Source: Glycomyces lechevalierae
GTDB lineage: Bacteria > Actinomycetota > Actinomycetes > Mycobacteriales > Micromonosporaceae
Length of the DNA: 64,000 nucleotides
Reading direction: 5' to 3'
Assembly: GCF_027622945.1 (NCBI RefSeq)
Contig: NZ_JAPZVQ010000001.1
Coordinates: 225,183 to 289,182, forward strand
Part shown: positions 1 through 64,000 of the stretch, one piece after another
Layout: every line of letters starts with the position of its first letter
Numbering within the stretch: the stretch's first letter is position 1
Made by a program: the position numbers and the translations under genes
The notes under the pieces: generated by a model
Database searches by the model: none
What the model saw: the letters and a program-made list of their open reading frames with translations, nothing else
What the model was told of the DNA's origin: nothing

Positions 1-107
1 ACGCGTGCCCCCCGCGGGGGGGTCGCGGGCCCCGCCTTTTTGAAGCCCTACGGGGGGCGGCGCTGAGCCCCCCCCGCCATTCGCTCTCGTTCGTCTCGGG
101 TGGGCCG
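1..107. other. GC-rich intergenic end with hairpin
   Basis: There is no gene here. The stretch is dominated by G and C runs. A run of G at 52-57 faces a run of C at 68-75 and could form a stem just past the stop of the lipoprotein gene on the minus strand, so part of it may act as a terminator. The composition resembles the G/C tract at 9432-9523 and the exact run lengths may not be reliable. Confidence 0.4.
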
Positions 108-860
108 CTACTCGGCGCCTTCCTCGTGCCGCGGTTCGAAGTACGAGCGGGACGGGGCGACCTCGGGGGTGCCCATCGGCAGGTCCACGGTGACCGCCTC
201 GCCGTTCGAGAACACGAACGTGACCTCCACTTTGGAGCCCATCTTCACGTCTTGGTTCAGGCCGTCCAGGAGCAGGAAGGAACCCGTGGTCGGCGCCAGG
301 CGCACGTACGAGTCCGGGGCGATCTCGATCTCGAAGTCCCGCTCGCCCACCACTTCCGCGAACAGCGATTCGGACGGCGACTCCGAAGCGCCGGCCGTGG
401 GCGAAGCCGAGTCCGAGGCACCGGCGGAGGGCGAGTCGCTCGCCGTCGGCGAAGGGGAGGCCCCCGCTGAAGGCGATTCGGTGGCATCGGCCGAAGGCGT
501 CGCCGACTCGCCCGCTCCAGGCGTCTCCTCGGCCACGACGTCGGTCGCAAGGATCACCGCGTCGGCGACCGGGCTCGTCACCGCTTCGAGGACCACGGAC
601 TCGGTGCTCTGGTTGTCCATCCAGATCCGCAGCGGGGCCTGCCCGCCCTCCAGGTAGAAACCCCGCTCCCCGAAGTCGACCTGCATGTCGCGCATGGCGA
701 TCACGCCCGCGTCCACGTCGATCCCCGAAATGGCCGAGTTCGTCTCGCCCGTCTGGGCGCTCCTGCTCGCTCCGCAGCCGGCCAGGGCCAGACCCACTAC
801 CGCCAGGGCCGCGGCCCAGCGGACCCGGGCCGCCGCCGCGCTCGCTTCTCGTCTCTCCAC
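108..860 (-). CDS. PCuAC-like secreted lipoprotein
   Basis: A 250-residue protein. The GTG start at 860 is chosen because AAGGTGG lies five bases upstream and the signal peptide then begins at once: a short basic N-terminus, a hydrophobic stretch at about residues 15-27, and lipobox LAGC with the lipidated Cys at residue 29. The mature protein has a low-complexity Ser/Pro/Ala/Glu tract near the middle. It ends in a beta-rich region with LLLDGLNQDVKMG, which resembles the MLMGL loop of PCu(A)C periplasmic copper chaperones. The Met/His copper ligands of that loop are not clearly present, so metal binding is uncertain. It is probably anchored outside the membrane. A reading frame open to 968 would put the start inside a dispersed repeat and is not favoured. 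Confidence 0.75.
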   Translation of the reverse strand: MERREASAAAARVRWAAALAVVGLALAGCGASRSAQTGETNSAISGIDVDAGVIAMRDMQVDFGERGFYLEGGQAPLRIWMDNQSTESVVLEAVTSPVADAVILATDVVAEETPGAGESATPSADATESPSAGASPSPTASDSPSAGASDSASPTAGASESPSESLFAEVVGERDFEIEIAPDSYVRLAPTTGSFLLLDGLNQDVKMGSKVEVTFVFSNGEAVTVDLPMGTPEVAPSRSYFEPRHEEGAE

Positions 861-949
861 AAGCGCCACCTTAAGCGCGGAAGGGCGCCGCGCCCGGCCG
901 CGACATACCGGGCAACGGATCCGCCCTTCCCGAACCGACCGGGTGCCGC

Positions 950-971
950 GTGACATATCACATGCCACATG
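950..971 (-). repeat. Dispersed CATGTGACAT-type repeat, copy 1
   Basis: Read on the minus strand this is CATGTGGCATGTGATATG followed by TCAC. It is the most degenerate of nine related copies in the window and shows the direct heptamer pair CATGTGG/CATGTGA. It lies between the antiporter stop and the lipoprotein gene. A partial match, GCGACATACC, is found 50 bp away near 900. Confidence 0.7.
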
Positions 972-999
972 GCACCGACCGGGTTGCGGCGGGTCGCGG

Positions 1000-2586
1000 T
1001 CAGGCCGAGTGGCGGCGGCTCACCGCACGGTGGTCGAGGGCGGCGAGGACGCGGTCGACGAGGACCGGGTCGTGCCCCGGCGAGGACCGCAGTTGCAGGA
1101 CACGGGCGGTCGCGGCGGAGAGCATCTCGCTCTCGATGCGCTGGAAGGTGTCGAACCGCTCGGCGAGGCGTTCGGTCTCCGGGTCCTCGCGCTCCTCGAC
1201 CATGGCGGTGATCTGCGCGGTCCGGTGGTCGAAGCGGCGCTCCATCGCGGCCGCGACCTCGTCGTCCACCTCGCCCTCGCGGCGCAGCTCGCGGAGCCGC
1301 GCCGTGGCGGCCTTCCCCGCCTCCCGCATGAGGGAACGCAGGGCGGCGGACTCCTTCTCCTCGTCGGCGCGCACGCCGAGGAACGCGATCAGACCCGGCA
1401 GGGTGAGGCCCTGCGCGACGAGCGTCGCGAGCACGACCGCAACGGACAAGAACTGGATCTGCTCGCGCCCCGGGAACGGCGAGCCGTCCGCGGTGGCCTG
1501 CGGGATCGCCAGCGCCGTCACGACCGTGACGACCCCGCGCATCCCTGCCCAGGCGGTGACGACCGCCAGACGCGGCTGGTCCCCCAGGCTCGTCCAGCCG
1601 ATGCCCTTGCGGCCCAGGACGATCGCGATGGCGAGCCACAGGGCGCGGACGGCGATCACGGCGCCCGCCACGGCCAGGGCCTTCCACAGCAGGTCGGACA
1701 CGCCCGATCCGATGGCGTCGATGATGTCGATCAACTCCATGCCGACCAGGCCGAAGGTGAGGGCGATGAGGCCGGTCTCCAGGACGTCCCACACCGAGCC
1801 CTGGACGAGGCGGCCCTCGAAGTCGTCGGGGTCGTTGGAGCGGGCGACCAGATAGAACGCGGCGCAGATGACGGCGAGGACGCCGGAGGCCTTGACGACG
1901 TCGGCGAGCAGGTAGGCGATGTAGGGGGCGGTGAGGCCCAGGGCGGTGCGGACACGGCTGTCGTCCACGAGGGAGCCGAGTTTGACGAGGAGCCAGCCGA
2001 CGCCCAGGCCGATCGCGGCGGCGACGACCGCGGAGTACACGAACAGGCCCGCCGTCCACAGAGCCGAGACGGTGCCGGTGACGACGCCGATGACGGCGAC
2101 GTTGTAGAGGGTGAGGGCGGTGACGTCGTTGAACAGGCCTTCGCCTTCGAGGATGGTGACGAGGCGGCGGGGCAGTCCGAGGCGGTCGGCGACGGCGGTG
2201 ACGGCCGCGGCGTCGGGAGGAGCGCAGATCGCGCCGAGGACGACGGCCGCGCCGACGGGCAGGACCGGGCTGATCGTGGCGGCCAGGGCCGCGACCGCAG
2301 CGGTGGTGACGAAGACGAGGAGGACCGCGAGGAAGAGGATCGGCCGCCAGTTCGCGGCGAAGTGCCGCCATGAGGACTTGCGGGCGGCGGCCCACAGGAT
2401 CGGGGGCAGCAGCACCGGCAGCAGATGCTCGGGGTCGAGGTCGAGGGCGGGCACGCCGGGGATGAGGCCGAGGGCGAGTCCGTAGAGGCAGATGAGAACC
2501 GGGGCGGGGACGCGCATCCATTCGGCGGCGGCGGTCAGGAGGAGCCCGCCGACGGCGAGCGCGAACAGGATCGCGACCAGTTCCAT
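1000..2586 (-). CDS. NhaP-type Na+/H+ antiporter (CPA1 family)
   Basis: A 528-residue integral membrane protein of the monovalent cation:proton antiporter-1 family, expected to exchange cytoplasmic Na+ or K+ for protons. The ATG at 2586 is preceded by GGAGG four bases away. About twelve hydrophobic segments fill residues 1-400. APPDAAAVTAV corresponds to the family's TDP motif and EGEGLFNDVTALTLY to the conserved ND ion-binding helix. A charged cytosolic tail of about 130 residues follows, rich in Glu/Arg, as in NhaP/YjcE-type proteins. The gene is divergent from the drug exporter across 111 bp. An open frame continuing upstream to 4818 is only the antisense of the exporter. Confidence 0.9.
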   Translation of the reverse strand: MELVAILFALAVGGLLLTAAAEWMRVPAPVLICLYGLALGLIPGVPALDLDPEHLLPVLLPPILWAAARKSSWRHFAANWRPILFLAVLLVFVTTAAVAALAATISPVLPVGAAVVLGAICAPPDAAAVTAVADRLGLPRRLVTILEGEGLFNDVTALTLYNVAVIGVVTGTVSALWTAGLFVYSAVVAAAIGLGVGWLLVKLGSLVDDSRVRTALGLTAPYIAYLLADVVKASGVLAVICAAFYLVARSNDPDDFEGRLVQGSVWDVLETGLIALTFGLVGMELIDIIDAIGSGVSDLLWKALAVAGAVIAVRALWLAIAIVLGRKGIGWTSLGDQPRLAVVTAWAGMRGVVTVVTALAIPQATADGSPFPGREQIQFLSVAVVLATLVAQGLTLPGLIAFLGVRADEEKESAALRSLMREAGKAATARLRELRREGEVDDEVAAAMERRFDHRTAQITAMVEEREDPETERLAERFDTFQRIESEMLSAATARVLQLRSSPGHDPVLVDRVLAALDHRAVSRRHSA

Positions 2587-2697
2587 GCAGCCTCCGACGC
2601 GGGCGGACTCGATTGTTCGGGCACACCCTACGCCCGCCGGATCAGGATCGCCCGCACTCGGCCGTGGCGTCGCCGTTTTGCCGCTATTGTGCCGCTT

Positions 2698-4752
2698 ATG
2701 GCCACTGTCGACACTGCCGAGCGCATGGAGGCCGCCGAGCCGGCGCCGCCCGTGCTGAGCAAGTCCCGCCGCAACCTCGTGTTCGTCACGATCATGCTCG
2801 GCATGCTCATGGCCGCGCTCGACCAGACGATCGTCTCCACTGCACTGCCGACGATCGTGGCCGACCTCGGGAGCGCCGGGCACATCGCCTGGGTCGTGAC
2901 GTCCTATCTGCTGGCGGAGGCGATCGCCTCCGCGATCGTGGGCAAGTTCGGCGACATGTTCGGGCGCAAGGCGATCTTCCAGATCAGCGCGGTCGTGTTC
3001 GTCGGCGGTTCGGCGCTGGCCGGGTTCAGCGAGGACATGGTCTTCCTGATCGTGTCGCGGGCGATCCAGGGACTCGGCGCGGGCGGCCTGATGGTGACGG
3101 CGATGGCGCTCATCGCCGACGTGATCCCGTTGCGCGAGCGGGGCAAGTACCAGGGCGCGATGGGCGCGGTGTTCGGCGTGACCACGGTGCTCGGCCCGAC
3201 GTTGGGCGGCCTGTTCACCGACCACCTGTCGTGGCGGTGGTGCTTCTATGTGAACGTGCCGATCGCGGTGGTCATGATCGCGATGGCGGCGGCCACGATC
3301 CCGCGCGTGCGCTCGGTCGTGAAGCCGGTGATCGACTACCTGGGCCTGATCTTCGTCGCGATCGGCACGACCCTGCTGATCCTCGCGTTGGAATGGGGCG
3401 GTGACGAGTACGCGTGGGACTCGGCGACGATCCTCGGCATGTTCGGGGGCGCGGCGGTCGCGATCGTCCTGTTCGTCGTCATCGAGCGCCGCGCGGCCGA
3501 ACCGATCATTCCCATGTGGCTCTTCGCGAACCCGGTGTTCACCGTCTCGTCGATCCTGAGCTTCATCGTGGGGTTCGCGATGCTCGGGGCGATGACGTAT
3601 CTGCCGACGTACCTGCAGTACGTGGACGGGACGTCGGCGACGGTGTCGGGGTACCGGACGCTGCCGATGGTCGCGGGCATGATGTTCACGTCGATCCTGT
3701 CGGGCAACGTGGTGAGCAAGACGGGCCGGTACAAGATGTTCCCGATCATGGGCACCGCCGTGATGGGCCTCGGGCTCTACCTCATGTCGACGATGGGCAC
3801 GGACTCGGACGTCTGGGAGGAGTCGCTGTACATGCTCGTGTTCGGCATCGGGCTCGGGCTGACGATGCAGGTGCTGACGATCGCCGTGCAGAACACCGTG
3901 CCGTACGCGCAGATGGGCGCGGCGACCTCGGGCGTGACGTTCTTCCGCACCGTCGGCTCCACCTTCGGCACCGCGATCTTCGGGACGCTCTTCACGAACC
4001 ACAGCACGCCGCTGCTGGCCGCCGCGTACGCCGAGTCGGGAGTGGACCCCGCGGTCGCGGCGAGCCCGGCGGCGCTGCATGCCCTGCCGGACGCGGTGAT
4101 CGAGCCGATCGTGCAGGCCTACGCCGATTCGATCAACTTCGTGTTCCTCTGGACCGTGCCGGTGGCGGCGGTCGGGTTCATCGTGGCGTGGTTCCTCGTC
4201 GAGCGGCCCCTGCACGACGCGGCGCGCGGCCGCGCCGCCGACATGGGCGAGGGCTTCGGTGCCCCGGACCCGGCGCCGTCGGAGGAGCGGCTGGCGCGGA
4301 TGATCGCCGATGTCATGCAGCGCGAACGCAAGACGGTGTTCACGGACGTGTACCGCGCGACCGACAGCCTCCTCGACCGGGCCGACGCTTGGGCGCTGCG
4401 CCAGGTGTACGTACTCGAGCGCGCCGGTGAGGAGGCGAGTGTCCGCAAGATCGCCGCAGCCCACCGGGTGCCGCCGGAAGTGCTGACGCCGGTGTTCACG
4501 CAGGCGGTGCGCGCCGGACTCATCGCCGTCGAGAAGGGACGCCTGCGGGTGACGCCGATCGGCCGCGCCGAGTTCGAGCGGTTCATCGCGGTGTGGCGGC
4601 ACTGGCTCGACACGCACCTCGACGACTGGAACCTCGCCGACCCCGAGGACCGCAAGGTCTTCGACAAGGCGGTCACCCGCATCGCCCGCGCGATCACCGC
4701 CGAAGAAGCCCAGACCTGGCCCCAGCCCGAAGAGGCCGCCACCAAGACTTGA
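2698..4752 (+). CDS. DHA2-family MFS exporter with C-terminal winged-helix-like domain
   Basis: A 684-residue major facilitator of the 14-helix DHA2 drug:proton antiporter family (EmrB/QacA-like). Motif A is seen as GKFGDMFGRK after helix 2, and the N-terminal DQTIVSTALPTI and loop GLGAGGLM are typical. The last helix ends near residue 510. A further 170 soluble residues follow, containing ASVRKIAAAHRVPPEVLTPV and a basic wing-like GRLRVTPIG, reminiscent of a MarR or winged-helix fold. Such a tail is longer than usual for the family. No Shine-Dalgarno is present; TATTGT lies seven bases before the ATG, so the mRNA may be leaderless. Substrate unknown. Confidence 0.88.
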   Translation: MATVDTAERMEAAEPAPPVLSKSRRNLVFVTIMLGMLMAALDQTIVSTALPTIVADLGSAGHIAWVVTSYLLAEAIASAIVGKFGDMFGRKAIFQISAVVFVGGSALAGFSEDMVFLIVSRAIQGLGAGGLMVTAMALIADVIPLRERGKYQGAMGAVFGVTTVLGPTLGGLFTDHLSWRWCFYVNVPIAVVMIAMAAATIPRVRSVVKPVIDYLGLIFVAIGTTLLILALEWGGDEYAWDSATILGMFGGAAVAIVLFVVIERRAAEPIIPMWLFANPVFTVSSILSFIVGFAMLGAMTYLPTYLQYVDGTSATVSGYRTLPMVAGMMFTSILSGNVVSKTGRYKMFPIMGTAVMGLGLYLMSTMGTDSDVWEESLYMLVFGIGLGLTMQVLTIAVQNTVPYAQMGAATSGVTFFRTVGSTFGTAIFGTLFTNHSTPLLAAAYAESGVDPAVAASPAALHALPDAVIEPIVQAYADSINFVFLWTVPVAAVGFIVAWFLVERPLHDAARGRAADMGEGFGAPDPAPSEERLARMIADVMQRERKTVFTDVYRATDSLLDRADAWALRQVYVLERAGEEASVRKIAAAHRVPPEVLTPVFTQAVRAGLIAVEKGRLRVTPIGRAEFERFIAVWRHWLDTHLDDWNLADPEDRKVFDKAVTRIARAITAEEAQTWPQPEEAATKT

Positions 4753-4947
4753 CCGACGCCCACACGACCTCGAAGCGGTCAGCCGCTCCAGCGGACTGCA
4801 AGCCCTCAATGGCGACATCGAGCTCCCCGCCGATCCCGTTCTCGCCGTTGAGGCTTCGAGGTGGGCCCGCGGGCTCCGCCGATCGCGGCCCGGCCGGCCG
4901 GGCCTTCGCGGCGAGGTCGAGCGATGAGCCGTTCCGGTTCTCGCCGT
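4753..4947. other. Convergent intergenic region with palindrome and direct repeats
   Basis: This gap separates the convergent exporter and aldehyde dehydrogenase genes. An 18-bp perfect palindrome, GGCCCGGCC followed by GGCCGGGCC, sits at 4887-4904 and may terminate transcription from both sides, although no T-run follows. Two degenerate direct copies of a roughly 45-bp unit containing GTTCTCGCCGTT lie near 4820-4860 and 4917-4962; the second copy overlaps the end of the dehydrogenase gene. Confidence 0.5.
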
Positions 4948-6471
4948 TCAGACTTTCGCGGCAGGCTCCATGGTTCCGTCGACGCGGCGCTGGAGGCTGA
5001 GCGGGTTGTCGTCGTGGAGCGCCTCGGGCAGCAGCGGTTCCGGAGTGGACTGGTAGGCCACCGGGCGCATGAAGCGCGCGATCGCGCCCGTGCCGACCGA
5101 GGTGTGCCGGCCGTTCGTGGTCGCGGGCCACGGGCCGCCGTGGTGCTGCGCGTCGGTCACGGCCACGCCGGTCGGCCAGCCGTTCACGATGACGCGACCC
5201 GACCGCTCCGCCAGCAGCGGGAGCGCGGCCCGGGCGACCGGGTCCGCCGACGTCGCGAGCTGGACCGTCGCGGTGAGACCGCCCGGGAGCTGCGGCAGCA
5301 CCCGTTCGAGCTCGGCGATGTCGGTGTAAGTGAGCACCAGCGCGGTCGGGCCGAAGCACTCGTGAAGGAGAGCGTCGTCGCCGTCGATCGCAGCAACGGG
5401 GGCCGCGATGAGGCCCGGTGTCACCGCGAAGCCCTCGTCGACTGACGAGGGTTCGACCGCGAAGCACGCCTGCGGGTGCGACGCCAGCCGGGCCGCCTCC
5501 GCCGTATAAGCCTCGCGGATGCGGGCGTTCAGCATCGGGTGGACCGCCTTGGTGCGCACGGCAGCCGCCAGCGCGTCGTCGAGTCCGTGGTCTTCGGGAA
5601 GGAAAAGCAATCCGGGTTTGGTGCAGAACTGGCCGGCGCCGAGAGTCATCGACGCCGCGAACTCCTCGACCAGGCCGGGGCCGCGCTGCGCGACGGCTTC
5701 GGGGGTGACGACCACGGGATTGAGGCTGCCGAGCTCGCCATAGAACGGGATGGGTTCGGGCCGAGCTGCGGCCTCTTCGGCGAGCGCGCGGCCGCCCGCG
5801 ATCGAACCGGTGAAGGCTGCGGCCTTGATGTTCGGGTCGCGGATCAGGTCGAGTCCGGCTTGGAAGCCGCTGACGACGGCGAACACTCGCGGGTCGGCGC
5901 CGTGCTTCTCGAGGGCTTCGGTGATGATCTCGGCGAGCAGGACCGCCGTGGCGGGTTGCGAGGCATGGGCTTTCGCGACGACCGGGCAGCCTGCGGCCAG
6001 CGCGGCGGCGGTGTCGGTGCCGGCGACGCCGAAGGCGAGCGGGAAGTTCGAGGCCGCGTAGACGGCGATGGGGCCGAGCGGGATGTTGCAGCGGCGCAGG
6101 TCGGGCCGGGGCGGTGTGGCGCGCGGGGCGGCGTGGTCGATCACGACGTCGAGGGCCGCGCCGGTCTCGGCGTAGGCGGCGTACTGATCGAACTGGCCGG
6201 TGGTGCGGGCGAGTTCGCCGCGGAGGCGGGTCTCGCCGAGGCCGGATTCGGCGTCGGCGAGGGCGACGAGGGCGTCCTCGTGGTCGGTCAGGGCGGTGGC
6301 GATGGCGCGCATGAGGTTGCCGCGTTCGGTCGGGCGCATGGCGGCGAGGCCTGGTGCGGCGGCGCGGGCGGCGGCCGCGATGCGGGCGACCTCGTCGGGC
6401 GCGGTCTCGGCGATCGGTTCGCCGAACGCCGCTCCGGTGGTCGGGTTGACGCTGCGCAGTGTGTCGGCCAT
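4948..6471 (-). CDS. 2-oxoglutaric semialdehyde dehydrogenase (NADP+), ALDH family
   Basis: A 507-residue aldehyde dehydrogenase of the alpha-ketoglutaric semialdehyde type. The catalytic Cys283 is in GQFCTKPG and the general base Glu246 in FYGELGSLNP. SNFPLAFG and FTGS mark the Rossmann cofactor region. In hydroxyproline, arabinose and glucarate pathways this enzyme performs the last step, oxidising 2-oxoglutarate semialdehyde to 2-oxoglutarate. The divergent neighbours, a DapA-family lyase and a proline-racemase-family epimerase, favour the hydroxyproline route. The ATG at 6471 has only a weak purine-rich site upstream. Family placement is secure; the pathway is inferred from context. Confidence 0.88.
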   Translation of the reverse strand: MADTLRSVNPTTGAAFGEPIAETAPDEVARIAAAARAAAPGLAAMRPTERGNLMRAIATALTDHEDALVALADAESGLGETRLRGELARTTGQFDQYAAYAETGAALDVVIDHAAPRATPPRPDLRRCNIPLGPIAVYAASNFPLAFGVAGTDTAAALAAGCPVVAKAHASQPATAVLLAEIITEALEKHGADPRVFAVVSGFQAGLDLIRDPNIKAAAFTGSIAGGRALAEEAAARPEPIPFYGELGSLNPVVVTPEAVAQRGPGLVEEFAASMTLGAGQFCTKPGLLFLPEDHGLDDALAAAVRTKAVHPMLNARIREAYTAEAARLASHPQACFAVEPSSVDEGFAVTPGLIAAPVAAIDGDDALLHECFGPTALVLTYTDIAELERVLPQLPGGLTATVQLATSADPVARAALPLLAERSGRVIVNGWPTGVAVTDAQHHGGPWPATTNGRHTSVGTGAIARFMRPVAYQSTPEPLLPEALHDDNPLSLQRRVDGTMEPAAKV

Positions 6472-6639
6472 GGGTGTGTCCTGTCCGTTCGGTCGTGGTG
6501 CGGTGGCGGTGTGGGCGCTGTTCTACATGTTCTTCGATGAGCCTGCGACCGGCGTTCGGGGCCTCGAAGAGCGGAGTTCGCGTGCTGGTCCGCGGTTTGT
6601 CACTCCCCGTTGCTCGCGGGCCCCCCGATCCGACTATAG

Positions 6640-6656
6640 TATGTGACATATTACTG
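6640..6656 (+). repeat. Dispersed repeat copy 2 (possible GntR operator)
   Basis: The sequence TATGTGACATATTACTG lies in the divergent promoter region between the dehydrogenase and the DapA-like gene. Its first eleven bases, TATGT-G-ACATA, are a perfect odd-centred palindrome of the kind bound by FCD-type GntR repressors. It is also one of nine related copies in the window. Confidence 0.75.
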
Positions 6657-6720
6657 ATGCAGATCGGTGAGCGGCCGCTGCCGCCGCCCATCGTCGCCGG
6701 GTCGTTCCGGGCGGCTGCGG

Positions 6721-6737
6721 CAGTACCATGTCACACG
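6721..6737 (-). repeat. Dispersed repeat copy 3, overlapping an alternative start
   Basis: On the minus strand this reads CGTGTGACATGGTACTG. On the plus strand it contains the ATG at 6728 that could be mistaken for the start of the DapA-like gene, giving Met-Ser-His-Val-Ile-Glu. It is the second copy within 100 bp. Confidence 0.7.
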
Positions 6738-6757
6738 TCATCGAGATTGGAAGCCCC

Positions 6758-7654
6758 ATGTCGGCACTCGAATCGCGCCCCTGGCGCGGCGTCCTCGTCG
6801 CCACCGCCCTGCCGTTCAACGACGACGGGTCGGTCGACTTCGCGGCCTTCGACGAGCACTGCGCCTGGCTGGTGGCGAACGGCTGCGACGGCGTCACCCC
6901 CAACGGCTCCCTCGGGGAGTACCAGACCCTCACCGAGGCCGAGCGCGCCCAGGTCGTCGCCACCGCCGTCGAGGCGATCGGCGGCGAGCGGGTCATGCCC
7001 GGGGTCGCCGCGTACGGCGCCGCCGAGGCCCGCCGCTGGGCCGAGCAGGCGCGCGACGCCGGGTGCGGCGCGGTCATGCTGCTGCCGCCCAACGCCTACC
7101 GGGCCGACGAGCGCTCCGTGATCGCCCACTACGAGGAGGTCGCGAAGGCCGGCGTGCCGATCGTGGCCTACAACAACCCGATCGACACCAAGGTCGACCT
7201 CACCCCCGAGCTCCTGGCGAAGCTCCACGCCGAGGGCCTCATCCAGGCCGTCAAGGAGTTCTCCGGCGACGTGCGACGCGCCTACCGCATCGCCGAGCTC
7301 GCGCCCGGCCTCGACCTGCTCGTGGGCGCCGACGACGTGCTGCTCGAGCTGGCCGTCGCGGGCGCCGTCGGCTGGGTCTCGGGGTACCCCAACGCCCTCC
7401 CGAAGTCCACTGTGGCGCTCTACCGGGCGGCCGTCTCGGGCGACCTCGAGACCGCCCTGCCGCTGTACCGGCAGCTCCACCCGCTCCTGCGCTGGGACTC
7501 GAAGGTCGAGTTCGTGCAGGCCATCAAGCTCTCCATGGACATCGTCGGGCGCAAGGGCGGCCAGTGCCGCCTGCCGCGCGTGCCGCTCCTGCCCGAGCAG
7601 GCCGCCGAGGTCCGCACCGCCACCGAGCAGGCCCTCGCGGCCGGACTCGCCTAG
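6758..7654 (+). CDS. DapA-family lyase, probable pyrroline-4-hydroxy-2-carboxylate deaminase
   Basis: A 298-residue TIM-barrel aldolase/lyase of the dihydrodipicolinate synthase family. NGSLGEYQTLT matches the substrate carboxylate loop, Tyr138 lies in VAYNNP, and Lys166 in QAVKEFSG is the Schiff-base lysine. Next to a proline-racemase-family enzyme and a 2-oxoglutaric semialdehyde dehydrogenase, the likely reaction is deamination of delta1-pyrroline-4-hydroxy-2-carboxylate in hydroxyproline breakdown. Lysine biosynthesis or keto-sugar-acid dehydration are the alternatives. The ATG at 6758 is preferred because GGAAG precedes it by four bases; an in-frame ATG at 6728 belongs to a dispersed repeat. 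The stop codon overlaps the ribosome-binding site of the next gene. Confidence 0.85.
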   Translation: MSALESRPWRGVLVATALPFNDDGSVDFAAFDEHCAWLVANGCDGVTPNGSLGEYQTLTEAERAQVVATAVEAIGGERVMPGVAAYGAAEARRWAEQARDAGCGAVMLLPPNAYRADERSVIAHYEEVAKAGVPIVAYNNPIDTKVDLTPELLAKLHAEGLIQAVKEFSGDVRRAYRIAELAPGLDLLVGADDVLLELAVAGAVGWVSGYPNALPKSTVALYRAAVSGDLETALPLYRQLHPLLRWDSKVEFVQAIKLSMDIVGRKGGQCRLPRVPLLPEQAAEVRTATEQALAAGLA

Positions 7655-7662
7655 GAGGCCAC

Positions 7663-8679
7663 ATGCGCAGCAGGCTCGTGCTCCAGACCGTCGAATCGCA
7701 CACCGAGGGCATGCCCACACGGGTCGTCACCGGCGGCGTCGCCCCGATCCCCGGTGCGACGATGATGGAACGCCGCGACCATTTCGTCGAGCACCTCGAC
7801 CACGTCCGCGAGTTCCTGATGAACGAGCCGCGCGGGCACGCCGCCATGAGCGGCGCGATCCTCCAGCCGCCGACGCGGCCGGACGCCGACTGGGGCGTCC
7901 TGTTCATCGAGGTCTCCGGGTGCCTGCCGATGTGCGGGCACGGCACGATCGGCGTGGCCACGGTCCTTGTCGAGACAGGCATGGTGCCGGTGACCGAGCC
8001 GGTCACGACGGTCCGGCTCGACACCCCGGCGGGCCTGATCACCGTCGACGTCCAGGTGGAGGACGGCGCGGCCAAGGCCGTCACGCTCGTGAACGTGCCG
8101 GCGTTCTCGGTCGGGCTCGACCGCACGGTCACGTTGAAGGACGGCCGAGAGATCCGCTACGACCTGGCGTTCGGCGGGAACTTCTACGCGTTCGTCGACC
8201 TCGACGACCTCGGCCTGCCGTTCGACGGGGCCTCCAAAGACCGCGCCGCCAAGAACGAGCTCATCGCCGCCGGGCTCGACATCATGGCGGCCGTGAACGC
8301 CGAGCAGGAGCCGGTGCACCCGCTGGAGCCGTCGATCCGAGGGCTCCACCACGTCTACCTGACCGCACCGGGCTCGGACGCGAAGCACTCCCGGCACGCC
8401 ATGGCCATCCACCCCGGCTGGTTCGACCGATCCCCTTGCGGCACCGGCACTTCGGCGCGTATGGCGCAGCTCAACGCGCGGGGCCTGCTCGGGCTCGGGC
8501 AGGACTTCGTCAACGAGTCGTTCATCGGCTCGCGCTTCACCGGCCGCCTGATCGGCGAGACCGAGGTCGCCGGGATCCCCGCTGTCGTCCCGTCCGTCAC
8601 CGGCCGGGCCTGGATAACCGGTACCGCCCAGTACACGCTCGACCCCGATGACCCCTTCCCCAGCGGATTCATCCTCTGA
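7663..8679 (+). CDS. Proline racemase family protein, probable 4-hydroxyproline 2-epimerase
   Basis: A 338-residue enzyme of the proline racemase/hydroxyproline epimerase family. Both catalytic cysteines are present: Cys91 in MCGHGTIG and Cys259 in DRSPCGTG. This argues for racemase or epimerase activity rather than the dehydratase branch, where one Cys is replaced by Thr. It would turn trans-4-hydroxy-L-proline into cis-4-hydroxy-D-proline, the entry step of the pathway. A strong AGGAGG lies five bases before the ATG and overlaps the stop of the upstream gene, so the two are co-translated. The D-hydroxyproline dehydrogenase expected between this step and the deaminase is not in the window. 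Confidence 0.88.
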   Translation: MRSRLVLQTVESHTEGMPTRVVTGGVAPIPGATMMERRDHFVEHLDHVREFLMNEPRGHAAMSGAILQPPTRPDADWGVLFIEVSGCLPMCGHGTIGVATVLVETGMVPVTEPVTTVRLDTPAGLITVDVQVEDGAAKAVTLVNVPAFSVGLDRTVTLKDGREIRYDLAFGGNFYAFVDLDDLGLPFDGASKDRAAKNELIAAGLDIMAAVNAEQEPVHPLEPSIRGLHHVYLTAPGSDAKHSRHAMAIHPGWFDRSPCGTGTSARMAQLNARGLLGLGQDFVNESFIGSRFTGRLIGETEVAGIPAVVPSVTGRAWITGTAQYTLDPDDPFPSGFIL

Positions 8680-8705
8680 GCCTTCCCGCATACTGTGACG
8701 CGCCA

Positions 8706-8722
8706 CGTGTGACATACCACTG
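8706..8722 (+). repeat. Dispersed repeat copy 4, upstream of GntR gene
   Basis: CGTGTGACATACCACTG ends just before the GAGGAGG ribosome-binding site of the GntR-family gene. As an operator it would suit autoregulation. As a repeat it is nearly identical to the copies at 11978 and 33941. Confidence 0.75.
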
Positions 8723-8733
8723 AGGAGGTCCTG

Positions 8734-9426
8734 ATGCCAGCTCGAGCCGGAGCCGCGCCAGCCGTCGCGATGACCCTGCCCGAGATGGGCGGGCGCCGCG
8801 CCAGCTACCGGGAGCGCATAGGCGAGGCCCTGCGGGCCGCCGTCATCGCCGGGGAGCTCGCCCCGGGCAAGGTCTACTCAGTGCCCGTCCTCGCCGAGCA
8901 GTTCGGGGTCTCGGCCACGCCCGTCCGCGAGGCGATGCTCGACCTCGTCAAGGAGGAGCTGGTCGAACCGGTGCCCAACAAGGGCTTCCGGGTCAAGGTC
9001 GTCTCCGAGGCGCAGCTCGACGAGTACACGAAGCTGCGCGAGCTCATCGAGATCCCCACGACCGTCGCGCTCGCGACCACCGCGGACCTCGCCGACATCG
9101 AGGCGCTGCGCCCGCTCGCGCAGGCGATCGTGGACGCCGCCGCCGAAGAGGACCTCATCGCGTACGTGGAGGCCGACATGCGCTTCCACCTGGAGATGCT
9201 CGCGCTCTCGGGCAACGCCACGCTCGTCGAGACCGTCCGCAACCTCCGCCAGCGCTCACGCCTGTACGGCCTGACGGCCCTCATGGAACTGGGCGAGCTG
9301 GAGGAGTCGGCCGGCGAGCACCTCGAGATCCTGCACGGGCTCCTGACCCGCGACCCCGAGTACGTGCGACAGGTGATGGAACTGCACCTCAGCCACGTCC
9401 GAGGTTCGTGGGCCCAGCCCTCCTGA
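8734..9426 (+). CDS. GntR-family regulator, FCD type
   Basis: A 230-residue regulator. Residues 25-90 form the GntR winged helix: RIGEALRAAVIAGELAPGK, then VLAEQFGVSATPVREAML, which contains the recognition helix. The rest is an all-helical FCD ligand domain with conserved Asp and His residues, as in DMRFHLEML and HLEIL, that normally bind a metal and a carboxylate ligand. The ATG is preceded by GAGGAGG with good spacing. Lying directly behind the epimerase gene, it probably senses hydroxyproline or an intermediate and controls this cluster. The palindromic TGTGACATA elements at 6640, 6721 and 8706 are candidate operators. Confidence 0.88.
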   Translation: MPARAGAAPAVAMTLPEMGGRRASYRERIGEALRAAVIAGELAPGKVYSVPVLAEQFGVSATPVREAMLDLVKEELVEPVPNKGFRVKVVSEAQLDEYTKLRELIEIPTTVALATTADLADIEALRPLAQAIVDAAAEEDLIAYVEADMRFHLEMLALSGNATLVETVRNLRQRSRLYGLTALMELGELEESAGEHLEILHGLLTRDPEYVRQVMELHLSHVRGSWAQPS

Positions 9427-9431
9427 ACGTG

Positions 9432-9523
9432 GAAGCGGGGGGGGGGGGGGGGGCCCCGGCCCCGGGGGGGCCCCCCCCCCCCGCCGGGCCCCGCGGGGGG
9501 GCCCCCCCCCCCCCCCCCGCTTC
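9432..9523. repeat. G17/C17 inverted repeat
   Basis: A run of 17 G (9437-9453) and a run of 17 C (9502-9518) are flanked by GAAGC and GCTTC, making a 22-bp perfect inverted repeat around 48 bases that are themselves only G and C. It starts five bases after the GntR stop codon and could fold into a very stable hairpin. Such long homopolymers are rare in bacterial chromosomes, so assembly or base-calling error is a real possibility. Confidence 0.7.
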
Positions 9524-9590
9524 GCTGTACGCAGCGTCAGTGGTCGTCCCAATGCCCGGCGTGAGGGGCGCGGCGGTGTCCGTCGTGCAT

Positions 9591-9830
9591 TTAGTCGGTG
9601 TGGTCGCCGTGGGCGACGGCGACGTGCCCGCAACCCTTGGCGTGCTGGTGCGCGTGCCCGTCGTGGACGTGGTGGCCCTGCGGTTCGCATTCGTCGACGT
9701 GGTCGCCGTGGATCCGGTGCAGGTGGCCGTCGCGGGCGTAGTCGGTGTGGTCGCCGTGCAGGACCGCGACGTGCCCGCAGTCCTTGCCGTGGTGGTGGTC
9801 GTGCCCGGCGTGTTCCTTGTGCGCGGCCAT
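9591..9830 (-). CDS. His/Cys-rich metal-binding protein, truncated by an in-frame stop
   Basis: A 79-residue soluble protein in which about a quarter of residues are His, arranged in repeats such as CGHVAVLHGDHTDY and CGHVAVAHGDHTD. Similar small actinobacterial proteins are often loosely called zinc transporter permease, but there is no membrane segment; a zinc or nickel buffer is more credible. AGGAGG precedes the ATG. Directly after the TAA stop the same frame continues for another 17 codons (His-Asp-Gly-His, ending His-Trp-Asp-Asp-His) to a TGA at 9537. The first internal repeat has Tyr where the stop falls, so the stop looks like a Tyr-to-stop change (TAC or TAT to TAA) and the ancestral protein had 97 residues. 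Confidence 0.7.
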   Translation of the reverse strand: MAAHKEHAGHDHHHGKDCGHVAVLHGDHTDYARDGHLHRIHGDHVDECEPQGHHVHDGHAHQHAKGCGHVAVAHGDHTD

Positions 9831-9964
9831 GTCGCCGCCCTCCTCAGTCTTTCCCCGTTGCGGGCCGGCGCGACGGCGCGGCCCCCAGCCACCGTCGCGG
9901 CGGCGGGCGCCCGTTAGGAGGCCCTTTCTCGATCCGGGGCCGGGTTCCCGACATGCGCGGGCGG

Positions 9965-11896
9965 TCAGCGTTCGGCGTCGCGGATGGCGACGGCGGCGTT
10001 GATGAGGCCGATGTGGCTGAAGGCCTGCGGGAAGTTGCCGAGCATCTCGCCCGTGGCGGTGTCGATCTCCTCGGACATGAGGCCGAGGTCGTTGGCGCAG
10101 GCGGCGGCGAGGGCGAAGGCCTCGCGGGCGCGTTCGGGGCGGCCGGTGAGGGCGAGGGCCTGGGCGAGCCAGAACGTGCACATCACGAAGGAGCCTTCGG
10201 CGCCGTCGAGGCCGTCGACGCCGGATTCGTAGCGGCGCACTAGGCCTCGGGGGTCGAGGAGCCGGTCGGCGATGGCGTCCACTGTCGAGACGAGGCGGGG
10301 GTCGTCGCCGGGGAGGAAGCCGACGGCGGGCATGCTGAGCACGGCGGCGTCCAGGTCGGCGCGGCCGTCGGCGGTGCTGTCGAGGGTGGCGCAGAAGGCG
10401 CCGGCGGCGGGGTTCCAGCCGCGCGTCTCGATGGCCTCGCGGATGCGGTCGCGTTCGGCGGCCCAGCGGGTTGCGGCGTCGCCTTCGATGTCGAGGAGGT
10501 CGGTGAACTTCACGGCGCGGTCGAGGGCGACCCAGCACATGAGCTTCGAGTAGGTGTAGTGGCGGGGCGCGCCGCGCGATTCCCAGATGCCCTGGTCGGG
10601 CTGCTCCCACTGGTCGGCGGCGGCGTCGGCGACGCGGGCGAGGAACTGGCGGCCGGTCTCGTCGAGCCGGCCGAGGTGGCCGCGCAGGTGCCAGGCGGCG
10701 TCGAGGAGTTCGCCGTAGACGTCGAGCTGGGGCTGTTGCCATGCGGCGTTGCCGACGCGGACGGGACGTGAAGCGCGCCAGCCGGACAGGTGGCCGAGTT
10801 CGCGTTCGGACAGGTCGTGCTCGCCGCCGATGCCGAACATGATCTGGAGGGCCGACTCGGGCCGGTAGTGCGCGGCGGCGTGGGTCATGAACTCGAAGAA
10901 CTCGACGGCCTCGCCGTGGCAGCCGGCGCCGGCGAGCGCCTGCACGGTGAAGCTGGCGTCGCGCACCCACGCGTACCGGTAGTCCCAGTTGCGGCCGGCG
11001 CCCACGGACTCGGGCAGCGAGGTGGTGGGCGCGGCGACGATCGCGCCGGTGGGCTGGAAGCGGAGCGCTTCGAGGACGAGGATCGAGCGGCGCACGAGAT
11101 GGGGCAGGGGGCCCTCCCAGGGCGGGTGGGCGCCGGACCAGGCCTGCCAGCCGTCGATGGTCTCGGTGAGGGCGGCGTCGATCGCCTCAGGCGTCCAGGT
11201 CGCGGGCGGCTGATCGGCGAGTCCGGTGGTCTGGGCGGCGAAGCGGAGGCGGTCGCCGGCGCGGAGGTGGAGGCGGGCGGTGGCACCGGCGTGTCCGAAG
11301 TCGAGCGTGACGGGGCTGCTGAGGACGGAGCGGTTGGGCCCGCCGGTGGCGAGGACGCCGCCGGGGACGGCGGTGAGGATGGGGGTGACGAGGCCGTACT
11401 CGGGTCTGGGCCGGAACGTGAAGTCGAGTTCCATCTCCCCTGCGGTGCATTCGAGGACGCGGAGGGTCGCGATGGGGGCGTGGGCGGCGAGGAGGAGGCG
11501 ATCGTCGGCGTCGTCGTCGTCCGGGTCGCTCGCGGGCGGCAGGGCCTGCTCGGTGCCGGTTCCGGTGTCGCCGGTGCCGGTGGGGCCGAGGGCGAGCGCG
11601 TCGGTGAGGTGGGCGGTGCCGGTGTCGGTGGTGAAGACGGTGCGCAGGGCGAAGCTGTCGCCCACATAGGAGCGTTCGGTGCGGAAGGGCGCGGCCGGGC
11701 GGATCGACCAGTGGCCGGCTTCGGGGTCGAGGAGGCGGCCGAAGACGGCGGGGCTGTCGAAGCGGGGGCGGCAGAGCCAGTCGATGGAGCCGTCGATCGA
11801 GACCAGGGCGGCGCCGTGGCGGTCGGAGAGGAGGGCGTAGTCCTCGATCGGGCGACCTGAGGCCGCGTTCGCTTGGGCGTCGTCGTGTCGGTCCAT
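9965..11896 (-). CDS. GH15 family glucosidase (glucoamylase or trehalase)
   Basis: A 643-residue cytosolic glycoside hydrolase of family 15. The N-terminal beta-sandwich begins with IEDYALLSDRHGAALVS and GSIDWLC. The (alpha/alpha)6 catalytic domain carries GRNWDYRYAWVRDASFT. The probable acid/base Glu439 is in GIWESRG and the second catalytic Glu567 in GAEGSFVM. Actinobacterial members hydrolyse trehalose or short alpha-glucans to glucose, and the sequence alone does not decide which. There is no signal peptide. The ATG at 11896 has GAGGAG eight bases upstream. Longer open frame upstream to 12658 is antisense to the next gene. Confidence 0.88.
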   Translation of the reverse strand: MDRHDDAQANAASGRPIEDYALLSDRHGAALVSIDGSIDWLCRPRFDSPAVFGRLLDPEAGHWSIRPAAPFRTERSYVGDSFALRTVFTTDTGTAHLTDALALGPTGTGDTGTGTEQALPPASDPDDDDADDRLLLAAHAPIATLRVLECTAGEMELDFTFRPRPEYGLVTPILTAVPGGVLATGGPNRSVLSSPVTLDFGHAGATARLHLRAGDRLRFAAQTTGLADQPPATWTPEAIDAALTETIDGWQAWSGAHPPWEGPLPHLVRRSILVLEALRFQPTGAIVAAPTTSLPESVGAGRNWDYRYAWVRDASFTVQALAGAGCHGEAVEFFEFMTHAAAHYRPESALQIMFGIGGEHDLSERELGHLSGWRASRPVRVGNAAWQQPQLDVYGELLDAAWHLRGHLGRLDETGRQFLARVADAAADQWEQPDQGIWESRGAPRHYTYSKLMCWVALDRAVKFTDLLDIEGDAATRWAAERDRIREAIETRGWNPAAGAFCATLDSTADGRADLDAAVLSMPAVGFLPGDDPRLVSTVDAIADRLLDPRGLVRRYESGVDGLDGAEGSFVMCTFWLAQALALTGRPERAREAFALAAACANDLGLMSEEIDTATGEMLGNFPQAFSHIGLINAAVAIRDAER

Positions 11897-11977
11897 GATG
11901 CGGCTCCTCGCCTTCTGGCGGCATTCTATGGCGCGCAGCGGGAGCCGCGGCCGCTTTCGGTGCCATATGCCATGCGA

Positions 11978-11994
11978 CATGTGACATACCACTG
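11978..11994 (+). repeat. Dispersed repeat copy 5
   Basis: CATGTGACATACCACTG, with an additional heptamer CATGCGA directly before it at 11971-11977, gives a visible 7-bp periodicity. It lies in the divergent gap between the GH15 gene and the ABC importer operon, about 80 bp upstream of the Zur-like palindrome. Confidence 0.75.
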
Positions 11995-12068
11995 GGCGCA
12001 TCCGCGATGTGCGACAGGTGAGTCGGATTCCGGAGTTGTGATCCGGGGCAAGTCCCCGCGGCCTATAG

Positions 12069-12089
12069 AAATGAATACGGTTTTCATTT
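12069..12089. promoter_or_regulatory. Zur-box-like operator upstream of ABC importer
   Basis: The core TGAATAC-G-GTTTTCA is a 7-1-7 palindrome with one mismatched pair. It extends by three more A/T pairs on each side, so nine of ten pairs match over 21 bp. This fits the actinobacterial Zur consensus (TGAAAAT-G-ATTTTCA type). Such an AT-rich palindrome is striking in 70% GC DNA. It is centred about 60 bp upstream of the start codon of the substrate-binding protein, next to TATAGA and GTATAT elements that could be -10 boxes. Zinc-dependent repression of the importer is inferred. Confidence 0.7.
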
Positions 12090-12139
12090 GTATATGGTTC
12101 CGGGACGCACCGTCCGAACCTCCCCGTTGGAGTCCTCCC

Positions 12140-13621
12140 TTGCCTGTCTCCCGCCGTTCGCTCCTCGCGGCCGCCTCCGCCGCGCCCGTCCTCGGCCTGG
12201 CCGCCTGCTTCTCCGAAGGGTCCGAGGGCGCCGGCGCGACCGGCCGCATCCGGGTCGCGCACATGCTGCCGCCCCGCTCCGGGCTCTCCCCGCTGTCCGA
12301 CGACGCGTTCAAGCTCTCCCGCTGGGCCACCGCCGAGACCCTGGTCGTGCTCGACCCCGACGGCAACGCGCTCCCCTGGCTCGGCACCGAATGGGTCCAG
12401 GACGGCAACACCTGGACCTTCACGCTCCGCGAGGACGTGGTTTTCCACGACGGCACCGCGTTCACCGCCGAGGCGGTCGCCAACTCGCTCACCGTCGCAG
12501 CCCAGGCCGCCCCGAAACCGCGCATCCTCGACGGCATCGACCTCACCGTGGCGGCCGACGGGAACACCGTCGCCGTCACCACCGCCGAAGCCGATCCGCT
12601 GCTCCCCCACCGGTTGTCCTCGCCCCAGCTCGCGATCCTCGCCGCGAGGGCCTACCACGACGGCATCGTCGACCCGGTGGGCGCCGGCACCGGCGCGTTC
12701 GTCCTCACCGGAGTCGACGGCACCGTCTCCGCCTCCCTCGACCGGAACGAGGACTGGTGGGGCGGCGAGGTCCTCGCCGCCGGGATCGACGCGTCGTTCG
12801 TCCCCGACGGCACCGCCCGCGCCGGGAAGCTCCGCGCGGGCGAGGCGGACATCGTCGAGTCCATCCCGGTCTCCCAGGCGGGCCTGCTCGAACCGGGCCA
12901 GATCACCGAGGTGCCCATGCCGCGCACCTGCACGCTCTACCTCAACTGCTCGACCGGGCCCTTCACCGACCCGGGCGTGCGCGCCGCCGCCCGCGAGGCC
13001 ATCGACGCGTCCTCCATCGTGGACGGCGTCTATGACGGCCGCGCCGACCTCGCCGAAGGCCTGCTCGGACCGGCGATCCCGTGGGCCGCCGAACGCGACG
13101 GACGCACCGCGCCCGCCACCGCCGCGGACGCCGCCGGGACCGCGATCACCTTGGGCACCTTCACCGACCGCGCCGAACTGCCCGAGGTCGCCCAGGTCCT
13201 CCAGCAGCAGTTGCAGGACGCCGGGTTCACCGTGGAGCTCGACATCCGCGAGTACGCGAACATCGAGGCGGACGCGCTCGACGGCGCGTTCGACGCGTTC
13301 CTACTCTCGCGCGCGACAGTCCTCGACTCGGGCGACCCGGTCGCGTACCTGTTCTCCGACTTCGCCTCCGAAGGCTCGTTCAACCTCTCCCAGTTCGCCG
13401 ACGACGGTGTGGACGCGGCCCTCCACACGGCCTCGGCCGCCGTGCCGGGCGCGGAGCGGCGCTCCGCCGTCCTGGCCGCCGAGACGGCGATCCTCAACGC
13501 CGACGCGGCGATCCCGCTCCTGCACGAGCGGGTCATCCAGGGCGACGCGGCAGGCGTGACCGGGTCCATCAAGGACCCGCGCGAACGCGAGCTCGTCGGC
13601 CCCGAGACCCGCGTGGCCTAG
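12140..13621 (+). CDS. Family 5 (nickel/peptide type) substrate-binding lipoprotein
   Basis: A 493-residue extracellular solute-binding protein of SBP family 5 (DppA/NikA/CntA type). The TTG start at 12140 is preferred since GGAG lies seven bases upstream and the product then begins with a Tat-like signal, SRRSLLAAAS, and lipobox LAAC. Downstream features are typical of the family, for example WATAETLVVLD, WTFTLREDVVFHDG and the late RSAVLAAETAIL. It is the first gene of an operon encoding a fused permease and a fused ATPase. Members import peptides, Ni2+ chelates or metallophores. The Zur-like box upstream suggests a zinc-metallophore ligand, which is inference. Confidence 0.87.
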   Translation: MPVSRRSLLAAASAAPVLGLAACFSEGSEGAGATGRIRVAHMLPPRSGLSPLSDDAFKLSRWATAETLVVLDPDGNALPWLGTEWVQDGNTWTFTLREDVVFHDGTAFTAEAVANSLTVAAQAAPKPRILDGIDLTVAADGNTVAVTTAEADPLLPHRLSSPQLAILAARAYHDGIVDPVGAGTGAFVLTGVDGTVSASLDRNEDWWGGEVLAAGIDASFVPDGTARAGKLRAGEADIVESIPVSQAGLLEPGQITEVPMPRTCTLYLNCSTGPFTDPGVRAAAREAIDASSIVDGVYDGRADLAEGLLGPAIPWAAERDGRTAPATAADAAGTAITLGTFTDRAELPEVAQVLQQQLQDAGFTVELDIREYANIEADALDGAFDAFLLSRATVLDSGDPVAYLFSDFASEGSFNLSQFADDGVDAALHTASAAVPGAERRSAVLAAETAILNADAAIPLLHERVIQGDAAGVTGSIKDPRERELVGPETRVA

Positions 13622-13623
13622 CG

Positions 13624-15357
13624 ATGCGCCATGCCATCGCCCGGCTCGGCGCGCTCGCGGCGCTGCTCGCCGTCATCGGCCTGCTGCCGTGGCTCTCCCG
13701 CAACGACCCGGCGCTCACCGTGCTCCGCGCCAAATCGGCCGAGCAGGAGGCGACCCCGGAGGCGCTCGACGCGATCCGCGCCGACCTCGGCCTCGACGCC
13801 GGGCCCCTGGCCCTCCTGGGCCGCTGGGCCGCCGACCTGCTCCGCGGAGACCTCGGCACCTCGTGGGTCTCCGGCTACCCGGTCGGGCCCGCCGTCGCGT
13901 CCGGCCTCGGAACCTCGTTGACGCTCATGGCATGCGCACTCGCGGTGGCGCTGCTCCTCGCCGCCGTGCTGTGTGCGCGGACCGTGTGGCGGGGCGCGCG
14001 CGGCACCCTCGGCGAAGGCCGGCCCGGCGGCGCGATCGGCGCGGTCCTGGTCGCGTGCCCCGAATTCCTCATCGCCACGGTCGGCCTCATCGTCGTCGGC
14101 GTCTGGCTCGGCTGGCTGCCGACCTCGGGCTGGGCCGGGCCCGCGAACCTCGTGCTGCCCGCGGTCGCCTTGGGCATCCCGGCCGGGGGGATGCTCGGAC
14201 GGCTCGTCGGCGACGCCCTCCCCGGCGCGTTCGACGAGCGGTGGGTCGCCCTGTGGCGCTCGGCGGGTGTCACGGAAGGGCGGATCGCGCTCGGCGTGCT
14301 CCGCCGCGCCCTGCCCGCGGTCGTGCCGCAGTTCGGCATGGTCGTCGTCGCGTTGACCGGCGGGGCCGTGGCGGTCGAGACGATCTTCGCGGTCCCCGGG
14401 ATCGGCCGGACCGCGTTGGGGGCGGCCAAATCCCAGGATCTGCCGCTCCTGCAGGGCTGCGTGCTCGCGCTCATGTGCCTCGGCCTCGCCGCCGGAGCAC
14501 TCGGGCACCTGGCCCGGCGGGCGATGCTCGGCTCGGGCCTGCGCGATGCCGCACTCAGCCCGCCCCCGCCGCCGCGCAACCCGTCCGGCCCGCGCCAGTA
14601 TGCGGTGCCGGTGGCCCTCGCGGCAGTCCTGGCGCTGGTCGTCGTGTGGGGCATGCTCCGCGACCCGCTCACCGTGGACGTCACCGCCAAGCTGCTGCAG
14701 CCGTCGTGGGGCCACCCGCTCGGCACGGACGCGCTCGGGCGGGACGTGCTCGCCCGGCTCGGCCACGGCGCCGCCAACACGGTCGGCTCGGCGTTCGCGG
14801 TGTGCGCCTTCGGGTTCGCGCTCTCGCTCGCGCTGGGGTTCGCGCCCAGGGCCTCAGCGGGCGTCGCCGACGTCGCGAACGCGGTCCCGGCCGTCCTCGC
14901 GGGCGTGCTCGTCGCGGCGGCGCTCGGCCCGGGCACGATCGGCGCGGCCATTGCCGTCGCAGCCGTGTCCTGGCCCAACCTGACCGCGCACGCGGCTGCG
15001 CTGACGCAGGAGGCGCGGGCCGCCTCGTACCTCACCGCACAGCGGGCCCTCGGCGCGAGCCCGCGCTGGATCACGATCCGGCACGTGCTGCCGGAAGTGG
15101 CCGGTCTCTTGGCGCGTCATGCGGTGCTGCGGCTGCCCGGCACCGCGCTGGCGATCGCCTCGCTGGGGTTCCTGGGACTCGGCACGCAGCCGCCGACGCC
15201 CGAATGGGGTCTCCTGCTGGACGAATCCCGCGCCTATGTGGAGGTCGCGCCCGCTGCAGCCCTGGCTCCGGCCGCCGCGATCGCCTTCCTTGCCGCCCTG
15301 ACAGTCTCGAGCGCGAACCTCACGCGCCTGCCGCGTCGGAAGGCGGTGTTCGCATGA
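13624..15357 (+). CDS. Fused ABC permease (NikB-like plus NikC-like)
   Basis: A 577-residue protein joining two BPD_transp_1 permease domains that are normally separate subunits. Residues 1-300 look like a DppB/NikB subunit, with the conserved AVETIFAVPGIGRTALGAA after the EAA loop. Residues from about 330 look like a DppC/NikC subunit, with HPLGTDALGRDVLARL and an EAA-type loop ending GFLGLGTQPPTPEWG. A proline-rich linker at about 313-325 joins the halves. It starts two bases after the stop of the binding protein, so the two are surely co-transcribed. Having both permeases in one chain fixes a 1:1 stoichiometry. Confidence 0.87.
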   Translation: MRHAIARLGALAALLAVIGLLPWLSRNDPALTVLRAKSAEQEATPEALDAIRADLGLDAGPLALLGRWAADLLRGDLGTSWVSGYPVGPAVASGLGTSLTLMACALAVALLLAAVLCARTVWRGARGTLGEGRPGGAIGAVLVACPEFLIATVGLIVVGVWLGWLPTSGWAGPANLVLPAVALGIPAGGMLGRLVGDALPGAFDERWVALWRSAGVTEGRIALGVLRRALPAVVPQFGMVVVALTGGAVAVETIFAVPGIGRTALGAAKSQDLPLLQGCVLALMCLGLAAGALGHLARRAMLGSGLRDAALSPPPPPRNPSGPRQYAVPVALAAVLALVVVWGMLRDPLTVDVTAKLLQPSWGHPLGTDALGRDVLARLGHGAANTVGSAFAVCAFGFALSLALGFAPRASAGVADVANAVPAVLAGVLVAAALGPGTIGAAIAVAAVSWPNLTAHAAALTQEARAASYLTAQRALGASPRWITIRHVLPEVAGLLARHAVLRLPGTALAIASLGFLGLGTQPPTPEWGLLLDESRAYVEVAPAAALAPAAAIAFLAALTVSSANLTRLPRRKAVFA

Positions 15358-15505
15358 CCGCTCGCGTTTCCACTCCGACGGGCATTCCCAACATTCCCGG
15401 CGTCAGCCTTCAAACCGGACACTCGGGGACCCCCCGATTTCAACGATGCCCGCCGGGTCCGACGATCCAGCGCCTCCACGTGTCACTCGAAAAGGTGAAA
15501 GCCCC

Positions 15506-17227
<1,722 letters not shown>

Positions 17228-17554
17228 GAGCTCGGGTGCCCCCGGGGATGCCCACCGGCGCAAGACGGCGCACCGGTGCCCGATGCGGCCTAACGGTTTG
17301 GCCTCACCGATCGATGCCTCATAGGAAGTCTGCGAAGGGCTCACGCCAGCGCCCGTTATGACTCATCGGGCGCGGGCTCCGACGGATGCGCTTAGCACCT
17401 GCCGAACATGGGTGTCCTTTCAGGCCTGAGCGGTCGTGCATTCAGGACGAAAGGGATAAGTGTTTACGGGCGCGATCCCGGGAGGTGCGGCCGGGCGGTG
17501 CATCGGGAAGGTGCGTCGGCGGGAGGCGGCCCGGCGGGCCGCCTCCCGTGCGGG
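17228..17554. other. Intergenic region between convergent operons
   Basis: I see no gene of 40 codons or more with a credible start. A hairpin of GCGCCCG and CGGGCGC (17349-17373, 11-base loop) could end the ABC operon but lacks a T-run. The strong stem at 17521-17547 is listed separately. Confidence 0.5.
17521..17547 (-). terminator. Perfect 12-bp stem-loop terminator
   Basis: GGGAGGCGGCCC, a three-base loop and the exact complementary arm lie eight bases past the stop of the OYE-family gene on the minus strand. No T-run follows, as is common for actinobacterial terminators. Confidence 0.75.
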
Positions 17555-18649
17555 TCAGGCGGGTCTGCGTTCGGCGCGGCGGTATTGGAGCGGGAGCGGG
17601 TGCTCGGCGCCGAGCTCGAGCGCGGCCTGGCGGGGCCAGTACGGGTTGCGCAGGAGTTCGCGGCCGAGGAGGACGGCGTCGGCGCCGCCGTCGGCGATGA
17701 TCTTCTCTGCCTGCTGCACTTCGGTGATGATGCCGACGGCGGCCGAGGGCATCCCGGCTTCGCGGCGGATCCGCTCGGCGAACGGCACCTGGTAGCCGGG
17801 CCCGGCGACGATGCGGGCGTTCGGGAGGTTGCCGCCGGTGGTGGCGTCGACGAGGTCGATGCCGTGGTCGCGCAGGAGCGCGGCGAGGCGGACGGTCTGG
17901 TCGGCGGTCCATCCTTCGGGTTCGATCCAGTCGGTCGCCGAGAGCCGGAACAGGACCGGCACTTCCTCGCCCACGGTGGCGCGCACGGCGTCGGCGATCT
18001 CGAGGGCGAGGCGGGTGCGGCCTTCGAAGTCGCCGCCGTATTCGTCCTCGCGCCGGTTCGAGGCCGGGGACAGGAATTCGTGGACGAGGTAGCCGTGCGC
18101 GGCGTGCACTTCGATGACCTCGTACCCGGCGTCGAGGGAGCGCTGGGCGGCTTCGGCGAAGGCGGTGACGACGCCGCGGATCTCCTCAGCGCTGAGCTCG
18201 TGCGGGACGGCGTGGTCGCCGTCGAAGGCGATCGCGCTGGGCCCCACGGGTTCCCAGCCGCCCTGGTCGGGGCCGAGGGGGCGGCCGCCGTGGAGTTCGC
18301 TGTCGGTGGAGGCCTTACGGCCGGCGTGGGCGATCTGGATGCCGGGGACGACCCCCTGGGTGCGCATGAACGCGGTGAGCCGCCGGTGGCCTTCGACTTG
18401 GGCGTCGTTCCAGATGCCGAGGTCGTAGGGGCTGATGCGGCCTTCGGGCACGATCGCGGTGGCCTCCACGAGGATCAAGCCCGGTCCTCCGGCTGCTCTG
18501 GAGCCGTAGTGCTGGAGGTGCCAGTCGTTGGGGACGCCGGTGTCGGGCCCCTCGTTGGCGGCGCTGTACTGGCACATGGGCGCCATCCAGATGCGGTTGG
18601 GAACAGTGGTCCCGCGCAGGGTGATCGGGGTGAACAGGTTGCTGGTCAT
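17555..18649 (-). CDS. Old Yellow Enzyme family NADH:flavin oxidoreductase (YqjM-like)
   Basis: A 364-residue FMN-dependent ene-reductase. MAPMCQYSA near residue 25 carries the Cys typical of the YqjM/thermophilic-like class. HAGRKA and EVIEVHAAHGYLVHEF provide flavin and substrate contacts, and GADAVLLGRELLRNP near the end is the phosphate-binding loop. It would reduce activated C=C bonds of enals, enones or quinones using NAD(P)H. It is the last gene of a three-gene minus-strand operon behind a DJ-1 hydrolase and a hydroxyacid dehydrogenase, divergent from a MarR regulator; this set suggests defence against reactive electrophiles. AGGGAG precedes the ATG. Confidence 0.9.
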   Translation of the reverse strand: MTSNLFTPITLRGTTVPNRIWMAPMCQYSAANEGPDTGVPNDWHLQHYGSRAAGGPGLILVEATAIVPEGRISPYDLGIWNDAQVEGHRRLTAFMRTQGVVPGIQIAHAGRKASTDSELHGGRPLGPDQGGWEPVGPSAIAFDGDHAVPHELSAEEIRGVVTAFAEAAQRSLDAGYEVIEVHAAHGYLVHEFLSPASNRREDEYGGDFEGRTRLALEIADAVRATVGEEVPVLFRLSATDWIEPEGWTADQTVRLAALLRDHGIDLVDATTGGNLPNARIVAGPGYQVPFAERIRREAGMPSAAVGIITEVQQAEKIIADGGADAVLLGRELLRNPYWPRQAALELGAEHPLPLQYRRAERRPA

Positions 18650-18679
18650 GTTGGCTCCCTTTGGGTCATGGAATGGGGC

Positions 18680-19372
18680 TCAGCCGATGAGGGCAGTGAG
18701 GGCCTCGGCGGCGGCGTGGGACGACTGGGGGTTCTGGCCGGTGACGAGGTTGCGGTCGACCTGCACGTGCGGCGTGAACGGGTCGGCGGCGACGAAGGCG
18801 ACGCCGGCGGCTTCGAGCCGGTCCTGGAGGAGCCACGGCGCCTTGTCCGCGAACTGGGCCAGGCGCTCTTCGGCGTTGGTGAACCCGGTGGCGCGGTAGC
18901 CGGCGAAGGCGTTCCCGGTCTCGTCCTCGGCGGCGAGGAGCGCGGCGAGGCCGTGGCACACCAGGCCGACCGGCTTGCCGTCGCGGAGGGCGGCGGCGAG
19001 GAGGCGGCCGGCGTCGGTGTTGACGGCCAGGTCCTGCATGGGGCCGTGGCCGCCGGGCGCGTAGACCGCGTCGAACTCGTCCAGGTTGATCTCGGCGAGG
19101 TCGGCGGGCTTGGCGAACTCGGCGGCGGAGGCGATGACGGTGCGCAGGTGCGCGGCGGTCTCGGCGCCCCCGTTGGCTTCGTCGGTGAGGCTGGCCGGGT
19201 CGACGGGCGGGACGACGCCGCCGGGAGTGGCCACGGTGATCGCGTGCCCGGCGTGCTTGAACGCCTCGAGCGGGACCACGGCCTCCTCGGCCCAGTAACC
19301 GGTGGTGTGCCCGGTGCCGTCGTTGAGCGTCCACTCGTCGGCCCCGGTCATGATGAACAGGATCTTCGCCAC
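18680..19372 (-). CDS. DJ-1/PfpI (Hsp31-like) glutamine-amidotransferase-fold hydrolase
   Basis: A 230-residue class I glutamine-amidotransferase-like protein. The nucleophile is Cys139 in GLVCHG, with the supporting acidic residues in YWAEE at 26-30. ILFIMTGADEWTLNDGTGHTTGYW at the N-terminus resembles Hsp31/glyoxalase III-type proteins that detoxify methylglyoxal or act as chaperones. The start is GTG at 19372, with AAGGAA five bases upstream. It sits 30 bp upstream of the OYE reductase gene, which supports a shared role in carbonyl or electrophile stress. Confidence 0.88.
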   Translation of the reverse strand: MAKILFIMTGADEWTLNDGTGHTTGYWAEEAVVPLEAFKHAGHAITVATPGGVVPPVDPASLTDEANGGAETAAHLRTVIASAAEFAKPADLAEINLDEFDAVYAPGGHGPMQDLAVNTDAGRLLAAALRDGKPVGLVCHGLAALLAAEDETGNAFAGYRATGFTNAEERLAQFADKAPWLLQDRLEAAGVAFVAADPFTPHVQVDRNLVTGQNPQSSHAAAEALTALIG

Positions 19373-19405
19373 GGTCGTTCCTTCTCGTTGTCGTTGCAGT
19401 GCTGG

Positions 19406-20281
19406 CTATTCGTTGAAGCTCGCGAAGTAGGACGCGGCCATGTCCTCGTCGCCGTGCCCCTGCGCGGAGGCGCGGCGGAAGCGCTCGGCCCCGGCCTCGC
19501 CCAGGTCGAGGCGGACGCCACTGGCGCGGGCGGCCTCGACGATGAGCCGGGCGTCCTTCACTGCGGTGTCGAGACCGAAGCTGGTGTTCGCGGCGTCGCC
19601 GTTGAGGATCAGGCCGCCCTTGACGCGGGCGTACCCGGCGTCGAGCGGACCGCCGTCGATGACCTCGTAGAACCGCTGCGGGTCGACGCCGAGCCCTTCG
19701 GCCAGCGCGAGGACCTCGCCGATGCCGTGCGTGAGCACGAAGACCCAGCTGTTGGCGACGAGTTTGAGGCGCGAGGCGCCGCCGTCGGCGCCGTCGGAGC
19801 TGATCCACACGGTCTTCGCGCCGATGGCGTCGAACACGGCGTTCGCGGCCGCGTCGTCGCTGGGGCCGGAGGCGAGGACGGTGAGCTTGCCGGCTTCGGC
19901 GGGTTCGCGGGTGCCGAGGACGGGGGCGTCGAAGAACACGAGGTCACGTTCGGTGGCGAAGGCGGCGAGGTCGGTGATGCCCTCGATGCCGGCGGTGGTG
20001 GACTGGATCCAGCGGGTGCCGGGGCGCAGGTCGGGGGCGGCCTGGCGCATGACGTCGAGGGCGGCGGGGCCGTCGTGGAGGATGGTGATGACGGCGTCGG
20101 CGTTCGCGACGGCTTCGGCGGGGGTGTCGGCGATGCGGACGCCGTCGGCGGTGAGCGGTTCGGCCTTGTCGCGGCTGCGGTTCCAGGCGGTGACCTCGTG
20201 CCCGGCGCGGGCGAGGTTGCGGGCCATGGCGGCCCCCATGATGCCGGTGCCCAGGACGGTCACGTTCGGCTTGTCGCTCAT
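19406..20281 (-). CDS. NAD(P)-binding beta-hydroxyacid dehydrogenase (3-hydroxyisobutyrate dehydrogenase-like)
   Basis: A 291-residue member of the 3-hydroxyisobutyrate/6-phosphogluconate-like dehydrogenase family. VTVLGTGIMGAAMARNLARAGHEV is the Rossmann motif, followed by AWNRSRDKA, whose Arg and Ser suggest NADP(H). The catalytic Lys is in SRLKLVANSW. Possible substrates are 3-hydroxyisobutyrate, tartronate semialdehyde or succinic semialdehyde; the sequence does not decide. AGGAGA precedes the ATG. It is the first gene of the operon facing the MarR gene. Confidence 0.85.
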   Translation of the reverse strand: MSDKPNVTVLGTGIMGAAMARNLARAGHEVTAWNRSRDKAEPLTADGVRIADTPAEAVANADAVITILHDGPAALDVMRQAAPDLRPGTRWIQSTTAGIEGITDLAAFATERDLVFFDAPVLGTREPAEAGKLTVLASGPSDDAAANAVFDAIGAKTVWISSDGADGGASRLKLVANSWVFVLTHGIGEVLALAEGLGVDPQRFYEVIDGGPLDAGYARVKGGLILNGDAANTSFGLDTAVKDARLIVEAARASGVRLDLGEAGAERFRRASAQGHGDEDMAASYFASFNE

Positions 20282-20340
20282 CGGTTCTCCTGTTCGCCGC
20301 CCTCGCGGGCGTGGTCGGTCGCGAAACTGCCGGAACCCAC

Positions 20341-20382
20341 ATTACTTGCAGACGCCGACTAATGCAAGCGACGATTACTTGC
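20341..20382. promoter_or_regulatory. Probable MarR operator repeats
   Basis: The direct repeat ATTACTTGC occurs at 20341 and 20374. In addition, CTTGCA at 20345 and TGCAAG at 20363 form an inverted pair, and GCAAG (20364) faces CTTGC (20378). The element lies in the divergent gap between the dehydrogenase operon and the MarR gene, and its low GC fits an operator and promoter zone. Confidence 0.6.
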
Positions 20383-20443
20383 CTGTAACTTATATCGCTG
20401 TACGCTAGTATTGAGCACGTTCGCGACGACACCGAGGAGCACC

Positions 20444-20890
20444 GTGACCGCAGCAGCGTCCCCCAGCACCGCGTTGGCCCAGCGCTGGTGCGCCCTGTCC
20501 GCTCTCCACGAAGGCATCGCGGACCACATCGAGCGCCGACTCGAAGCCGCCCATGGACTTTCGGTACGCGAGTTCTCCCTGCTCACCGTTCTCGACCGGC
20601 AGGCACCGGGAAGGCACCTGCAGATGCGGCAGGTGGCCGAGGCGATCGTGTTGAGCCAGAGCGCGACCACGCGCCTCGTGACCCGTATGGAGGATCGGGG
20701 TCTGCTGCAGCGCACCATCTGCGCCGACGACCGGCGCGGGATCTACACGGACGTCACCGAGTCCGGGCGCAAGCTCCTCGCGGAGGCCACCCCGACGCAC
20801 GACCGGGCCCTGGCGGAGGCGCTTGTGGAAGCACGCAAGAACCCCGAGTTCACGCCGCTCGTAGAAGCGTTGGAGCGCATCGCGGAATAG
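20444..20890 (+). CDS. MarR-family transcriptional regulator
   Basis: A 148-residue winged-helix regulator. Helices preceding LSVREFSLLTVLDRQ, the recognition region LSQSATTRLVTRMEDRGLLQR and the wing ICADDRRGIYTDVT match MarR proteins. The GTG start at 20444 is chosen for GAGGAG four bases upstream; a TTG at 20411 would add eleven residues. It faces the OYE/DJ-1/dehydrogenase operon and probably represses it until an electrophile or phenolic ligand binds. Confidence 0.88.
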   Translation: MTAAASPSTALAQRWCALSALHEGIADHIERRLEAAHGLSVREFSLLTVLDRQAPGRHLQMRQVAEAIVLSQSATTRLVTRMEDRGLLQRTICADDRRGIYTDVTESGRKLLAEATPTHDRALAEALVEARKNPEFTPLVEALERIAE

Positions 20891-20960
20891 GCGGTGCCGC
20901 CGGCTGAGGACGCCGGCGGCCGCGGGTGTCGTTACTGGAGCCGGGCGAAGGCCTTGCGGC

Positions 20961-21296
20961 TCAGCCCTTCCAGAACTTGGCGCCGGTGCGGGCGAGCACG
21001 TCGCGCTGCGCGCGGTTCAGACGCGATTCGTAACGGTAGTTGACATAGAGGACCGGCGGTTCCGAGTCGATGCGGAACACATTGCCGAACCAGCGCACCG
21101 GATGCCCGTCGACCAGCTCCCACAACTGCACGATCCGCTCCCCCGGAGTGATCGTCATTCTGATGTGGAAGTCCGCGAACTCGAGATCCTCGATCCGGGC
21201 CCAGCCCACGACCTCGGGATCGGGATACCCGCCTGGCAGCGAGGCGTCGTCAGGTCCGCTCATATCCGGGCCAGCCATTCCATGCATTGATGACAT
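20961..21296 (-). CDS. Hypothetical protein, 111 residues
   Basis: I do not recognise the family. The coding call rests on a protein-like composition with alternating strands (FADFHIRMTITPGERIVQLW, VLYVNYRYESR) rather than the Arg/Pro/Ala bias of shadow frames. ATG at 21296 is favoured because GGAG lies upstream; other in-frame starts exist at 21287 and 21401. No signal peptide or membrane segment. It stands alone between the MarR gene and the small membrane protein gene. Confidence 0.55.
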   Translation of the reverse strand: MSSMHGMAGPDMSGPDDASLPGGYPDPEVVGWARIEDLEFADFHIRMTITPGERIVQLWELVDGHPVRWFGNVFRIDSEPPVLYVNYRYESRLNRAQRDVLARTGAKFWKG

Positions 21297-21481
21297 TCCG
21301 GTCTCCATCATCGCAGACCACGGTATGCACGCAAGTGCCGCACAGAGTGACACCTGGTCTGCAAAGCCCAGGATAGTAGGAGCATTGGGCGGACCGTACA
21401 CCGGAGACTGGGCGGCTCAGGCCCGAACGTGACCGGCGTCCGCCGTGGCGCGCCCGGAATGACCGGTCCCGCGGGCGGCCG

Positions 21482-21493
21482 GATACTGGTCGC
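21482..21493 (+). promoter_or_regulatory. Leaderless promoter, GATACT six bases before ATG
   Basis: GATACT (-10) is followed by six bases and then the ATG at 21494, so transcription probably begins at the start codon. ATGACC sits 16-17 bp further upstream as a weak -35. The same GATACT-N6-start pattern precedes three other genes in this window. Confidence 0.65.
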
Positions 21494-21742
21494 ATGAAGC
21501 TCAGCCGTCCGGTCTCGGTGTTCCTGCTCGCCTTCGGCGTGTGGTCGGTGTTCATCTGGACCACGTTCGTGAAGAACCTGTTTGAAGACGTCAGCGGCCT
21601 GGCGTTCGACGCCGCGGGCGATCCGACGGCCTATTTCTGGGTCCACTTGGCACTCGCGGTCGCCTCGTTCGGTCTCGGCGTCGCCGTCGGCGTCATCGGC
21701 CTGCGCGGCTTCCTGGCCGACCGCCGCGCGCGGCGCGGCTGA
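21494..21742 (+). CDS. SCO4848-family small membrane protein
   Basis: An 82-residue protein with two membrane helices (about 8-25 and 47-72) joined by an extracytoplasmic loop containing GLAFDAAGDPTAYFW, and a basic C-terminus. The sequence closely matches the conserved actinobacterial family of SCO4848 of Streptomyces; its function is unknown. No Shine-Dalgarno is present and a GATACT -10 box six bases upstream points to a leaderless transcript. A hairpin with a T6 tract follows the gene. Confidence 0.85.
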   Translation: MKLSRPVSVFLLAFGVWSVFIWTTFVKNLFEDVSGLAFDAAGDPTAYFWVHLALAVASFGLGVAVGVIGLRGFLADRRARRG

Positions 21743-21771
21743 CTCCTCAAAGGAGCTTCCGACGAGTGGAC

Positions 21772-21809
21772 GACTCGTTCACGAGTCGGAAATCCGACCC
21801 GACTTTTTT
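21772..21809 (+). terminator. Intrinsic terminator after SCO4848-like gene
   Basis: The stem GACTCG-TTCA-CGAGTC, followed by a second small hairpin TCGG/CCGA, leads into six T residues at 21804-21809. It is one of few T-tailed terminators in the window. Confidence 0.75.
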
Positions 21810-21858
21810 CACCCGAACGTGCCGCGGCGGCCACTCGCGCTCGTGGCCGCCGGAACAC

Positions 21859-22785
21859 TCACGCCAGTTCGAGCGCCGCCACGGTCGCCTCGGCGGCGGC
21901 CACGTCACGCTCCGTCTCGACCTCGGTCAGGTGGTCGATGGCGCGCAGCAGCGCCCACGCGCGGAGCCGTTCCACGTCCACGCCGAGGCCCTCTGCGACC
22001 GCGTCCAGGAGCACGGTGCCGCTGTGCGGGCCGAGCAGTTGCAGCTTGAACAGCAGGAACCCGCCGTCGAAGGCCCGCTCGGCGAGATACGGCTTGGGGT
22101 CGATGACGAGCCAGGGTTCGCGCTCGGCCGACACGATGTTGGCCAGGTGCGTGTCGCGGTTGCCGATGCCGAGCTCGGGCGGGTCGGAGAGGCGGTCGCA
22201 CAGTTCGAGGGCGAGGTCCAGGCGGGCCGCGCCCGGGCCCTTGCGGGCCGCGCCGCTCCGGTCGCCGTACTCCTCGCGCCACAGGTCGAGCATGTCCGTG
22301 GCCGCCGGCAGCGCCGGGAACCCGTTCTGCTCGGCCAGGGGCCGCCACAGCCGCCGGTAGAGGCCGCACGCGATCCCGATGCGCCGCCACGCCGCCTCGG
22401 GCGTGCGGTGGCCGAAGAAGCGGGTCGACTTCAGGCGGTTGCCGGGCACGGCCCGCTCCAGGAGCATCGCTCCCGTCTCGGGGTCGTACTCGTGCAGCCG
22501 CACCGCACCGTCGCCCGCGTACTGGTGCAGCGCAGTCGGTTCGGCGGCGTTCTCCGCATCGCGGTAGATGACCTTCAGGACCGCCTGCTCGCCGTTCTCG
22601 CGCCGGACCGGGACCACATAGGAGTGGCTGCCGCCGCCGTAGGGCGGCCCGTCGGTCCGCAACGACCACAGCCGCTGCAGACGCCAGACCGTCTTGGGGA
22701 GGCCGTCGAGCCAGGCCTGACCGGCACTGCCGTGCCAGGCGAGGACGTCGCGGCGGACGGAGGAGGGAACCACACCGAATCGCAT
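21859..22785 (-). CDS. APH(6)-like aminoglycoside/hydroxyurea phosphotransferase
   Basis: A 308-residue kinase of the streptomycin 6-phosphotransferase family. ATP-binding elements include HSYVVPVRRENGEQAVLKV with the conserved Lys, and the catalytic loop appears as GIGNRDTHLANIV, followed by the metal-binding Asp in WLVIDPKPYLAE, a signature of this subfamily. Relatives phosphorylate streptomycin or hydroxyurea, but many genomic copies have unknown substrates. The ATG at 22785 is chosen because GATACT lies exactly six bases upstream, indicating a leaderless message; a TTG at 22821 would add twelve residues that look unconserved. Confidence 0.82.
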   Translation of the reverse strand: MRFGVVPSSVRRDVLAWHGSAGQAWLDGLPKTVWRLQRLWSLRTDGPPYGGGSHSYVVPVRRENGEQAVLKVIYRDAENAAEPTALHQYAGDGAVRLHEYDPETGAMLLERAVPGNRLKSTRFFGHRTPEAAWRRIGIACGLYRRLWRPLAEQNGFPALPAATDMLDLWREEYGDRSGAARKGPGAARLDLALELCDRLSDPPELGIGNRDTHLANIVSAEREPWLVIDPKPYLAERAFDGGFLLFKLQLLGPHSGTVLLDAVAEGLGVDVERLRAWALLRAIDHLTEVETERDVAAAEATVAALELA

Positions 22786-22791
22786 CGGTAC

Positions 22792-22797
22792 AGTATC
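22792..22797 (-). promoter_or_regulatory. Leaderless -10 box GATACT for the APH(6)-like gene
   Basis: GATACT on the minus strand ends six bases before the ATG at 22785, identical in sequence and spacing to the boxes at 21482, 28625 and 35569. Confidence 0.65.
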
Positions 22798-22857
22798 GAG
22801 CAACGCCTTTTGCCGCCGCAATCCGCATACGCATGGGAGGCAAGCGGACAGGTGTGA

Positions 22858-23538
22858 TCAGCCCTCCGCGACGAACGCCTCCACCGCTTCTGTGACCGCG
22901 ATGTCACCGCCCCGCACCTCCAGGACCAGGCGAGACACCTCCGGTCGACGCAGGAGTTCGGCCACCACGGCGGCCACATCGGAGCGGGTGACGGCGCCGC
23001 GACCCACCGGAGGCTCGGCGAGGTGCACCTGGCCGGTCGGCGGGTCGTTCGTGAGCGAACCGGGGCGCAGGATGACCCAATCGAGGTCCCTCGCGCGCAG
23101 ATCCTCCTCGGCCGCGGCCTTCGCCGCGATGTACGCCGCCCACACCTCGTCCCGGCTCGGGTCGGGCTCCGAGTCGGCGCCCATGCTGGAGATCTGCAGG
23201 AAGCGGCGCACGCCCGCGCGTTCGGCCGCCTCGGCGAGCAGCACCGACGCCGCCCGGTCCACCGTGTCCTTGCGGGCCGCGCCGCTGCCCGGCCCGGCGC
23301 CCGCCGCGAACACCACCGCGTCGACCTCCCCGTACATCTCGGAGGCGAGCAGGCCGCCGAGGTGCTCGGCGTCGGCCTGCTCCAGGTCGAGGACGATGGG
23401 ACGCCCGCCGATCGCGGTCAGGTCCTCGGCGTGGTCGGGGTTGCGGATGAGGCCGGTGACCGAATGCCCTTCGGCGGCCAGGATCTCGGTGAGGCGCAGC
23501 GCGATCTGTCCGTGCCCTCCGGCGATGACGACATGCAT
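22858..23538 (-). CDS. NAD(P)-binding atypical SDR (NmrA/YtfG-like)
   Basis: A 226-residue Rossmann protein. MHVVIAGGHGQIALRLTEIL gives the atypical short-chain-dehydrogenase glycine motif, LQISSMGAD the central strand and YIAAKAAAEEDLRARDLDW the Tyr-x3-Lys region, with LRPGSLT after it. Such proteins are NAD(P)H sensors or epimerase-like oxidoreductases; the substrate is unknown. The ATG at 23538 fits the strand start; an ATG four codons upstream is also possible. Confidence 0.8.
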   Translation of the reverse strand: MHVVIAGGHGQIALRLTEILAAEGHSVTGLIRNPDHAEDLTAIGGRPIVLDLEQADAEHLGGLLASEMYGEVDAVVFAAGAGPGSGAARKDTVDRAASVLLAEAAERAGVRRFLQISSMGADSEPDPSRDEVWAAYIAAKAAAEEDLRARDLDWVILRPGSLTNDPPTGQVHLAEPPVGRGAVTRSDVAAVVAELLRRPEVSRLVLEVRGGDIAVTEAVEAFVAEG

Positions 23539-23714
23539 ACGGCCCACCATAACCCCGCGCGCGGCGGCGCGTGCCGCTCTGCGCCGCACCGGAGCCGTCC
23601 TCACGAACACGGCGCGCCTGCACTGCCCACCGAAGCCAACGCGGCCACCGGAAACGGCCAGGCCCGCGCGACCCACCGATAACCGTTGAAAAACACCGAG
23701 TAACTTGTTGCAAC

Positions 23715-26090
23715 GTGAAGGATTCGCACACCCTCGGGCCGCCGCGCGGCCCCGCAATCGGGGCGCGCCTGCTGCTCGCCGCCGCTCTCGCGTTCCTGAC
23801 CGCGCCGTTCGCCGCCGCCCCGGCACAGGCGGCCAACGACATCACCGGTCAGATCCGCGCGGGACAGGACGTCGTGCTCAACGGCGACGCGGTCGTCAAC
23901 CTCGGGGACGGCGAGGAGATCACCTACGGCGGGCACTTCTCCGGCGTCGGCACGCTCACCATCAGCGGCTCGGGCAAGCTCATCCTCACGGCCAACTCGG
24001 ACTTCAGCATCCCCGAGGACCGGCAGACGCAGACCGTCGAGGCGCGCGGCGAGCCCTGGTGGTGGAACACCATCGAGAACCCCGACCCGCCCGCCGTGAC
24101 GATCGAAGCCGGCGCCACGCTCCAGTACGGCGACGGCACGAGCACGACCGGCACCCTCGGCCACTACCCGTACGACCTGCCGAACTTCGAGTGGAACGCC
24201 CTGAACCACCAGGTAGACGGCACCCTCATCGTGGCGGTCCACGGCGGCCGCTACCACCCCGGCAACCTCAGCGGGTCCGGCTTCATCGTGCAGCCGCGCG
24301 GCACCTGGGACGGGCTCGCTTTGGCGGGCAACCACACCTTCTCCGGAGTGCTCTACAACGGCACCGCCGTCCACTACAGCCAGCGCGAGTTCCTGTCGAC
24401 GATGCCCGAAGTGGACACGATCGTGAACCAGGGCTCGTTCATCATCGACACCCAGGACGGCAACGACACCGTCCTCGACGCCGACTTCTATTCACGAGAA
24501 TGGGGCAACGACATCAACTTCCACTCCCAGATCTTCGGGAGCAAAGTCGTGATGTCCGGCGTCTACTCGTGGGCCGACTCCGGTCCGGACACCGACCCGT
24601 CCCTGTCGGACCCGGACTTGAACTACGAGGTCGTGGCCCACAACCACAACAAGCGCGGCATCAATATCGAGGGGGCGCTGGTGCAGTGGGGGGACGGGAC
24701 CGACAACGAGTTCTTCCTCCCGGGCAACCGCGACACGGTGTACATCAACATGCACGCCAGGCGCATGCGCAGCCACCTGATCCTGAACTACAACGGGCCG
24801 GTCCGTCTCGACGCGCCCATCTCGGGCGGGATCTTCCACGACACCATGTCCGCCGTCGGCGTCGGCGACGTCACGATCGCGGGCACCGCGGGGAACGACG
24901 TGACCTTCGCCGACCAGCAGAACTACGACGGCGCGACCACCATCGAGTCCGACGCGATCCTGAGGCTCGGCGCGGGCGAGGACGGCGGCGACGGATGGCT
25001 CCTCACCGGCGGCGAACAGACCGCGATCGTCGACGACGGCGCACTCGTGGTCGACAACGTCGAGCATGAGGCCTCGCTCGAGGACATCAGCGGCGCGGGC
25101 AGCCTCGAGCAGGCAGGGTCGGCCACGGTCACTCTCACCGGCGGCATCGAGTACACCGGCGCGACCACGGTCTCCGGCGGCACGCTCGCCCTCACCGGCG
25201 GCGACCTCGCCGCGTCCGAGCACGTCGAGCTTTCCGGCGAGTCCGCCGTGCTCGACCTCTCGCAGGTCGAAGGCCAGACGGTGCACGACCTCAGCGGCGT
25301 CGCCGGAGCCGCGCTGCGGCTCGGCGCCGACGACCTGGCACTGGCCAGCGCGACCGACACCGCGTATGCGGGCTCCGTCGAAGGCGAAGGCGGCCTTGTC
25401 AAGACGGGCCCTGGTGCCTGGACCTACGCGGGCACGAGCACCGCCACGGGCGCGTGGACGGTCGCGGAGGGCACGCTCGTCCTCGGCGGCGCCCCCGACG
25501 GCGGTGCCACTGAGGACGGCGCCGAGAGCAGCGCTCCAGCCGAAGGTGCCACTGAGGTCGGTGCCGAACTCGCGGGTGGCCTGGTCGTCGACCAGGGCCT
25601 GACTGTCCGTGCCGCAAGCGTCGTCGGCGGCGATCTGTCGCTCGGCGAGGCCTCAACCCTGACCGTGGGCTCGAACGGGGGGCTCGCTGTCGCGGGCGAG
25701 GCCACCCTCGGCGGGACGCTGGCGGTCGCCTACGAGGAGGGTGCAGCGCTCCCCGAGGAGATCACCGTCGTCACCGCGGCGGCCGGCGCCACCGGCACCT
25801 TCGCGAACCTCGCCCAGGACGCCGAACTCGAGATCGGCGGCACGACCTACCGGATCGCCTACGAGGCCGACAAGGTCGTCCTCCGGACCGACACCCCGCA
25901 GGAGGCTGCTGCAGAAGCGGCGGGCGCCGGCCCCGGCGCAGCCGGGTCGCCCTGGTGGGCTTATGCAGTGGGTGTGTCCATAGGCCTCCTCCTGGTCGCT
26001 CTCGCGTTGCTCTTCTGGCTCCGGCGCCGCCGCCGCAGCGGTCTGGTACCCGACGACGCGACACTGGAGCTACCAACACTGAAGGCCTGA
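23715..26090 (+). CDS. Large secreted surface protein with autotransporter-type beta-strand repeats
   Basis: A 791-residue protein with a long signal peptide (hydrophobic core about residues 16-35, cleavage near AQA). A right-handed beta-helix-like body follows, including typical PATR repeats such as YDGATTIESDAILRLG and YTGATTVSGGTLALTGG. After a low-complexity Ala/Glu/Gly stretch the protein ends with one membrane helix (AVGVSIGLLLVALALLFWL), an Arg cluster and a short tail. It is thus anchored to the membrane and exposed outside. No autotransporter barrel or LPXTG motif is present. Repeats of this kind are best known in Gram-negative adhesins. The GTG start lacks a Shine-Dalgarno; TAACTT eight bases upstream suggests leaderless expression. 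Confidence 0.8.
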   Translation: MKDSHTLGPPRGPAIGARLLLAAALAFLTAPFAAAPAQAANDITGQIRAGQDVVLNGDAVVNLGDGEEITYGGHFSGVGTLTISGSGKLILTANSDFSIPEDRQTQTVEARGEPWWWNTIENPDPPAVTIEAGATLQYGDGTSTTGTLGHYPYDLPNFEWNALNHQVDGTLIVAVHGGRYHPGNLSGSGFIVQPRGTWDGLALAGNHTFSGVLYNGTAVHYSQREFLSTMPEVDTIVNQGSFIIDTQDGNDTVLDADFYSREWGNDINFHSQIFGSKVVMSGVYSWADSGPDTDPSLSDPDLNYEVVAHNHNKRGINIEGALVQWGDGTDNEFFLPGNRDTVYINMHARRMRSHLILNYNGPVRLDAPISGGIFHDTMSAVGVGDVTIAGTAGNDVTFADQQNYDGATTIESDAILRLGAGEDGGDGWLLTGGEQTAIVDDGALVVDNVEHEASLEDISGAGSLEQAGSATVTLTGGIEYTGATTVSGGTLALTGGDLAASEHVELSGESAVLDLSQVEGQTVHDLSGVAGAALRLGADDLALASATDTAYAGSVEGEGGLVKTGPGAWTYAGTSTATGAWTVAEGTLVLGGAPDGGATEDGAESSAPAEGATEVGAELAGGLVVDQGLTVRAASVVGGDLSLGEASTLTVGSNGGLAVAGEATLGGTLAVAYEEGAALPEEITVVTAAAGATGTFANLAQDAELEIGGTTYRIAYEADKVVLRTDTPQEAAAEAAGAGPGAAGSPWWAYAVGVSIGLLLVALALLFWLRRRRRSGLVPDDATLELPTLKA

Positions 26091-26100
26091 ACCTGAAGCG

Positions 26101-26132
26101 GACCTGAAGGCGGCTGAAGCCGCCTTCAGGTC
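26101..26132 (+). terminator. 14-bp stem terminator after surface protein
   Basis: GACCTGAAGGCGGC, loop TGAA and the exact complement form a perfect hairpin ten bases after the stop codon. Confidence 0.85.
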
Positions 26133-26299
26133 GGGCGCGTCCGTGAGCGCCTCGGCGCGTCTCCATAAATCGGACATAAGATGGACCCCTGGATCAAAAA
26201 TACCCGCGGGTTACGACAATCGTCCTCGACCGGCATCGCCGCCCGGAGGCGTTGCACGTGAATGCATTTCGCAGTTGGACGGCCGGCGCGCTAGCGTAG

Positions 26300-26327
26300 T
26301 CAGCTCTCAGCTCTCAGCTCTCAGCTC
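26300..26327 (+). repeat. (TCAGCTC)4 tandem repeat
   Basis: Four perfect heptamers lie in the 5' region of the methyltransferase gene, 44 bp before its ATG and so probably in the leader or promoter. Copy number may vary between strains. Confidence 0.9.
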
Positions 26328-26370
26328 CGTCCGCGGCAGCGCGCAAGCGACCGCAACAGAGAGGCGCTCA

Positions 26371-27150
26371 ATGACCTTCGACGTCGAACGCACGATGAGC
26401 AACTACCGCGACACCAGGAACCTCAAGACCCGCATCAGCATCTACGACTACCGCACGCCCCGCATCGACCCGACCGACCTCGCGGCCGAACTCATGCCCG
26501 CCGACCCGCACCTCGTGCTCGACGTCGGCTGCGGCTCCGGCCGGTACGTGCAGCGGCTGCGCCGGGACCACCCGGAAGCGGTGGTCGTCGGCATCGACGC
26601 CGCGCCCGGGATGCTCGCCGAGGTCGAGCCGCCGATCATGGTGGCCGACGCCCAGGCGATCCCGTATCCCGACGCCAGTGCCGACGCGGTGCTCGCGATG
26701 CACATGCTGTACCACGTACCCGATATCGCGAAGGCCGTCGCCGAGTTCCGTCGCGTGCTCAAACCCGGCGGCACACTCCTCGTCTCCACCAACGTCGACA
26801 CCGACAAGGGCGCCTACTTCGCCCTGATGAAGCGGGCGTTCACGAAAGTCCTGGGCCCGGACGCTCCCCCGGTGGACAGCGTCAACGTCCTCTTCAACTC
26901 CGCGAACGCCCCGGGCTATCTGGAGGCCGAGTTCGACTCGGTCGAGTCCTTCGAGGACCACGGCACAGTCGCTGTGCCGGAACCGGGTCCGCTCCTGGCG
27001 TTCATCGACTCGACCCGCTCGTTCTTCGACATCGACGACACCGCGTTCGATGCGATCATGGCGGCGATCGGCGAGGAACTGGACACGCACTTCGCCATGC
27101 ACGACCACTTCGAATACAACAAGGGCCTCATCATCTACCGGTGCCGGTAG
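26371..27150 (+). CDS. Class I SAM-dependent methyltransferase
   Basis: A 259-residue protein. LVLDVGCGSGRYVQRL is motif I, GIDAAPGML the acidic loop, AIPYPDASADAVLAMHMLYHV motif II and FRRVLKPGGTLLVSTN motif III of the UbiE/Methyltransf_11 type. The substrate is unknown. GAGAGG precedes the ATG by seven bases. The end overlaps the start of a frameshifted kinase gene by ten bases, suggesting that the two were coupled. Confidence 0.87.
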   Translation: MTFDVERTMSNYRDTRNLKTRISIYDYRTPRIDPTDLAAELMPADPHLVLDVGCGSGRYVQRLRRDHPEAVVVGIDAAPGMLAEVEPPIMVADAQAIPYPDASADAVLAMHMLYHVPDIAKAVAEFRRVLKPGGTLLVSTNVDTDKGAYFALMKRAFTKVLGPDAPPVDSVNVLFNSANAPGYLEAEFDSVESFEDHGTVAVPEPGPLLAFIDSTRSFFDIDDTAFDAIMAAIGEELDTHFAMHDHFEYNKGLIIYRCR

Positions 27151-27694
27151 CCGTGGCGCGGCTGATCCTGCTCAACGGCGCACCCGCCGTCGGCAAGTCC
27201 ACTTTGGCTCGCCGAGGACCGTCCGTTCACGCTGGTCCTCGACATCGACAAGGTTCGCAGGATGCTCGGGCGGTGGCGCGAGGACGCGGGCAGGGCCGGG
27301 CTGCTGGCCCGGTCCGTCGCGATCGCGGCCGCCCGGGCCCACCTCGCATCGGGGCATGACGTGGTGGTGCCGCAACTCGTGGGGCGGGTCGAAGTTCATC
27401 GAACGCCTCGCCGAGACGGCCTCCGAGGCCGGGGCCCGGTTCTGCGAGGTGTACCTGCTCGACGACCGAGCGAGCATCGTGCGGCGCTTCACCGAACGCA
27501 CCCGACTCGCGGCCGATCCGACCCATGTGGACGCGGGCGAGACGCTGCGGGACGGCGAGGCCGGTCTCACCGCGTACGTCGACCGCATCGAGGAGCTCGC
27601 GCGGCTGCGACCGCACGCGACGGCGATCGACTGCACCCCTGGCGACGTCGAAGGGACGTTCCGGCGTCTGGTCGGCGCGCTCGACGGCGAATGA
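27141..27694 (+). pseudogene. P-loop kinase (AAA/CPT-like), broken by two frameshifts
   Basis: Homologous-looking protein is spread over three frames. Residues from the GTG at 27141 give ARLILLNGAPAVGKSTLA (Walker A). From about 27208 the next frame gives FTLVLDIDKVRRMLGRW and HDVVVPQLVGR. From about 27390 the third frame gives SKFIERLAETASEAGARFCE to the stop at 27694. Each shift is cured by removing one G (near 27207 and in the GGGGCGGG at about 27380). The reconstructed chain of about 180 residues resembles small nucleotide or antibiotic kinases of the chloramphenicol phosphotransferase type. Either the gene is decayed or the reads carry two insertion errors. Confidence 0.75.
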
Positions 27695-27805
27695 GCAGGC
27701 CGGGCCGATCGGTCCGGCACGTTCGCCCCTGGCGGTGCCCCGGGCCCCTGCACCGCGCGAGGCACGAGGGCAGCGTGAGCCGGAACGCCGGCCTCGGTCG
27801 ATCGT

Positions 27806-28618
27806 CTAGGTGACTCGTAGATCGAGGATCGTCTCGATCGCGTGGGCCACACCGTCGTCGGCGCAGGCCGCGGTTCGGTCGGTCGCGGCGGCGAGGGCTT
27901 CGGCGTTGGCATCCGCCATGGCGAAGGACCTGCCGGCCCAGGCGAGCATCGACACGTCGGTCGGCATGTCGCCGAAAGCGATCACCGATTCCGGGCCGAT
28001 ACCGCGCCCGGCGCACCAGGCCGCCAGCGCTCGGCCCTTGGTGGCGTCCTGAGCGCTGTACTCGATCTCCGGATAGCTTCCCCAGTGCCACATCTGCACG
28101 CCGGGCATCTCGACCCGCCGGGCCCGTGCGACCAGTGCGGCGGCGTCCAATCCCGGGGCTCTGACCACAAGGGTGGCGACGGTGTCGACGCCGTCGAACA
28201 GGTCGGCGTCCGGGTCGACGAAGCGCCAGGGGTCGTGCAGGTGCACGCCGACTTCGAACTGCGGGTCCTGGGCGATCTGGCTTTCGCCGGTCTCGATGGC
28301 GAAGAGCGCCTGCGGGATCGCGTCGAGGAGGCGTCGCTGCAGTTCGCGGGCGGTCGGGATCGGCATGGGGTGGCGGAACGCGGTGGCCCCGGCCGCGAAG
28401 TCGTAGACCATGGCGCCGTTGCAGCAGATGGCGGCGTCGATGGACGATGCGAGTTCCGGGTGTCGGTGGACCCCGCGTGGGGCCCGGGCGGTCACGGCCA
28501 CCACCAGGATGTTCCGCTCTCGGGCGGCGAGCAGGGCCTTGTGGTTGCGTTGCGAGAGGTTGCCTCGGTGAAGCAGGGTCCCGTCGAGATCGGTGGCGAT
28601 CACCTTGAGCGAGTTCAC
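27806..28618 (-). CDS. Cof-type HAD phosphatase
   Basis: A 270-residue HAD-superfamily hydrolase of the Cof subfamily (C2B cap). Motif I is VIATDLDGTLLH with the nucleophile Asp, motif II VAVTARA, motif III the conserved Lys in DATKGRAL and motif IV IAFGDMPTDVSML. It dephosphorylates small metabolites such as sugar phosphates or FMN; the substrate is unknown. The GTG start at 28618 is preferred because GATACT lies six bases upstream (leaderless). A second, clearly related gene lies at 34744. Confidence 0.85.
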   Translation of the reverse strand: MNSLKVIATDLDGTLLHRGNLSQRNHKALLAARERNILVVAVTARAPRGVHRHPELASSIDAAICCNGAMVYDFAAGATAFRHPMPIPTARELQRRLLDAIPQALFAIETGESQIAQDPQFEVGVHLHDPWRFVDPDADLFDGVDTVATLVVRAPGLDAAALVARARRVEMPGVQMWHWGSYPEIEYSAQDATKGRALAAWCAGRGIGPESVIAFGDMPTDVSMLAWAGRSFAMADANAEALAAATDRTAACADDGVAHAIETILDLRVT

Positions 28619-28624
28619 CGCCCG

Positions 28625-28630
28625 AGTATC
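28625..28630 (-). promoter_or_regulatory. Leaderless -10 box GATACT for the Cof phosphatase gene
   Basis: GATACT on the minus strand is followed by six bases and the GTG at 28618. There is no Shine-Dalgarno in between. Confidence 0.6.
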
Positions 28631-28718
28631 GATGCCGTGCTCCCCCGTCGGCAACTCAGTTCGGGCGCCAGTGCGGCGGACATCACCGATTGCCGTCCCG
28701 ACGGGGTCGGAGCTCGGG

Positions 28719-29219
28719 TCAGTTCGGCGGCATGAGGGCCCGAAGGGCTCGGTCGAGGCCTTCCTGTTCACGCTTCGTCATGCGGCCCATCAGGTCGCCG
28801 AAGCTCGCCACCAGGTCCTCGAGGGCCGCGTCAACCACCCGCTTCCCCTCGGCGGAGAGGGTGATCTGGAAGCTGCGCCGGTCGTCGGCCGACAATGCGC
28901 GCTCCACAAGGCCCGCCGCCTCCAGGCCGTCGATGCGCTTGGTCATCCCCGCCCGCGACATCATCAGCTCAGCCGAGAGCGCCGACGGCGTCCGCGTGTA
29001 GGGCGCGCCACTGCGACGCAGACTCGCGAGCACATCGAACTCCCCCTGCTGGAGGCCATGCCTCCCGATCGCCTCGTTCCCTACCGGCCCAACGCCGTGC
29101 TGCGCGACGTAGGCGAGCCGCATGAAGGTCGCGAGCCGCTCGGTCGGGAGCTCGGGGCGCTCACGCTTCCAATCGGCGAGCAAGCGGTCGACGGCGTCCT
29201 CTGCTGCATCCAGGGTCAT
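28719..29219 (-). CDS. MarR-family transcriptional regulator
   Basis: A 166-residue regulator. The DNA-binding region spans GLQQGEFDVLASLRR, LSAELMMSRAGMTKRIDGLE and the wing LSADDRRSFQITLS, with a C-terminal dimerisation helix. TAGAAT seven bases before the ATG suggests a leaderless transcript. It is divergent from an amidohydrolase-cupin gene with an inverted repeat between them, and probably controls that gene and itself. Confidence 0.88.
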   Translation of the reverse strand: MTLDAAEDAVDRLLADWKRERPELPTERLATFMRLAYVAQHGVGPVGNEAIGRHGLQQGEFDVLASLRRSGAPYTRTPSALSAELMMSRAGMTKRIDGLEAAGLVERALSADDRRSFQITLSAEGKRVVDAALEDLVASFGDLMGRMTKREQEGLDRALRALMPPN

Positions 29220-29242
29220 GCGTCACATTCTATTCGCATGGA

Positions 29243-29264
29243 GATAGTTTTCTAGCTTACTATC
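29243..29264. promoter_or_regulatory. MarR operator candidate, GATAGT-N10-ACTATC
   Basis: A perfect 6-bp inverted repeat with ten bases between the arms lies in the AT-rich 87-bp gap between the MarR gene and the amidohydrolase gene. Its size and position fit a MarR dimer site. Confidence 0.65.
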
Positions 29265-29306
29265 AACTGGAAGATATTTTCGGAAGCGAATTGATCGGAG
29301 TCGCTC

Positions 29307-30995
29307 GTGCGCACCCTCATCCAGAACAGCCGCGTCTTCACCGGGGACACCGTGCTCCCCCGCGCCGACGTGCTCATAGACGGCACCCGGATCGCCGCCG
29401 TCCGCACCGGACCTGACGGCGACACCGACGGTCTGGTCGACGAAGTCGTCGACGGGACCGGGAAGACCCTCCTCCCCGGGCTCATCGACGCCCACACGCA
29501 CGTCGCCGACGGGGACCTCGCGCTGGCCGTCGGCTTCGGCGTCACCACCGAACTGGACATGTTCTGCCTCCCGAACAACCTCGCCCGCCAGCGCGCCCTG
29601 GCCGGCGGCAGCGACGCCGTCGCCGACCTCCGCAGCGCCGGGGTCCTGGCGACGCCGCCGGGCGGGCACCCGAGCCGGCTGCTGACGCCGGAGGCCCTGG
29701 CGTTCCTGGGCGACTCGATCGACTCGTTCACACCAGTGGCTTCGGTCGCCGACGCCGAGCCGTTCGTAGAGGCGCGGATCGCCGAGGGAGCCGACTACCT
29801 CAAGGTCGTCTTCGACGACGGGACCCATTCGGGCGAGGCGTTGCCGGTCCTCGCCCCGGAGATCGCCAAGGCGCTCGTCACCGCGGCACGTGCGCATGGC
29901 CTGAAGACCATTGCGCACGTGTGGAAGGCCGAAGACGCGCGGATCGCGCTCGACGCGGGCGTGGACGGCCTCGCGCACGTCTACACCGACCTCGGCGAGG
30001 GCCCGGAGGCGGAAGGGCTGGCGGCGAGGATCGCCTCCCACGGGGTGTTCGTCGTGAGCACTCTGGTGTACATCGAGGCGGTTACGGGCGGCGGCGGGCG
30101 GGAGCTGTTCGCCGATCCGCTTGTGGGGCCGCGTATCCCCGAGCACCTGCGCCCCGGGCCCGCCGCCGCCTCGGGTCCGGGGCGGACGCCGGAGTCGGCG
30201 CGGGCGTCCGCCGCGATCGGGCTGCTGCACCGTGCGGGCGTGCCGGTGCTGGCGGGGACCGATGCGACGCCGTTCGGTCCCGTGCACGGCGCGGCGCTGC
30301 TGCGGGAGCTGCTCCTGCTCACCGAGGCCGGGCTGCGTCCGGAGGAGGCGTTGAGGGCGGCGACTCGCGCGCCCGCGGAGCATTTCGGGCTGGTCGATCG
30401 AGGCCGGGTCGCCGCGGGGCTGCGCGCGGATCTGCTGCTGGTGGAGGGCGATCCGACCGAGGACGTGCGCGCTCCGTTCCATAGTCGAGGTCTGGCGCCG
30501 TGGTGCGCGCCTGTCCCGTTGAGTGAAAGGAAGACTGCTGTGTCGAACCATCGTTTTCTGAAGGTCGGGACGGGTGAATCGCGGCCGACGCGGGTCCCGC
30601 TGCCTCCGGCTTTCCTGGTCAAGGCGTCCACCGAAGACACGGAGGGGCGCTTGTCGGTGCTCGAGGTCGTGGTGGCCCGGCCGATTCCTCGCCACGTCCA
30701 CCATTCGGCCGACGAGTGCGTGTACGTGCTCGAGGGCGAACTGATCGCGGACTTCGAGGGCGGGTCCCACTCGCTCGGCGCCGGGGAGTTCGTGCTGCTG
30801 CCGCACGGCGTGCCGCACGCGCTGCGGCCAGGCTCGACCCCGCCGCCGCGGGTGCTGCAGCTCTCCTCCCCCGGCGGTTGGGAACGGGTCATTGAGGACA
30901 TGTTCGCCGCAGGCGGTCCGGTGGCGGCCGGCGGCGCGCTCGATCCGGCGGCGCTCAACGCCACGGCCGAGGCGCACGGCATCACGTATCTCTAA
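29307..30995 (+). CDS. Amidohydrolase-cupin fusion protein
   Basis: A 562-residue two-domain protein. Residues 1-400 form a metal-dependent amidohydrolase: H63 and H65 in GLIDAHTHV, a candidate metal-bridging Lys in DYLKVVFDD, further His in TIAHVW and LAHVYTD, and the catalytic Asp in AGTDATPF. Residues from about 412 form a cupin with HVHHSADECVYVLEGEL and the second box LLPHGVPHAL. At the junction a GTG (30540) preceded by AAAGGAAG would start a stand-alone cupin in the same frame, so two products are possible. The substrate is not evident; cyclic amides or imidazolone-type compounds are usual for the hydrolase family. It faces a MarR gene. Confidence 0.85.
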   Translation: MRTLIQNSRVFTGDTVLPRADVLIDGTRIAAVRTGPDGDTDGLVDEVVDGTGKTLLPGLIDAHTHVADGDLALAVGFGVTTELDMFCLPNNLARQRALAGGSDAVADLRSAGVLATPPGGHPSRLLTPEALAFLGDSIDSFTPVASVADAEPFVEARIAEGADYLKVVFDDGTHSGEALPVLAPEIAKALVTAARAHGLKTIAHVWKAEDARIALDAGVDGLAHVYTDLGEGPEAEGLAARIASHGVFVVSTLVYIEAVTGGGGRELFADPLVGPRIPEHLRPGPAAASGPGRTPESARASAAIGLLHRAGVPVLAGTDATPFGPVHGAALLRELLLLTEAGLRPEEALRAATRAPAEHFGLVDRGRVAAGLRADLLLVEGDPTEDVRAPFHSRGLAPWCAPVPLSERKTAVSNHRFLKVGTGESRPTRVPLPPAFLVKASTEDTEGRLSVLEVVVARPIPRHVHHSADECVYVLEGELIADFEGGSHSLGAGEFVLLPHGVPHALRPGSTPPPRVLQLSSPGGWERVIEDMFAAGGPVAAGGALDPAALNATAEAHGITYL

Positions 30996-31038
30996 CCGGC
31001 GCAGCGGTACTGCTTCAGTTCGAGCCGCGTGTTCCGGA

Positions 31039-31072
31039 GGGTCCCGGCGGCGTCACCCCACCGCCGGGACCC
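31039..31072. terminator. Bidirectional terminator
   Basis: A 12-bp perfect stem (GGGTCCCGGCGG and its complement) with a ten-base loop lies between the convergent amidohydrolase and carboxypeptidase genes, within 45 bp of both stops. Confidence 0.8.
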
Positions 31073-31078
31073 GTGTCG

Positions 31079-32404
31079 CTAGCCGGCGTAAGGCGCGGCG
31101 GCGGCTTGGGCGGCGGTCATGAGCGCGCCCTCGTTCTCGGGCCAGAGGGAGTCGTCGACGCAGGAGAAGGCGGGGAAGAATCCACCGCAATTGCCCGAGT
31201 CGGGTCCGATCTCGAAGGTGAAGGAGGCGACGCCGAGTTCGCCGTACGCGAAGTCGTCGGTGGTGCCGCTGGTGCTGTAGCCGACGGTGTCGTCGTTGGT
31301 GCCGACGAAGTAGCCGTTTGAGTCGGACATGGCCTTGCCGAGCGCGCGCAGTCCGGCGTCGTTCGGGGCGACGTCCGAGGTGTAGCCCCACGGGACGATG
31401 ATGTACTCGCCGTAGGAGTGGAGGGTGATGAACACGTCGCGGGCGTCGGCGGGGGCCGCGTCGGTCGGGTTCTCGCCGCGCTGGTCGGGGTGGAGGGCGC
31501 GGAGCCAGTCCTCGACGGCCTTGGTCTCGGGTTCGGATGCGGCCGAGGCGCCCTGGTAGGTCTCGGAGCAGGGGTTGGTGGAGTCGTCGCCCCATGCGAA
31601 GCTGGAGTTGCGGTTGAGGTCGACGCCGATGGCGTCGCCGCAGCTTCCGGCGGTGTCGTTGGCGTTCTTGCGCTGCAGGATCGGGTCGTCGCCGCCGGAG
31701 GCGACGATGTCGACGCCGTCGGGGTTGGCTACGGGCACGACCCAGATCTCGGTGGTGTCCATGAGCTCGGTGACCTCGGCGTCGGTGCCGTAGCCGTTCA
31801 CGAGCTTCTCGATCCAGCGCCAGGCGACTTCGCCGGTGGCGATCTCGCGGGCGTGCATCTGGGCGATGAGGGAGAACCGGGGCTTGGCGGAGTCCGGGTC
31901 GGTCTCGCAGTCGCCGGCGGCGATCTTGGTGAGGCAGATGGCGTAGACGTCGTGGCCGCCTTGGCCTTGGGTCTTGAGCCAGGAGTCGCCGATGTCGTGG
32001 AGGCTGGCGAGGTCGGGGTTGGCGTCGGCGACGGCCTGGAGGTCGGCCTCGTATGAGTCGACGGTGCGGTAGCCGCCGTAGTAGGTGCCCTCCTGCTCGG
32101 CGCTGGGCGGCACGTCCTTGTAGACGGTGTCGAGGAATTCGGGGTCGTAGCCGAGTTCTCGGGCTTCGTCGGCGAGGGCCTCGTCGCCGATGATGTGGGA
32201 TTCGCCGCCGTGTTCGTGGGCGAGCGTGAAGCCGAGCGCTTCGAGTTCGGCCGCTTCGTCGGGGGTGAGGCGCGGGACAGTCCAGGTGGAGAGTTCTGGG
32301 CTGGCCGGATCGATCGGGTCGGCTTGGGCGGTGAGGGTGGCGACGCCGGTGGCGGCCACGACGACCCCCAGCGCGACGCCCGCGGTGACGAGCCTTCGCT
32401 TCAT
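31079..32404 (-). CDS. Secreted M14 zinc carboxypeptidase
   Basis: A 441-residue exported metallopeptidase. A Sec signal (basic MKRR, hydrophobic residues 6-25, cleavage near TAQA) is followed by a propeptide-like region of about 75 residues. The M14 domain has the zinc ligands His184 and Glu187 in HAREIATGE and His329 in LHSYGEY, with the catalytic Glu398 in FTFEIGP. NPDGVD and DLNRNSSFAW are conserved M14 substrate-site segments. It would remove C-terminal residues from extracellular peptides, as zinc carboxypeptidases of Streptomyces do. It is transcribed towards the amidohydrolase gene and separated from it by a terminator. Confidence 0.92.
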   Translation of the reverse strand: MKRRLVTAGVALGVVVAATGVATLTAQADPIDPASPELSTWTVPRLTPDEAAELEALGFTLAHEHGGESHIIGDEALADEARELGYDPEFLDTVYKDVPPSAEQEGTYYGGYRTVDSYEADLQAVADANPDLASLHDIGDSWLKTQGQGGHDVYAICLTKIAAGDCETDPDSAKPRFSLIAQMHAREIATGEVAWRWIEKLVNGYGTDAEVTELMDTTEIWVVPVANPDGVDIVASGGDDPILQRKNANDTAGSCGDAIGVDLNRNSSFAWGDDSTNPCSETYQGASAASEPETKAVEDWLRALHPDQRGENPTDAAPADARDVFITLHSYGEYIIVPWGYTSDVAPNDAGLRALGKAMSDSNGYFVGTNDDTVGYSTSGTTDDFAYGELGVASFTFEIGPDSGNCGGFFPAFSCVDDSLWPENEGALMTAAQAAAAPYAG

Positions 32405-32561
32405 GTGCTTGTGTCCGTTCTGTTCTCGCCCAACCGGGGGTACCGACGGGACGAAGGGGCGGTCAAGGGATCTTAATCATACATTTGCGGTGCAACTCCT
32501 CAAATAGCCAACATATTGGGACACAATGGATTCCACTTCGGAGTGAAGGTTTCGGGAAGGC

Positions 32562-34568
32562 CTAGGCCCCGGTCACGCGGCGCGAGACTGCGAGGAGATA
32601 GGCCTCGCGGTCGAGCGGGTTCGCGTCGGTCCGGGGACGGGCCGGGACGAGGCCGCTCACCGGCTCGTGCCGTTCGAAGACGCTCTCGAGGACGCCTTCG
32701 CCGCTGGTCAGGCCCGGGAGGCGCTGGCCGAGTCCGTGGACGGCCTCGGCCGGGATCGTGCCTTCGAGCGCGCAGCGGCCGCCGCGGATCTCGGGCGGCT
32801 CGGGGACGGCGCGGAGCTTGGCGAGCGCGGCGAGGACGCCGCCGAGGTCGGCGGCGGGCAGCTCGATGCGGAAGCGGTGCAACGGTTCGCAGACGACCGT
32901 GCCCGCTTCGCGGAGGGCCTCCATGAGGACGAGCGGCACGAGGTTGCGGAAGTCGCCGGCGGTGCTCGACATGCTCTTGTCGAAGCCGCCGTGGGCGCTG
33001 GACTGGCGGGCCCAGTATCCCGAGTGGGTCATGGTGACCGTGGCGCCTTCGACCTGCCAGCCGTGCAGGCCCTCGCGGAGCGTGTCGTGGACGGTCTCCT
33101 CGACGGCCTTGAAGAACGCGAACGGCATCGAGCCGAGCTCCACTCCCAGCCGGAAGTCGATGCCCGGGCCGTCCGAGGACGCTACCGCGAGGCCGACGGT
33201 GGCCAGGAACGGGTTGGGGGCCTTCGCGATGAACTCGGCCGCCGCGCCGGTGCCGGTGACACGCTCGACGCAGATCACCGTGGACTCGCGGAACTCGACC
33301 TCGAGGCCGTACTCCTCGGCGAGCGTCGCGCCGACGACCTCCTTCTGGACCTCGCCGTAGAGCGAGACGGACAGCTCGCGGCGGGCCTCGTCGTGGCGCA
33401 GGCCGATGAGCGGGTCCTGTTCGGCCAGTTGGGTGAGCGCCGCGTGCAAGGCGGGTCGGTCGGGCTCGTGGACGGGCGCGACGACGGTCTCCAGGGCGGG
33501 CCTCAGGAAGTGCTCGGTGCGGAGCCGGGGCGTCTGCCCGATCGCGTCGCCGATGCGGACCTCCCCCAGGCCCCGGAACTTCGCGATCCGGCCGGCTTCG
33601 GCGCGGGCCCGCGGCCGGTCGACGCCGTCCTCGAAGACGCTGATCCCGGTCACCTTCGCGTCGCGGCCGCCGACGGGCACGCGGTCGCGGACCGCGACCG
33701 CGCCGGAGAACAGGCGGGCGTAGGCGATCCGCTCCCCCGCCGGGCCGCGCTCCACTTTGAACACAGTGCCGGAGAGCGGCCCGGTCGCGTCGCCCTCCGA
33801 GCCGGGCAGGAAGCGGCGGATGCCCGCGATGAGGCCGTCGACGCCGGCGCCGGTGATCGCGGAGCCGAAGTGGACCGGGTGGGCCCGGGCCTTCGCGACG
33901 CGCGCCTCGAACGCCGAGTCCAGGGCCGCGTCACGCGCGACATGTGACATACCACTGATATTCGGGGAGGTCGCGGCGTCGGCGAGGTAGGCGTCCAGGA
34001 GGTCGTCGTCGAGGAGCGCTTCGAGCAGGTCCTCCGCGAACGCGGCATCGCGTTCGCGCGGTTCGCTTGCGGCCCTGGCGGTGCCGAGGCCGTCCACGGT
34101 GTCCATGGCGACCATGGCCGGGTCGAGTTTCGCGGCGAGGTCGCGCAGCAGCGAGTCGGTGCGGGCGCCGGCGCGGTCGATCTTGTTGACGAACACGACG
34201 GTGGGGACGCCGAGGCGGCGCAGGGCCCGGTACAGGACCCGCGTTTGGGCCTGGACGCCCTCGACGGCGGAGACGACGAGCACCGCGCCGTCGAGCAGGT
34301 TCAGCACCCGCTCGACCTCCGCGATGAAGTCGGGGTGGCCGGGCGTGTCGATGAGATTGACGGTGGCGTCGCCGAGCGCGAACGAGACCACCGCGGACTT
34401 GATGGTGATGCCCCGGCGGCGTTCGAGGTCGAGCGAGTCGGTGCGGGTGCTGCCCGCGTCGACGCTGCCGACCTCGTCGATGACCCCGGCGGCTTGCAGC
34501 AGCCGCTCGGTCAGGCTGGTCTTACCGGCGTCGACATGGGCGAGGATTCCGAGATTGAGCGTGCGCAA
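32562..34568 (-). CDS. TetM/OtrA-like ribosome-protection GTPase
   Basis: A 668-residue translational GTPase of the EF-G/TetM family. G1 is HVDAGKT (11-17), G2 RGITIKS, G3 DTPGHPDF and G4 NKID (128-131), followed by EF-G-like domains II-V. It lacks EF-G's full length and resembles tetracycline ribosome-protection proteins and their housekeeping-like actinobacterial relatives; resistance cannot be concluded. Start is TTG at 34568, giving MRTLNLGILAHVD, with AAGGA upstream. Within the G-domain, residues 203-211 (Asn-Ile-Ser-Gly-Met-Ser-His-Val-Ala) come from a dispersed repeat inserted in a surface-loop region. Confidence 0.87.
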   Translation of the reverse strand: MRTLNLGILAHVDAGKTSLTERLLQAAGVIDEVGSVDAGSTRTDSLDLERRRGITIKSAVVSFALGDATVNLIDTPGHPDFIAEVERVLNLLDGAVLVVSAVEGVQAQTRVLYRALRRLGVPTVVFVNKIDRAGARTDSLLRDLAAKLDPAMVAMDTVDGLGTARAASEPRERDAAFAEDLLEALLDDDLLDAYLADAATSPNISGMSHVARDAALDSAFEARVAKARAHPVHFGSAITGAGVDGLIAGIRRFLPGSEGDATGPLSGTVFKVERGPAGERIAYARLFSGAVAVRDRVPVGGRDAKVTGISVFEDGVDRPRARAEAGRIAKFRGLGEVRIGDAIGQTPRLRTEHFLRPALETVVAPVHEPDRPALHAALTQLAEQDPLIGLRHDEARRELSVSLYGEVQKEVVGATLAEEYGLEVEFRESTVICVERVTGTGAAAEFIAKAPNPFLATVGLAVASSDGPGIDFRLGVELGSMPFAFFKAVEETVHDTLREGLHGWQVEGATVTMTHSGYWARQSSAHGGFDKSMSSTAGDFRNLVPLVLMEALREAGTVVCEPLHRFRIELPAADLGGVLAALAKLRAVPEPPEIRGGRCALEGTIPAEAVHGLGQRLPGLTSGEGVLESVFERHEPVSGLVPARPRTDANPLDREAYLLAVSRRVTGA
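33941..33957 (+). repeat. Dispersed repeat copy 7, inside the GTPase gene
   Basis: CATGTGACATACCACTG is identical to the copy at 11978 but lies within the minus-strand GTPase gene, where it encodes Ser-Gly-Met-Ser-His-Val-Ala. The same Met-Ser-His-Val reading frame is used in the ATPase copy at 16288. Confidence 0.85.
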
Positions 34569-34743
34569 CAGCAGTCATGTCCTTGAGTTCGTGGTGACCT
34601 TTCTCGAATGACATGAACTGTTGGCGCATCTTGGAACCCTTTCGCGAGACGGACGCGGCAGTGCCGCGCACCGCCCAGTCCAGCAGACCGGGCGGCGGCC
34701 CGCAACGGGTTATTCCGGATCGATTCAGTGCAGTGGTGCCCGC

Positions 34744-35562
34744 TCAGGCGGCCGCCGCGGTGTCGCTGTCGAGCAGACCCTCGATGATCTGGGCGACCCC
34801 GTCCTCGGCGTTGGTGGCCGCACGGTCCGTGGCGGCCGCGACGGCCTCGGGGTGGGCGTCGCCCATCGCGTACGAGCGGCCCGCCCACGCCAGCATCGGC
34901 GCGTCGTTCGGCATGTCCCCGAACGCGACCACCGCGTCCGGCCCGACCCGCCGCTCCTTGCACCAGGTCGCGAGCCCGAACGCCTTGTCCGCGCCGCGCG
35001 CGTTGAGGTCGAGCATCCCGAAGTCGCCCCAGTGGCACATCGAGAGCCCGCCCAGGTCCGCGCCTTCGACGGCGGCGGCCATCTCCTCGCCGGTGCGCCC
35101 CGCGCAGTAGGCCTTGATCTTCACGGCCCGCTTGGCGCGCTTGAAGACTCCGTCCACATCAGGCGCGAACTCCCAGTTCGAGCTGCCGACGAGCGCCCGG
35201 TAGGCCTCCTCGCCGACGATGCCGGTGCCGTTCTCCACCGCGAACACCGCGTCCGGCAGGCGCTTGGCGATCGCCGCGACCACCTTGCGGCCCTGCCAGA
35301 CCCGGATCGAGCGGAGGATGCGGATGCGGCGGGTGGCCGGGTCGTAGACGATCGCGCCGTTCGCGCACACCGCGCCGTCGAGATAGGGCAGGAGGTCCGG
35401 CAGCATGTCCACGCCGTACGGGGTGCGGGCGGTGACGGCGACGACGGCCAGCCCGTCGGCGCGGGCGGCCGCGAGGGCGTCGCGGGTCCGCTCGGAGAGG
35501 GCACCGTCCGGGGCGAGGAGGGTGCCGTCCAGGTCGGAGGCGATGACGAGGGGTTTGAGCAC
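34744..35562 (-). CDS. Cof-type HAD phosphatase
   Basis: A 272-residue HAD hydrolase with VIASDLDGTLLAP (motif I), VVAVTAR (motif II) and VAFGDMPNDAPMLAWAGRSYAM (motif IV region). It is a paralogue of the protein at 27806, sharing the order of motifs and nearly the same motif IV. It probably dephosphorylates sugar or cofactor phosphates. GTG at 35562 is preceded by GATACT at six bases, so leaderless. An in-frame start at 35619 would add 19 residues ahead of the first strand and is not favoured. Confidence 0.85.
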   Translation of the reverse strand: MLKPLVIASDLDGTLLAPDGALSERTRDALAAARADGLAVVAVTARTPYGVDMLPDLLPYLDGAVCANGAIVYDPATRRIRILRSIRVWQGRKVVAAIAKRLPDAVFAVENGTGIVGEEAYRALVGSSNWEFAPDVDGVFKRAKRAVKIKAYCAGRTGEEMAAAVEGADLGGLSMCHWGDFGMLDLNARGADKAFGLATWCKERRVGPDAVVAFGDMPNDAPMLAWAGRSYAMGDAHPEAVAAATDRAATNAEDGVAQIIEGLLDSDTAAAA

Positions 35563-35568
35563 GGTTCC

Positions 35569-35574
35569 AGTATC
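35569..35574 (-). promoter_or_regulatory. Leaderless -10 box GATACT for second Cof phosphatase gene
   Basis: GATACT followed by six bases and GTG at 35562, the same sequence and spacing as at 21482, 22792 and 28625. Confidence 0.6.
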
Positions 35575-35680
35575 GCCCGGCGCGGCAAGTGCGGCAACCG
35601 TACGAAACGGCACGATCACCGCACCGTTCGGATCCCTTGCGCACCAGCGGATTCACGGTCGCGAAGCGAAACCCCGACCC

Positions 35681-35706
35681 CATTGTTGACCTCTGGTTCA
35701 ACAATG
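35681..35706. promoter_or_regulatory. TetR operator 1
   Basis: CATTGTTGA, seven bases, then TTCAACAATG form an inverted repeat 17 bp upstream of the TetR-family start codon. The core TTGACCTC-NN-GTTCAA recurs before the SDR gene. The TTGACC arm may double as the -35 box. Confidence 0.75.
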
Positions 35707-35722
35707 TTGTAGGGTTCAGGGC

Positions 35723-36298
35723 ATGGGCAGGCCGAAGAACTTCGAACCGGACGTGGCCGTCGCGCAGGCGATGGAGACGTTCTGGACCAAGGGCTACGCG
35801 GCGACCTCCCCCGCCGACCTCGCCGAAGCCACCGGCGTCGGCAAGGGCAGCCTGTACCACGCGTTCGGCTCCAAGCGGGAGCTGTTCGGCAAGGCGCTCG
35901 ACCTGTACGGGCGGGCCGGGTCCGAGATGACCCGGGACTTCCTGGACGAGCCGGGCACCGCGAAGGAGCGCATCCGCGCCTACCTGGAGCTCCTGGTCGA
36001 CACCGACCTGAGCCTCCCGGCGCCGCGCGGCTGCCTCGCGGCCAACACCGCGCTGGAACTCGGCGGCAAGGACGCCGAGGCGACGGAGGCGGTGCGGCGC
36101 ATGACCAACGAGACCATCCGCCTCTTCACCGAGCGGATCCGCAAGGGCCAGCGCGACGGCGACGTCGCGAAGGAGGTCGACGCGGACGTTCAGGCGCACT
36201 TCCTGATGAACACGGTCGTGGGCCTGCGGATCATGGTCCAGACCCACGACAGCGCGGTCCTGCACCAGATCATCGACACGGCCGTCGCCGGCCTCTGA
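35723..36298 (+). CDS. TetR-family regulator (AcrR type)
   Basis: A 191-residue regulator. The N-terminal helix-turn-helix is AMETFWTKGYAATSPADLAEATGVGKGSLYHAFGSKRELF, typical of TetR proteins, followed by a helical ligand domain of the YxaF/LmrA-like C-terminal type (PRGCLAANTALELGG). TAGGGT lies seven bases before the ATG and no Shine-Dalgarno is seen, so the message may be leaderless. It is followed by a T-tailed terminator and then the SDR gene, and matching operators precede both genes. Confidence 0.88.
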   Translation: MGRPKNFEPDVAVAQAMETFWTKGYAATSPADLAEATGVGKGSLYHAFGSKRELFGKALDLYGRAGSEMTRDFLDEPGTAKERIRAYLELLVDTDLSLPAPRGCLAANTALELGGKDAEATEAVRRMTNETIRLFTERIRKGQRDGDVAKEVDADVQAHFLMNTVVGLRIMVQTHDSAVLHQIIDTAVAGL

Positions 36299-36312
36299 CC
36301 CCCGGGACACCC

Positions 36313-36337
36313 ACGCCCTCGCACGAGGGCGTTTTTC
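36313..36337 (+). terminator. Intrinsic terminator after TetR gene
   Basis: ACGCCCTCG-CA-CGAGGGCGT followed by five T residues is a textbook Rho-independent terminator 14 bp after the stop codon. Confidence 0.88.
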
Positions 36338-36345
36338 CGGACCCA

Positions 36346-36369
36346 ATTTTTGACCTCAAGTTCAAAAAT
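36346..36369. promoter_or_regulatory. TetR operator 2, before SDR gene
   Basis: ATTTTTGA, seven bases, TTCAAAAAT form an inverted repeat sharing the core TTGACCTC-NN-GTTCAA with the site at 35681. It lies directly upstream of the ribosome-binding site of the SDR gene. Confidence 0.75.
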
Positions 36370-36385
36370 AACGAAAGGCACCCAC

Positions 36386-37174
36386 ATGGAACTCGGACTC
36401 AACGGCAAGACCGCCCTCGTCACCGGCGCCAGCCGTGGCATCGGGCTCGCGATCGCCGAGACCCTCGCCGCCGAAGGCGTGCGCGTGGTCGGCGTCGCCC
36501 GCACCATCACCCCCGAGCTCGAGAAGGTCGCCGCGGCGACCGTCAGCGCCGACCTGTCCACCCAGGACGGCGCGGAGCGGATCGTCGCCGAGGCCGTGAA
36601 CGCGGTCGGCGGGATCGACCTGCTGGTCAACAATGTCGGCGGCGGGGACGTCGACAAGATGGTCGTGGGCGGGTTCCTCGACATCCCGGCCGAGCAGTGG
36701 CGCGCGGTCTTCGACCTCAACCTGTTCAGCGTCGTGTGGACCACGAGGGCGGCGCTGCCGGAGATCATCGGCCGCCGCGGGGCGATCGTCAACATCTCCT
36801 CGATCAACAAGTATCTCCCGGCGGCCGGCCCCGTCGGCTACAGCGAGGCCAAGGCCGCGCTGACGTCGTTCTCCAAGCGGCTGAGCGAGGAGCTCGCGCC
36901 GCAGGGCGTGCGGGTCAACACGGTCTCCCCCGGTGTCATCGGCTCGTCGCTGTGGCGGGACGAGGAGCGGTTCGGCGGCAAGCTCGCGGAGGCGTACGGG
37001 GTCGCGCACGGCGACTTCCTCGAGGCGATCCCCGGCCAGTTCGGGATCTCGTCGGGCCGCATCGGCGAGCCCGAGGAGGTCGCCGACCTGGTGGCGTTCC
37101 TGCTGTCGGAGCGGGCGTCGAACATCCACGGCGCCGACCATGTGATCGACGGCGGCACCCTCAAGGCGGTGTAG
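36386..37174 (+). CDS. Classical short-chain dehydrogenase/reductase
   Basis: A 262-residue SDR oxidoreductase. The cofactor motif is TGASRGIG (residues 13-20), the structural motif NNVGG, and the catalytic set Ser139, Tyr152 and Lys156 (YSEAK). VSPGVIGSS and the C-terminal IHGADHVIDGG are typical. It uses NAD(P)H on an unknown alcohol or ketone. AAAGG lies seven bases before the ATG. Regulation by the upstream TetR protein is strongly suggested by the paired operators. Confidence 0.9.
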   Translation: MELGLNGKTALVTGASRGIGLAIAETLAAEGVRVVGVARTITPELEKVAAATVSADLSTQDGAERIVAEAVNAVGGIDLLVNNVGGGDVDKMVVGGFLDIPAEQWRAVFDLNLFSVVWTTRAALPEIIGRRGAIVNISSINKYLPAAGPVGYSEAKAALTSFSKRLSEELAPQGVRVNTVSPGVIGSSLWRDEERFGGKLAEAYGVAHGDFLEAIPGQFGISSGRIGEPEEVADLVAFLLSERASNIHGADHVIDGGTLKAV

Positions 37175-37296
37175 GGGGCCGGGGCGGGCGCGGGTCCAAT
37201 CGCGTCCGCCCTCGCCACTCTGGACGCTGCCGTAGCGGTGTCGTGGATTGCGGTGTCGTGATGTGACTGTCGTAGCGCTGTCGTGAGGTGCAGAGC

Positions 37297-37367
37297 CGTG
37301 ATGTGCACGTCGTGATGTGCAGAGTCGTGATGTGCAGAGTCGTGATGTGCAGAGTCGTGATGTCAAG
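37297..37367 (+). repeat. 15-bp tandem repeat array
   Basis: Three perfect copies of CGTGATGTGCAGAGT (37311-37355) are bounded by shortened or degenerate copies, with further decayed units back to about 37230. The array fills most of the 304-bp gap between the SDR gene and the coiled-coil protein gene. No gene is seen in this gap. Confidence 0.9.
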
Positions 37368-37478
37368 TTTGGGTAACGACGGGGACCGGTCCCGCTTCAC
37401 AGTCGTCACACTGGTGAGGTCGTCGATTCGCACGGCCGCTCTACCCTGGACTGCGACCGTCCCCTGAAGGAGCCCATC

Positions 37479-38042
37479 ATGGCCTACAACCCGCCCCCGC
37501 ACTACAACCTCGGCGGCCCGAGCGAGCCCCAGCACCCGCAGAGCGTCCCGCCCTCCTATTCGCCGCTGCAGCAGCCGTCGTACGACTCCGGGTACGCGCC
37601 GCAGCCGCCCCTCACGGTCCAACCCTCGGCGCCGGCCCCAGGGATCCCGGCCCAGCCGGCGTATCCGACGCAGCCGCTGCTGCAGCCGCCGCCACCGACG
37701 GCGCCCCGCAAGTCGCCGGTGGTGGCGATCCTCGCGACCGTCATGGCCATCGGCCTGGCCGCCGCCGCGGTCTCGATCGCGCTGTGGCTGAAGTCCAGCG
37801 GCGACCTCGAGGACGTGGAGGCGCGCGTCGACGACCGGGACAAGGAGATCGCACAGCTCCAGGAGGACCTGGAGGCGGCCGAGTCGCAGGTGGCGGAGTT
37901 GGAGGGTCCCGCCGCCGAAGCGGAGGAGATGCGCGCGTGCATCGACGACCTGAACGACTACTACAGCACCCCGGCCGGTTCGGACGAGGAGGCCGCGGCG
38001 CTGGAGGCCATCGACGTCTCCTGCGCCGGCCTGATCTTCTGA
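37479..38042 (+). CDS. Membrane protein with Pro-rich cytosolic region and extracellular coiled coil
   Basis: A 187-residue protein of unknown function. Residues 1-76 are rich in Pro, Gln and Tyr and presumably disordered in the cytosol. One membrane helix spans about 79-105 (VVAILATVMAIGLAAAAVSIAL). Residues 108-150 form a heptad-like coiled coil (DLEDVEARVDDRDKEIAQL), and a short C-terminal domain with two Cys residues may carry a disulfide outside. AAGGAG lies six bases before the ATG. A 42-bp palindrome follows the gene. Confidence 0.8.
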   Translation: MAYNPPPHYNLGGPSEPQHPQSVPPSYSPLQQPSYDSGYAPQPPLTVQPSAPAPGIPAQPAYPTQPLLQPPPPTAPRKSPVVAILATVMAIGLAAAAVSIALWLKSSGDLEDVEARVDDRDKEIAQLQEDLEAAESQVAELEGPAAEAEEMRACIDDLNDYYSTPAGSDEEAAALEAIDVSCAGLIF

Positions 38043-38067
38043 GGCACTCGCCCTGAGGGGAGAGACG

Positions 38068-38109
38068 ACGCGAAGGCCCGCAAGCCGATCGGCTTGCGGG
38101 CCTTCGCGT
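38068..38109. terminator. 42-bp perfect palindromic terminator
   Basis: ACGCGAAGGCCCGCAAGCCG and its exact complement meet at GATC, giving 21 bp of perfect dyad symmetry between the convergent coiled-coil and NUDIX genes. It serves both strands. Confidence 0.9.
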
Positions 38110-38113
38110 TCGC

Positions 38114-39265
38114 TCACCGCTGTTTGGCGAAGGCCACGGGGATGCGCAGTTCGTGGCCCTTGAACAGGTCGGCCTCCGCCGCTTCCGCCTCGGTCATCCA
38201 GCGGTGGTCGGAGGCCTCGAGCGGCTCGAGGCGGATCTCCTGGCCCGGGCGGGCCTCGCGGGCCGTGAAGCTCATGATCATCGGCATGCGGCTGTCGCCG
38301 AGGTTCGTGTCGCGCTTGTCGAACGCCCACGACAGGCCGGTCAGCTCGACGTCCAGGCCGGTCTCCTCGAAGGCCTCGCGGACCGCGGCCAGCCCGACCG
38401 GCTCGCCGACCTCGGCGGCGCCGCCGGGCACCGCCCACTGGCCGGTGTCCGTGCGCTTGATGACGAGGACGCGGCCCTCGTCGTCGAAGACCGCCGCGTC
38501 GGCGCCGGTCGGGACGCCGTGGGCGGCGAGGTCACCGCAGTCGATGCGCGGGTAGGCGAGATCGGCCTCGACGGTGCGCGCGCAGTGGGCGGCGACGCGG
38601 TGGTGGCGTTCGACCGAGTACGGACTGGTCGCGGCGGCGAGGGATTCCCGGGCGCTTGCGGCGACGTTGTCGAGGATCCGCTTGGCCGCCGGGGAGACGC
38701 GCAGTGGGCCGCGCTCGCGCACGACGGCGCTCGCGGCGGGCGCGTAGGTCGGCAGGTCGCCGGCGAGGTCGGGGTCGGCCGGGTCGAGCAGCTTCTCGGC
38801 GGCGTCGGCGTCGAGGTCCGTCGTGAACTCGTAGACGAGCAGGTAGGTGTGGGGGCACGGCAGGTCGGCGAGGTCGGTGTCGGCGATCGCGACCGGTTCG
38901 GCGGGCACCTCGGTGCGGAGGGTGGCGGCGGTCGCCTCGACGCGTTGGGCGAGGGTGTCGGCGCGGAAGCGGCGGCGGTGCACGAGGCGGGAGCCGTCGC
39001 CGCAGTCGATGCGGAACTCGGTGCCCGGGATCGGGGTGCGCAGGAGGGCGTCCGTCGCGAAGATCGCCCGGATCTCCTCGTAGGAGCGGTGGTCGACCTC
39101 GGCGAGCAGGGCGGCGGCGTGATCGCGCAGGGCCCGCAGGCGGGCCTCCTCCCCCGGTTCGGCGCCCCAGTAGAGCCCGTTCGCGGCTTCGGCCCGGAGC
39201 ATGTCGGCGAGGCGGGCGAGGCCGATCGCCTCGGGCCGCGCGGGATCGGCGGGGTTCGTCGTCAT
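38114..39265 (-). CDS. NUDIX hydrolase with N-terminal helical domain
   Basis: A 383-residue protein. Residues 14-70 resemble the Nudix_hydro N-terminal domain (LARLADMLRAEAANGLYW). A middle region of about 150 residues is not recognised. The C-terminal NUDIX domain contains the full box GGAAEVGEPVGLAAVREAFE followed by ETGL, so hydrolysis of a nucleoside-diphosphate-linked substrate with Mg2+ is expected; the substrate is unknown. The extra middle region makes it roughly twice the usual NUDIX length. It is the last gene of a minus-strand series with a TPR protein 31 bp upstream. Confidence 0.83.
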   Translation of the reverse strand: MTTNPADPARPEAIGLARLADMLRAEAANGLYWGAEPGEEARLRALRDHAAALLAEVDHRSYEEIRAIFATDALLRTPIPGTEFRIDCGDGSRLVHRRRFRADTLAQRVEATAATLRTEVPAEPVAIADTDLADLPCPHTYLLVYEFTTDLDADAAEKLLDPADPDLAGDLPTYAPAASAVVRERGPLRVSPAAKRILDNVAASARESLAAATSPYSVERHHRVAAHCARTVEADLAYPRIDCGDLAAHGVPTGADAAVFDDEGRVLVIKRTDTGQWAVPGGAAEVGEPVGLAAVREAFEETGLDVELTGLSWAFDKRDTNLGDSRMPMIMSFTAREARPGQEIRLEPLEASDHRWMTEAEAAEADLFKGHELRIPVAFAKQR

Positions 39266-39296
39266 GGCGCTCCTGTGCTCGGCGGTGCGGACGGGA

Positions 39297-39833
39297 TCAG
39301 ATCGTACGCTGTCCGACGGCCGCGCGGGCGGCGCTCAAAGCGTCCTGCGTCGAGGCGATCAGGGCCGGGTCGCCGATGCTGCGGCGCATGAGCAGGACCT
39401 CGGTGAGGACCTCGAGGGCGAGGTGCGGCCGGCGGGCGTCGATCAGGTGCTTGCCGTAGTGCTGCAGCGCGAAGTGGAGGGTGTTGGGGCTTTCGGCGCG
39501 GGCGATCTCGATGGCCTGCTCGTAGAGGGGCTCGGCGGCCGCGAGATCGCCGGGGTAGCGGTAGGCGTCGCCGAGGTTGATGAGGGCCGCGACGCGCTGG
39601 TGCGGGGTCGCGGCCCGGTCGAGGGCGAGCGCGAGGACGCGCTGCGCCTCGGCGTACTCGCCCAGGGCGATGAGCCCGACGCCGGCCTGCCGCAGTTCGG
39701 GTTGGGCGAGGCGCTCTTCGCGGGCGAGTTCGTAGCGCACGAGCCGGCGCAACCGGCCCGGCTCGGTCGCGTACATGCGCCCGTCGTTGCCGATGGCGAT
39801 GCGTTCGGCGATCTGTTGCTGCTCAGCAGACAA
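39297..39833 (-). CDS. TPR-repeat protein
   Basis: A 178-residue soluble helical protein. Tetratricopeptide-like pairs are visible from about residue 50: LGEYAEAQRVLALALDRA, RVAALINLGDAYRYPGDLAA and EPLYEQAIEIARAE. It probably acts as a protein-interaction scaffold; the partner is unknown. The TTG at 39833 is chosen because GGGGGA lies six bases upstream; an ATG at 39929 in the same frame would add 32 residues that look less protein-like. Confidence 0.7.
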   Translation of the reverse strand: MSAEQQQIAERIAIGNDGRMYATEPGRLRRLVRYELAREERLAQPELRQAGVGLIALGEYAEAQRVLALALDRAATPHQRVAALINLGDAYRYPGDLAAAEPLYEQAIEIARAESPNTLHFALQHYGKHLIDARRPHLALEVLTEVLLMRRSIGDPALIASTQDALSAARAAVGQRTI

Positions 39834-39948
39834 TGGCGTGTCCCCCGTTCCGCGCCTGGGAAGGCCGTGAGGCGGCCTGAGGCGAGGATAGAGCGGGACA
39901 GGGCGTTTGCCCAGCCCCAAGCCCTGCATCAACCGTAGCTCGCCGATT

Positions 39949-40566
39949 TCACCGGTTGCGGAGGATGAGCCCCTGGTACTCACCGATGTCCGAGTCGAGG
40001 GGGACGAGGTTCGTCTCGACGGGGTCGAAGTGCTCGGCCGCAACGGCTTCGATGGCCTCGGCGGTGAAGAACGAGAAGAACCGCCTCGGCTCGTAGCGGT
40101 CGGTCTCCCACACGCCTTCGTGGTCCTGGCCGCCGTACTGTCCCCAGTAGAACAGGCCGCCGGGGGCGAGGACGCGGCGCACTTCGGCGAGCACGACCGG
40201 GAGTTCGGACTTCGGGACGTGCAGGAGGCAGTTCATGCCGAACACGGCGTCGAAGGCCCCGTCGTCGAAGGCGAGGTCGCCGAAGTCCATCACCGTCGCG
40301 TCGAGGCCCTTGGCGCGGCAGTGGGCGACGAGTTCGGGCGAGAGGTCGACGCAGGTGACCTCGAAGCCCTCGTCGGCGAAGTACCTGCCGCTGATGCCGT
40401 GCCCTGCACCGATCTCCAGGACGCGCGAGGCGCCGGCGTCGCGGAGGCGGGCGGCGAACCGCGCGCGCTCCTCGGCCTTCCAGGGGGTGTCGGACATGCC
40501 CTCGCGGGCTTCGGCTTCGGCGTCGTAGGCCTGGCGTAGTTCCTGTTTCAGTGCTCGGTAGTCCAC
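39949..40566 (-). CDS. Class I SAM-dependent methyltransferase
   Basis: A 205-residue methyltransferase. RVLEIGAGHGISGRYFADEG is motif I, CVDLSPELVAHCRAKG motif post-I, FDAVFGMNCLLHV motif II and VRRVLAPGGLFYWG motif III. Such small enzymes act on diverse small molecules; no substrate can be named. The start is a GTG at 40566 without a clear ribosome-binding site. Confidence 0.85.
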   Translation of the reverse strand: MDYRALKQELRQAYDAEAEAREGMSDTPWKAEERARFAARLRDAGASRVLEIGAGHGISGRYFADEGFEVTCVDLSPELVAHCRAKGLDATVMDFGDLAFDDGAFDAVFGMNCLLHVPKSELPVVLAEVRRVLAPGGLFYWGQYGGQDHEGVWETDRYEPRRFFSFFTAEAIEAVAAEHFDPVETNLVPLDSDIGEYQGLILRNR

Positions 40567-40665
40567 CGGCCCGATGATGCCAGAGGGGTCCGACGGGGGC
40601 GGGTCTGGCGCTACTCCCCTATGGTGGTCCGGTCCGCCGACCCTTCACCGTGATGAGGCAGCGCC

Positions 40666-40888
40666 GTGTACGAGACCCCCGCCGCCGCCGTCGAAAGGTC
40701 CGGCGAGGACGCGGCGCGCCGCGTCGGCAGACCGGACGCCGTCACCGCCGCGCAGATGCTCCTGTGGGTCCTGTTCGCGGCCGGGTATGGCGGGCGTCTG
40801 GTCGATGGCGTTCGTGGCGCTGCCGGTCGCCGTCGTCGTATGCCTGTTCACGCCCGCCGCCAACCGCTGGTTCCGGTACGGGGACTAG
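40666..40888 (+). pseudogene. Small membrane protein with single-base frameshift
   Basis: The GTG at 40666, preceded by GAGG, begins YETPAAAVERSGEDAARRVG and a hydrophobic LLWVLFAAG. The frame then shifts by one base at about 40786-40790 (CCGGGTATGG). Removing one G gives continuous VLFAAGMAGVWSMAFVALPV and then a short polar tail ending at 40888, about 73 residues with two membrane segments. Its stop overlaps that of the deformylase on the other strand. Either a real frameshift or a base-calling error. Confidence 0.6.
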
Positions 40889-41424
40889 CGGAGGCCGGCC
40901 TCGGCGAGGGCGCGGTTGCGGGCCTTCTTCGGGAGGCGGTCGACGTAGACCGTGCCCTCGAGGTGGTCGTACTCGTGCTGGAGACAGCGGGCCAGGGTCC
41001 CGCTGCCCTCGATGCGCACCGGCTTGCCCTCGGCGTCGAACCCTTCGACGACGGCGGTGGCCGAACGCGGGGTGTCCTCGAACGCGCCGGGCACGGACAG
41101 GCAGCCCTCGTCGTCGACCATGAGCTCGCGGGGCGCGGGCGGCAGGTGGAGCACCGGGTTGACGACGGCGGCCACGTGGCGCTCGCCCTCGGCGTCCTCG
41201 CAGTCGAGCACGAAGACCCGGGCGTCGACGCCGATCTGGTTGGCCGCCAGGCCGACGCCGTTGGCCGCGTACATGCTCGCGAACATGTCTTCGACCAGGG
41301 TCGCCAGCGCGTCGTCGAAGGCCTCGACGGGTTTGCAGGCGCGGTGCAGGACGGGCTCGCCGTACTGCGTGATCGGGTGCACCCGGCCGTGCTCGCCGGG
41401 GGCGTCGTGCTCGTGGTCGGTCAC
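40885..41424 (-). CDS. def: Peptide deformylase
   Basis: A 179-residue metalloenzyme that removes the formyl group from the N-terminal Met of new proteins. All three family motifs are present: GVGLAANQIG, EGCLS with metal ligand Cys108, and QHEYDH with His150, Glu151 and His154. The GTG at 41424 is chosen since GGAG precedes it by about seven bases; a frame open to 41499 would begin inside a dispersed repeat. The 10-15 acidic and His-containing residues before HPITQYGEPVLH are longer than usual. Confidence 0.92.
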   Translation of the reverse strand: MTDHEHDAPGEHGRVHPITQYGEPVLHRACKPVEAFDDALATLVEDMFASMYAANGVGLAANQIGVDARVFVLDCEDAEGERHVAAVVNPVLHLPPAPRELMVDDEGCLSVPGAFEDTPRSATAVVEGFDAEGKPVRIEGSGTLARCLQHEYDHLEGTVYVDRLPKKARNRALAEAGLR

Positions 41425-41484
41425 CGGTGTCTCCTCATCCGCCAATCGGTCTCCCTCTTGGGCTTGCTCTAGTAGGGGCGGTGG

Positions 41485-41502
41485 CATATCACATGTCACA
41501 CG
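41485..41502 (-). repeat. Dispersed repeat copy 8
   Basis: The minus strand reads CGTGTGACATGTGATATG, about 60 bp upstream of the deformylase start, in a divergent promoter region. Confidence 0.75.
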
Positions 41503-41514
41503 CCGCCGCGGTTA

Positions 41515-41531
41515 TTGCAAGTATATTGCAA
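41515..41531. promoter_or_regulatory. Symmetrical AT-rich element TTGCAA-N5-TTGCAA
   Basis: Two self-complementary TTGCAA hexamers are separated by GTATA, 13 bp from the dispersed repeat. Low GC and symmetry suggest a protein-binding site or promoter between the divergent deformylase and DUF4349 genes. No regulator is encoded next to it. Confidence 0.4.
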
Positions 41532-41734
41532 CAGATTTCACGGCCCGCCTCGCTTCCAGGGACCCGGCGAGTGAACGGGAACGCGCCGCCCTCCGTGGAC
41601 GTCTCATAGGCGCCGAAGGCCGTTCCTCCCTTATCGAGAGGGCACTGCGCTCGATTCGTGACTCAGCGGGAAGACCATTGGAGACACTGGGCGGCACCCT
41701 CGCCGCCATTCCGACACCCCTTGCGAGGCTGACC

Positions 41735-42667
41735 ATGCGATCCCTCAAATCCGCCGCGGTGCTCGCCGCGGCGTCCCTCTTCCTGTTCGGCTGCGCCGGT
41801 TCCGGCGACGACTCCGGCAGTGGTTCGCAACTCGCCGAGCCCGAGGCCGCCGACGTCGCCGAGGGACAGGACGACGCCGCCGAAGGCGCCGCGGACCCGC
41901 AGTTCGACACCGGCGAGCGCGCGATCGTCTACGAGGCCTCGCTCGAGATCGAGGACGCCGACCCCGAGGCCGCCGCCGAGGAGGCCTGGGACCTCGCCGA
42001 GTCCTTCGGCGGGTTCGTCACCGCCGACGAGCGCGACCGCGCGACCGGTGAGGAGGCCTCCTACAGCAGCGCCCACCTGGTGCTGCGCGTGCCTTCGGAG
42101 CGGTTCACCGAGGCGATGGACGCGTTCGCCGCACTCGGCGAGTCCGAGCGGCACCGGGCGGTGACCACCGAGGACGTCACCGAGGCGACGGTCGACCTGG
42201 AGTCGTACATCGCGACCAAGAGCGCCAGCGTCGAGCGTGTGCGCGGGCTCCTCGCCGAGGCGACCTCGGTGACGGCCATCCTCGATCTGGAGGCCGAGCT
42301 CGCCGAGCGCGAAGGGGAACTGGCGTCGTTGCAGGCGCAGTTGGAGGATCTGCAGGACCGGGTCGCGTTGTCCACCATCGACTTCACAATCGTCGCGCCC
42401 TCAGCGCCCGAGGAGGCGGCGGGCTATGACGGTCCGGACTCGTTCTGGGACGGGATCGTCGTCGGCTTCAAGGGCGCGGTGGGCCTGGTCGTCGGCATCT
42501 CGGTGGTGATCGGCATCTTGCTGCCGTTCCTGCCCCTCGCGGCGCTCGTGGCCGCGGCGGTCATCGTCCCGATCCGGTTGGTGCGCAAGCGGAACCTGGC
42601 TCGCATGAGCGACCCGACGGCGGCGGCTCCGGCCGAGGCCGTGGAGCAGCGGATTCCTAGTTCTTGA
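41735..42667 (+). CDS. DUF4349-type lipoprotein
   Basis: A 310-residue membrane lipoprotein. The signal peptide MRSLKSAAVLAAASLFLFGC has its lipidated Cys at residue 20. The mature part contains the DUF4349 region (AIVYEASLEIEDADP, YSSAHLVLRVPSERF, VTEATVDLESYIATKSASVER) with a coiled coil at about 180-215. One C-terminal helix (about 245-285) and a basic tail put the C-terminus in the cytosol, so the protein is anchored at both ends. The function of the family is unknown. GAGG precedes the ATG by seven bases. Confidence 0.85.
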   Translation: MRSLKSAAVLAAASLFLFGCAGSGDDSGSGSQLAEPEAADVAEGQDDAAEGAADPQFDTGERAIVYEASLEIEDADPEAAAEEAWDLAESFGGFVTADERDRATGEEASYSSAHLVLRVPSERFTEAMDAFAALGESERHRAVTTEDVTEATVDLESYIATKSASVERVRGLLAEATSVTAILDLEAELAEREGELASLQAQLEDLQDRVALSTIDFTIVAPSAPEEAAGYDGPDSFWDGIVVGFKGAVGLVVGISVVIGILLPFLPLAALVAAAVIVPIRLVRKRNLARMSDPTAAAPAEAVEQRIPSS

Positions 42668-42673
42668 CAGCGG

Positions 42674-42705
42674 AAGGCGCGGGCCCCGACCGGGCCCGCG
42701 CCTTT
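42674..42705. terminator. Bidirectional 13-bp stem terminator
   Basis: AAGGCGCGGGCCC, loop of five, and the full complement lie between convergent genes, seven bases from each stop codon. Confidence 0.88.
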
Positions 42706-42711
42706 GCACGT

Positions 42712-45282
42712 CTAGAGGCTCCAGACCTCGACTTCGCCCAAGGTGGCGCCGGTGACGACGACCTGGTGGCCGTCGATCTCGGTCACCTCGACGGCGGTGA
42801 TCGCGTCGTCGGTGGTGTGCTCGGCGAAGCTCTCGCCGATCTGCGCGCCGGTCGCGAGGTCGAACAGGCTCAGGCCCTTGTCGCCGGAGGCGAGGACTAC
42901 GGCCTTGCCGTCGATCTCGATCACGCGGAGGGCGTTCACGGTCTGGTAGAGCTCCTGCGCGGGCTGGCCGTACGGTTCGGCGGTCGCGAGGTCCCAGGCC
43001 TGGATGGTGCCTTCGCCGGTGACGGTGACCGCGAGGCTCTTCCCGGCGGCCTGGCCCGCCGCGAGCGCCAGGATGTCGTAGGCGAGCTGGTCGAACGTGC
43101 CGCCCACGGGCTCGCCGGTGGCCAGGTCGGTCACCACGACGCGGTTCTCGTAGTAGGTGACAGCGCGGAGGGTGCCGCCCACGTCCGCGAGCTGCAGGCC
43201 CTCGCCGTAGGAGGTCGAGATGTCCGTGATGACGTTGCCGGTGAACAACTGCTTGACCTCGTAGTCCGTGGCGTAGGCGGGCGTGCCGTCCCACAGGCCG
43301 TACCAGTAGATCGAGTCGTACAGCGAGTCGCGGTCGGCGACGGGCGTGCCCGGGTCGTCGAGGTACCAGGTGTCGTCGGTGGTGCCGTCGCTGGAGAAGA
43401 CCGCCACGCGTCCACCGGATTCGGTGACGACGCCGAGGCTCGTGATCGGGCCCTCGTGGCCGCGGTAGTCGTCGATGAGCTTGCCGTCCGCGGGGTCCCA
43501 GATGCGGACGATCGCGTCCTCGCCGCCGGTGAGCACGACGTTCGCGCCGTCGAGCTGGGCGACCTCGACCTGCGTGATCGCCCCGACGTGCTGGGAGGCC
43601 ATCGTGGCGACCAGGTCGCCTTGGACGGCTTCGGCGAGCGGCACGGGGCCGTCCTCGTCGCCGGTCCCGGCCGAGCCGTCCGTGTCGTCCTCAGTGGCCT
43701 CGGCGCCCGCCTCGGTCGCGTCGTCGCTCTGCGTGGTCCCCGATGCGTCGCTCGGATTGTCGTTGTCGCGTCCGGCGAGCACCGTCGGGAGCATGACGAC
43801 GGCGGCAATGGCGATCACGACGACGGCCGCGGCGGCCGAGAGGACGAGGACGCCCTGCTTCGACTTGATCCACGGGCCGCTCTGGGGCGCGACGGGTCCC
43901 GTCGGGTACGGGCCGGGCGGCGGCGAGGGGGCCAGGTGCGGCTGGGTGTACGGCTGGGGCGGGACGCCCGGCATGGCCTGCGGAGTCGGCTGCGAGGCCG
44001 TCGGATGCACCGGCGGCTGCGAGGTCGTCGGATGCGCCGTCGGCTGCGAGGCCATCGGGGGCGCCGAAGGATGCGGGAGCCGCATCGTCTGGCCGGTCGG
44101 GGCGCTCACCGGACTCGGCACGGGCGCGACGACCGGGGTCGCGGTCTGCGGCGGCAGGGCCGGGCTGGGGACCGAGATCGGGGTGCTGATCGTGTGCTGG
44201 GCGACGAGCCCGCCCTCGGAGACGGCGAGTTCGGGCTGCTCGATCGCCGAGGGGGCGATGCCGAGCTCGCGGTGCAGGAGAGTGGCGACGAGCGGCATGC
44301 GGCTCGCCGCGCCGACGAGGAAGAGCCCGGCGATCTGCTCCTTCGCGAGCCCCGATTCGCGGATCACGCCCTGCGTGACGCGGATGGTGCGCTCGACGAG
44401 CGGCGTGCACACCTGCTCCAGCTCCTCGCGCGTGAGATGGACGTCCACGTCGAGGAGCGGGATGGTGAGTTCCGTCGAGGCGCTGCGGGAGAGCCGCTCC
44501 TTGGCCTGGCGGACCTCGTCGATGAAGGCGGTGCGGTGGCGCAGGCCGGCCTGCTCGGTCGGGTTCGTCAGCCGCGCCCAGCGCTCGGCTGCGTCGCTCA
44601 TGCCGGCCGGATGCACGGTCGCGGCGAGGTGCTCGGCGAGCGCCTGGTCGAAGTCGAGGCCGCCCAGGTCGTCCGCGCCGTCGACGGCGAGCACGTCGAA
44701 GCCGGTCGTGGCGCGGCGCAGCACGGTCGCGTCGAAGGTGCCGCCGCCGAGGTCGTAGACGACGACGCCGCTGCCCGGCGCCACGTTCGCGCCGAGGGTC
44801 TCCACGAAGTAGCTCGCGGCCGCGACGGGCTCGGCCACGAGGTCCACAGTGCCCAGTCCGGCGGCGGTGGCGGCGTCCGCGACGACGTGGCGGCGGGTCG
44901 GGCCCCAAGCGGCCGGCACGGTCACGGTGACCGGGCCGAGCGTGCCGAGGGTCTGCTCGCATTCGCGGGCCACGCGGGAGAGGACGGCGGCGATGACGCT
45001 GGTGACGGGGATCTCGGTCTCGCCGAGGAGGATCTGGGCGTCGTCGATGCGCCGCTTCGGGTTCGGCTCGTACCGGTCGGGCTTGCGCCGTCCCGAGTGG
45101 ACGGCGTCGGCGCCGACGACCGGACCGCCCTCGTCGTTCATGAACACCGCGGAGGGCAGCTGCGGGGAGCCGTCGAACAACTGCTGGTGCACGCGACCGT
45201 CGGCCCGGCGGATGGTCGCGACGGTATGGGAGGTGCCGAAGTCGACGCTGATCGAGGCGGGTCGGGGGTTGGAGAAGGACAT
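42712..45282 (-). CDS. Membrane-anchored Hsp70-like ATPase with extracellular beta-propeller
   Basis: An 856-residue protein with an unusual layout. Residues 1-365 are a DnaK-type actin-fold ATPase: ISVDFGTSHTVATI (phosphate 1), VVYDLGGGTFDATVLRR (phosphate 2) and LFLVGAASRMPLV (adenosine motif). No substrate-binding domain follows. Instead there is a Pro/Ser/Gln-rich spacer (about 366-470), one membrane helix (about 477-503) and an acidic stalk. Residues 550-856 contain repeated blade-like units such as VVLTGGEDAIVRIWDPADG and GKAVVLASGDKGLSLFDLATG, a WD40/quinoprotein-like propeller facing outside. The ATPase would be cytosolic. TACAGT seven bases before the ATG suggests a leaderless mRNA. 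It is divergent from a sensor kinase gene. Confidence 0.85.
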   Translation of the reverse strand: MSFSNPRPASISVDFGTSHTVATIRRADGRVHQQLFDGSPQLPSAVFMNDEGGPVVGADAVHSGRRKPDRYEPNPKRRIDDAQILLGETEIPVTSVIAAVLSRVARECEQTLGTLGPVTVTVPAAWGPTRRHVVADAATAAGLGTVDLVAEPVAAASYFVETLGANVAPGSGVVVYDLGGGTFDATVLRRATTGFDVLAVDGADDLGGLDFDQALAEHLAATVHPAGMSDAAERWARLTNPTEQAGLRHRTAFIDEVRQAKERLSRSASTELTIPLLDVDVHLTREELEQVCTPLVERTIRVTQGVIRESGLAKEQIAGLFLVGAASRMPLVATLLHRELGIAPSAIEQPELAVSEGGLVAQHTISTPISVPSPALPPQTATPVVAPVPSPVSAPTGQTMRLPHPSAPPMASQPTAHPTTSQPPVHPTASQPTPQAMPGVPPQPYTQPHLAPSPPPGPYPTGPVAPQSGPWIKSKQGVLVLSAAAAVVVIAIAAVVMLPTVLAGRDNDNPSDASGTTQSDDATEAGAEATEDDTDGSAGTGDEDGPVPLAEAVQGDLVATMASQHVGAITQVEVAQLDGANVVLTGGEDAIVRIWDPADGKLIDDYRGHEGPITSLGVVTESGGRVAVFSSDGTTDDTWYLDDPGTPVADRDSLYDSIYWYGLWDGTPAYATDYEVKQLFTGNVITDISTSYGEGLQLADVGGTLRAVTYYENRVVVTDLATGEPVGGTFDQLAYDILALAAGQAAGKSLAVTVTGEGTIQAWDLATAEPYGQPAQELYQTVNALRVIEIDGKAVVLASGDKGLSLFDLATGAQIGESFAEHTTDDAITAVEVTEIDGHQVVVTGATLGEVEVWSL

Positions 45283-45381
45283 GCCCGCAACTGTAGTGAC
45301 CTGGGTCCAGCGGCGGTTGTGGAGGGAACTCCCGTTCCGCGCGGGGCCGTGTGCTTCGCACGCGCCTGGGAGAATGCGCGG

Positions 45382-46521
45382 GTGGGTTTGCAGACGCAGT
45401 TGCGGCGGGCGATCGCGGTGTTCCGGTTCGCCGCTCTGGGCTATCCGGTGCTCCTGGGCGCCTTGGCGTTCGACGACCTCGCGCACCCGGTCGCGGCACC
45501 CGTGCTGGTGCTCGCGCTCGTGGCCTGGACGGCCGCCGTCAGCTACCGGTACACCCGCAAGGGGTACGAGGACCTGGTCGTCCACGCCGACCTCGCCGTG
45601 ACCGCGCTGGCCGTCGCGGCCTCGGCGTGGGCGCTGGCCGTGGACGGACGGGCGGTGCCGATCTCGTTGGGGCCGTGGCTCGCCGGGGTCGTGCTCGCGT
45701 GGGGCGCGGCGTGGGGCCGCCGCAGCGGGGCCGTCGCCGGCGGCGTCATCGCCGTGTTCGGCATGGTGTTCCGGGGCGGCATCAGCGAGAACACCGTGAA
45801 CGAGGCGGCGCTGCTGGTGCTCACCGGGTTCACCGTCGGGCACCTGGTGCGGCTCGGGGTGCAGGCCGAGGAGCGGACGCGGCGGGCGACCGAGCGCACC
45901 GCCGCCGCGAGGGAACGCGAGCGGCTGGCCCGCGACATCCACGACTCCGTGCTGCAGGTGCTGGCGCTGGTCCAGCGGCGCGGCAACGAGATCGGCGGTG
46001 AGGCGGCCGAACTCGGGCGGCTCGCCGGACGCCAGGAGGAGGCGCTGCGGGCGCTCATCTCCTCCGAGGCGTACCGGCACCCCCTCGACGGGCGGCGAGA
46101 CCTGCGCGAACTGGTCGGACGGCACGCGGGCGAGGCCGTGACCGTGGCGGCCCCGGCGACCCCGGTGCGGCTGCCCGCCGCGACGGCCCGCGAGGTCGCG
46201 GCGGCGGTGGCGAGCGCGGTCGACAATGTGCGCGAGCACTGCCCGGACGGGACGCGCGTGTGGCTGCTCGTCGAGGACGACGAGCAGGCCGTGACGGTGA
46301 GCGTGCGCGACGACGGGCCCGGCATCGCACCGGGCCGGTTGGCCGAGGCCGCCGCCGAGGGGCGTCTCGGTGTGGCGCAGTCGATCGAGGGCCGCGTGCG
46401 CGAACTCGGCGGGGCCGTCACCGTCGTGTCCGGACCGGGCATCGGCACGGAGATCGAGATGCGGGTGCCGCGTCCGAGAACGGAAGGGGACGCCGATGGC
46501 GACGCTCATTGTGGTCGATGA
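45382..46521 (+). CDS. Sensor histidine kinase (HisKA_3, NarL-system type)
   Basis: A 379-residue membrane kinase. Five or so hydrophobic helices fill residues 10-160 with no large extracellular domain. A coiled linker leads to RERERLARDIHDSVLQVLALV with the phospho-acceptor His187. The ATP-binding domain has DNVREHCPDGT (N box), DDGPGIA (G1) and GPGIGTEIE (G2). GAGAAT six bases upstream of the GTG points to a leaderless message. The 3' end overlaps the response regulator gene by 26 bases, so the two are one operon. The signal is unknown; the divergent Hsp70-propeller gene 99 bp away is a likely partner or target. Confidence 0.9.
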   Translation: MGLQTQLRRAIAVFRFAALGYPVLLGALAFDDLAHPVAAPVLVLALVAWTAAVSYRYTRKGYEDLVVHADLAVTALAVAASAWALAVDGRAVPISLGPWLAGVVLAWGAAWGRRSGAVAGGVIAVFGMVFRGGISENTVNEAALLVLTGFTVGHLVRLGVQAEERTRRATERTAAARERERLARDIHDSVLQVLALVQRRGNEIGGEAAELGRLAGRQEEALRALISSEAYRHPLDGRRDLRELVGRHAGEAVTVAAPATPVRLPAATAREVAAAVASAVDNVREHCPDGTRVWLLVEDDEQAVTVSVRDDGPGIAPGRLAEAAAEGRLGVAQSIEGRVRELGGAVTVVSGPGIGTEIEMRVPRPRTEGDADGDAHCGR

Positions 46522-47131
46522 CCACCCGATCTGGCGCGAGGCGATCGCCCGCGACCTGACCGCCGCCGGGCACCGCGTGCTCGCCGTCCTCGGCGACGGC
46601 AAGGCCGCGCTCACCGCGATCCGCGGGCTCCGGCCCGACGTGGCAATCCTTGACCTCCAGCTCCCGGACCTCTCGGGTGTCACCGTGCTGCAGGCGCTCG
46701 GCGAGGACTGCCCGACGGCCGCGCTCATCCTCTCGGCCAGCGGCGAATCGTCCGATGTGCTCGAAGCGATGAAGGCCGGGGCGCGCGGCTACCTCGTCAA
46801 GTCCGCTTCGGCGGCGGAACTCGCGGACGCCGTCGAACGGGTCGCGGCCGGGGACGCCGTGTTCACGCCGGGCCTGGCCGGGCTCGTGCTCGGCGAGTAC
46901 CGGCGGCTCGCCAACGCCGACGTCGAGGAGCGGCCGAAGCTCTCCGAGCGCGAGACCGAGGTGCTGCGGCTCGTCGCGAAAGGATTGAGCTACCGCGAGA
47001 TCGCCGAACGACTGGTGCTCTCGCAGCGGACCGTCCAGAACCACGTGCAGCACATCCTCACCAAACTCCAGCTCCACAACCGGACCCAGCTCGTGCGGTA
47101 CGCGATCGAACAGGGCATCGACGGCGACTGA
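46496..47131 (+). CDS. NarL/FixJ-family response regulator
   Basis: A 211-residue response regulator. The receiver domain has the acidic pair in VVDDHP, the phospho-acceptor Asp53 in AILDLQLPD and Lys in YLVKSAS. The C-terminal LuxR-type helix-turn-helix is LSERETEVLRLVAKGLSYRE with IAERLVLSQRTVQNHVQHIL. It is the cognate partner of the overlapping kinase gene. AAGGGGA precedes the ATG. Targets are unknown; adjacent genes on both sides are the first to test. Confidence 0.93.
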   Translation: MATLIVVDDHPIWREAIARDLTAAGHRVLAVLGDGKAALTAIRGLRPDVAILDLQLPDLSGVTVLQALGEDCPTAALILSASGESSDVLEAMKAGARGYLVKSASAAELADAVERVAAGDAVFTPGLAGLVLGEYRRLANADVEERPKLSERETEVLRLVAKGLSYREIAERLVLSQRTVQNHVQHILTKLQLHNRTQLVRYAIEQGIDGD

Positions 47132-47217
47132 GCATCCGGCGACTGAGTACTTTCGGACCTGCTTTTTGAGTAGAAGCGCCGATGCGCGAACCCCTCCGCG
47201 CCTTGTCCAATGGAGGC

Positions 47218-49071
47218 ATGAACGCCTACATCACCGCCGCCGGCGCGTACCTCCCCGGTCCCCCGGTCGGCAACGACGAGATCGCGGCGCGCCTCGGCGG
47301 GGTCGACGAACGCGGCGACCGGCTGCGCCGCCGCATCCTGGCCGCCAACGGGATCGCCAAGCGCCACTACGCCATGGACGCGCACGGCAACACCACCGAG
47401 CTGAACGAGGAGCTGGCCGCCAACGCCCTTCACGCCGCCCTCGACGAACGCGGCCTCGGCGCCGCCGACCTCGACATGCTCGCCACCGCCACCACCCAGG
47501 GCGACCTGCTCGTGCCCGGCTTCGGGTCGATGGTCCACGGCCGCTTGGGAGGCGGGCCGATGCAGGTGCTCTCCGCCGCCGGCGTGTGCGCCTCCAGCCT
47601 CGCCGCCCTCGATGCGGCCGTGGCGAAAGTACGCCTGGGCGACCGGCGCCGCGCGGCCGTCGTCGGCAGCGAGCTCTCCAGCCGATGGCTGCGCGGCACA
47701 CGGTTCACGGGAGGCGGCGACGCCGACGCGCACTTCCTGCGCTGGATGCTCTCCGACGGCGCCGGGGCGGTCCTGGTGGAGGCGCAGCCGCGCCCCGACC
47801 GGCCCTCGCTGCGCGTCGACTGGGTCCGCACCGTCTCGCTCGCCCACGCCCACGAGGTGTGCATGCGCGCCGGCATGGGCGAAGGCCCCTCCCCCGCCGC
47901 CGGGCGCACCTGGCAGGACATGGGCAGCGCTTCCGCCGCCGAACAGGCCGGGATGATGCTGCTGCGCCAGGACACGAGCGCGCTCGGCGCCCTCGCCGAG
48001 GCCGGGCTGCGCGAGTTCCAGTCGCTCGCCCGCGAGGGCCTCATCGACCTCGGCAAACTCGACCACGTGCTGTGCCACTACTCGACGAACGCCTTCCGCG
48101 ACATCGTCTTCGATCAGCTCGCCTCCGCCGGGGCGCAGATCGACACGGACCGCTGGTTCTCCAACCTCGAGACGCGCGGCAACACCGGCGCGGCCTCGAT
48201 CTTCATCGCCCTGGAGGAATGCTGGCGCACCGGCCGGTTCGAACCCGGCCAGACCATCCTGCTCGCCGTGCCCGAATCGGGCCGGTTCACCTTCGGGTTC
48301 GCCCATCTGACCTGTGTGGACGCCGCAGCGGAGACCCCTGCCGCGGCGGCAGTCCCGACGATGCGAGCGGCGACTGCCGTCGTCACCCGTGTCGCACCAC
48401 GGTCGGACAGCGCTTCGGAGAGCGTCCACGACCGCCTCGCCGCCGTGTGGCAGGAGTTCGAGCAGCGGCTCGACCAGGTGCCCGTCATGCACCGCCTCGG
48501 CGAGGGCACCGCCACCATCGAGGACTACCGGCGGCTCCTGTTCAACCTCCGCCAGCAGGTCGCCGACGGCGCCCGCTGGATCTCCCGCGCCGCCTCCAAC
48601 TTCTCCGTCGACCTGTTCGACCTGCGCAGCGCCGCCATCGGCCACGCCGCCGAAGAGCACCGCGACTTCATGATGATCGAACGCGACTACGCCGCCTGCG
48701 GCGGCTCCATCGAGGACATCCGCTCCGGCGAGAAGAACATCGGCTCGGAAGCGTTGTCCGCGTACATGTTCCACACCGCAAGCCAGCCCGACCCGATCGG
48801 GCTCCTCGGCGCCATGTTCATCATCGAAGGCCTCGGCACCGGCAAGGCCTCCGAATGGGCCGCCCGCTTCAAGGAGACCCTGCGGCTGCGCGACGACCAG
48901 GTCAGCTTCCTCGCCTACCACGGCGAAGCCGACGACGACCACTTCGCGAAACTCCAGGCCATCCTCGACTCGCCGCGCGTCGACGCCGCGGCCGCCGACG
49001 CCATCGTCAAGACCGCCAAGGTCGTCGCCCGCCTCTACGCCCTCCAACTGGAAGAACTCGACCATGTCTAA
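47218..49071 (+). CDS. Fusion of ketoacyl synthase III-like and heme-oxygenase-like (HDO) domains
   Basis: A 617-residue protein. Residues 1-370 are a beta-ketoacyl-ACP synthase III-like thiolase fold with Cys124 in AAGVCASS, His287 in LCHYSTNAF and Asn322 in RGNTGAAS, so the condensing triad looks complete. After a linker, residues 400-617 form an all-helical heme-oxygenase-like domain of the iron-containing redox enzyme type, with IGHAAEEHRDF, FIIEGLGTG and HGEADDDHF providing possible metal ligands. The pairing suggests formation of an acyl product that is then oxidatively modified. ATG at 47218 matches the usual start of synthases, though GGAGG lies too close to it; an ATG at 47182 is the alternative. 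The stop overlaps the next gene. Confidence 0.82.
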   Translation: MNAYITAAGAYLPGPPVGNDEIAARLGGVDERGDRLRRRILAANGIAKRHYAMDAHGNTTELNEELAANALHAALDERGLGAADLDMLATATTQGDLLVPGFGSMVHGRLGGGPMQVLSAAGVCASSLAALDAAVAKVRLGDRRRAAVVGSELSSRWLRGTRFTGGGDADAHFLRWMLSDGAGAVLVEAQPRPDRPSLRVDWVRTVSLAHAHEVCMRAGMGEGPSPAAGRTWQDMGSASAAEQAGMMLLRQDTSALGALAEAGLREFQSLAREGLIDLGKLDHVLCHYSTNAFRDIVFDQLASAGAQIDTDRWFSNLETRGNTGAASIFIALEECWRTGRFEPGQTILLAVPESGRFTFGFAHLTCVDAAAETPAAAAVPTMRAATAVVTRVAPRSDSASESVHDRLAAVWQEFEQRLDQVPVMHRLGEGTATIEDYRRLLFNLRQQVADGARWISRAASNFSVDLFDLRSAAIGHAAEEHRDFMMIERDYAACGGSIEDIRSGEKNIGSEALSAYMFHTASQPDPIGLLGAMFIIEGLGTGKASEWAARFKETLRLRDDQVSFLAYHGEADDDHFAKLQAILDSPRVDAAAADAIVKTAKVVARLYALQLEELDHV

Positions 49072-49894
49072 GCCGGCCGGCGGGCCGCTCGCCGACCCGC
49101 CCATGTGGGACGCGATGATCGCCGACCCCGCCATGCCCCTCGAACCCGAGGTCGCCAGCATGGTCACCGACGACCAGCGGCGATGGACCCGCACTTGGAT
49201 CTACCCGGTTCTGCGGCCCGTCTCGCGCGTGCTCGCCCTCGTCATCGTCGCCCTCAAGCGCCTCACTCCGGTGCGCTGGACCGCCCACCGGCTGATGGAC
49301 CGCCTCTGCCTGTGGTTCCTGCGCCGCTTCGTCTCCCCGCTCGCCGTCGAACTGCTCATCCGCCACTTCGTGATCGAGACCAACCTGCTCAACTTCATCG
49401 TCCGCAACACCGCCACCGGCATCGAGCCGGTGGCGCTGCGGCCGGTGAACCTCGCCGGGCTCGGCGACCGGGCCGTCATCGAGCACGACATCAACGTCTA
49501 CGAAGTGCTCGCCGCCCTCGACATGACGCCCGCCCGGCCGCTCGCCGAGTTGGACTTCGAGGGGCTCGATATGCCGCCGCTCGACCCCGAACCCCACCGG
49601 TTCCGGCTCATGCGGCTCGACATCCAGACCGCGCTGTGCCTGATGAACCTGCCGTTCGCCGCGTGCCTGACCCCCGACGAGTACCGGCGGGCCGTGCACT
49701 CCATGCGCTTCGACGACTCGATCCTCGCGATCCTGGCCGACCTCACCGGCGACCCGACGTTCCTGCGCTGGCAGAACGGCGACCTCTCGATCCGCGCGGA
49801 CTCCAACACCGACGTCCCGCACGCGGTGTACCGGCACGCCGTGGTGTGCGAGTACGCGCACGCGCACCTTGCCAGACTCGCGAAACGAATGTGA
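49064..49894 (+). CDS. Uncharacterised protein coupled to the synthase fusion
   Basis: A 276-residue protein I cannot place in a named family. It has an amphipathic to hydrophobic stretch at about 45-66 (VLRPVSRVLALVIVALKRL) that could attach it to the membrane, and a second hydrophobic patch near 95-115 (FVSPLAVELLIRHFVIETNL). The rest is soluble and rich in conserved-looking acidic, His and Arg residues (VIEHDINVYEVL, RLDIQTALCLMNLPF, QNGDLSIRADSNTDVPHAVY). Its ATG overlaps the stop of the fusion gene by eight bases, so the two products are made together and probably act in one pathway. Confidence 0.8.
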   Translation: MSKPAGGPLADPPMWDAMIADPAMPLEPEVASMVTDDQRRWTRTWIYPVLRPVSRVLALVIVALKRLTPVRWTAHRLMDRLCLWFLRRFVSPLAVELLIRHFVIETNLLNFIVRNTATGIEPVALRPVNLAGLGDRAVIEHDINVYEVLAALDMTPARPLAELDFEGLDMPPLDPEPHRFRLMRLDIQTALCLMNLPFAACLTPDEYRRAVHSMRFDDSILAILADLTGDPTFLRWQNGDLSIRADSNTDVPHAVYRHAVVCEYAHAHLARLAKRM

Positions 49895-50024
49895 GAACAC
49901 GGCTGATCTGTCCGGTTCCCGACAGACCCGTCCGTTTCACGTCAAGAACCCGTCAAGAACGTTGACGCTGGACAATCGCAGTGGTGCGCTTGAGACATCA
50001 TCGGATCTCTACCGGAGGTGGAAG

Positions 50025-50495
50025 ATGGAGCGCACGCCCTCGACCCCGTACTCCCGCGTCGGCGGCCTGGCCGCCCTCGGCGGCTCGGTGCTCATGGTCG
50101 GCTCGATGTTCATGCCCTGGGTCGACACCGCCGGAGGCGGTTCGCTCGACTACTGGCACCTCGCCGGTGTCGACGGCGTCCAGCCCGACACCAAGACCTA
50201 CGTCCTGTCGCTCGCGCTCATGCTGCTGCTCGTCGTGTGGTGCGCGCTGTACTTCACGCTGCACACGCACGAGACCCGTTCGGTGTGGGCCTTCGGCTCG
50301 CTCGCCGGCGCCATGATCATGTACGGCACCGACCTCCTCATCAGTGAAGACCTGCCCGCGAGCTCGCTCGCCGTCGGCGAAGTCGTGGCGGCCGTCGGGC
50401 TGTTCCTCGTCGCCGCCGGCTCGATCACGGCGCTCGCCGCCAACATCCCCGAGCCCGTCCCGGTGCGCCACCGGACCGGCAAGGCCTCGCTCTGA
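50025..50495 (+). CDS. Four-helix membrane protein
   Basis: A 156-residue integral membrane protein with four hydrophobic segments (about 12-28, 58-78, 90-105 and 120-140). A short extracytoplasmic loop after helix 1 holds FMPWVDTAGGGSLDYWHL. The family and function are not recognised. GGAGG lies six bases before the ATG. It is separated by 130 bp from the preceding operon and followed by a dispersed repeat and a strong terminator. Confidence 0.8.
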   Translation: MERTPSTPYSRVGGLAALGGSVLMVGSMFMPWVDTAGGGSLDYWHLAGVDGVQPDTKTYVLSLALMLLLVVWCALYFTLHTHETRSVWAFGSLAGAMIMYGTDLLISEDLPASSLAVGEVVAAVGLFLVAAGSITALAANIPEPVPVRHRTGKASL

Positions 50496-50524
50496 GCACA
50501 CCGCTCACGGCGAGAGGCGGTACC

Positions 50525-50541
50525 ACATCACATGTCACATG
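50525..50541 (-). repeat. Dispersed repeat copy 9
   Basis: The minus strand reads CATGTGACATGTGATGT, with two direct CATGTGA heptamers. It lies in a convergent gap, 30 bp after a stop codon and before a terminator, where a promoter operator would have no obvious use. Confidence 0.78.
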
Positions 50542-50550
50542 CCATGCACC

Positions 50551-50592
50551 GCGAAGGCGGGGCGCCCACCTCACCGGGGCGCCCCGCCTTCG
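50551..50592. terminator. Bidirectional 15-bp stem terminator
   Basis: CGAAGGCGGGGCGCC, an eleven-base loop and its complement lie between the convergent membrane protein and LacI genes. The following 80 bp before the LacI stop contain degenerate copies of GATCAGGCCTGG and no gene. Confidence 0.85.
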
Positions 50593-50670
50593 TCCTTGCC
50601 CAGGTCGTTCGCCGGCTCAGGCCTGGCTCTGCCCTTGATCAGGCCCGGCTTCGATCAGGCCTGGTCTTCA

Positions 50671-51672
50671 TCAGGCACTGTCGCGGATGACCAGCTCGGT
50701 CGGGAGGATCACCGGCTCGACTGCCTCGTCGTCGAGCAGGGCGATGAGGAGCCGCACGGTCTCCTCCGCGACCTTCGCGAGGGGCTGGCGCACGGTGGTC
50801 AGGGCCGGGCGGGTCGCCGAGGCGATGGCCGAGTCGTCGAAGCCGCCGACGGCGACGTCCTCGGGGACGCGGCGTCCGGCCGCGTGGAGCGCCTGGAGTG
50901 CCCCGGCGGCCATGAGGTCGGAGGCGACGAAGACCGCGTCGAGGTCCGGCACGTTCTGCAGGAGCCGGTGCATGGCGGCCTCGCCGCCGGCCTGCGTGTA
51001 GTCGCTGTGCACGACCATCTGCTTCCCGGCCTTGCGGCCCAGGACGCTCGTGAAGCCTTCCAGGCGGAGCGAGCCGCCGGGCGTGTCGAGCGGGCCGGTG
51101 ATCATGCCGATCTTGCGGCGTCCCTGCTCGACCAGGTACTCGGCCATGGCGCGGGCGCCGCCGCGCTCGTCGGCCGCCGCGTACGGGATCACCGATTCGC
51201 GGCCGAGGACCGCGCCCTGCGCGACCGCGGGCACGTCGGCCCGTTCGATCTCGTCGAGCAGCGGGTCCCCCGCGTGGGTGGAGATGAGCAGCGCGCCGTC
51301 GGCGTGGCCGCCGCGCAGGTAGCGGGCCACCCGCTCCCGGCCGCCGTCGTCGCCGGCGATCATGAGCACCAGCGACATGTCGCGCTCGGCGAGCTGGTTC
51401 GTGGCGACGCGCATGAGCACCGAGAAGTTCGGGTCCTCGAACAGCCGCTCCTGCGGCTCCGAGAGGACCATGACGATCGAGCCGGTGCGGCTGGTCTTGA
51501 GGCTCCTCGCGGCCCGGTTGACGACGTATCCGGTCTCTGCGACCGCGCGCCGCACCGCGGCTTCCGCGGACAGCGAGACGTTCGACTTGCCGTTGAGGAC
51601 ACGCGAGACCGTGCCGCGCGAGACGCCCGAGGCCTCGGCCACGTCGTGGATCGTCGGTCGTTTCCGTGTCAA
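50671..51672 (-). CDS. LacI-family repressor of the galactan locus
   Basis: A 333-residue repressor. The N-terminal LacI helix-turn-helix is PTIHDVAEASGVSRGTVSRV followed by the hinge region, and the periplasmic-binding-protein-like effector domain ends IDD-like in VAVGGFDDSAIASATRPALT. The TTG at 51672 gives the normal LacI start; a GTG at 51699 would add nine residues and would bury the AGGGAG site. It lies 174 bp downstream of the intracellular GH53 gene on the same strand. The two palindromes TGTGMACGTTYACA in the divergent transporter/GH42 promoter region are its probable operators, with a galacto-oligosaccharide as likely inducer. Confidence 0.88.
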   Translation of the reverse strand: MTRKRPTIHDVAEASGVSRGTVSRVLNGKSNVSLSAEAAVRRAVAETGYVVNRAARSLKTSRTGSIVMVLSEPQERLFEDPNFSVLMRVATNQLAERDMSLVLMIAGDDGGRERVARYLRGGHADGALLISTHAGDPLLDEIERADVPAVAQGAVLGRESVIPYAAADERGGARAMAEYLVEQGRRKIGMITGPLDTPGGSLRLEGFTSVLGRKAGKQMVVHSDYTQAGGEAAMHRLLQNVPDLDAVFVASDLMAAGALQALHAAGRRVPEDVAVGGFDDSAIASATRPALTTVRQPLAKVAEETVRLLIALLDDEAVEPVILPTELVIRDSA

Positions 51673-51846
51673 GATGCTCAGCTCTCCCTTGTGTCTCACT
51701 CGATTATCGCTCGCCTCGGCCTTCGGCTCGGGCCGAGGCCCGCTCCGAGTCCCGAGCCGAGCGGTGTGCGGGGCGGCCGCCCAAGGGGACGGCGGCCGCT
51801 CGGCAGGTGCCGCACGTGGTGCTCGAACCGTTGCGCCGCACGGCGG

Positions 51847-53001
51847 TCACCCGCCCCCCAGTGCCCGCAGGGACGGCAGCGCGTTCCCGTCGAAGTCGAA
51901 CAGCGCCTGGTTGGCCCAGGAGCTGCCGTGCTCGTCGACCACGTCGTCGCCGTACTCCATGCCGGCCCGCGAGGCCCAGGTGGTGCCGTCGACCGGGAGC
52001 CACGCGGGCTCCCAGTAGACGACGCCGAGGCCGTGCCCGCCGGGAGCGGCGTCCACAGTGGTGTAGAGGTCGCGCAGGAACGCCGTCTGCCCTTCGGGTG
52101 AGGCCGGGTAGCCTCCGGTTTCGGCGAGCTCCGGTCTGAACACCTGGTGGTGCCCGGCCGGGGAGGCCCCGGTCCACGCGTACGCGGTCTCGACCACGAC
52201 GAGGTCGCTCCCGTAGCGGTCGGCGAGGTCGTTCAGGTTGGCGCCCAAGTCTTTCAGGGTGCCGTGCCAGTACGGGTAGTAGGACAGGCCGATCACGTCG
52301 AAGTCGAGGCCACGTGCGGTCGCCTGGTCGAACCAGCCGCGGTACAGCTCGTTCGCGCCGCCGAAGTCGAGGTGGATCATCACCCGCGCCCCGCCCGCCT
52401 CGCGGACCGCCGCGATCCCGGCCTCGAGGAGCCCGGCGAGCCGGTCGAAGGCCTCGGGGTCCTCGCGCTCGAAGCGCCGCTCGGCGTCGATGAACTTGGG
52501 CGTCTTGCCTTCCGGCCAGAGCATCCCGTTCGTGATCTCGTTGCCTACCTGCACCATGTCCGGGGACGCGCCGGCCGCCGCGAGGGCGGCGAGCACGTCG
52601 GAGGTCCAGTCGTGCACGCGCGCTTCGAGTGCGGCCCCGGCGAGGCCGCGCCACGCCTTGGGCGTGGACTGCTTCTTCGGGTCCGTCCAGAAGTCCGAGT
52701 AGTGCAGGTCGAGCAGGACCGCGTGGCCCGCCGCCTTGGCGCGGCGGGCCAGCGCGATCGTGGTCGCGAGGTCGTTCGTGCCGCCCATGTACGGTTCGCC
52801 GCGGTCGTCGCGCGGGTCCACCCAGAGTCGCAGGCGGATCCAGTTGACGCCTTGCGAGGCAAGGAGCTCGAAGAGGTCGTGCGCGGTGCCTGCGGCGCGG
52901 AAGACCGCACCGCGCTGCTCGATCTCGGCGGTCATGGAGACGTCGGCGCCCCGGATGGGCAGCGGCGACTTCGGCGACGCTTGCGAGCCGTCGATGTGCA
53001 C
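51847..53001 (-). CDS. Intracellular GH53 endo-beta-1,4-galactanase
   Basis: A 384-residue GH53 enzyme. The acid/base is Glu155 in VQVGNEITNGM and the nucleophile Glu271 in VVVETAYAW; VNWIRLRLWVDP, LLDLHYSDFWTDP and ISYYPYWHG-like GLSYYPYWHG are hallmark segments. Unlike the two GH53 genes downstream of GH42, it has no signal peptide, so it should act in the cytosol on imported galacto-oligosaccharides. GTG at 53001 starts five bases after the stop of the upstream permease, with AAAGGG upstream, so it is translated as part of the transporter operon. Confidence 0.9.
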   Translation of the reverse strand: MHIDGSQASPKSPLPIRGADVSMTAEIEQRGAVFRAAGTAHDLFELLASQGVNWIRLRLWVDPRDDRGEPYMGGTNDLATTIALARRAKAAGHAVLLDLHYSDFWTDPKKQSTPKAWRGLAGAALEARVHDWTSDVLAALAAAGASPDMVQVGNEITNGMLWPEGKTPKFIDAERRFEREDPEAFDRLAGLLEAGIAAVREAGGARVMIHLDFGGANELYRGWFDQATARGLDFDVIGLSYYPYWHGTLKDLGANLNDLADRYGSDLVVVETAYAWTGASPAGHHQVFRPELAETGGYPASPEGQTAFLRDLYTTVDAAPGGHGLGVVYWEPAWLPVDGTTWASRAGMEYGDDVVDEHGSSWANQALFDFDGNALPSLRALGGG

Positions 53002-53006
53002 TGCGA

Positions 53007-53900
53007 CTACCCTTTCTCCGCGCCCGCGGCGGCACCGGTGACGAGGTACCGCTGCAGGACGATGTACAGGACGGTGATCGGCAGGGCGAGGACCACGGCG
53101 CCGGCGGCGAACGTGGTGTACGAGTTGGCGTACTCGGAGCTGATCATGTTGAACAGGCCGAGGGCCACGGTCTGCTTGTCCGCGCTCTGCAGCACGAGCC
53201 GGGGCAGGATGAAGTCCATCCACGGCAGCGTGAACTGCGTGATCGCCACGAAGGTGAGCATGGGGCGCATGAGCGGCAGGATGATGCGCGCGAAGATCGT
53301 GAGGCGCCCGGCGCCGTCGATCGCGGCGGCCTCGTCGAGGCTCGCGGGCAGGTTGTCCGTGTAGCCCTTCATGAGCCAGATGTTGTACGGCAGGGCCCCG
53401 GCGATGCTCACGAGCGCGAGGCCGGTGAGCGAGTCGAGCAGGCCGAAGTTCAGGAAGAGCATGTACACGGCGATGGCGGCCAGGAAGGCCGGGAACATCT
53501 GCAGGATGAGGATGCTCAGCAGGCCGGCCTTGCGGCCCTTGAACTTGACGCGGGAGAACACATACCCGCAGATCGCGGCGAGCACGACCGAGCCGGCCAT
53601 GTTGAACACGGCGACGTAGAGCGAGTTGAGGTACCAGCGGCCGTACGAGGTCTCGGTGAAGAGGTCCGCGTAGTGCGCGATGGTCGCCTCGGACGGGAAC
53701 GGCGAGACCTCGCCGAGGCCGTCGCCGGGGCTGAGCGAGGCGCCGACGACCCACAGGAGCGGGAAGATCACGATGGCGGCGACGACGGCGAGTTCGAGGT
53801 GGATGAGGACGGTGGAGAGGCCCTCGCGGCGGGGTTTGCGGCGGCCGCGTGGTGCGGCGGTCCCGCTCGGGGCGGGGCGTTCGGCAAGTTGCGTTGTCAT
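53007..53900 (-). CDS. CUT1 ABC sugar permease, MalG/GanQ-like
   Basis: A 297-residue inner-membrane permease with six helices. The coupling loop SLDEAAAIDGAGRLTIFARI is the EAA motif of MalG-type proteins. It pairs with the MalF-like permease encoded two bases upstream to import galacto-oligosaccharides delivered by the binding protein at 55296. No ATPase gene lies in the locus; in actinobacteria a shared MsiK-type ATPase usually energises such importers. Confidence 0.92.
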   Translation of the reverse strand: MTTQLAERPAPSGTAAPRGRRKPRREGLSTVLIHLELAVVAAIVIFPLLWVVGASLSPGDGLGEVSPFPSEATIAHYADLFTETSYGRWYLNSLYVAVFNMAGSVVLAAICGYVFSRVKFKGRKAGLLSILILQMFPAFLAAIAVYMLFLNFGLLDSLTGLALVSIAGALPYNIWLMKGYTDNLPASLDEAAAIDGAGRLTIFARIILPLMRPMLTFVAITQFTLPWMDFILPRLVLQSADKQTVALGLFNMISSEYANSYTTFAAGAVVLALPITVLYIVLQRYLVTGAAAGAEKG

Positions 53901-53902
53901 GG

Positions 53903-55273
53903 TCAGAGCTCCCGGATCGCCTTGGAGCGGTTGAGGTTCCACACGGAGATCGTGCCGACGATGAGGAAGATGAAGAGGCTCATCACGGCGCCGATGTTGT
54001 AGAGCTGGGTCTCGAAGGTGAGCTTGAAGAGCCAGGTGACGAGTAGGTCGGTGCTGCCCGCGAAGCGGTAGTCGGCGTTGTCGGGGCCGCCTTCGGTGAG
54101 GAAGTAGACCACGCCGAAGTTGTTGAAGCTCGAGACGAACGAGAGGATGAGCAGCGGCGCGACGGTCTTGTGGACCACCGGCAGGGTGATGTGGCGCAGT
54201 TGCTGGAAGGCGCTGGCGCCGTCCATGCGGGCGGCCTCGTAGTAGCTGGCGTCGATGTTGGTGAGCACGCCGCCGACGAGGGCCATGAAGAACGGGAAGG
54301 TGAGCCACAGGTTGATGAGGAGCACCACGGTGCGGGCGAGGTTCGGGTTGGAGGCGTCGGTGAACCAGTAGATGCGGTCGTCGGTGAGGCCGACGTCGAC
54401 GAGCCACTGGCTGACGGGCCCGAACTGGCCGTTGAACATGGAGCGGAACACGAGGGCCGAGACGATCGCGGGGACGGCCCAGGGCAGCAGGAAGATCGAG
54501 CGCCAGACGCGCGGGAACCGGACTTTCTTGTTTGCGAGGAGGACGGCTTGGAAGAAGCCGAGGGCGTAGGAGGCGACGGTGGTGACGAGCGCGAACACGA
54601 AGGTCCAGGCGAGGACGCCGAGGAACGTGTCCGTCCAGGCGGAGCCGGAGAGGATCGCGCCGAAGTTGTCGAAGCCGACCCAGTCGACGAGGTTCTTGGG
54701 CGGCAGGTGGTCGCGGTTGTAGTTCGTGAACGCGACGAGGATGACGAAGAGGACCGGGAGGACGGACATGAAGACGACGAGCACGAGCCCCGGGGAGAGC
54801 ATGATGTACGCGAAGGCGTTGTCCCACAGGCGCTTGTAGTAGGTCGCGGAGGATTCGCGGGGGCCGCCGGCGTTGAGGGCGGCGCGGTACCCGGCGGCGT
54901 CGCGGACGCCCCAGATCCAGATGATCGCGAGCAGCGCCAGGACGAGCAGCGCGATGAGGCCGCTGGCCAGAAGGGTGACGGAGTTGTCGCCTTCGGAGAG
55001 CCCGGTGAGGGTCATCTGCCGCGACTGGGTGCCGAGGGTGAACAGGCCCCAGAGGCCCTTGACGAAGAACCCGCCGTTGCTGCGCGGCGTGTAGTCCATT
55101 CCGGCGTAGTAGTTGCCGGAGGCGATCTCCCAGCCGACCAGGCCTGCGAAGAACGCGAAGTAGAAGGCGGCTTTGCCCGCCTGGCGGTTGATCAGCTGGC
55201 CGGCCCCCCACACCAGTGCCGAGGCGAGGCCCGGCACCAGTGCGGGGAGTCGACCGCTCGGAGCGTTGCTCAT
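53903..55273 (-). CDS. CUT1 ABC sugar permease, MalF/GanP-like
   Basis: A 456-residue permease. An N-terminal segment with two to three helices (residues 15-135) precedes the usual six-helix core, as in GanP/MalF proteins of Gram-positive bacteria. The EAA loop is YYEAARMDGASAFQQLRHIT. It is translated between the binding protein (22 bp upstream) and the MalG-like permease (2 bp downstream). The galactan enzymes around it imply beta-1,4-galacto-oligosaccharides as substrate. Confidence 0.92.
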   Translation of the reverse strand: MSNAPSGRLPALVPGLASALVWGAGQLINRQAGKAAFYFAFFAGLVGWEIASGNYYAGMDYTPRSNGGFFVKGLWGLFTLGTQSRQMTLTGLSEGDNSVTLLASGLIALLVLALLAIIWIWGVRDAAGYRAALNAGGPRESSATYYKRLWDNAFAYIMLSPGLVLVVFMSVLPVLFVILVAFTNYNRDHLPPKNLVDWVGFDNFGAILSGSAWTDTFLGVLAWTFVFALVTTVASYALGFFQAVLLANKKVRFPRVWRSIFLLPWAVPAIVSALVFRSMFNGQFGPVSQWLVDVGLTDDRIYWFTDASNPNLARTVVLLINLWLTFPFFMALVGGVLTNIDASYYEAARMDGASAFQQLRHITLPVVHKTVAPLLILSFVSSFNNFGVVYFLTEGGPDNADYRFAGSTDLLVTWLFKLTFETQLYNIGAVMSLFIFLIVGTISVWNLNRSKAIREL

Positions 55274-55295
55274 CGTGCGATAAGTCCCGGTGGTC

Positions 55296-56645
55296 CTAGA
55301 GTCCGTGCAGCTCGTTGTAGGTGTCGACGGCCTTGGTCTGGGCGTCGGCGGTGGAGCTCAGGGAGTCCCAGACGTCGACGGCGAGGGTGTTGCCGACCTC
55401 CCAGAAGTACTCGGGGACCTGCGGGATGAGGTCGGCCTGGGCGGACTGCTCGACGATGCCGGCCACGTGCGGGTCGTCGGCGAGGCCCGCGATGCCGGCG
55501 AGCAGGTCGGAGTTGAGGGCGGGGATCTGGCCGGTCGCGGCGTAGAGGGCGGCGGCTCCGGCGTCGGAGGCGAGGAACGCGGCGAAGACGCGGGCGGCGG
55601 CCGGGTACTTCGTGTAGCCGGAGACGACGGCGGTGTGCATGCCGGCGAAGGAGCTGGCGGGTTCGCCGCCGTCGACGCTGGGCAGGACGGTCACGCCGTA
55701 CTCGAAGCCGTTGGCCTCGGCGCCGGTGTCGGAGTCGGCGAAGGCCCAGGGGCCGTTGATGGCGTAAGGGGTCTTGCCGGCGGCGAACTCCTGGCGGATG
55801 TTCTCCTCGGTGGCGTCAGCGGCGGGCACGTCGAAGACCTCGCGGAGGCCCGCGTAGTAGTCGAGGGCCGCGATGAGCTTCGGGTCGTCGAAGTTCGGCT
55901 TGGCCGGGTCGAGGTCGGGGTAGAGCTGCCAGCCGGTCGCGGAGAGGATCGAGTAGGCGTGGTAGATCTCGCCGGGGGTGAACTGGATCGTCCACTGGTT
56001 CTTCGACGCGTCGTTGTACTCGGCGGCGAGGGTCTTGATCTCCTCCCAGGTGGCGGCCGGGACGTCGGAGCCGGTGAGCTGCTTGAGGAGGGTCTTGTTG
56101 TAGAACAGCGCGATCGACTCGGTGGTGACCGGGACGGCGTGCATGGTGTCGTCCTCGCCGCCGGAGACGACGCCGGTGAAGGTCTCGCTCATGCGGCCCT
56201 TGAAGACGGTCTCGTACTCGCCCAGCGGCGCGGCGACGCCCTGGTCGATGGCGCGGGCGAGCTGGTCGTAGAAGGACATGTAGACGTCGGCGCCCTGGCC
56301 GGCCTCGCCGGCGGTGGTCATCTTCTCGACGGCGTCGTTCTGGGGCACGAGCTCGTACTCGACCTTCACGCCCGGGAACTGCTCGGTGAAGGCGGCGATC
56401 ATGGCTTCGGCGAGGTAGTCCTGCTCGAACCAGACCTTGAGGGAGGCCTTGCCGGAGGCGATGTCCTCCTCCATCACGTACTGCTGGGCGTCGGCGTCCC
56501 ACTCGAGGCCGCCGCTCTGGGCGTTCTCGTCTTCTTCCGGTCCGCCGCAGGCGGCGAGGGTCCCGGCCGCGGCGACGCCGCCGCCGAGGGCGAGGAGGTT
56601 GCGGCGGTTGAGGGAGGGTCCCGCGTGAGCACCGTTGCTGCGCAT
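55296..56645 (-). CDS. CUT1 sugar-binding lipoprotein (MalE/GanS-like)
   Basis: A 449-residue extracellular binding protein. It has a twin-arginine signal, LNRRNLLALGGG, and lipobox LAAC, so it is folded and lipidated at the membrane exterior. The body is a MalE-type SBP (LKVWFEQDYLAEAMIAAF, TTESIALFYNKTLLKQL, INGPWAF). It is the first gene of the transporter operon. AAGGA lies six bases before the ATG at 56645. The promoter at 56741-56769 has TTGCCA-N17-TAGATT, with a LacI operator immediately downstream. Confidence 0.92.
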   Translation of the reverse strand: MRSNGAHAGPSLNRRNLLALGGGVAAAGTLAACGGPEEDENAQSGGLEWDADAQQYVMEEDIASGKASLKVWFEQDYLAEAMIAAFTEQFPGVKVEYELVPQNDAVEKMTTAGEAGQGADVYMSFYDQLARAIDQGVAAPLGEYETVFKGRMSETFTGVVSGGEDDTMHAVPVTTESIALFYNKTLLKQLTGSDVPAATWEEIKTLAAEYNDASKNQWTIQFTPGEIYHAYSILSATGWQLYPDLDPAKPNFDDPKLIAALDYYAGLREVFDVPAADATEENIRQEFAAGKTPYAINGPWAFADSDTGAEANGFEYGVTVLPSVDGGEPASSFAGMHTAVVSGYTKYPAAARVFAAFLASDAGAAALYAATGQIPALNSDLLAGIAGLADDPHVAGIVEQSAQADLIPQVPEYFWEVGNTLAVDVWDSLSSTADAQTKAVDTYNELHGL

Positions 56646-56724
56646 GTCAAGTCCTTGTCTCGGTGAGTGGTGGGCCTGGTCGGCGCTGGGCGTATGAAGC
56701 GCGCCACCAGGTCGTGATCGTTGC

Positions 56725-56738
56725 TGTGAACGTTTACA
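56725..56738. promoter_or_regulatory. LacI operator and promoter of transporter operon
   Basis: TGTGAACGTTTACA is a near-perfect LacI/GalR-type palindrome. On the minus strand the promoter TTGCCA (56769-56764), 17 bp, TAGATT (56746-56741) ends two bases before it, so the operator covers the transcription start and would block the binding-protein operon. Confidence 0.85.
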
Positions 56739-56884
56739 CGAATCTAGCGACCCGCGACTCACTTGGCAACCAAGTTTTGCGCCTAATGTCCGCTTTTAGA
56801 ACAAAGATTCTTCATGAAACGATCACAATTTTGAAACAGCGCTCGACAGAACCTCAGGTTGCGCGATCGTCAGGCGTCGAGTAC

Positions 56885-56898
56885 TGTGCACGTTCACA
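56885..56898. promoter_or_regulatory. LacI operator and promoter of GH42-GH53 operon
   Basis: TGTGCACGTTCACA matches the site at 56725 in 12 of 14 positions. The promoter TTGCGC (56859-56864), 17 bp, TACTGT (56882-56887) overlaps it, with the operator spanning the end of the -10 box and the start site. One repressor could silence both divergent operons. Confidence 0.85.
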
Positions 56899-56931
56899 GG
56901 CATTGATGCAAGGAACCTCACAGGAGACACG

Positions 56932-58902
56932 GTGCAGACCATTCGCTACGGAGGCGACTACAACCCCGAACAGTGGCCCGAGGAGGTCTGGCACGAGGAC
57001 GTCCGCCTCATGAGGGAGGCGGGGGTGAACCTCGTCAGCCTCGGGGTCTTCAACTGGGGCCTCATCGAACCCGCCCCCGGCGAATACGACTGGACCGGCC
57101 TCGACAAGGTCGTCGACCTCCTGCACGGGAACGGCATCGGCGTCGACATGGGCACCCCCACCTCGGCCCCGCCCTCATGGCTGCGCCGCGCCCACCCCGA
57201 GATCCGCCTCGTCGACCGCGAGGGCCGCGCCATGGCCCCGGGCTCTCGCCACGGCGTGTGCCCCTCCCACCCGGTCTACAACGACGCGTGCGCTCACATC
57301 GTCGAGCAGCTCGCGTCCCGCTACGGCAAGCACCCGGCCGTCGAGATGTGGCACCTGCACAACGAGTACGGCTGGGCCAACGTCCAGTGCTACTGCGAGG
57401 TCTCCGCCGCGCACTTCCGCCGCTGGCTCGCGGAAGAGTACGGGGACGTGGACGCGCTCAACGAGGCCTGGGGCACCGCCTTCTGGGGCCTCACGTACCG
57501 CGACTTCGACCAGGTCGAGGCCCCCGCGATCGCCCCGCCCGGCGTCAACCCGGCCCTGCAGCTCGACTGGATGCGCTTCTCCAACGACGCGCACATCGCC
57601 AACTACCGGCTCCAGCGCGACATCATCGCCCTGCACTCCGAGGCGCCCGCGACCACGAACTTCATGGTGCCCAACTGCAAGGACATGGACTACTTCCGCT
57701 GGGCCGAGCACGTGGACGTCGTCTCCAACAACCACTACCTCATCGCCGAGCGCGAAGAGCACGAGATCGAGCTCGCCCTGAGCGCCGACCTCACCCGCGC
57801 CGTCGCCGGCGGCCCGTGGATGATCATGGAGCACTCCACGTCCGCCGTGAACTGGCAGCCGCGCAACATCGCCAAGACCCCCGGCGAAATGCGCCGCAAC
57901 TCCCTCTCGCACGTCGCCCGCGGCGCGGACGGCCTCATGTTCTTCCAGTGGCGGGCCTCCCGCGCCGGCTCCGAGAAGTTCCACTCCGCGATGGTCCCCC
58001 ACGGCGGCACCGACACCCAGGTGTGGCGCGACGTCGTCGCCCTCGGCAACGACCTCGAGAAGATCAAGGCCGTGGTCGGCGCGGACGTGCACGCCGAGGT
58101 CGCCGTCCTGTGGGACTGGGAGTCCTGGTGGGCCCTCGAACTCGAATGGCGCCCTTCGGTGGAGCTCGATTTCCGCGAGCGCGTCGAGGCCTACTACGGG
58201 TCGCTGTGGAAGCAGCACGTCACCGTCGACTTCGCGCACCCCGAGGCCGACCTCGGCCGCTACAAGGCCGTGATCGCGCCGTCCTCGTACCTGCTCACCG
58301 CCGCCGCGGCGAAGAACCTGCGCGGGTACGTGGAGAGCGGCGGGCACCTGCTCGTCTCCTACTTCTCCGGGATCGTCGACGAGCACGACATGGTCCACCC
58401 CGGCGCACACGCCGCCGTGCTGCGCGAGACGCTCGGCCTGTGGGTCGAGGAGTTCCACCCGCTGCACGAGGGCACCCGGCTCGCCCTGACCTCGGAGGGC
58501 TCCGAACCCGTCGGCACCGGCCGAATCTGGTCCGAGCATGTGCGGCTCGACGGCGCGGAGGCCTTGGCGGCGTTCGCCGAAGGCCCCGACGCTGGCCGCC
58601 CGGCTATCACCAGGCACCGCGTCGGCTCCGGCACCGCGTGGTACTCGGCCACCGCGCTGGACGACGCCACTGGCCTGCGGGCACTCCTCGCGGAGGTGCT
58701 CGACGCCGCCGGAGTCGAACGGCCGCAAGGCCTTCCGGACGGGCTCGAAGCGGTCCGCCGCGGCCCCTTGAGTTTCCTGATCAACCACACCGGTCAGGAC
58801 CAGCACGTCCCGGACCTCCGGGGCACCGACGCGCTCACCGGCGCCGCCTACGCGGACGGCGTCCCGGTCCCCGCCGGAGCGGTCGTCATCGTCGCGCACT
58901 AG
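56932..58902 (+). CDS. GH42 beta-galactosidase
   Basis: A 656-residue cytosolic beta-galactosidase of family 42. The barrel begins with GGDYNPEQWPEEVW. The acid/base is Glu145 in WHLHNEYGW and the nucleophile Glu300 in WMIMEHSTSAVNWQ; a Cys-containing segment (NVQCYCEVS) matches the family's zinc-cluster region in part. A trimerisation domain and a short C-terminal beta domain follow. It would split imported galacto-oligosaccharides to galactose. GTG start at 56932 with AGGAG six bases upstream. First gene of the plus-strand operon under LacI control. Confidence 0.93.
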   Translation: MQTIRYGGDYNPEQWPEEVWHEDVRLMREAGVNLVSLGVFNWGLIEPAPGEYDWTGLDKVVDLLHGNGIGVDMGTPTSAPPSWLRRAHPEIRLVDREGRAMAPGSRHGVCPSHPVYNDACAHIVEQLASRYGKHPAVEMWHLHNEYGWANVQCYCEVSAAHFRRWLAEEYGDVDALNEAWGTAFWGLTYRDFDQVEAPAIAPPGVNPALQLDWMRFSNDAHIANYRLQRDIIALHSEAPATTNFMVPNCKDMDYFRWAEHVDVVSNNHYLIAEREEHEIELALSADLTRAVAGGPWMIMEHSTSAVNWQPRNIAKTPGEMRRNSLSHVARGADGLMFFQWRASRAGSEKFHSAMVPHGGTDTQVWRDVVALGNDLEKIKAVVGADVHAEVAVLWDWESWWALELEWRPSVELDFRERVEAYYGSLWKQHVTVDFAHPEADLGRYKAVIAPSSYLLTAAAAKNLRGYVESGGHLLVSYFSGIVDEHDMVHPGAHAAVLRETLGLWVEEFHPLHEGTRLALTSEGSEPVGTGRIWSEHVRLDGAEALAAFAEGPDAGRPAITRHRVGSGTAWYSATALDDATGLRALLAEVLDAAGVERPQGLPDGLEAVRRGPLSFLINHTGQDQHVPDLRGTDALTGAAYADGVPVPAGAVVIVAH

Positions 58903-58967
58903 CGCCGAACCCGCCGCGGCCCGAGGGGCCGCCTCCCCCACCACCACCTCTGAAGGACGTGATCGCA

Positions 58968-60083
58968 ATGAAGCGACGAACAGCCCTCACCACCGCCGCC
59001 GCGGCCCTCGCCGCGCCGGCCCTGGCACTCGGCGCCGCCGAGTCCGCCCAGGCCCAGACCGCGTTCGCGCGCGGCGCCGACATCTCCAGCCTCGCCAAGT
59101 CCGAAGCCAAAGGCGGCGTGTACATGTGGGCCGACGGCTGGAAGGAGGACGCCGTCTGGATCCTCCAGAAGAGCGGCGTCAACTGGATCCGCCTCAAGGT
59201 CTGGGTCAACCCCGCCGACGGCTACAACGACAAGACGCACGTCGTCAACGTCGCCAAGCGCGCCCGCGCCGCCGGGATGAACGTGCTCGTCGACTTCCAC
59301 TACACCGACACCTGGGCCGACCCGGGCGCGCAGACCAAGCCCGCGGCCTGGACGAACTACAGTGTCGCGCAACTGAAGACCGCCGTGTACAACCACACCG
59401 CCGACGTCCTCGGGGCGCTGAGCGCCGCCGGCGCGGCCCCGCAGATGGTGCAGGTCGGCAACGAGCTCAACGCCGGGATGCTGTGGCCGCAGGGCCGCTA
59501 CGACCAGCTCGACAACCTCGCGCAGTTCCTCATCTCCGGGGCCAACGCGGTGCGCGCCACCGTGCCGGCCGCGAAGGTCATGCTGCACCTCGCCGAGGGC
59601 GGCAACAACTCCGTGTTCCGCTGGTTCTTCGACGCCATGAAGTCCCGCGGGGTCACCTGGGACGCCATCGGCGCCTCGTACTACCCGTACTGGCACGGCT
59701 CCCTCTCGGGCCTCCAGTCGAACCTCAACGACATGGCCTCGCGCTACGGCAAACCCGTGTACGTCGTCGAGACCGCGTACCCGTTCAACCCCGGCGACCG
59801 GGACGGCTTCGGCAACATCATCAGCGACGCCACGCCCGTCGCGGGCTACCCGGCCAGCTACACCGGGCAGTCCAATATGCTCACCGCCATCGCCGACGTC
59901 GTGAAGAACGTGCCGAACGGCCGCGGCGCGGGCGTGTTCTGGTGGGAGGCCACCTGGACCGCCGTCGCCGGCAACGGCTGGGACCCGTACGACCCGAACA
60001 GCAAGAACGGCTGGGAGAACCAGGCCCTGTTCGACTTCGCCTGGAAGGCCACCCCGGCGCTCAAGACGCTCGGCACCCTCTAG
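58968..60083 (+). CDS. Secreted GH53 endo-beta-1,4-galactanase
   Basis: A 371-residue exported galactanase. The signal peptide (MKRRTALTTAAAALAAPALA, cleavage near SAQA) is followed by FARGADISSLAKSEAKGGVY. Catalytic residues are Glu166 in VGNELNAGM and Glu268 in YVVETAYPF. It cuts beta-1,4-galactan (type I arabinogalactan of pectin) outside the cell to oligosaccharides for the CUT1 importer. AAGGA lies about eleven bases before the ATG, a rather long spacing. It follows GH42 by 65 bp. Confidence 0.92.
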   Translation: MKRRTALTTAAAALAAPALALGAAESAQAQTAFARGADISSLAKSEAKGGVYMWADGWKEDAVWILQKSGVNWIRLKVWVNPADGYNDKTHVVNVAKRARAAGMNVLVDFHYTDTWADPGAQTKPAAWTNYSVAQLKTAVYNHTADVLGALSAAGAAPQMVQVGNELNAGMLWPQGRYDQLDNLAQFLISGANAVRATVPAAKVMLHLAEGGNNSVFRWFFDAMKSRGVTWDAIGASYYPYWHGSLSGLQSNLNDMASRYGKPVYVVETAYPFNPGDRDGFGNIISDATPVAGYPASYTGQSNMLTAIADVVKNVPNGRGAGVFWWEATWTAVAGNGWDPYDPNSKNGWENQALFDFAWKATPALKTLGTL

Positions 60084-60165
60084 CCACCCCCTGGCGGGCC
60101 GGTCCCGCGCCGCACTGCGCTCGACCGGCCCGCCGATCCCCCTCCCCCAGAACGGAAAGCACCGC

Positions 60166-61305
60166 ATGAAGCGCAGAACCGCCCTCACCGCCGCCGGCGC
60201 CGGGGTCCTCGGCCTCGGCGCGGCCGCCGCCGCCACCCCGGCCCTCGCCGAGTCCTTCGGAAGCGACCGCCCGTCCGAGCAGGGCTTCGTCCGCGGCGCC
60301 GACATCTCCGGCCTCATCAAGAACGAGGACTTCGGCGCGGTCTACCGCCGCGCCGACGGCAGCCGCGGCGACGCCGTCGAGATCCTCGCCGAGCACGGCG
60401 TCAACTGCATCCGCGCCAAGGTCTGGGTCGACCCCGCCGACGGCTACAACACCAAGACCCAGGTCGTCGAACTCGGCAAGCGCGCCAAGCGGGCCGGCAT
60501 GGACCTCCTGGTCGACTTCCACTACTCCGACACCTGGGCCGACCCGGGCAAGCAGTACAAACCCGCCGCCTGGACCGCGATGAGCTTCGCCGACCTCAAG
60601 ACGGCCGTCTACGAGCACACCGCGGACGTGCTCACCGCCCTCAAGCGGGCCGGGGTCAAGCCCTCGCTCGTCCAGGTGGGCAACGAGACCAACGGCGGGC
60701 TCATCTGGCCCGACGGCCGCTGGGACCAGCTCGAGCAGATGGCGGAGCTGCTCACCGCCGGCTGCGACGCGGTCGCGGACGTGCTCCCCAAGGCGCGGAC
60801 GATCCTGCACCTCGCCGAGGGCGGCAACAGCGGCGCGTTCCAGTGGTTCTTCGACAACGCCGTGGCGAACGGCGTGCCGTTCCACGCGATCGGCGCGTCC
60901 TTCTACCCGTACTGGCACGGCGAGCTCAGCGGCCTGGCCGCCAACCTGAACGACCTCGCGACCCGGTACGGCAAGCCGCTGTACGTGGTCGAGACGGCCT
61001 ACCCGTTCACCACCGAGGACTCGGACGGGTTCGCGAACATCATGACCGACCCCGAACCGGTGCCCGGCTTCCCGTCGAGCCCGGAGAACCAGTCGTACTG
61101 GATCGAGGCGATCGCAGACGTCGTCAAAGCCGTCCCCGATGGACTCGGCAAGGGCCTGTTCTGGTGGGAGGCCACCTGGACGGGCGTCGCCGGCGCGGGC
61201 TGGGACCCGGCCGATCCCGCCAGCGGCAACGGCTGGGAGAACCAGGCCCTGTTCGACTTCGACGGCAAGGCGCTCCCCGGCCTGCGGACCCTCGGCGGCC
61301 TCTAG
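60166..61305 (+). CDS. Secreted GH53 endo-beta-1,4-galactanase, second copy
   Basis: A 379-residue tandem paralogue of the preceding gene. The signal MKRRTALTAAGAGVLGLGAA ends near ALAES. Catalytic residues are Glu174 in VGNETNGGL and Glu277 in YVVETAYPF. It has an extra 10-residue Ser/Glu-rich stretch before FVRGADISGL. Divergence from its neighbour through the middle suggests an older duplication and perhaps a different product length preference. A hairpin GGACGGC-CGT-GCCGTCC (61317-61333) lies shortly after the stop. Confidence 0.92.
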   Translation: MKRRTALTAAGAGVLGLGAAAAATPALAESFGSDRPSEQGFVRGADISGLIKNEDFGAVYRRADGSRGDAVEILAEHGVNCIRAKVWVDPADGYNTKTQVVELGKRAKRAGMDLLVDFHYSDTWADPGKQYKPAAWTAMSFADLKTAVYEHTADVLTALKRAGVKPSLVQVGNETNGGLIWPDGRWDQLEQMAELLTAGCDAVADVLPKARTILHLAEGGNSGAFQWFFDNAVANGVPFHAIGASFYPYWHGELSGLAANLNDLATRYGKPLYVVETAYPFTTEDSDGFANIMTDPEPVPGFPSSPENQSYWIEAIADVVKAVPDGLGKGLFWWEATWTGVAGAGWDPADPASGNGWENQALFDFDGKALPGLRTLGGL

Positions 61306-61316
61306 ACCCCTCACGA

Positions 61317-61390
61317 GGACGGCCGTGCCGTCCGATCGGACGCCGCCCACCGGGTCGAGACAGGGCGGTGAAAGACCGGGCGGCACGGCC
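61317..61390 (+). terminator. Probable terminator of galactan operon
   Basis: A short hairpin with 7-bp arms (61317-61333) is nested in a larger inverted repeat in which GGCCGTGCCG (61321-61330) faces CGGCACGGCC (61381-61390). The two folds are mutually exclusive. No T-run is present. Confidence 0.45.
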
Positions 61391-61469
61391 TTGACCGTGA
61401 CCAGATCCGCCCGCCGCCAGGCGTGATCGTGCCTGGCCGCAGGCGTTCCCGGCGACGAGGATTGACCGC

Positions 61470-62081
61470 ATGAGAACCGCACTCTTCGTCATCGACGTCC
61501 AGGAATCCTTCCGCCAGCGCCCCAACTGGGCCGCCATGTCGAACCCCGGCATCGTCGACTCGATCAACCCGCTCGTCGAGACCGCCCGCGACAACGGCGA
61601 CCTCGTGGTGTGGGTCCGCCACGTCGAGCCGGGGACCGGCAACGTGTTCGACCCGGCGCGGGGGTTCGTCGAGTACCTGCCCGGCCTCAAACCCCTTGCG
61701 GGCGAGCCGGAACTGGTCAAGACCTCCCACAACCCGTTCACCACGACGAACGCGCAGCAGATCCTCGTGCAGCACGGGGTCGGCGAGGTCGCCGTGACCG
61801 GGATCCGCACCGAGCAGTGCTGCGAAACGACCGCGCGCGTCGCCTCGGACCTGGGGTACCGGACCGTCTTCGTCACCGACGCGACCTCCACGAACCCGAT
61901 CGAGCACCGCGACGCGCCGCCCGGCCGGGACCTCGCCGAGATCCTGGCGGACCCGCGCACGCTCGGCACGCGCGAGATCATCGAGCGGACCGAGTACGCG
62001 CTGGCGGGGCGGTTCGCGACGGTCACGGGGGTGGACGCGCTGGTGCGCGAGTGGCAGGATCGTGCTTCCGGTCGCGAGTGA
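61470..62081 (+). CDS. Isochorismatase-family cysteine hydrolase
   Basis: A 203-residue hydrolase of the isochorismatase/nicotinamidase fold. The catalytic triad appears as Asp9 in FVIDVQ, Lys84 in ELVKTSHNPF and Cys117 in TGIRTEQC. The substrate is unknown; nicotinamide, ureidoacrylate and other amides are hydrolysed by relatives. GAGGA lies seven bases before the ATG. It is followed after three bases by a GlxA-type regulator gene, a common pairing in which the regulator controls the hydrolase. Confidence 0.9.
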   Translation: MRTALFVIDVQESFRQRPNWAAMSNPGIVDSINPLVETARDNGDLVVWVRHVEPGTGNVFDPARGFVEYLPGLKPLAGEPELVKTSHNPFTTTNAQQILVQHGVGEVAVTGIRTEQCCETTARVASDLGYRTVFVTDATSTNPIEHRDAPPGRDLAEILADPRTLGTREIIERTEYALAGRFATVTGVDALVREWQDRASGRE

Positions 62082-62084
62082 GGG

Positions 62085-63023
62085 GTGAACGCGGTGTCCG
62101 AGGTGGTCTTCCTGCTCGTGCCGAAGCTGCACCTGCTCGATCTGGCGGGCGCCGCGCAGGTCTTCTCGACCGCGGCGGACGAGCTGGCCGAATCGGGCAC
62201 GGCCGGGGGCTACCGGCTGCGGTACGTCGCCGAGGATCCGGAAGTGCCCACGGCGCAAGGGCTTCCCGTGAAGGCTGAGACGGCCTGGCCGCGGCTCGGC
62301 CCCGGGGATCTCGTGATGGTACCGGGCTGGCGCTCCCCCGGCACGGCCGGCGGGCCGCGGCTCACGGCCGCGCAGGCGAGGCATCTGTTCGACCACCACC
62401 GCATCGGCGGCACCGTGGCGAGCGTCTGCTCGGGCGCTTTTGCGCTCGGGCAGGCGGGCCTGCTCGACGGGCGGCGGTGCACGACGCACCACGACCTGCA
62501 GGAGGAGTTGGCGAGCCGCTTCCCTGAAGCGTCAGTGATACGTGACGTCCTCTACACCGAGGACGAGCGCGTGGTCACCTCGGCGGGCATCGCCAGCGGC
62601 ATCGACCTGGCGCTGCACCTCGTCGCGGTGCGGCACGGGCCGGCGCTGGCCGCGAGGGTGGCGCGCGAGATGGTGGTCTTCGCGCGCCGCAACGGCGACG
62701 ACCCGCAGGCGAGCGCGATGCTCCGCCACCGCTCGCACCTCTCGGACGCGGTGCACCGGGTCCAGGACCGGATCGACGCGCAGTTCACGAAGCCGCTGCG
62801 CCTGCCCGATCTCGCGGCCTCGTCGGGGGTCTCGCAGCGGACGCTCACGCGGCAGTTCGCGGAGGCGACGGGCATGACCCCGCTGCGGTACCAGTCGGTG
62901 CTGCGGCTCGAACGCGCCGAGCACCTGATCGGGCAGGGCGCGACGGTCGACGCGGCGGCGCGGGCGGTCGGGTTCGCTGACGCGAGGATGCTGCGGCGCC
63001 TGCGGGCGGGCGCCGCAGCGTGA
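62085..63023 (+). CDS. GlxA-family regulator (DJ-1/PfpI-AraC)
   Basis: A 312-residue transcription factor. Residues 5-185 form a DJ-1/PfpI-like sensor domain (VVFLLVPKLHLLDLAGAAQV, VCSGAFALGQAGLLDG with the elbow Cys). Residues 215-310 form an AraC double helix-turn-helix (PLRLPDLAASSGVSQRTLTR and DAAARAVGFADARMLRRL). The GTG start nearly abuts the preceding stop codon. It probably activates the upstream hydrolase gene in response to an amide or quaternary-amine ligand. Confidence 0.88.
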   Translation: MNAVSEVVFLLVPKLHLLDLAGAAQVFSTAADELAESGTAGGYRLRYVAEDPEVPTAQGLPVKAETAWPRLGPGDLVMVPGWRSPGTAGGPRLTAAQARHLFDHHRIGGTVASVCSGAFALGQAGLLDGRRCTTHHDLQEELASRFPEASVIRDVLYTEDERVVTSAGIASGIDLALHLVAVRHGPALAARVAREMVVFARRNGDDPQASAMLRHRSHLSDAVHRVQDRIDAQFTKPLRLPDLAASSGVSQRTLTRQFAEATGMTPLRYQSVLRLERAEHLIGQGATVDAAARAVGFADARMLRRLRAGAAA

Positions 63024-63050
63024 ACCGCCGTTCGATTGCGGCCGTTCGGG

Positions 63051-63422
63051 TTAGAAGCTGTAGGGGCCGAAGCGGCCCCAGGCCACGATCGCGGCGAGGA
63101 TCAGGATCACGGCGTTGATCGTGATGCTGGAGTACTCGCCCTTGCGGAAGTGGTAGATCGCGGCGAACACCATGATCAGGCCGAGGCCGACCGCGGCGAG
63201 CGGGGTGAGGATCACGGCGATGCCGGTGAGGGCGGGCAGGATCAGGCCGATCGCGGCGAGGACCTGCGAGGTGCCGATGAGCTTGACCGCGGCGAGCGGG
63301 AAGTCGGTGACCCAGGGGAAGTTGCCGACGAGCTTCTCCTTGGGCTGGGTGGCCTTCAGCGAGCCCGAGTAGAGGAAGGCGGCGGCGAGCAGGCCTTGCA
63401 GGATCCAGAGGAACACGTTCAT
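63051..63422 (-). CDS. DoxX-family membrane protein
   Basis: A 123-residue protein with four membrane helices. LQGLLAAAFLYSGSLKATQP at the N-terminus is typical of DoxX-like proteins, followed by LIGTSQVLAAIGLILPAL. The family is linked with redox or sulfur stress, but the biochemical role is unclear. AAGGAG lies eight bases before the ATG. It is divergent from a TetR gene across a large inverted repeat and is the probable target of that repressor. Confidence 0.88.
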   Translation of the reverse strand: MNVFLWILQGLLAAAFLYSGSLKATQPKEKLVGNFPWVTDFPLAAVKLIGTSQVLAAIGLILPALTGIAVILTPLAAVGLGLIMVFAAIYHFRKGEYSSITINAVILILAAIVAWGRFGPYSF

Positions 63423-63461
63423 GGGGGCGATCTCCTTGGCTGTTGCGCGGGGCGGCTCCAG

Positions 63462-63527
63462 AAGTGGAACGCCCTATCCGTTAACGTCGGCCAGTGTAAC
63501 AACCTAAGCGGATAGGGCATTCCACTT
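63462..63527. promoter_or_regulatory. Paired TetR operators with 19-bp inverted arms
   Basis: AAGTGGAACGCCCTATCCG at 63462-63480 and its reverse complement at 63509-63527 match in 18 of 19 positions, separated by 28 bp. Each arm holds the imperfect palindrome GGAAYGCCCTATCC, so this looks like two operator copies in opposite orientation, one for each divergent promoter. Confidence 0.8.
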
Positions 63528-63542
63528 GGTTAGGATGTCGGG

Positions 63543-64000
63543 ATGGAACCGAGTGCCGAGAGCGGCATGTGCAAGCGTGTGAAGCGGCTGCGCAGCGACG
63601 CCGAGCAGAACCGCGACCGGATCGTCGAGGCGGCCCGGGCGGCCTTCCGGCGTGAGGGGCTGAGCGTCTCGATGGCGAGCATCGCGCGCGCCGCCGGGGT
63701 CGGGATCGCGACGCTGTTCCGCCGGTTCCCGACCCGCATGGAGCTGATCGCGGCGGTCTTCGAGGACGCCCTCCGCGAATGCCGCGACGCGGCGGTGGCC
63801 GCGCGCGACGCCGAGGTCGCCTGGGACGGCTTCCGGGAGTTCGTCGAGACGGTGTGCGGGCTGCAGGCGGCGAATCGCGGGTTCGCCGAGGTCCTGACCA
63901 TGAACTACGGCGCGCTCAAGTCGCTTGAACGCCAGCGCCAGGAGACGTATCGGGCCTTCGCGGACCTGATCGGGCGCGCGAAGAAGGAGGGGCGCCTGCG
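63543..64000 (+). CDS. TetR-family regulator, cut by window end
   Basis: The first 152 codons of a TetR regulator. The helix-turn-helix is RIVEAARAAFRREGLSVSMA followed by SIARAAGVGIATLFRRFPTR, and the ligand domain has begun. TAGGAT six bases before the ATG and no Shine-Dalgarno indicate a leaderless mRNA. It faces the DoxX gene across twin operators and probably represses both. The reading frame is open at position 64000. Confidence 0.88.
   Translation, partial: MEPSAESGMCKRVKRLRSDAEQNRDRIVEAARAAFRREGLSVSMASIARAAGVGIATLFRRFPTRMELIAAVFEDALRECRDAAVAARDAEVAWDGFREFVETVCGLQAANRGFAEVLTMNYGALKSLERQRQETYRAFADLIGRAKKEGRL

Follow-up and report, generated by a model that had tools for sequence, protein, structure and literature searches.

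A ketosynthase fused to a heme-oxygenase-like domain and its DUF6999 partner form a conserved module with a possible role in acyl-lipid synthesis

Results

Gene content of the locus

The window analysed here, a stretch of 64,000 nucleotides from Glycomyces lechevalierae, carries two overlapping genes on the forward strand, both present as an earlier note on this DNA had described them. The first encodes a fused protein composed of a ketosynthase (KS) and a heme-oxygenase-like oxidase (HDO) half (47218..49071, +, 617 aa), and the second, which overlaps it by 8 bp, encodes a DUF6999 protein (49064..49894, +, 276 aa; PF22523). Pfam finds both halves in the single 617-aa open reading frame, which upholds the fusion claimed in the earlier note, and an AlphaFold2 model of the whole chain has a mean pLDDT of 91.1 and a pTM of 0.66. 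Within this chain, the KS domain covers residues 1-367 (47218..48318, +), a placement shared by Pfam, NCBIfam and PDB sequence searches and backed by a structural match to StlD (5gk2) and an invariant catalytic triad. A linker follows (48319..48423, +), in which residues 380-398 are predicted to be disordered (pLDDT <50), and the HDO domain, placed by Pfam and profile alignments, occupies residues 403-617 (48424..49068, +).

Directly upstream lies a two-component pair that the earlier note overlooked. By Pfam, it consists of a histidine kinase with DUF5931, HisKA_3 and HATPase_c domains (45355..46521, +, where 45355 is the first base of the kinase piece used and not a start codon call) and a LuxR-type response regulator with Response_reg and GerE domains (46496..47131, +), whose gene overlaps the kinase gene and ends 86 bp before the fused gene.

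The PP-binding carrier protein family (PF00550) has no match within the window, in line with the earlier statement that no carrier protein is encoded nearby, and this search thus finds no dar-type ACP gene there. Of the two PF00550 matches in the window's genome, one lies on a different contig and the other ~142 kb ahead of the window. A secondary-metabolite cluster with its own carrier protein was rejected for the window because PF00550 has no match there.

The ketosynthase is nearest to StlD and DarB

The earlier note had called the first half a 'ketosynthase III'. This stands in so far as Pfam finds ACP_syn_III_C (5e-11) and ACP_syn_III (5e-6) domains on the fused chain, but the nearest type, which the note missed, is that of the StlD/DarB (cyclohexanedione) enzymes and not a generic KAS III. 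The StlD/DarB model NF005293 is the top NCBIfam hit of the KS (5.9e-97), at a score below its curated cut-off (325.1 versus 450 bits), and the DarB-specific model NF053539 falls far short of its own (286.9 versus 550). The closest solved structure to the KS model is StlD 5gk2 (Z 50.2, rmsd 1.8, 362 aa, 36% identity), compared with Z ~37-38 for the structures of PqsD, FabH and OleA, the last at 20% identity. Similarly, phmmer against PDB sequences gives 9.6e-64 for StlD versus 8.4e-18 for the best non-StlD KS. Because StlD is far closer by structural Z and by phmmer, we dropped the generic KAS III (FabH) identity.

The Cys-His-Asn triad that the earlier note had read as kept lies on the StlD fold, with codons on the forward strand at 47587-47589 (Cys124), 48076-48078 (His287) and 48181-48183 (Asn322), and is invariant in 58 of the 58 KS rows of alignment A7, a chosen subset of sequences with 90 rows. 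The KS shares with StlD/DarB its fold, its triad, ~36% identity across the whole domain and blocks such as FLRWMLSDGAGA; unlike them, it scores under the curated family cut-offs and occurs together with DUF6999 and with an HDO, which is either fused to it or a separate partner. In the KS tree, the KSs of the module form one side of a branch with moderate support only (81/87).

The second half keeps most of an HDO metal site

Pfam and sequence profiles assign the second half of the chain to the HDO-type oxidases, the fold that the earlier note had proposed: Haem_oxygenas_2 (PF14518) matches at 7.5e-10, with 39.3 bits against a cut-off of 28.9, and most metal ligands are kept by sequence. This half is the sole PF14518 match in the window's genome, and residues 403-617 are all-helical in the AlphaFold2 model. 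A profile of 11 KS-linked HDOs, which includes none without a KS, had a single PDB match at E values up to 1, the heme-oxygenase-like structure 3dde (1.6e-8). A 33-row profile, which includes one Vibrio HDO without a KS, matched 3dde (1.3e-17), the acetylenase MboA (0.0075) and a prolyl hydroxylase, the last at chance level (0.56). UndA and BesC were absent from the PDB matches of both profiles, and they serve as analogies only for this half.

The MboA metal ligands, as listed in passages of PMC13185094, are Glu86, His89, Glu143, His172, Asp176 and His181. The PDB chain of MboA is offset by 25 from the published numbering, as counted on the printed alignment, and the ligands therefore would map to Glu480, Asp483, Glu537, His568, Asp572 and His575 of the fused protein. 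All six putative ligand positions are invariant in 59 of the 59 HDO rows of A7. By alignment, Glu480, Glu537, His568, Asp572 and His575 represent five of the six canonical HDO ligands, while the sixth, His89 of MboA, is replaced by Asp483 in every row, so that the 3-His/3-carboxylate set typical of most HDOs is not what the sequence alignment gives. The same register was reproduced against 3dde with the 11-row KS-linked profile. The earlier note had picked out His568, which is one of these invariant residues, and had held that a metal site lacking most ligands would count against its reading; as far as sequence can tell, five of the six are retained throughout.

Two further positions deserve mention. 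His476, four residues before Glu480, is invariant (59/59) and aligns with Tyr82 of MboA, a proposed base of that enzyme. Position 450 always bears a carboxylate, which is Asp450 here, with Glu in 51 and Asp in 8 of the 59 rows. In sum, this domain resembles the HDOs UndA, BesC, AetD, MboA and SznF in scoring above the Haem_oxygenas_2 cut-off, in aligning with MboA and in its five canonical ligands. It differs from MboA in the invariant Asp for His89 and the invariant His476 for Tyr82, and from known HDOs in its strict pairing with a KS. Because the canonical His three residues past Glu480 is an Asp, its chemistry may differ from that of UndA. The published substrates of UndA, SznF, AetD and MboA comprise a fatty acid, amino acids and a peptide.

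The partner is a full-length DUF6999 member with invariant polar residues

The partner protein is a full-length member of DUF6999 (5.9e-84, 281.8 bits versus a gathering cut-off of 27, residues 10-272), a family to which Pfam assigns no function. Its model is helical and confident (pLDDT 91.5, pTM 0.89) and has no significant fold match in the PDB: Foldseek gave 0 matches at E <= 0.001, and VIA-align gave a best Z of 3.1, with no HDO among 12 rows. HDO structures (PolF, AetD and SznF) fill much of the Foldseek list, none of them significant, and we do not claim DUF6999 as a hidden HDO. In a 73-row DUF6999 alignment, the invariant residues are Arg43, Arg100, His101, Asn115, His141, Asp142, Asp186, Leu202, Asp217, His258 and Glu263, and because polar residues are invariant, this suggests that DUF6999 is an enzyme. 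The earlier idea that the partner is possibly membrane-attached finds no support from hydropathy, which over 19 residues peaks at 1.82 and rises above 1.6 at a single position.

KS, HDO and DUF6999 form a strict module

We searched three phyla with the DUF6999 model, which had matches in 4 of 396 genomes from the phylum of the window, 9 of 398 genomes of Pseudomonadota and 11 of 194 genomes of the archaeal phylum to which locus L102 belongs. An HDO and a KS lie beside DUF6999 in all 24 matches (4/4, 9/9 and 11/11), at least four of which come from previously known carriers (G000, the window's genome, G572, G579 and G580). Near relatives yielded 20 further DUF6999 matches, and four of the four loci examined among them carry both KS and HDO. 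Thus KS, HDO and DUF6999 are a strict module; the coupling that the earlier note had proposed between the partner and the fused gene recurs in all three phyla, and the linkage of DUF6999 to KS and HDO is established here.

An HDO search of species genomes returned 408 relatives, and the best 80, by likeness to a Pseudoalteromonas HDO, were analysed. Among these best 80 of 408, the locus contains a KS in 80 cases, DUF6999 in 79 (the exception, L071, stops at a contig end) and, in 78 (L087 and L092 start at contig ends), a His-rich membrane protein that we call 'up', which has 185-200 aa, invariant Asp, Cys, His and Glu positions and no Pfam match above a cut-off. The same-strand order up-KS-HDO-DUF6999 is found in 76 of these best 80, and in locus L095 DUF6999 lies on the opposite side of the set. 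The ordered cassette spans Gammaproteobacteria, Myxococcota, Melainabacteria and Poseidoniales archaea; by record title, its carriers include Halomonas, Billgrantia, Shewanella, Colwellia, Reinekea, Myxococcales, Obscuribacterales/Melainabacteria and Poseidoniales, among others. A Pseudoalteromonas THAF3 plasmid bears the same four genes, annotated as a ketosynthase, an iron-containing redox enzyme and two hypothetical proteins. Moreover, the KS tree and the HDO tree cluster the same lineages.

The earlier note saw neither the reach into archaea nor the desaturases and the His-rich membrane protein that accompany the set elsewhere. Its proposal of a candidate new pathway fits a conserved module for which no description was found in open-licence papers; likewise, none was found there for the HDO ligand change or the DUF6999 fold. 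We know of no product for any member of the module.

Desaturases accompany the cassette in several lineages

Clustering of neighbours from six-frame open reading frames gave mostly antisense shadows, and the neighbours were read from the loci instead; 20 proteins, module members included, were put through Pfam. To score desaturase adjacency, four desaturases, of which Pfam confirms three as FA_desaturase, served as BLAST queries, and genes within 300 bp counted as adjacent. By this measure, the cassette has a desaturase gene next to it in 22 of the 25 archaeal loci, four of which show it as a fragment at a contig end; of the others, L094 stops within DUF6999, L096 ends ~0.5 kb after DUF6999, and L090 has none. 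Adjacent desaturases were also found in loci L089, L095 and L116 and in six of eight Pseudomonadota loci examined; in these Pseudomonadota the KS and HDO genes are fused as well, and no 'up' was seen in the stretch examined. Among 46 gammaproteobacterial loci, BLAST found no adjacent desaturase.

The linked desaturases of archaea and Pseudomonadota belong mostly to one subfamily (~36-48% identity). This subfamily had no match in nine of ten actinobacterial genomes, the window's genome among them, and a weak match in G009 (3e-6, 29% identity). In the same search, the Pseudomonadota genome G806 gave none and G665, the query's own genome, was positive. Similarly, 'up' was found in none of 26 actinobacterial genomes carrying the module with a profile (A3) that, as a control, recovered it in 12 of 12 genomes, two of them without rows in A3. 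The acyl desaturases beside the cassette in several lineages point to acyl lipids, and because 'up' was found in none of the 26 actinobacterial genomes and the linked desaturase was not found in the window's genome, the substrate of the window's module may differ.

The fused form is labile

The earlier note had proposed counting fused and split forms. KS and HDO are fused in none of the best 80 of 408 HDO-drawn loci. In the window's family, both domains are matched strongly and over most of their length in 35 of 150 genomes, that of the window included; the match is a single near-full one in 31, consists of a long and a short piece in G043 and falls into two pieces in three. Some match, mostly weak and to the KS only, occurs in 134 of the 150. 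DUF6999 follows the fused gene in all 31 loci with one long match, the window's included. Since fused matches and DUF6999 recur across genomes of the family, we rejected a chance fusion or an assembly error.

Orthologues of the histidine kinase and response regulator precede the KS on its own strand in 12 of the 19 actinobacterial loci with flanks, within 180 bp of the KS start in ten of these, ~1.3 kb away in L036 and ~2.6 kb away in L026; the stretch examined for the remaining seven loci holds no match to the pair. A second actinobacterial family encodes KS and HDO as separate genes in three of three loci (L158-L160), with the HDO start overlapping the KS stop as ATGA in L158, and the regulator pair was not seen in the stretch examined there. 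The fusion is not required for the module.

In the HDO tree, these split loci sit among the fused forms, in a cluster with the genus of the window and one sister genus (100/97). All fused forms as one group were not rejected in the first HDO tree (p-AU 0.40) or in the KS tree (p-AU 0.40). With L158-L160 added to the HDO tree, a single fused group is disfavoured (p-AU 0.032), and one clade of the actinobacterial fusions alone is not rejected (p-AU 0.184), values to be read with the long branches of L142 and the Pseudomonadota fusions, which limit what can be said of fusion history. Split loci nest inside fused forms, and the HDO tree favours more than one change between the two states: probably, fusion and separation both occurred, or fusion arose repeatedly. 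This lability fits two enzymes acting in sequence, without proving channelling.

Discussion

We assign a probability of roughly 0.4 to the reading that this locus represents, in its actinobacterial form, an uncharacterised acyl-lipid pathway of wide distribution in which KS, HDO and DUF6999 work as follows. Like DarB, the KS would condense two acyl thioesters, supplied on CoA or on the ACP of primary metabolism, and would release a carboxylated cyclohexanedione, 4-carboxy-2,5-dialkylcyclohexane-1,3-dione, the class of product that a passage of PMC5515871, citing Fuchs 2013, attributes to DarB. The free carboxylate of this compound would coordinate the metal site of the HDO, much as substrates do in UndA, AetD, HrmI, PolF and MboA, where sections of PMC13185094 and PMC13108848 have the substrate giving the iron a ligand; the MboA substrate does so via its C-terminal carboxylate (PMC13185094, same section). 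O2-dependent C-H abstraction and loss of CO2 would generate a ring alkene, and tautomerisation of this alkene would yield a 2,5-dialkylresorcinol; in net terms, the HDO would remove CO2 and two hydrogens from the carboxy-dione in one O2-dependent step. It would in this way perform the job of the DarA/StlC aromatase, with DarA being a separate protein annotated as DAR-aromatase in the relevant part of PMC3949708; the net chemistry would be the same, with an O2/metal enzyme instead. DUF6999 would catalyse a further obligatory step or hand the product on, and the fusion would hold an unstable beta-keto acid close to the oxidase. The most likely chemistry thus resembles dialkylresorcinol biosynthesis, and we infer a product that is a dialkylresorcinol-like or enone lipid, derived from a carboxylated cyclohexanedione or a beta-keto acid.

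An alternative is a linear route: the KS would form a linear beta-keto acid by Claisen condensation, either head-to-head (OleA-like) or chain-extending, and this acid would be oxidatively decarboxylated or desaturated by the HDO to a long-chain enone, alkene or hydrocarbon. OleA structures do align well with the KS model (Z ~37), UndA is a fatty acid decarboxylase in the part of PMC13108848 that treats it, and acyl desaturases sit beside the cassette in several lineages; however, the KS is clearly nearer to StlD than to OleA (Z 50 versus 37, 36% versus 20% identity), and we regard this route as rather unlikely.

We could also speculate that the product is an acyl-derived cofactor or membrane lipid, in whose formation the HDO would hydroxylate or desaturate an acyl chain and the KS would use another intermediate, the fusion being mainly a scaffold. 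Such a role would suit the FA_desaturase and the His-rich membrane protein that are part of the set in many lineages, the labile fused or split state and the presence of the set in archaea, whose membrane lipids are isoprenoid. Yet neither the KS nor the HDO active site varies across the aligned rows, whatever the lineage, which makes it unlikely that either half serves purely as a scaffold; we consider this explanation decidedly doubtful. Finally, that the HDO half is no dimetal oxidase, the His-to-Asp change having made it a mononuclear or self-modifying (CADD-like) protein, is very improbable, despite Asp483 in all 59 rows and the mononuclear iron HDO variants with two lost helix alpha-3 ligands mentioned in part of PMC13108848, given that His568, Asp572, His575, Glu480 and Glu537 are all invariant, that Asp can bind metal, and that the carboxylate at 450 and His476 (59/59) are possible further ligands.

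Taking up again the dialkylresorcinol-like chemistry, we would place a little short of an even chance the broader proposal that bacteria and Poseidoniales share a module for a still unknown lipid class, built from a Claisen or cyclising KS, a new HDO subclass with Asp for His (a 2-His/4-carboxylate type) and a DUF6999 enzyme with a fold unseen in solved structures, in which the HDO would aromatise or oxidatively decarboxylate the KS product, a solution unrelated to DarA.

A module kept from actinobacteria to marine archaea should make something important to the cell, and DUF6999 gains a context from its place in it. The locus provides a condensing enzyme naturally joined to an HDO, in a system of two genes. 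Moreover, the module would suggest an O2-dependent alternative to the known dialkylresorcinol aromatase, and an Asp in place of the ligand His, invariant here, would add to the metal chemistry known for the HDO superfamily.

Related loci beyond the module

A heme-oxygenase-like oxidase and an StlD-like ketosynthase also occur on plasmids in other gene settings. On the Vibrio parahaemolyticus plasmid pLH214-1 (L044, 5931-9465), a heme-oxygenase-like oxidase (HDO) lies in an operon with a 'thermostable hemolysin', an AMP-binding protein and an SDR oxidoreductase, and similar matches, annotated as 'iron-containing redox enzyme' or 'AMP-binding', occur on other Vibrio and Pseudoalteromonas plasmids. 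In contrast to the ketosynthase-HDO-DUF6999 module, this HDO has no adjoining ketosynthase and retains the canonical E-x-x-H ligand pair, and it represents a separate HDO pathway. On a linear plasmid of Streptomyces sp. NBC_00008 (L043, 7712-17119), a StlD-like ketosynthase is accompanied by two ACPs, an FAD monooxygenase, FabF, a P450, FabG and an F420 oxidoreductase, with neither HDO nor DUF6999 in this stretch; in the ketosynthase tree it forms one group with the stand-alone ketosynthase of L035.

The four-gene cassette (His-rich membrane protein, ketosynthase, HDO and DUF6999) is also present on L121, a contig labelled Actinobacteria that clusters with Melainabacteria-type sequences in both the ketosynthase and HDO trees, which may reflect either a wrong label or transfer. 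A second type of desaturase, presumably delta-9-like and with motifs like GYHRLLSHRSF or like ITYHRMLAHRAF, takes the position of the HNHTH-type enzyme close to the cassette in a small number of loci from archaea, myxobacteria and cyanobacteria/melainabacteria (L089, 7440-8246; L116, 11516-12313; also L106 and L117-L119).

Two neighbouring genes were assigned by eye. In the window, the 856-aa protein encoded at 42712-45282 (minus strand) appears to be an Hsp70-like domain fused with a WD40-like repeat end. In L158, from the second actinobacterial family, the gene at 5123-6025, which precedes the split ketosynthase, encodes what we take to resemble a siderophore-interacting FAD protein, a possible candidate for the electron or iron partner of the HDO.
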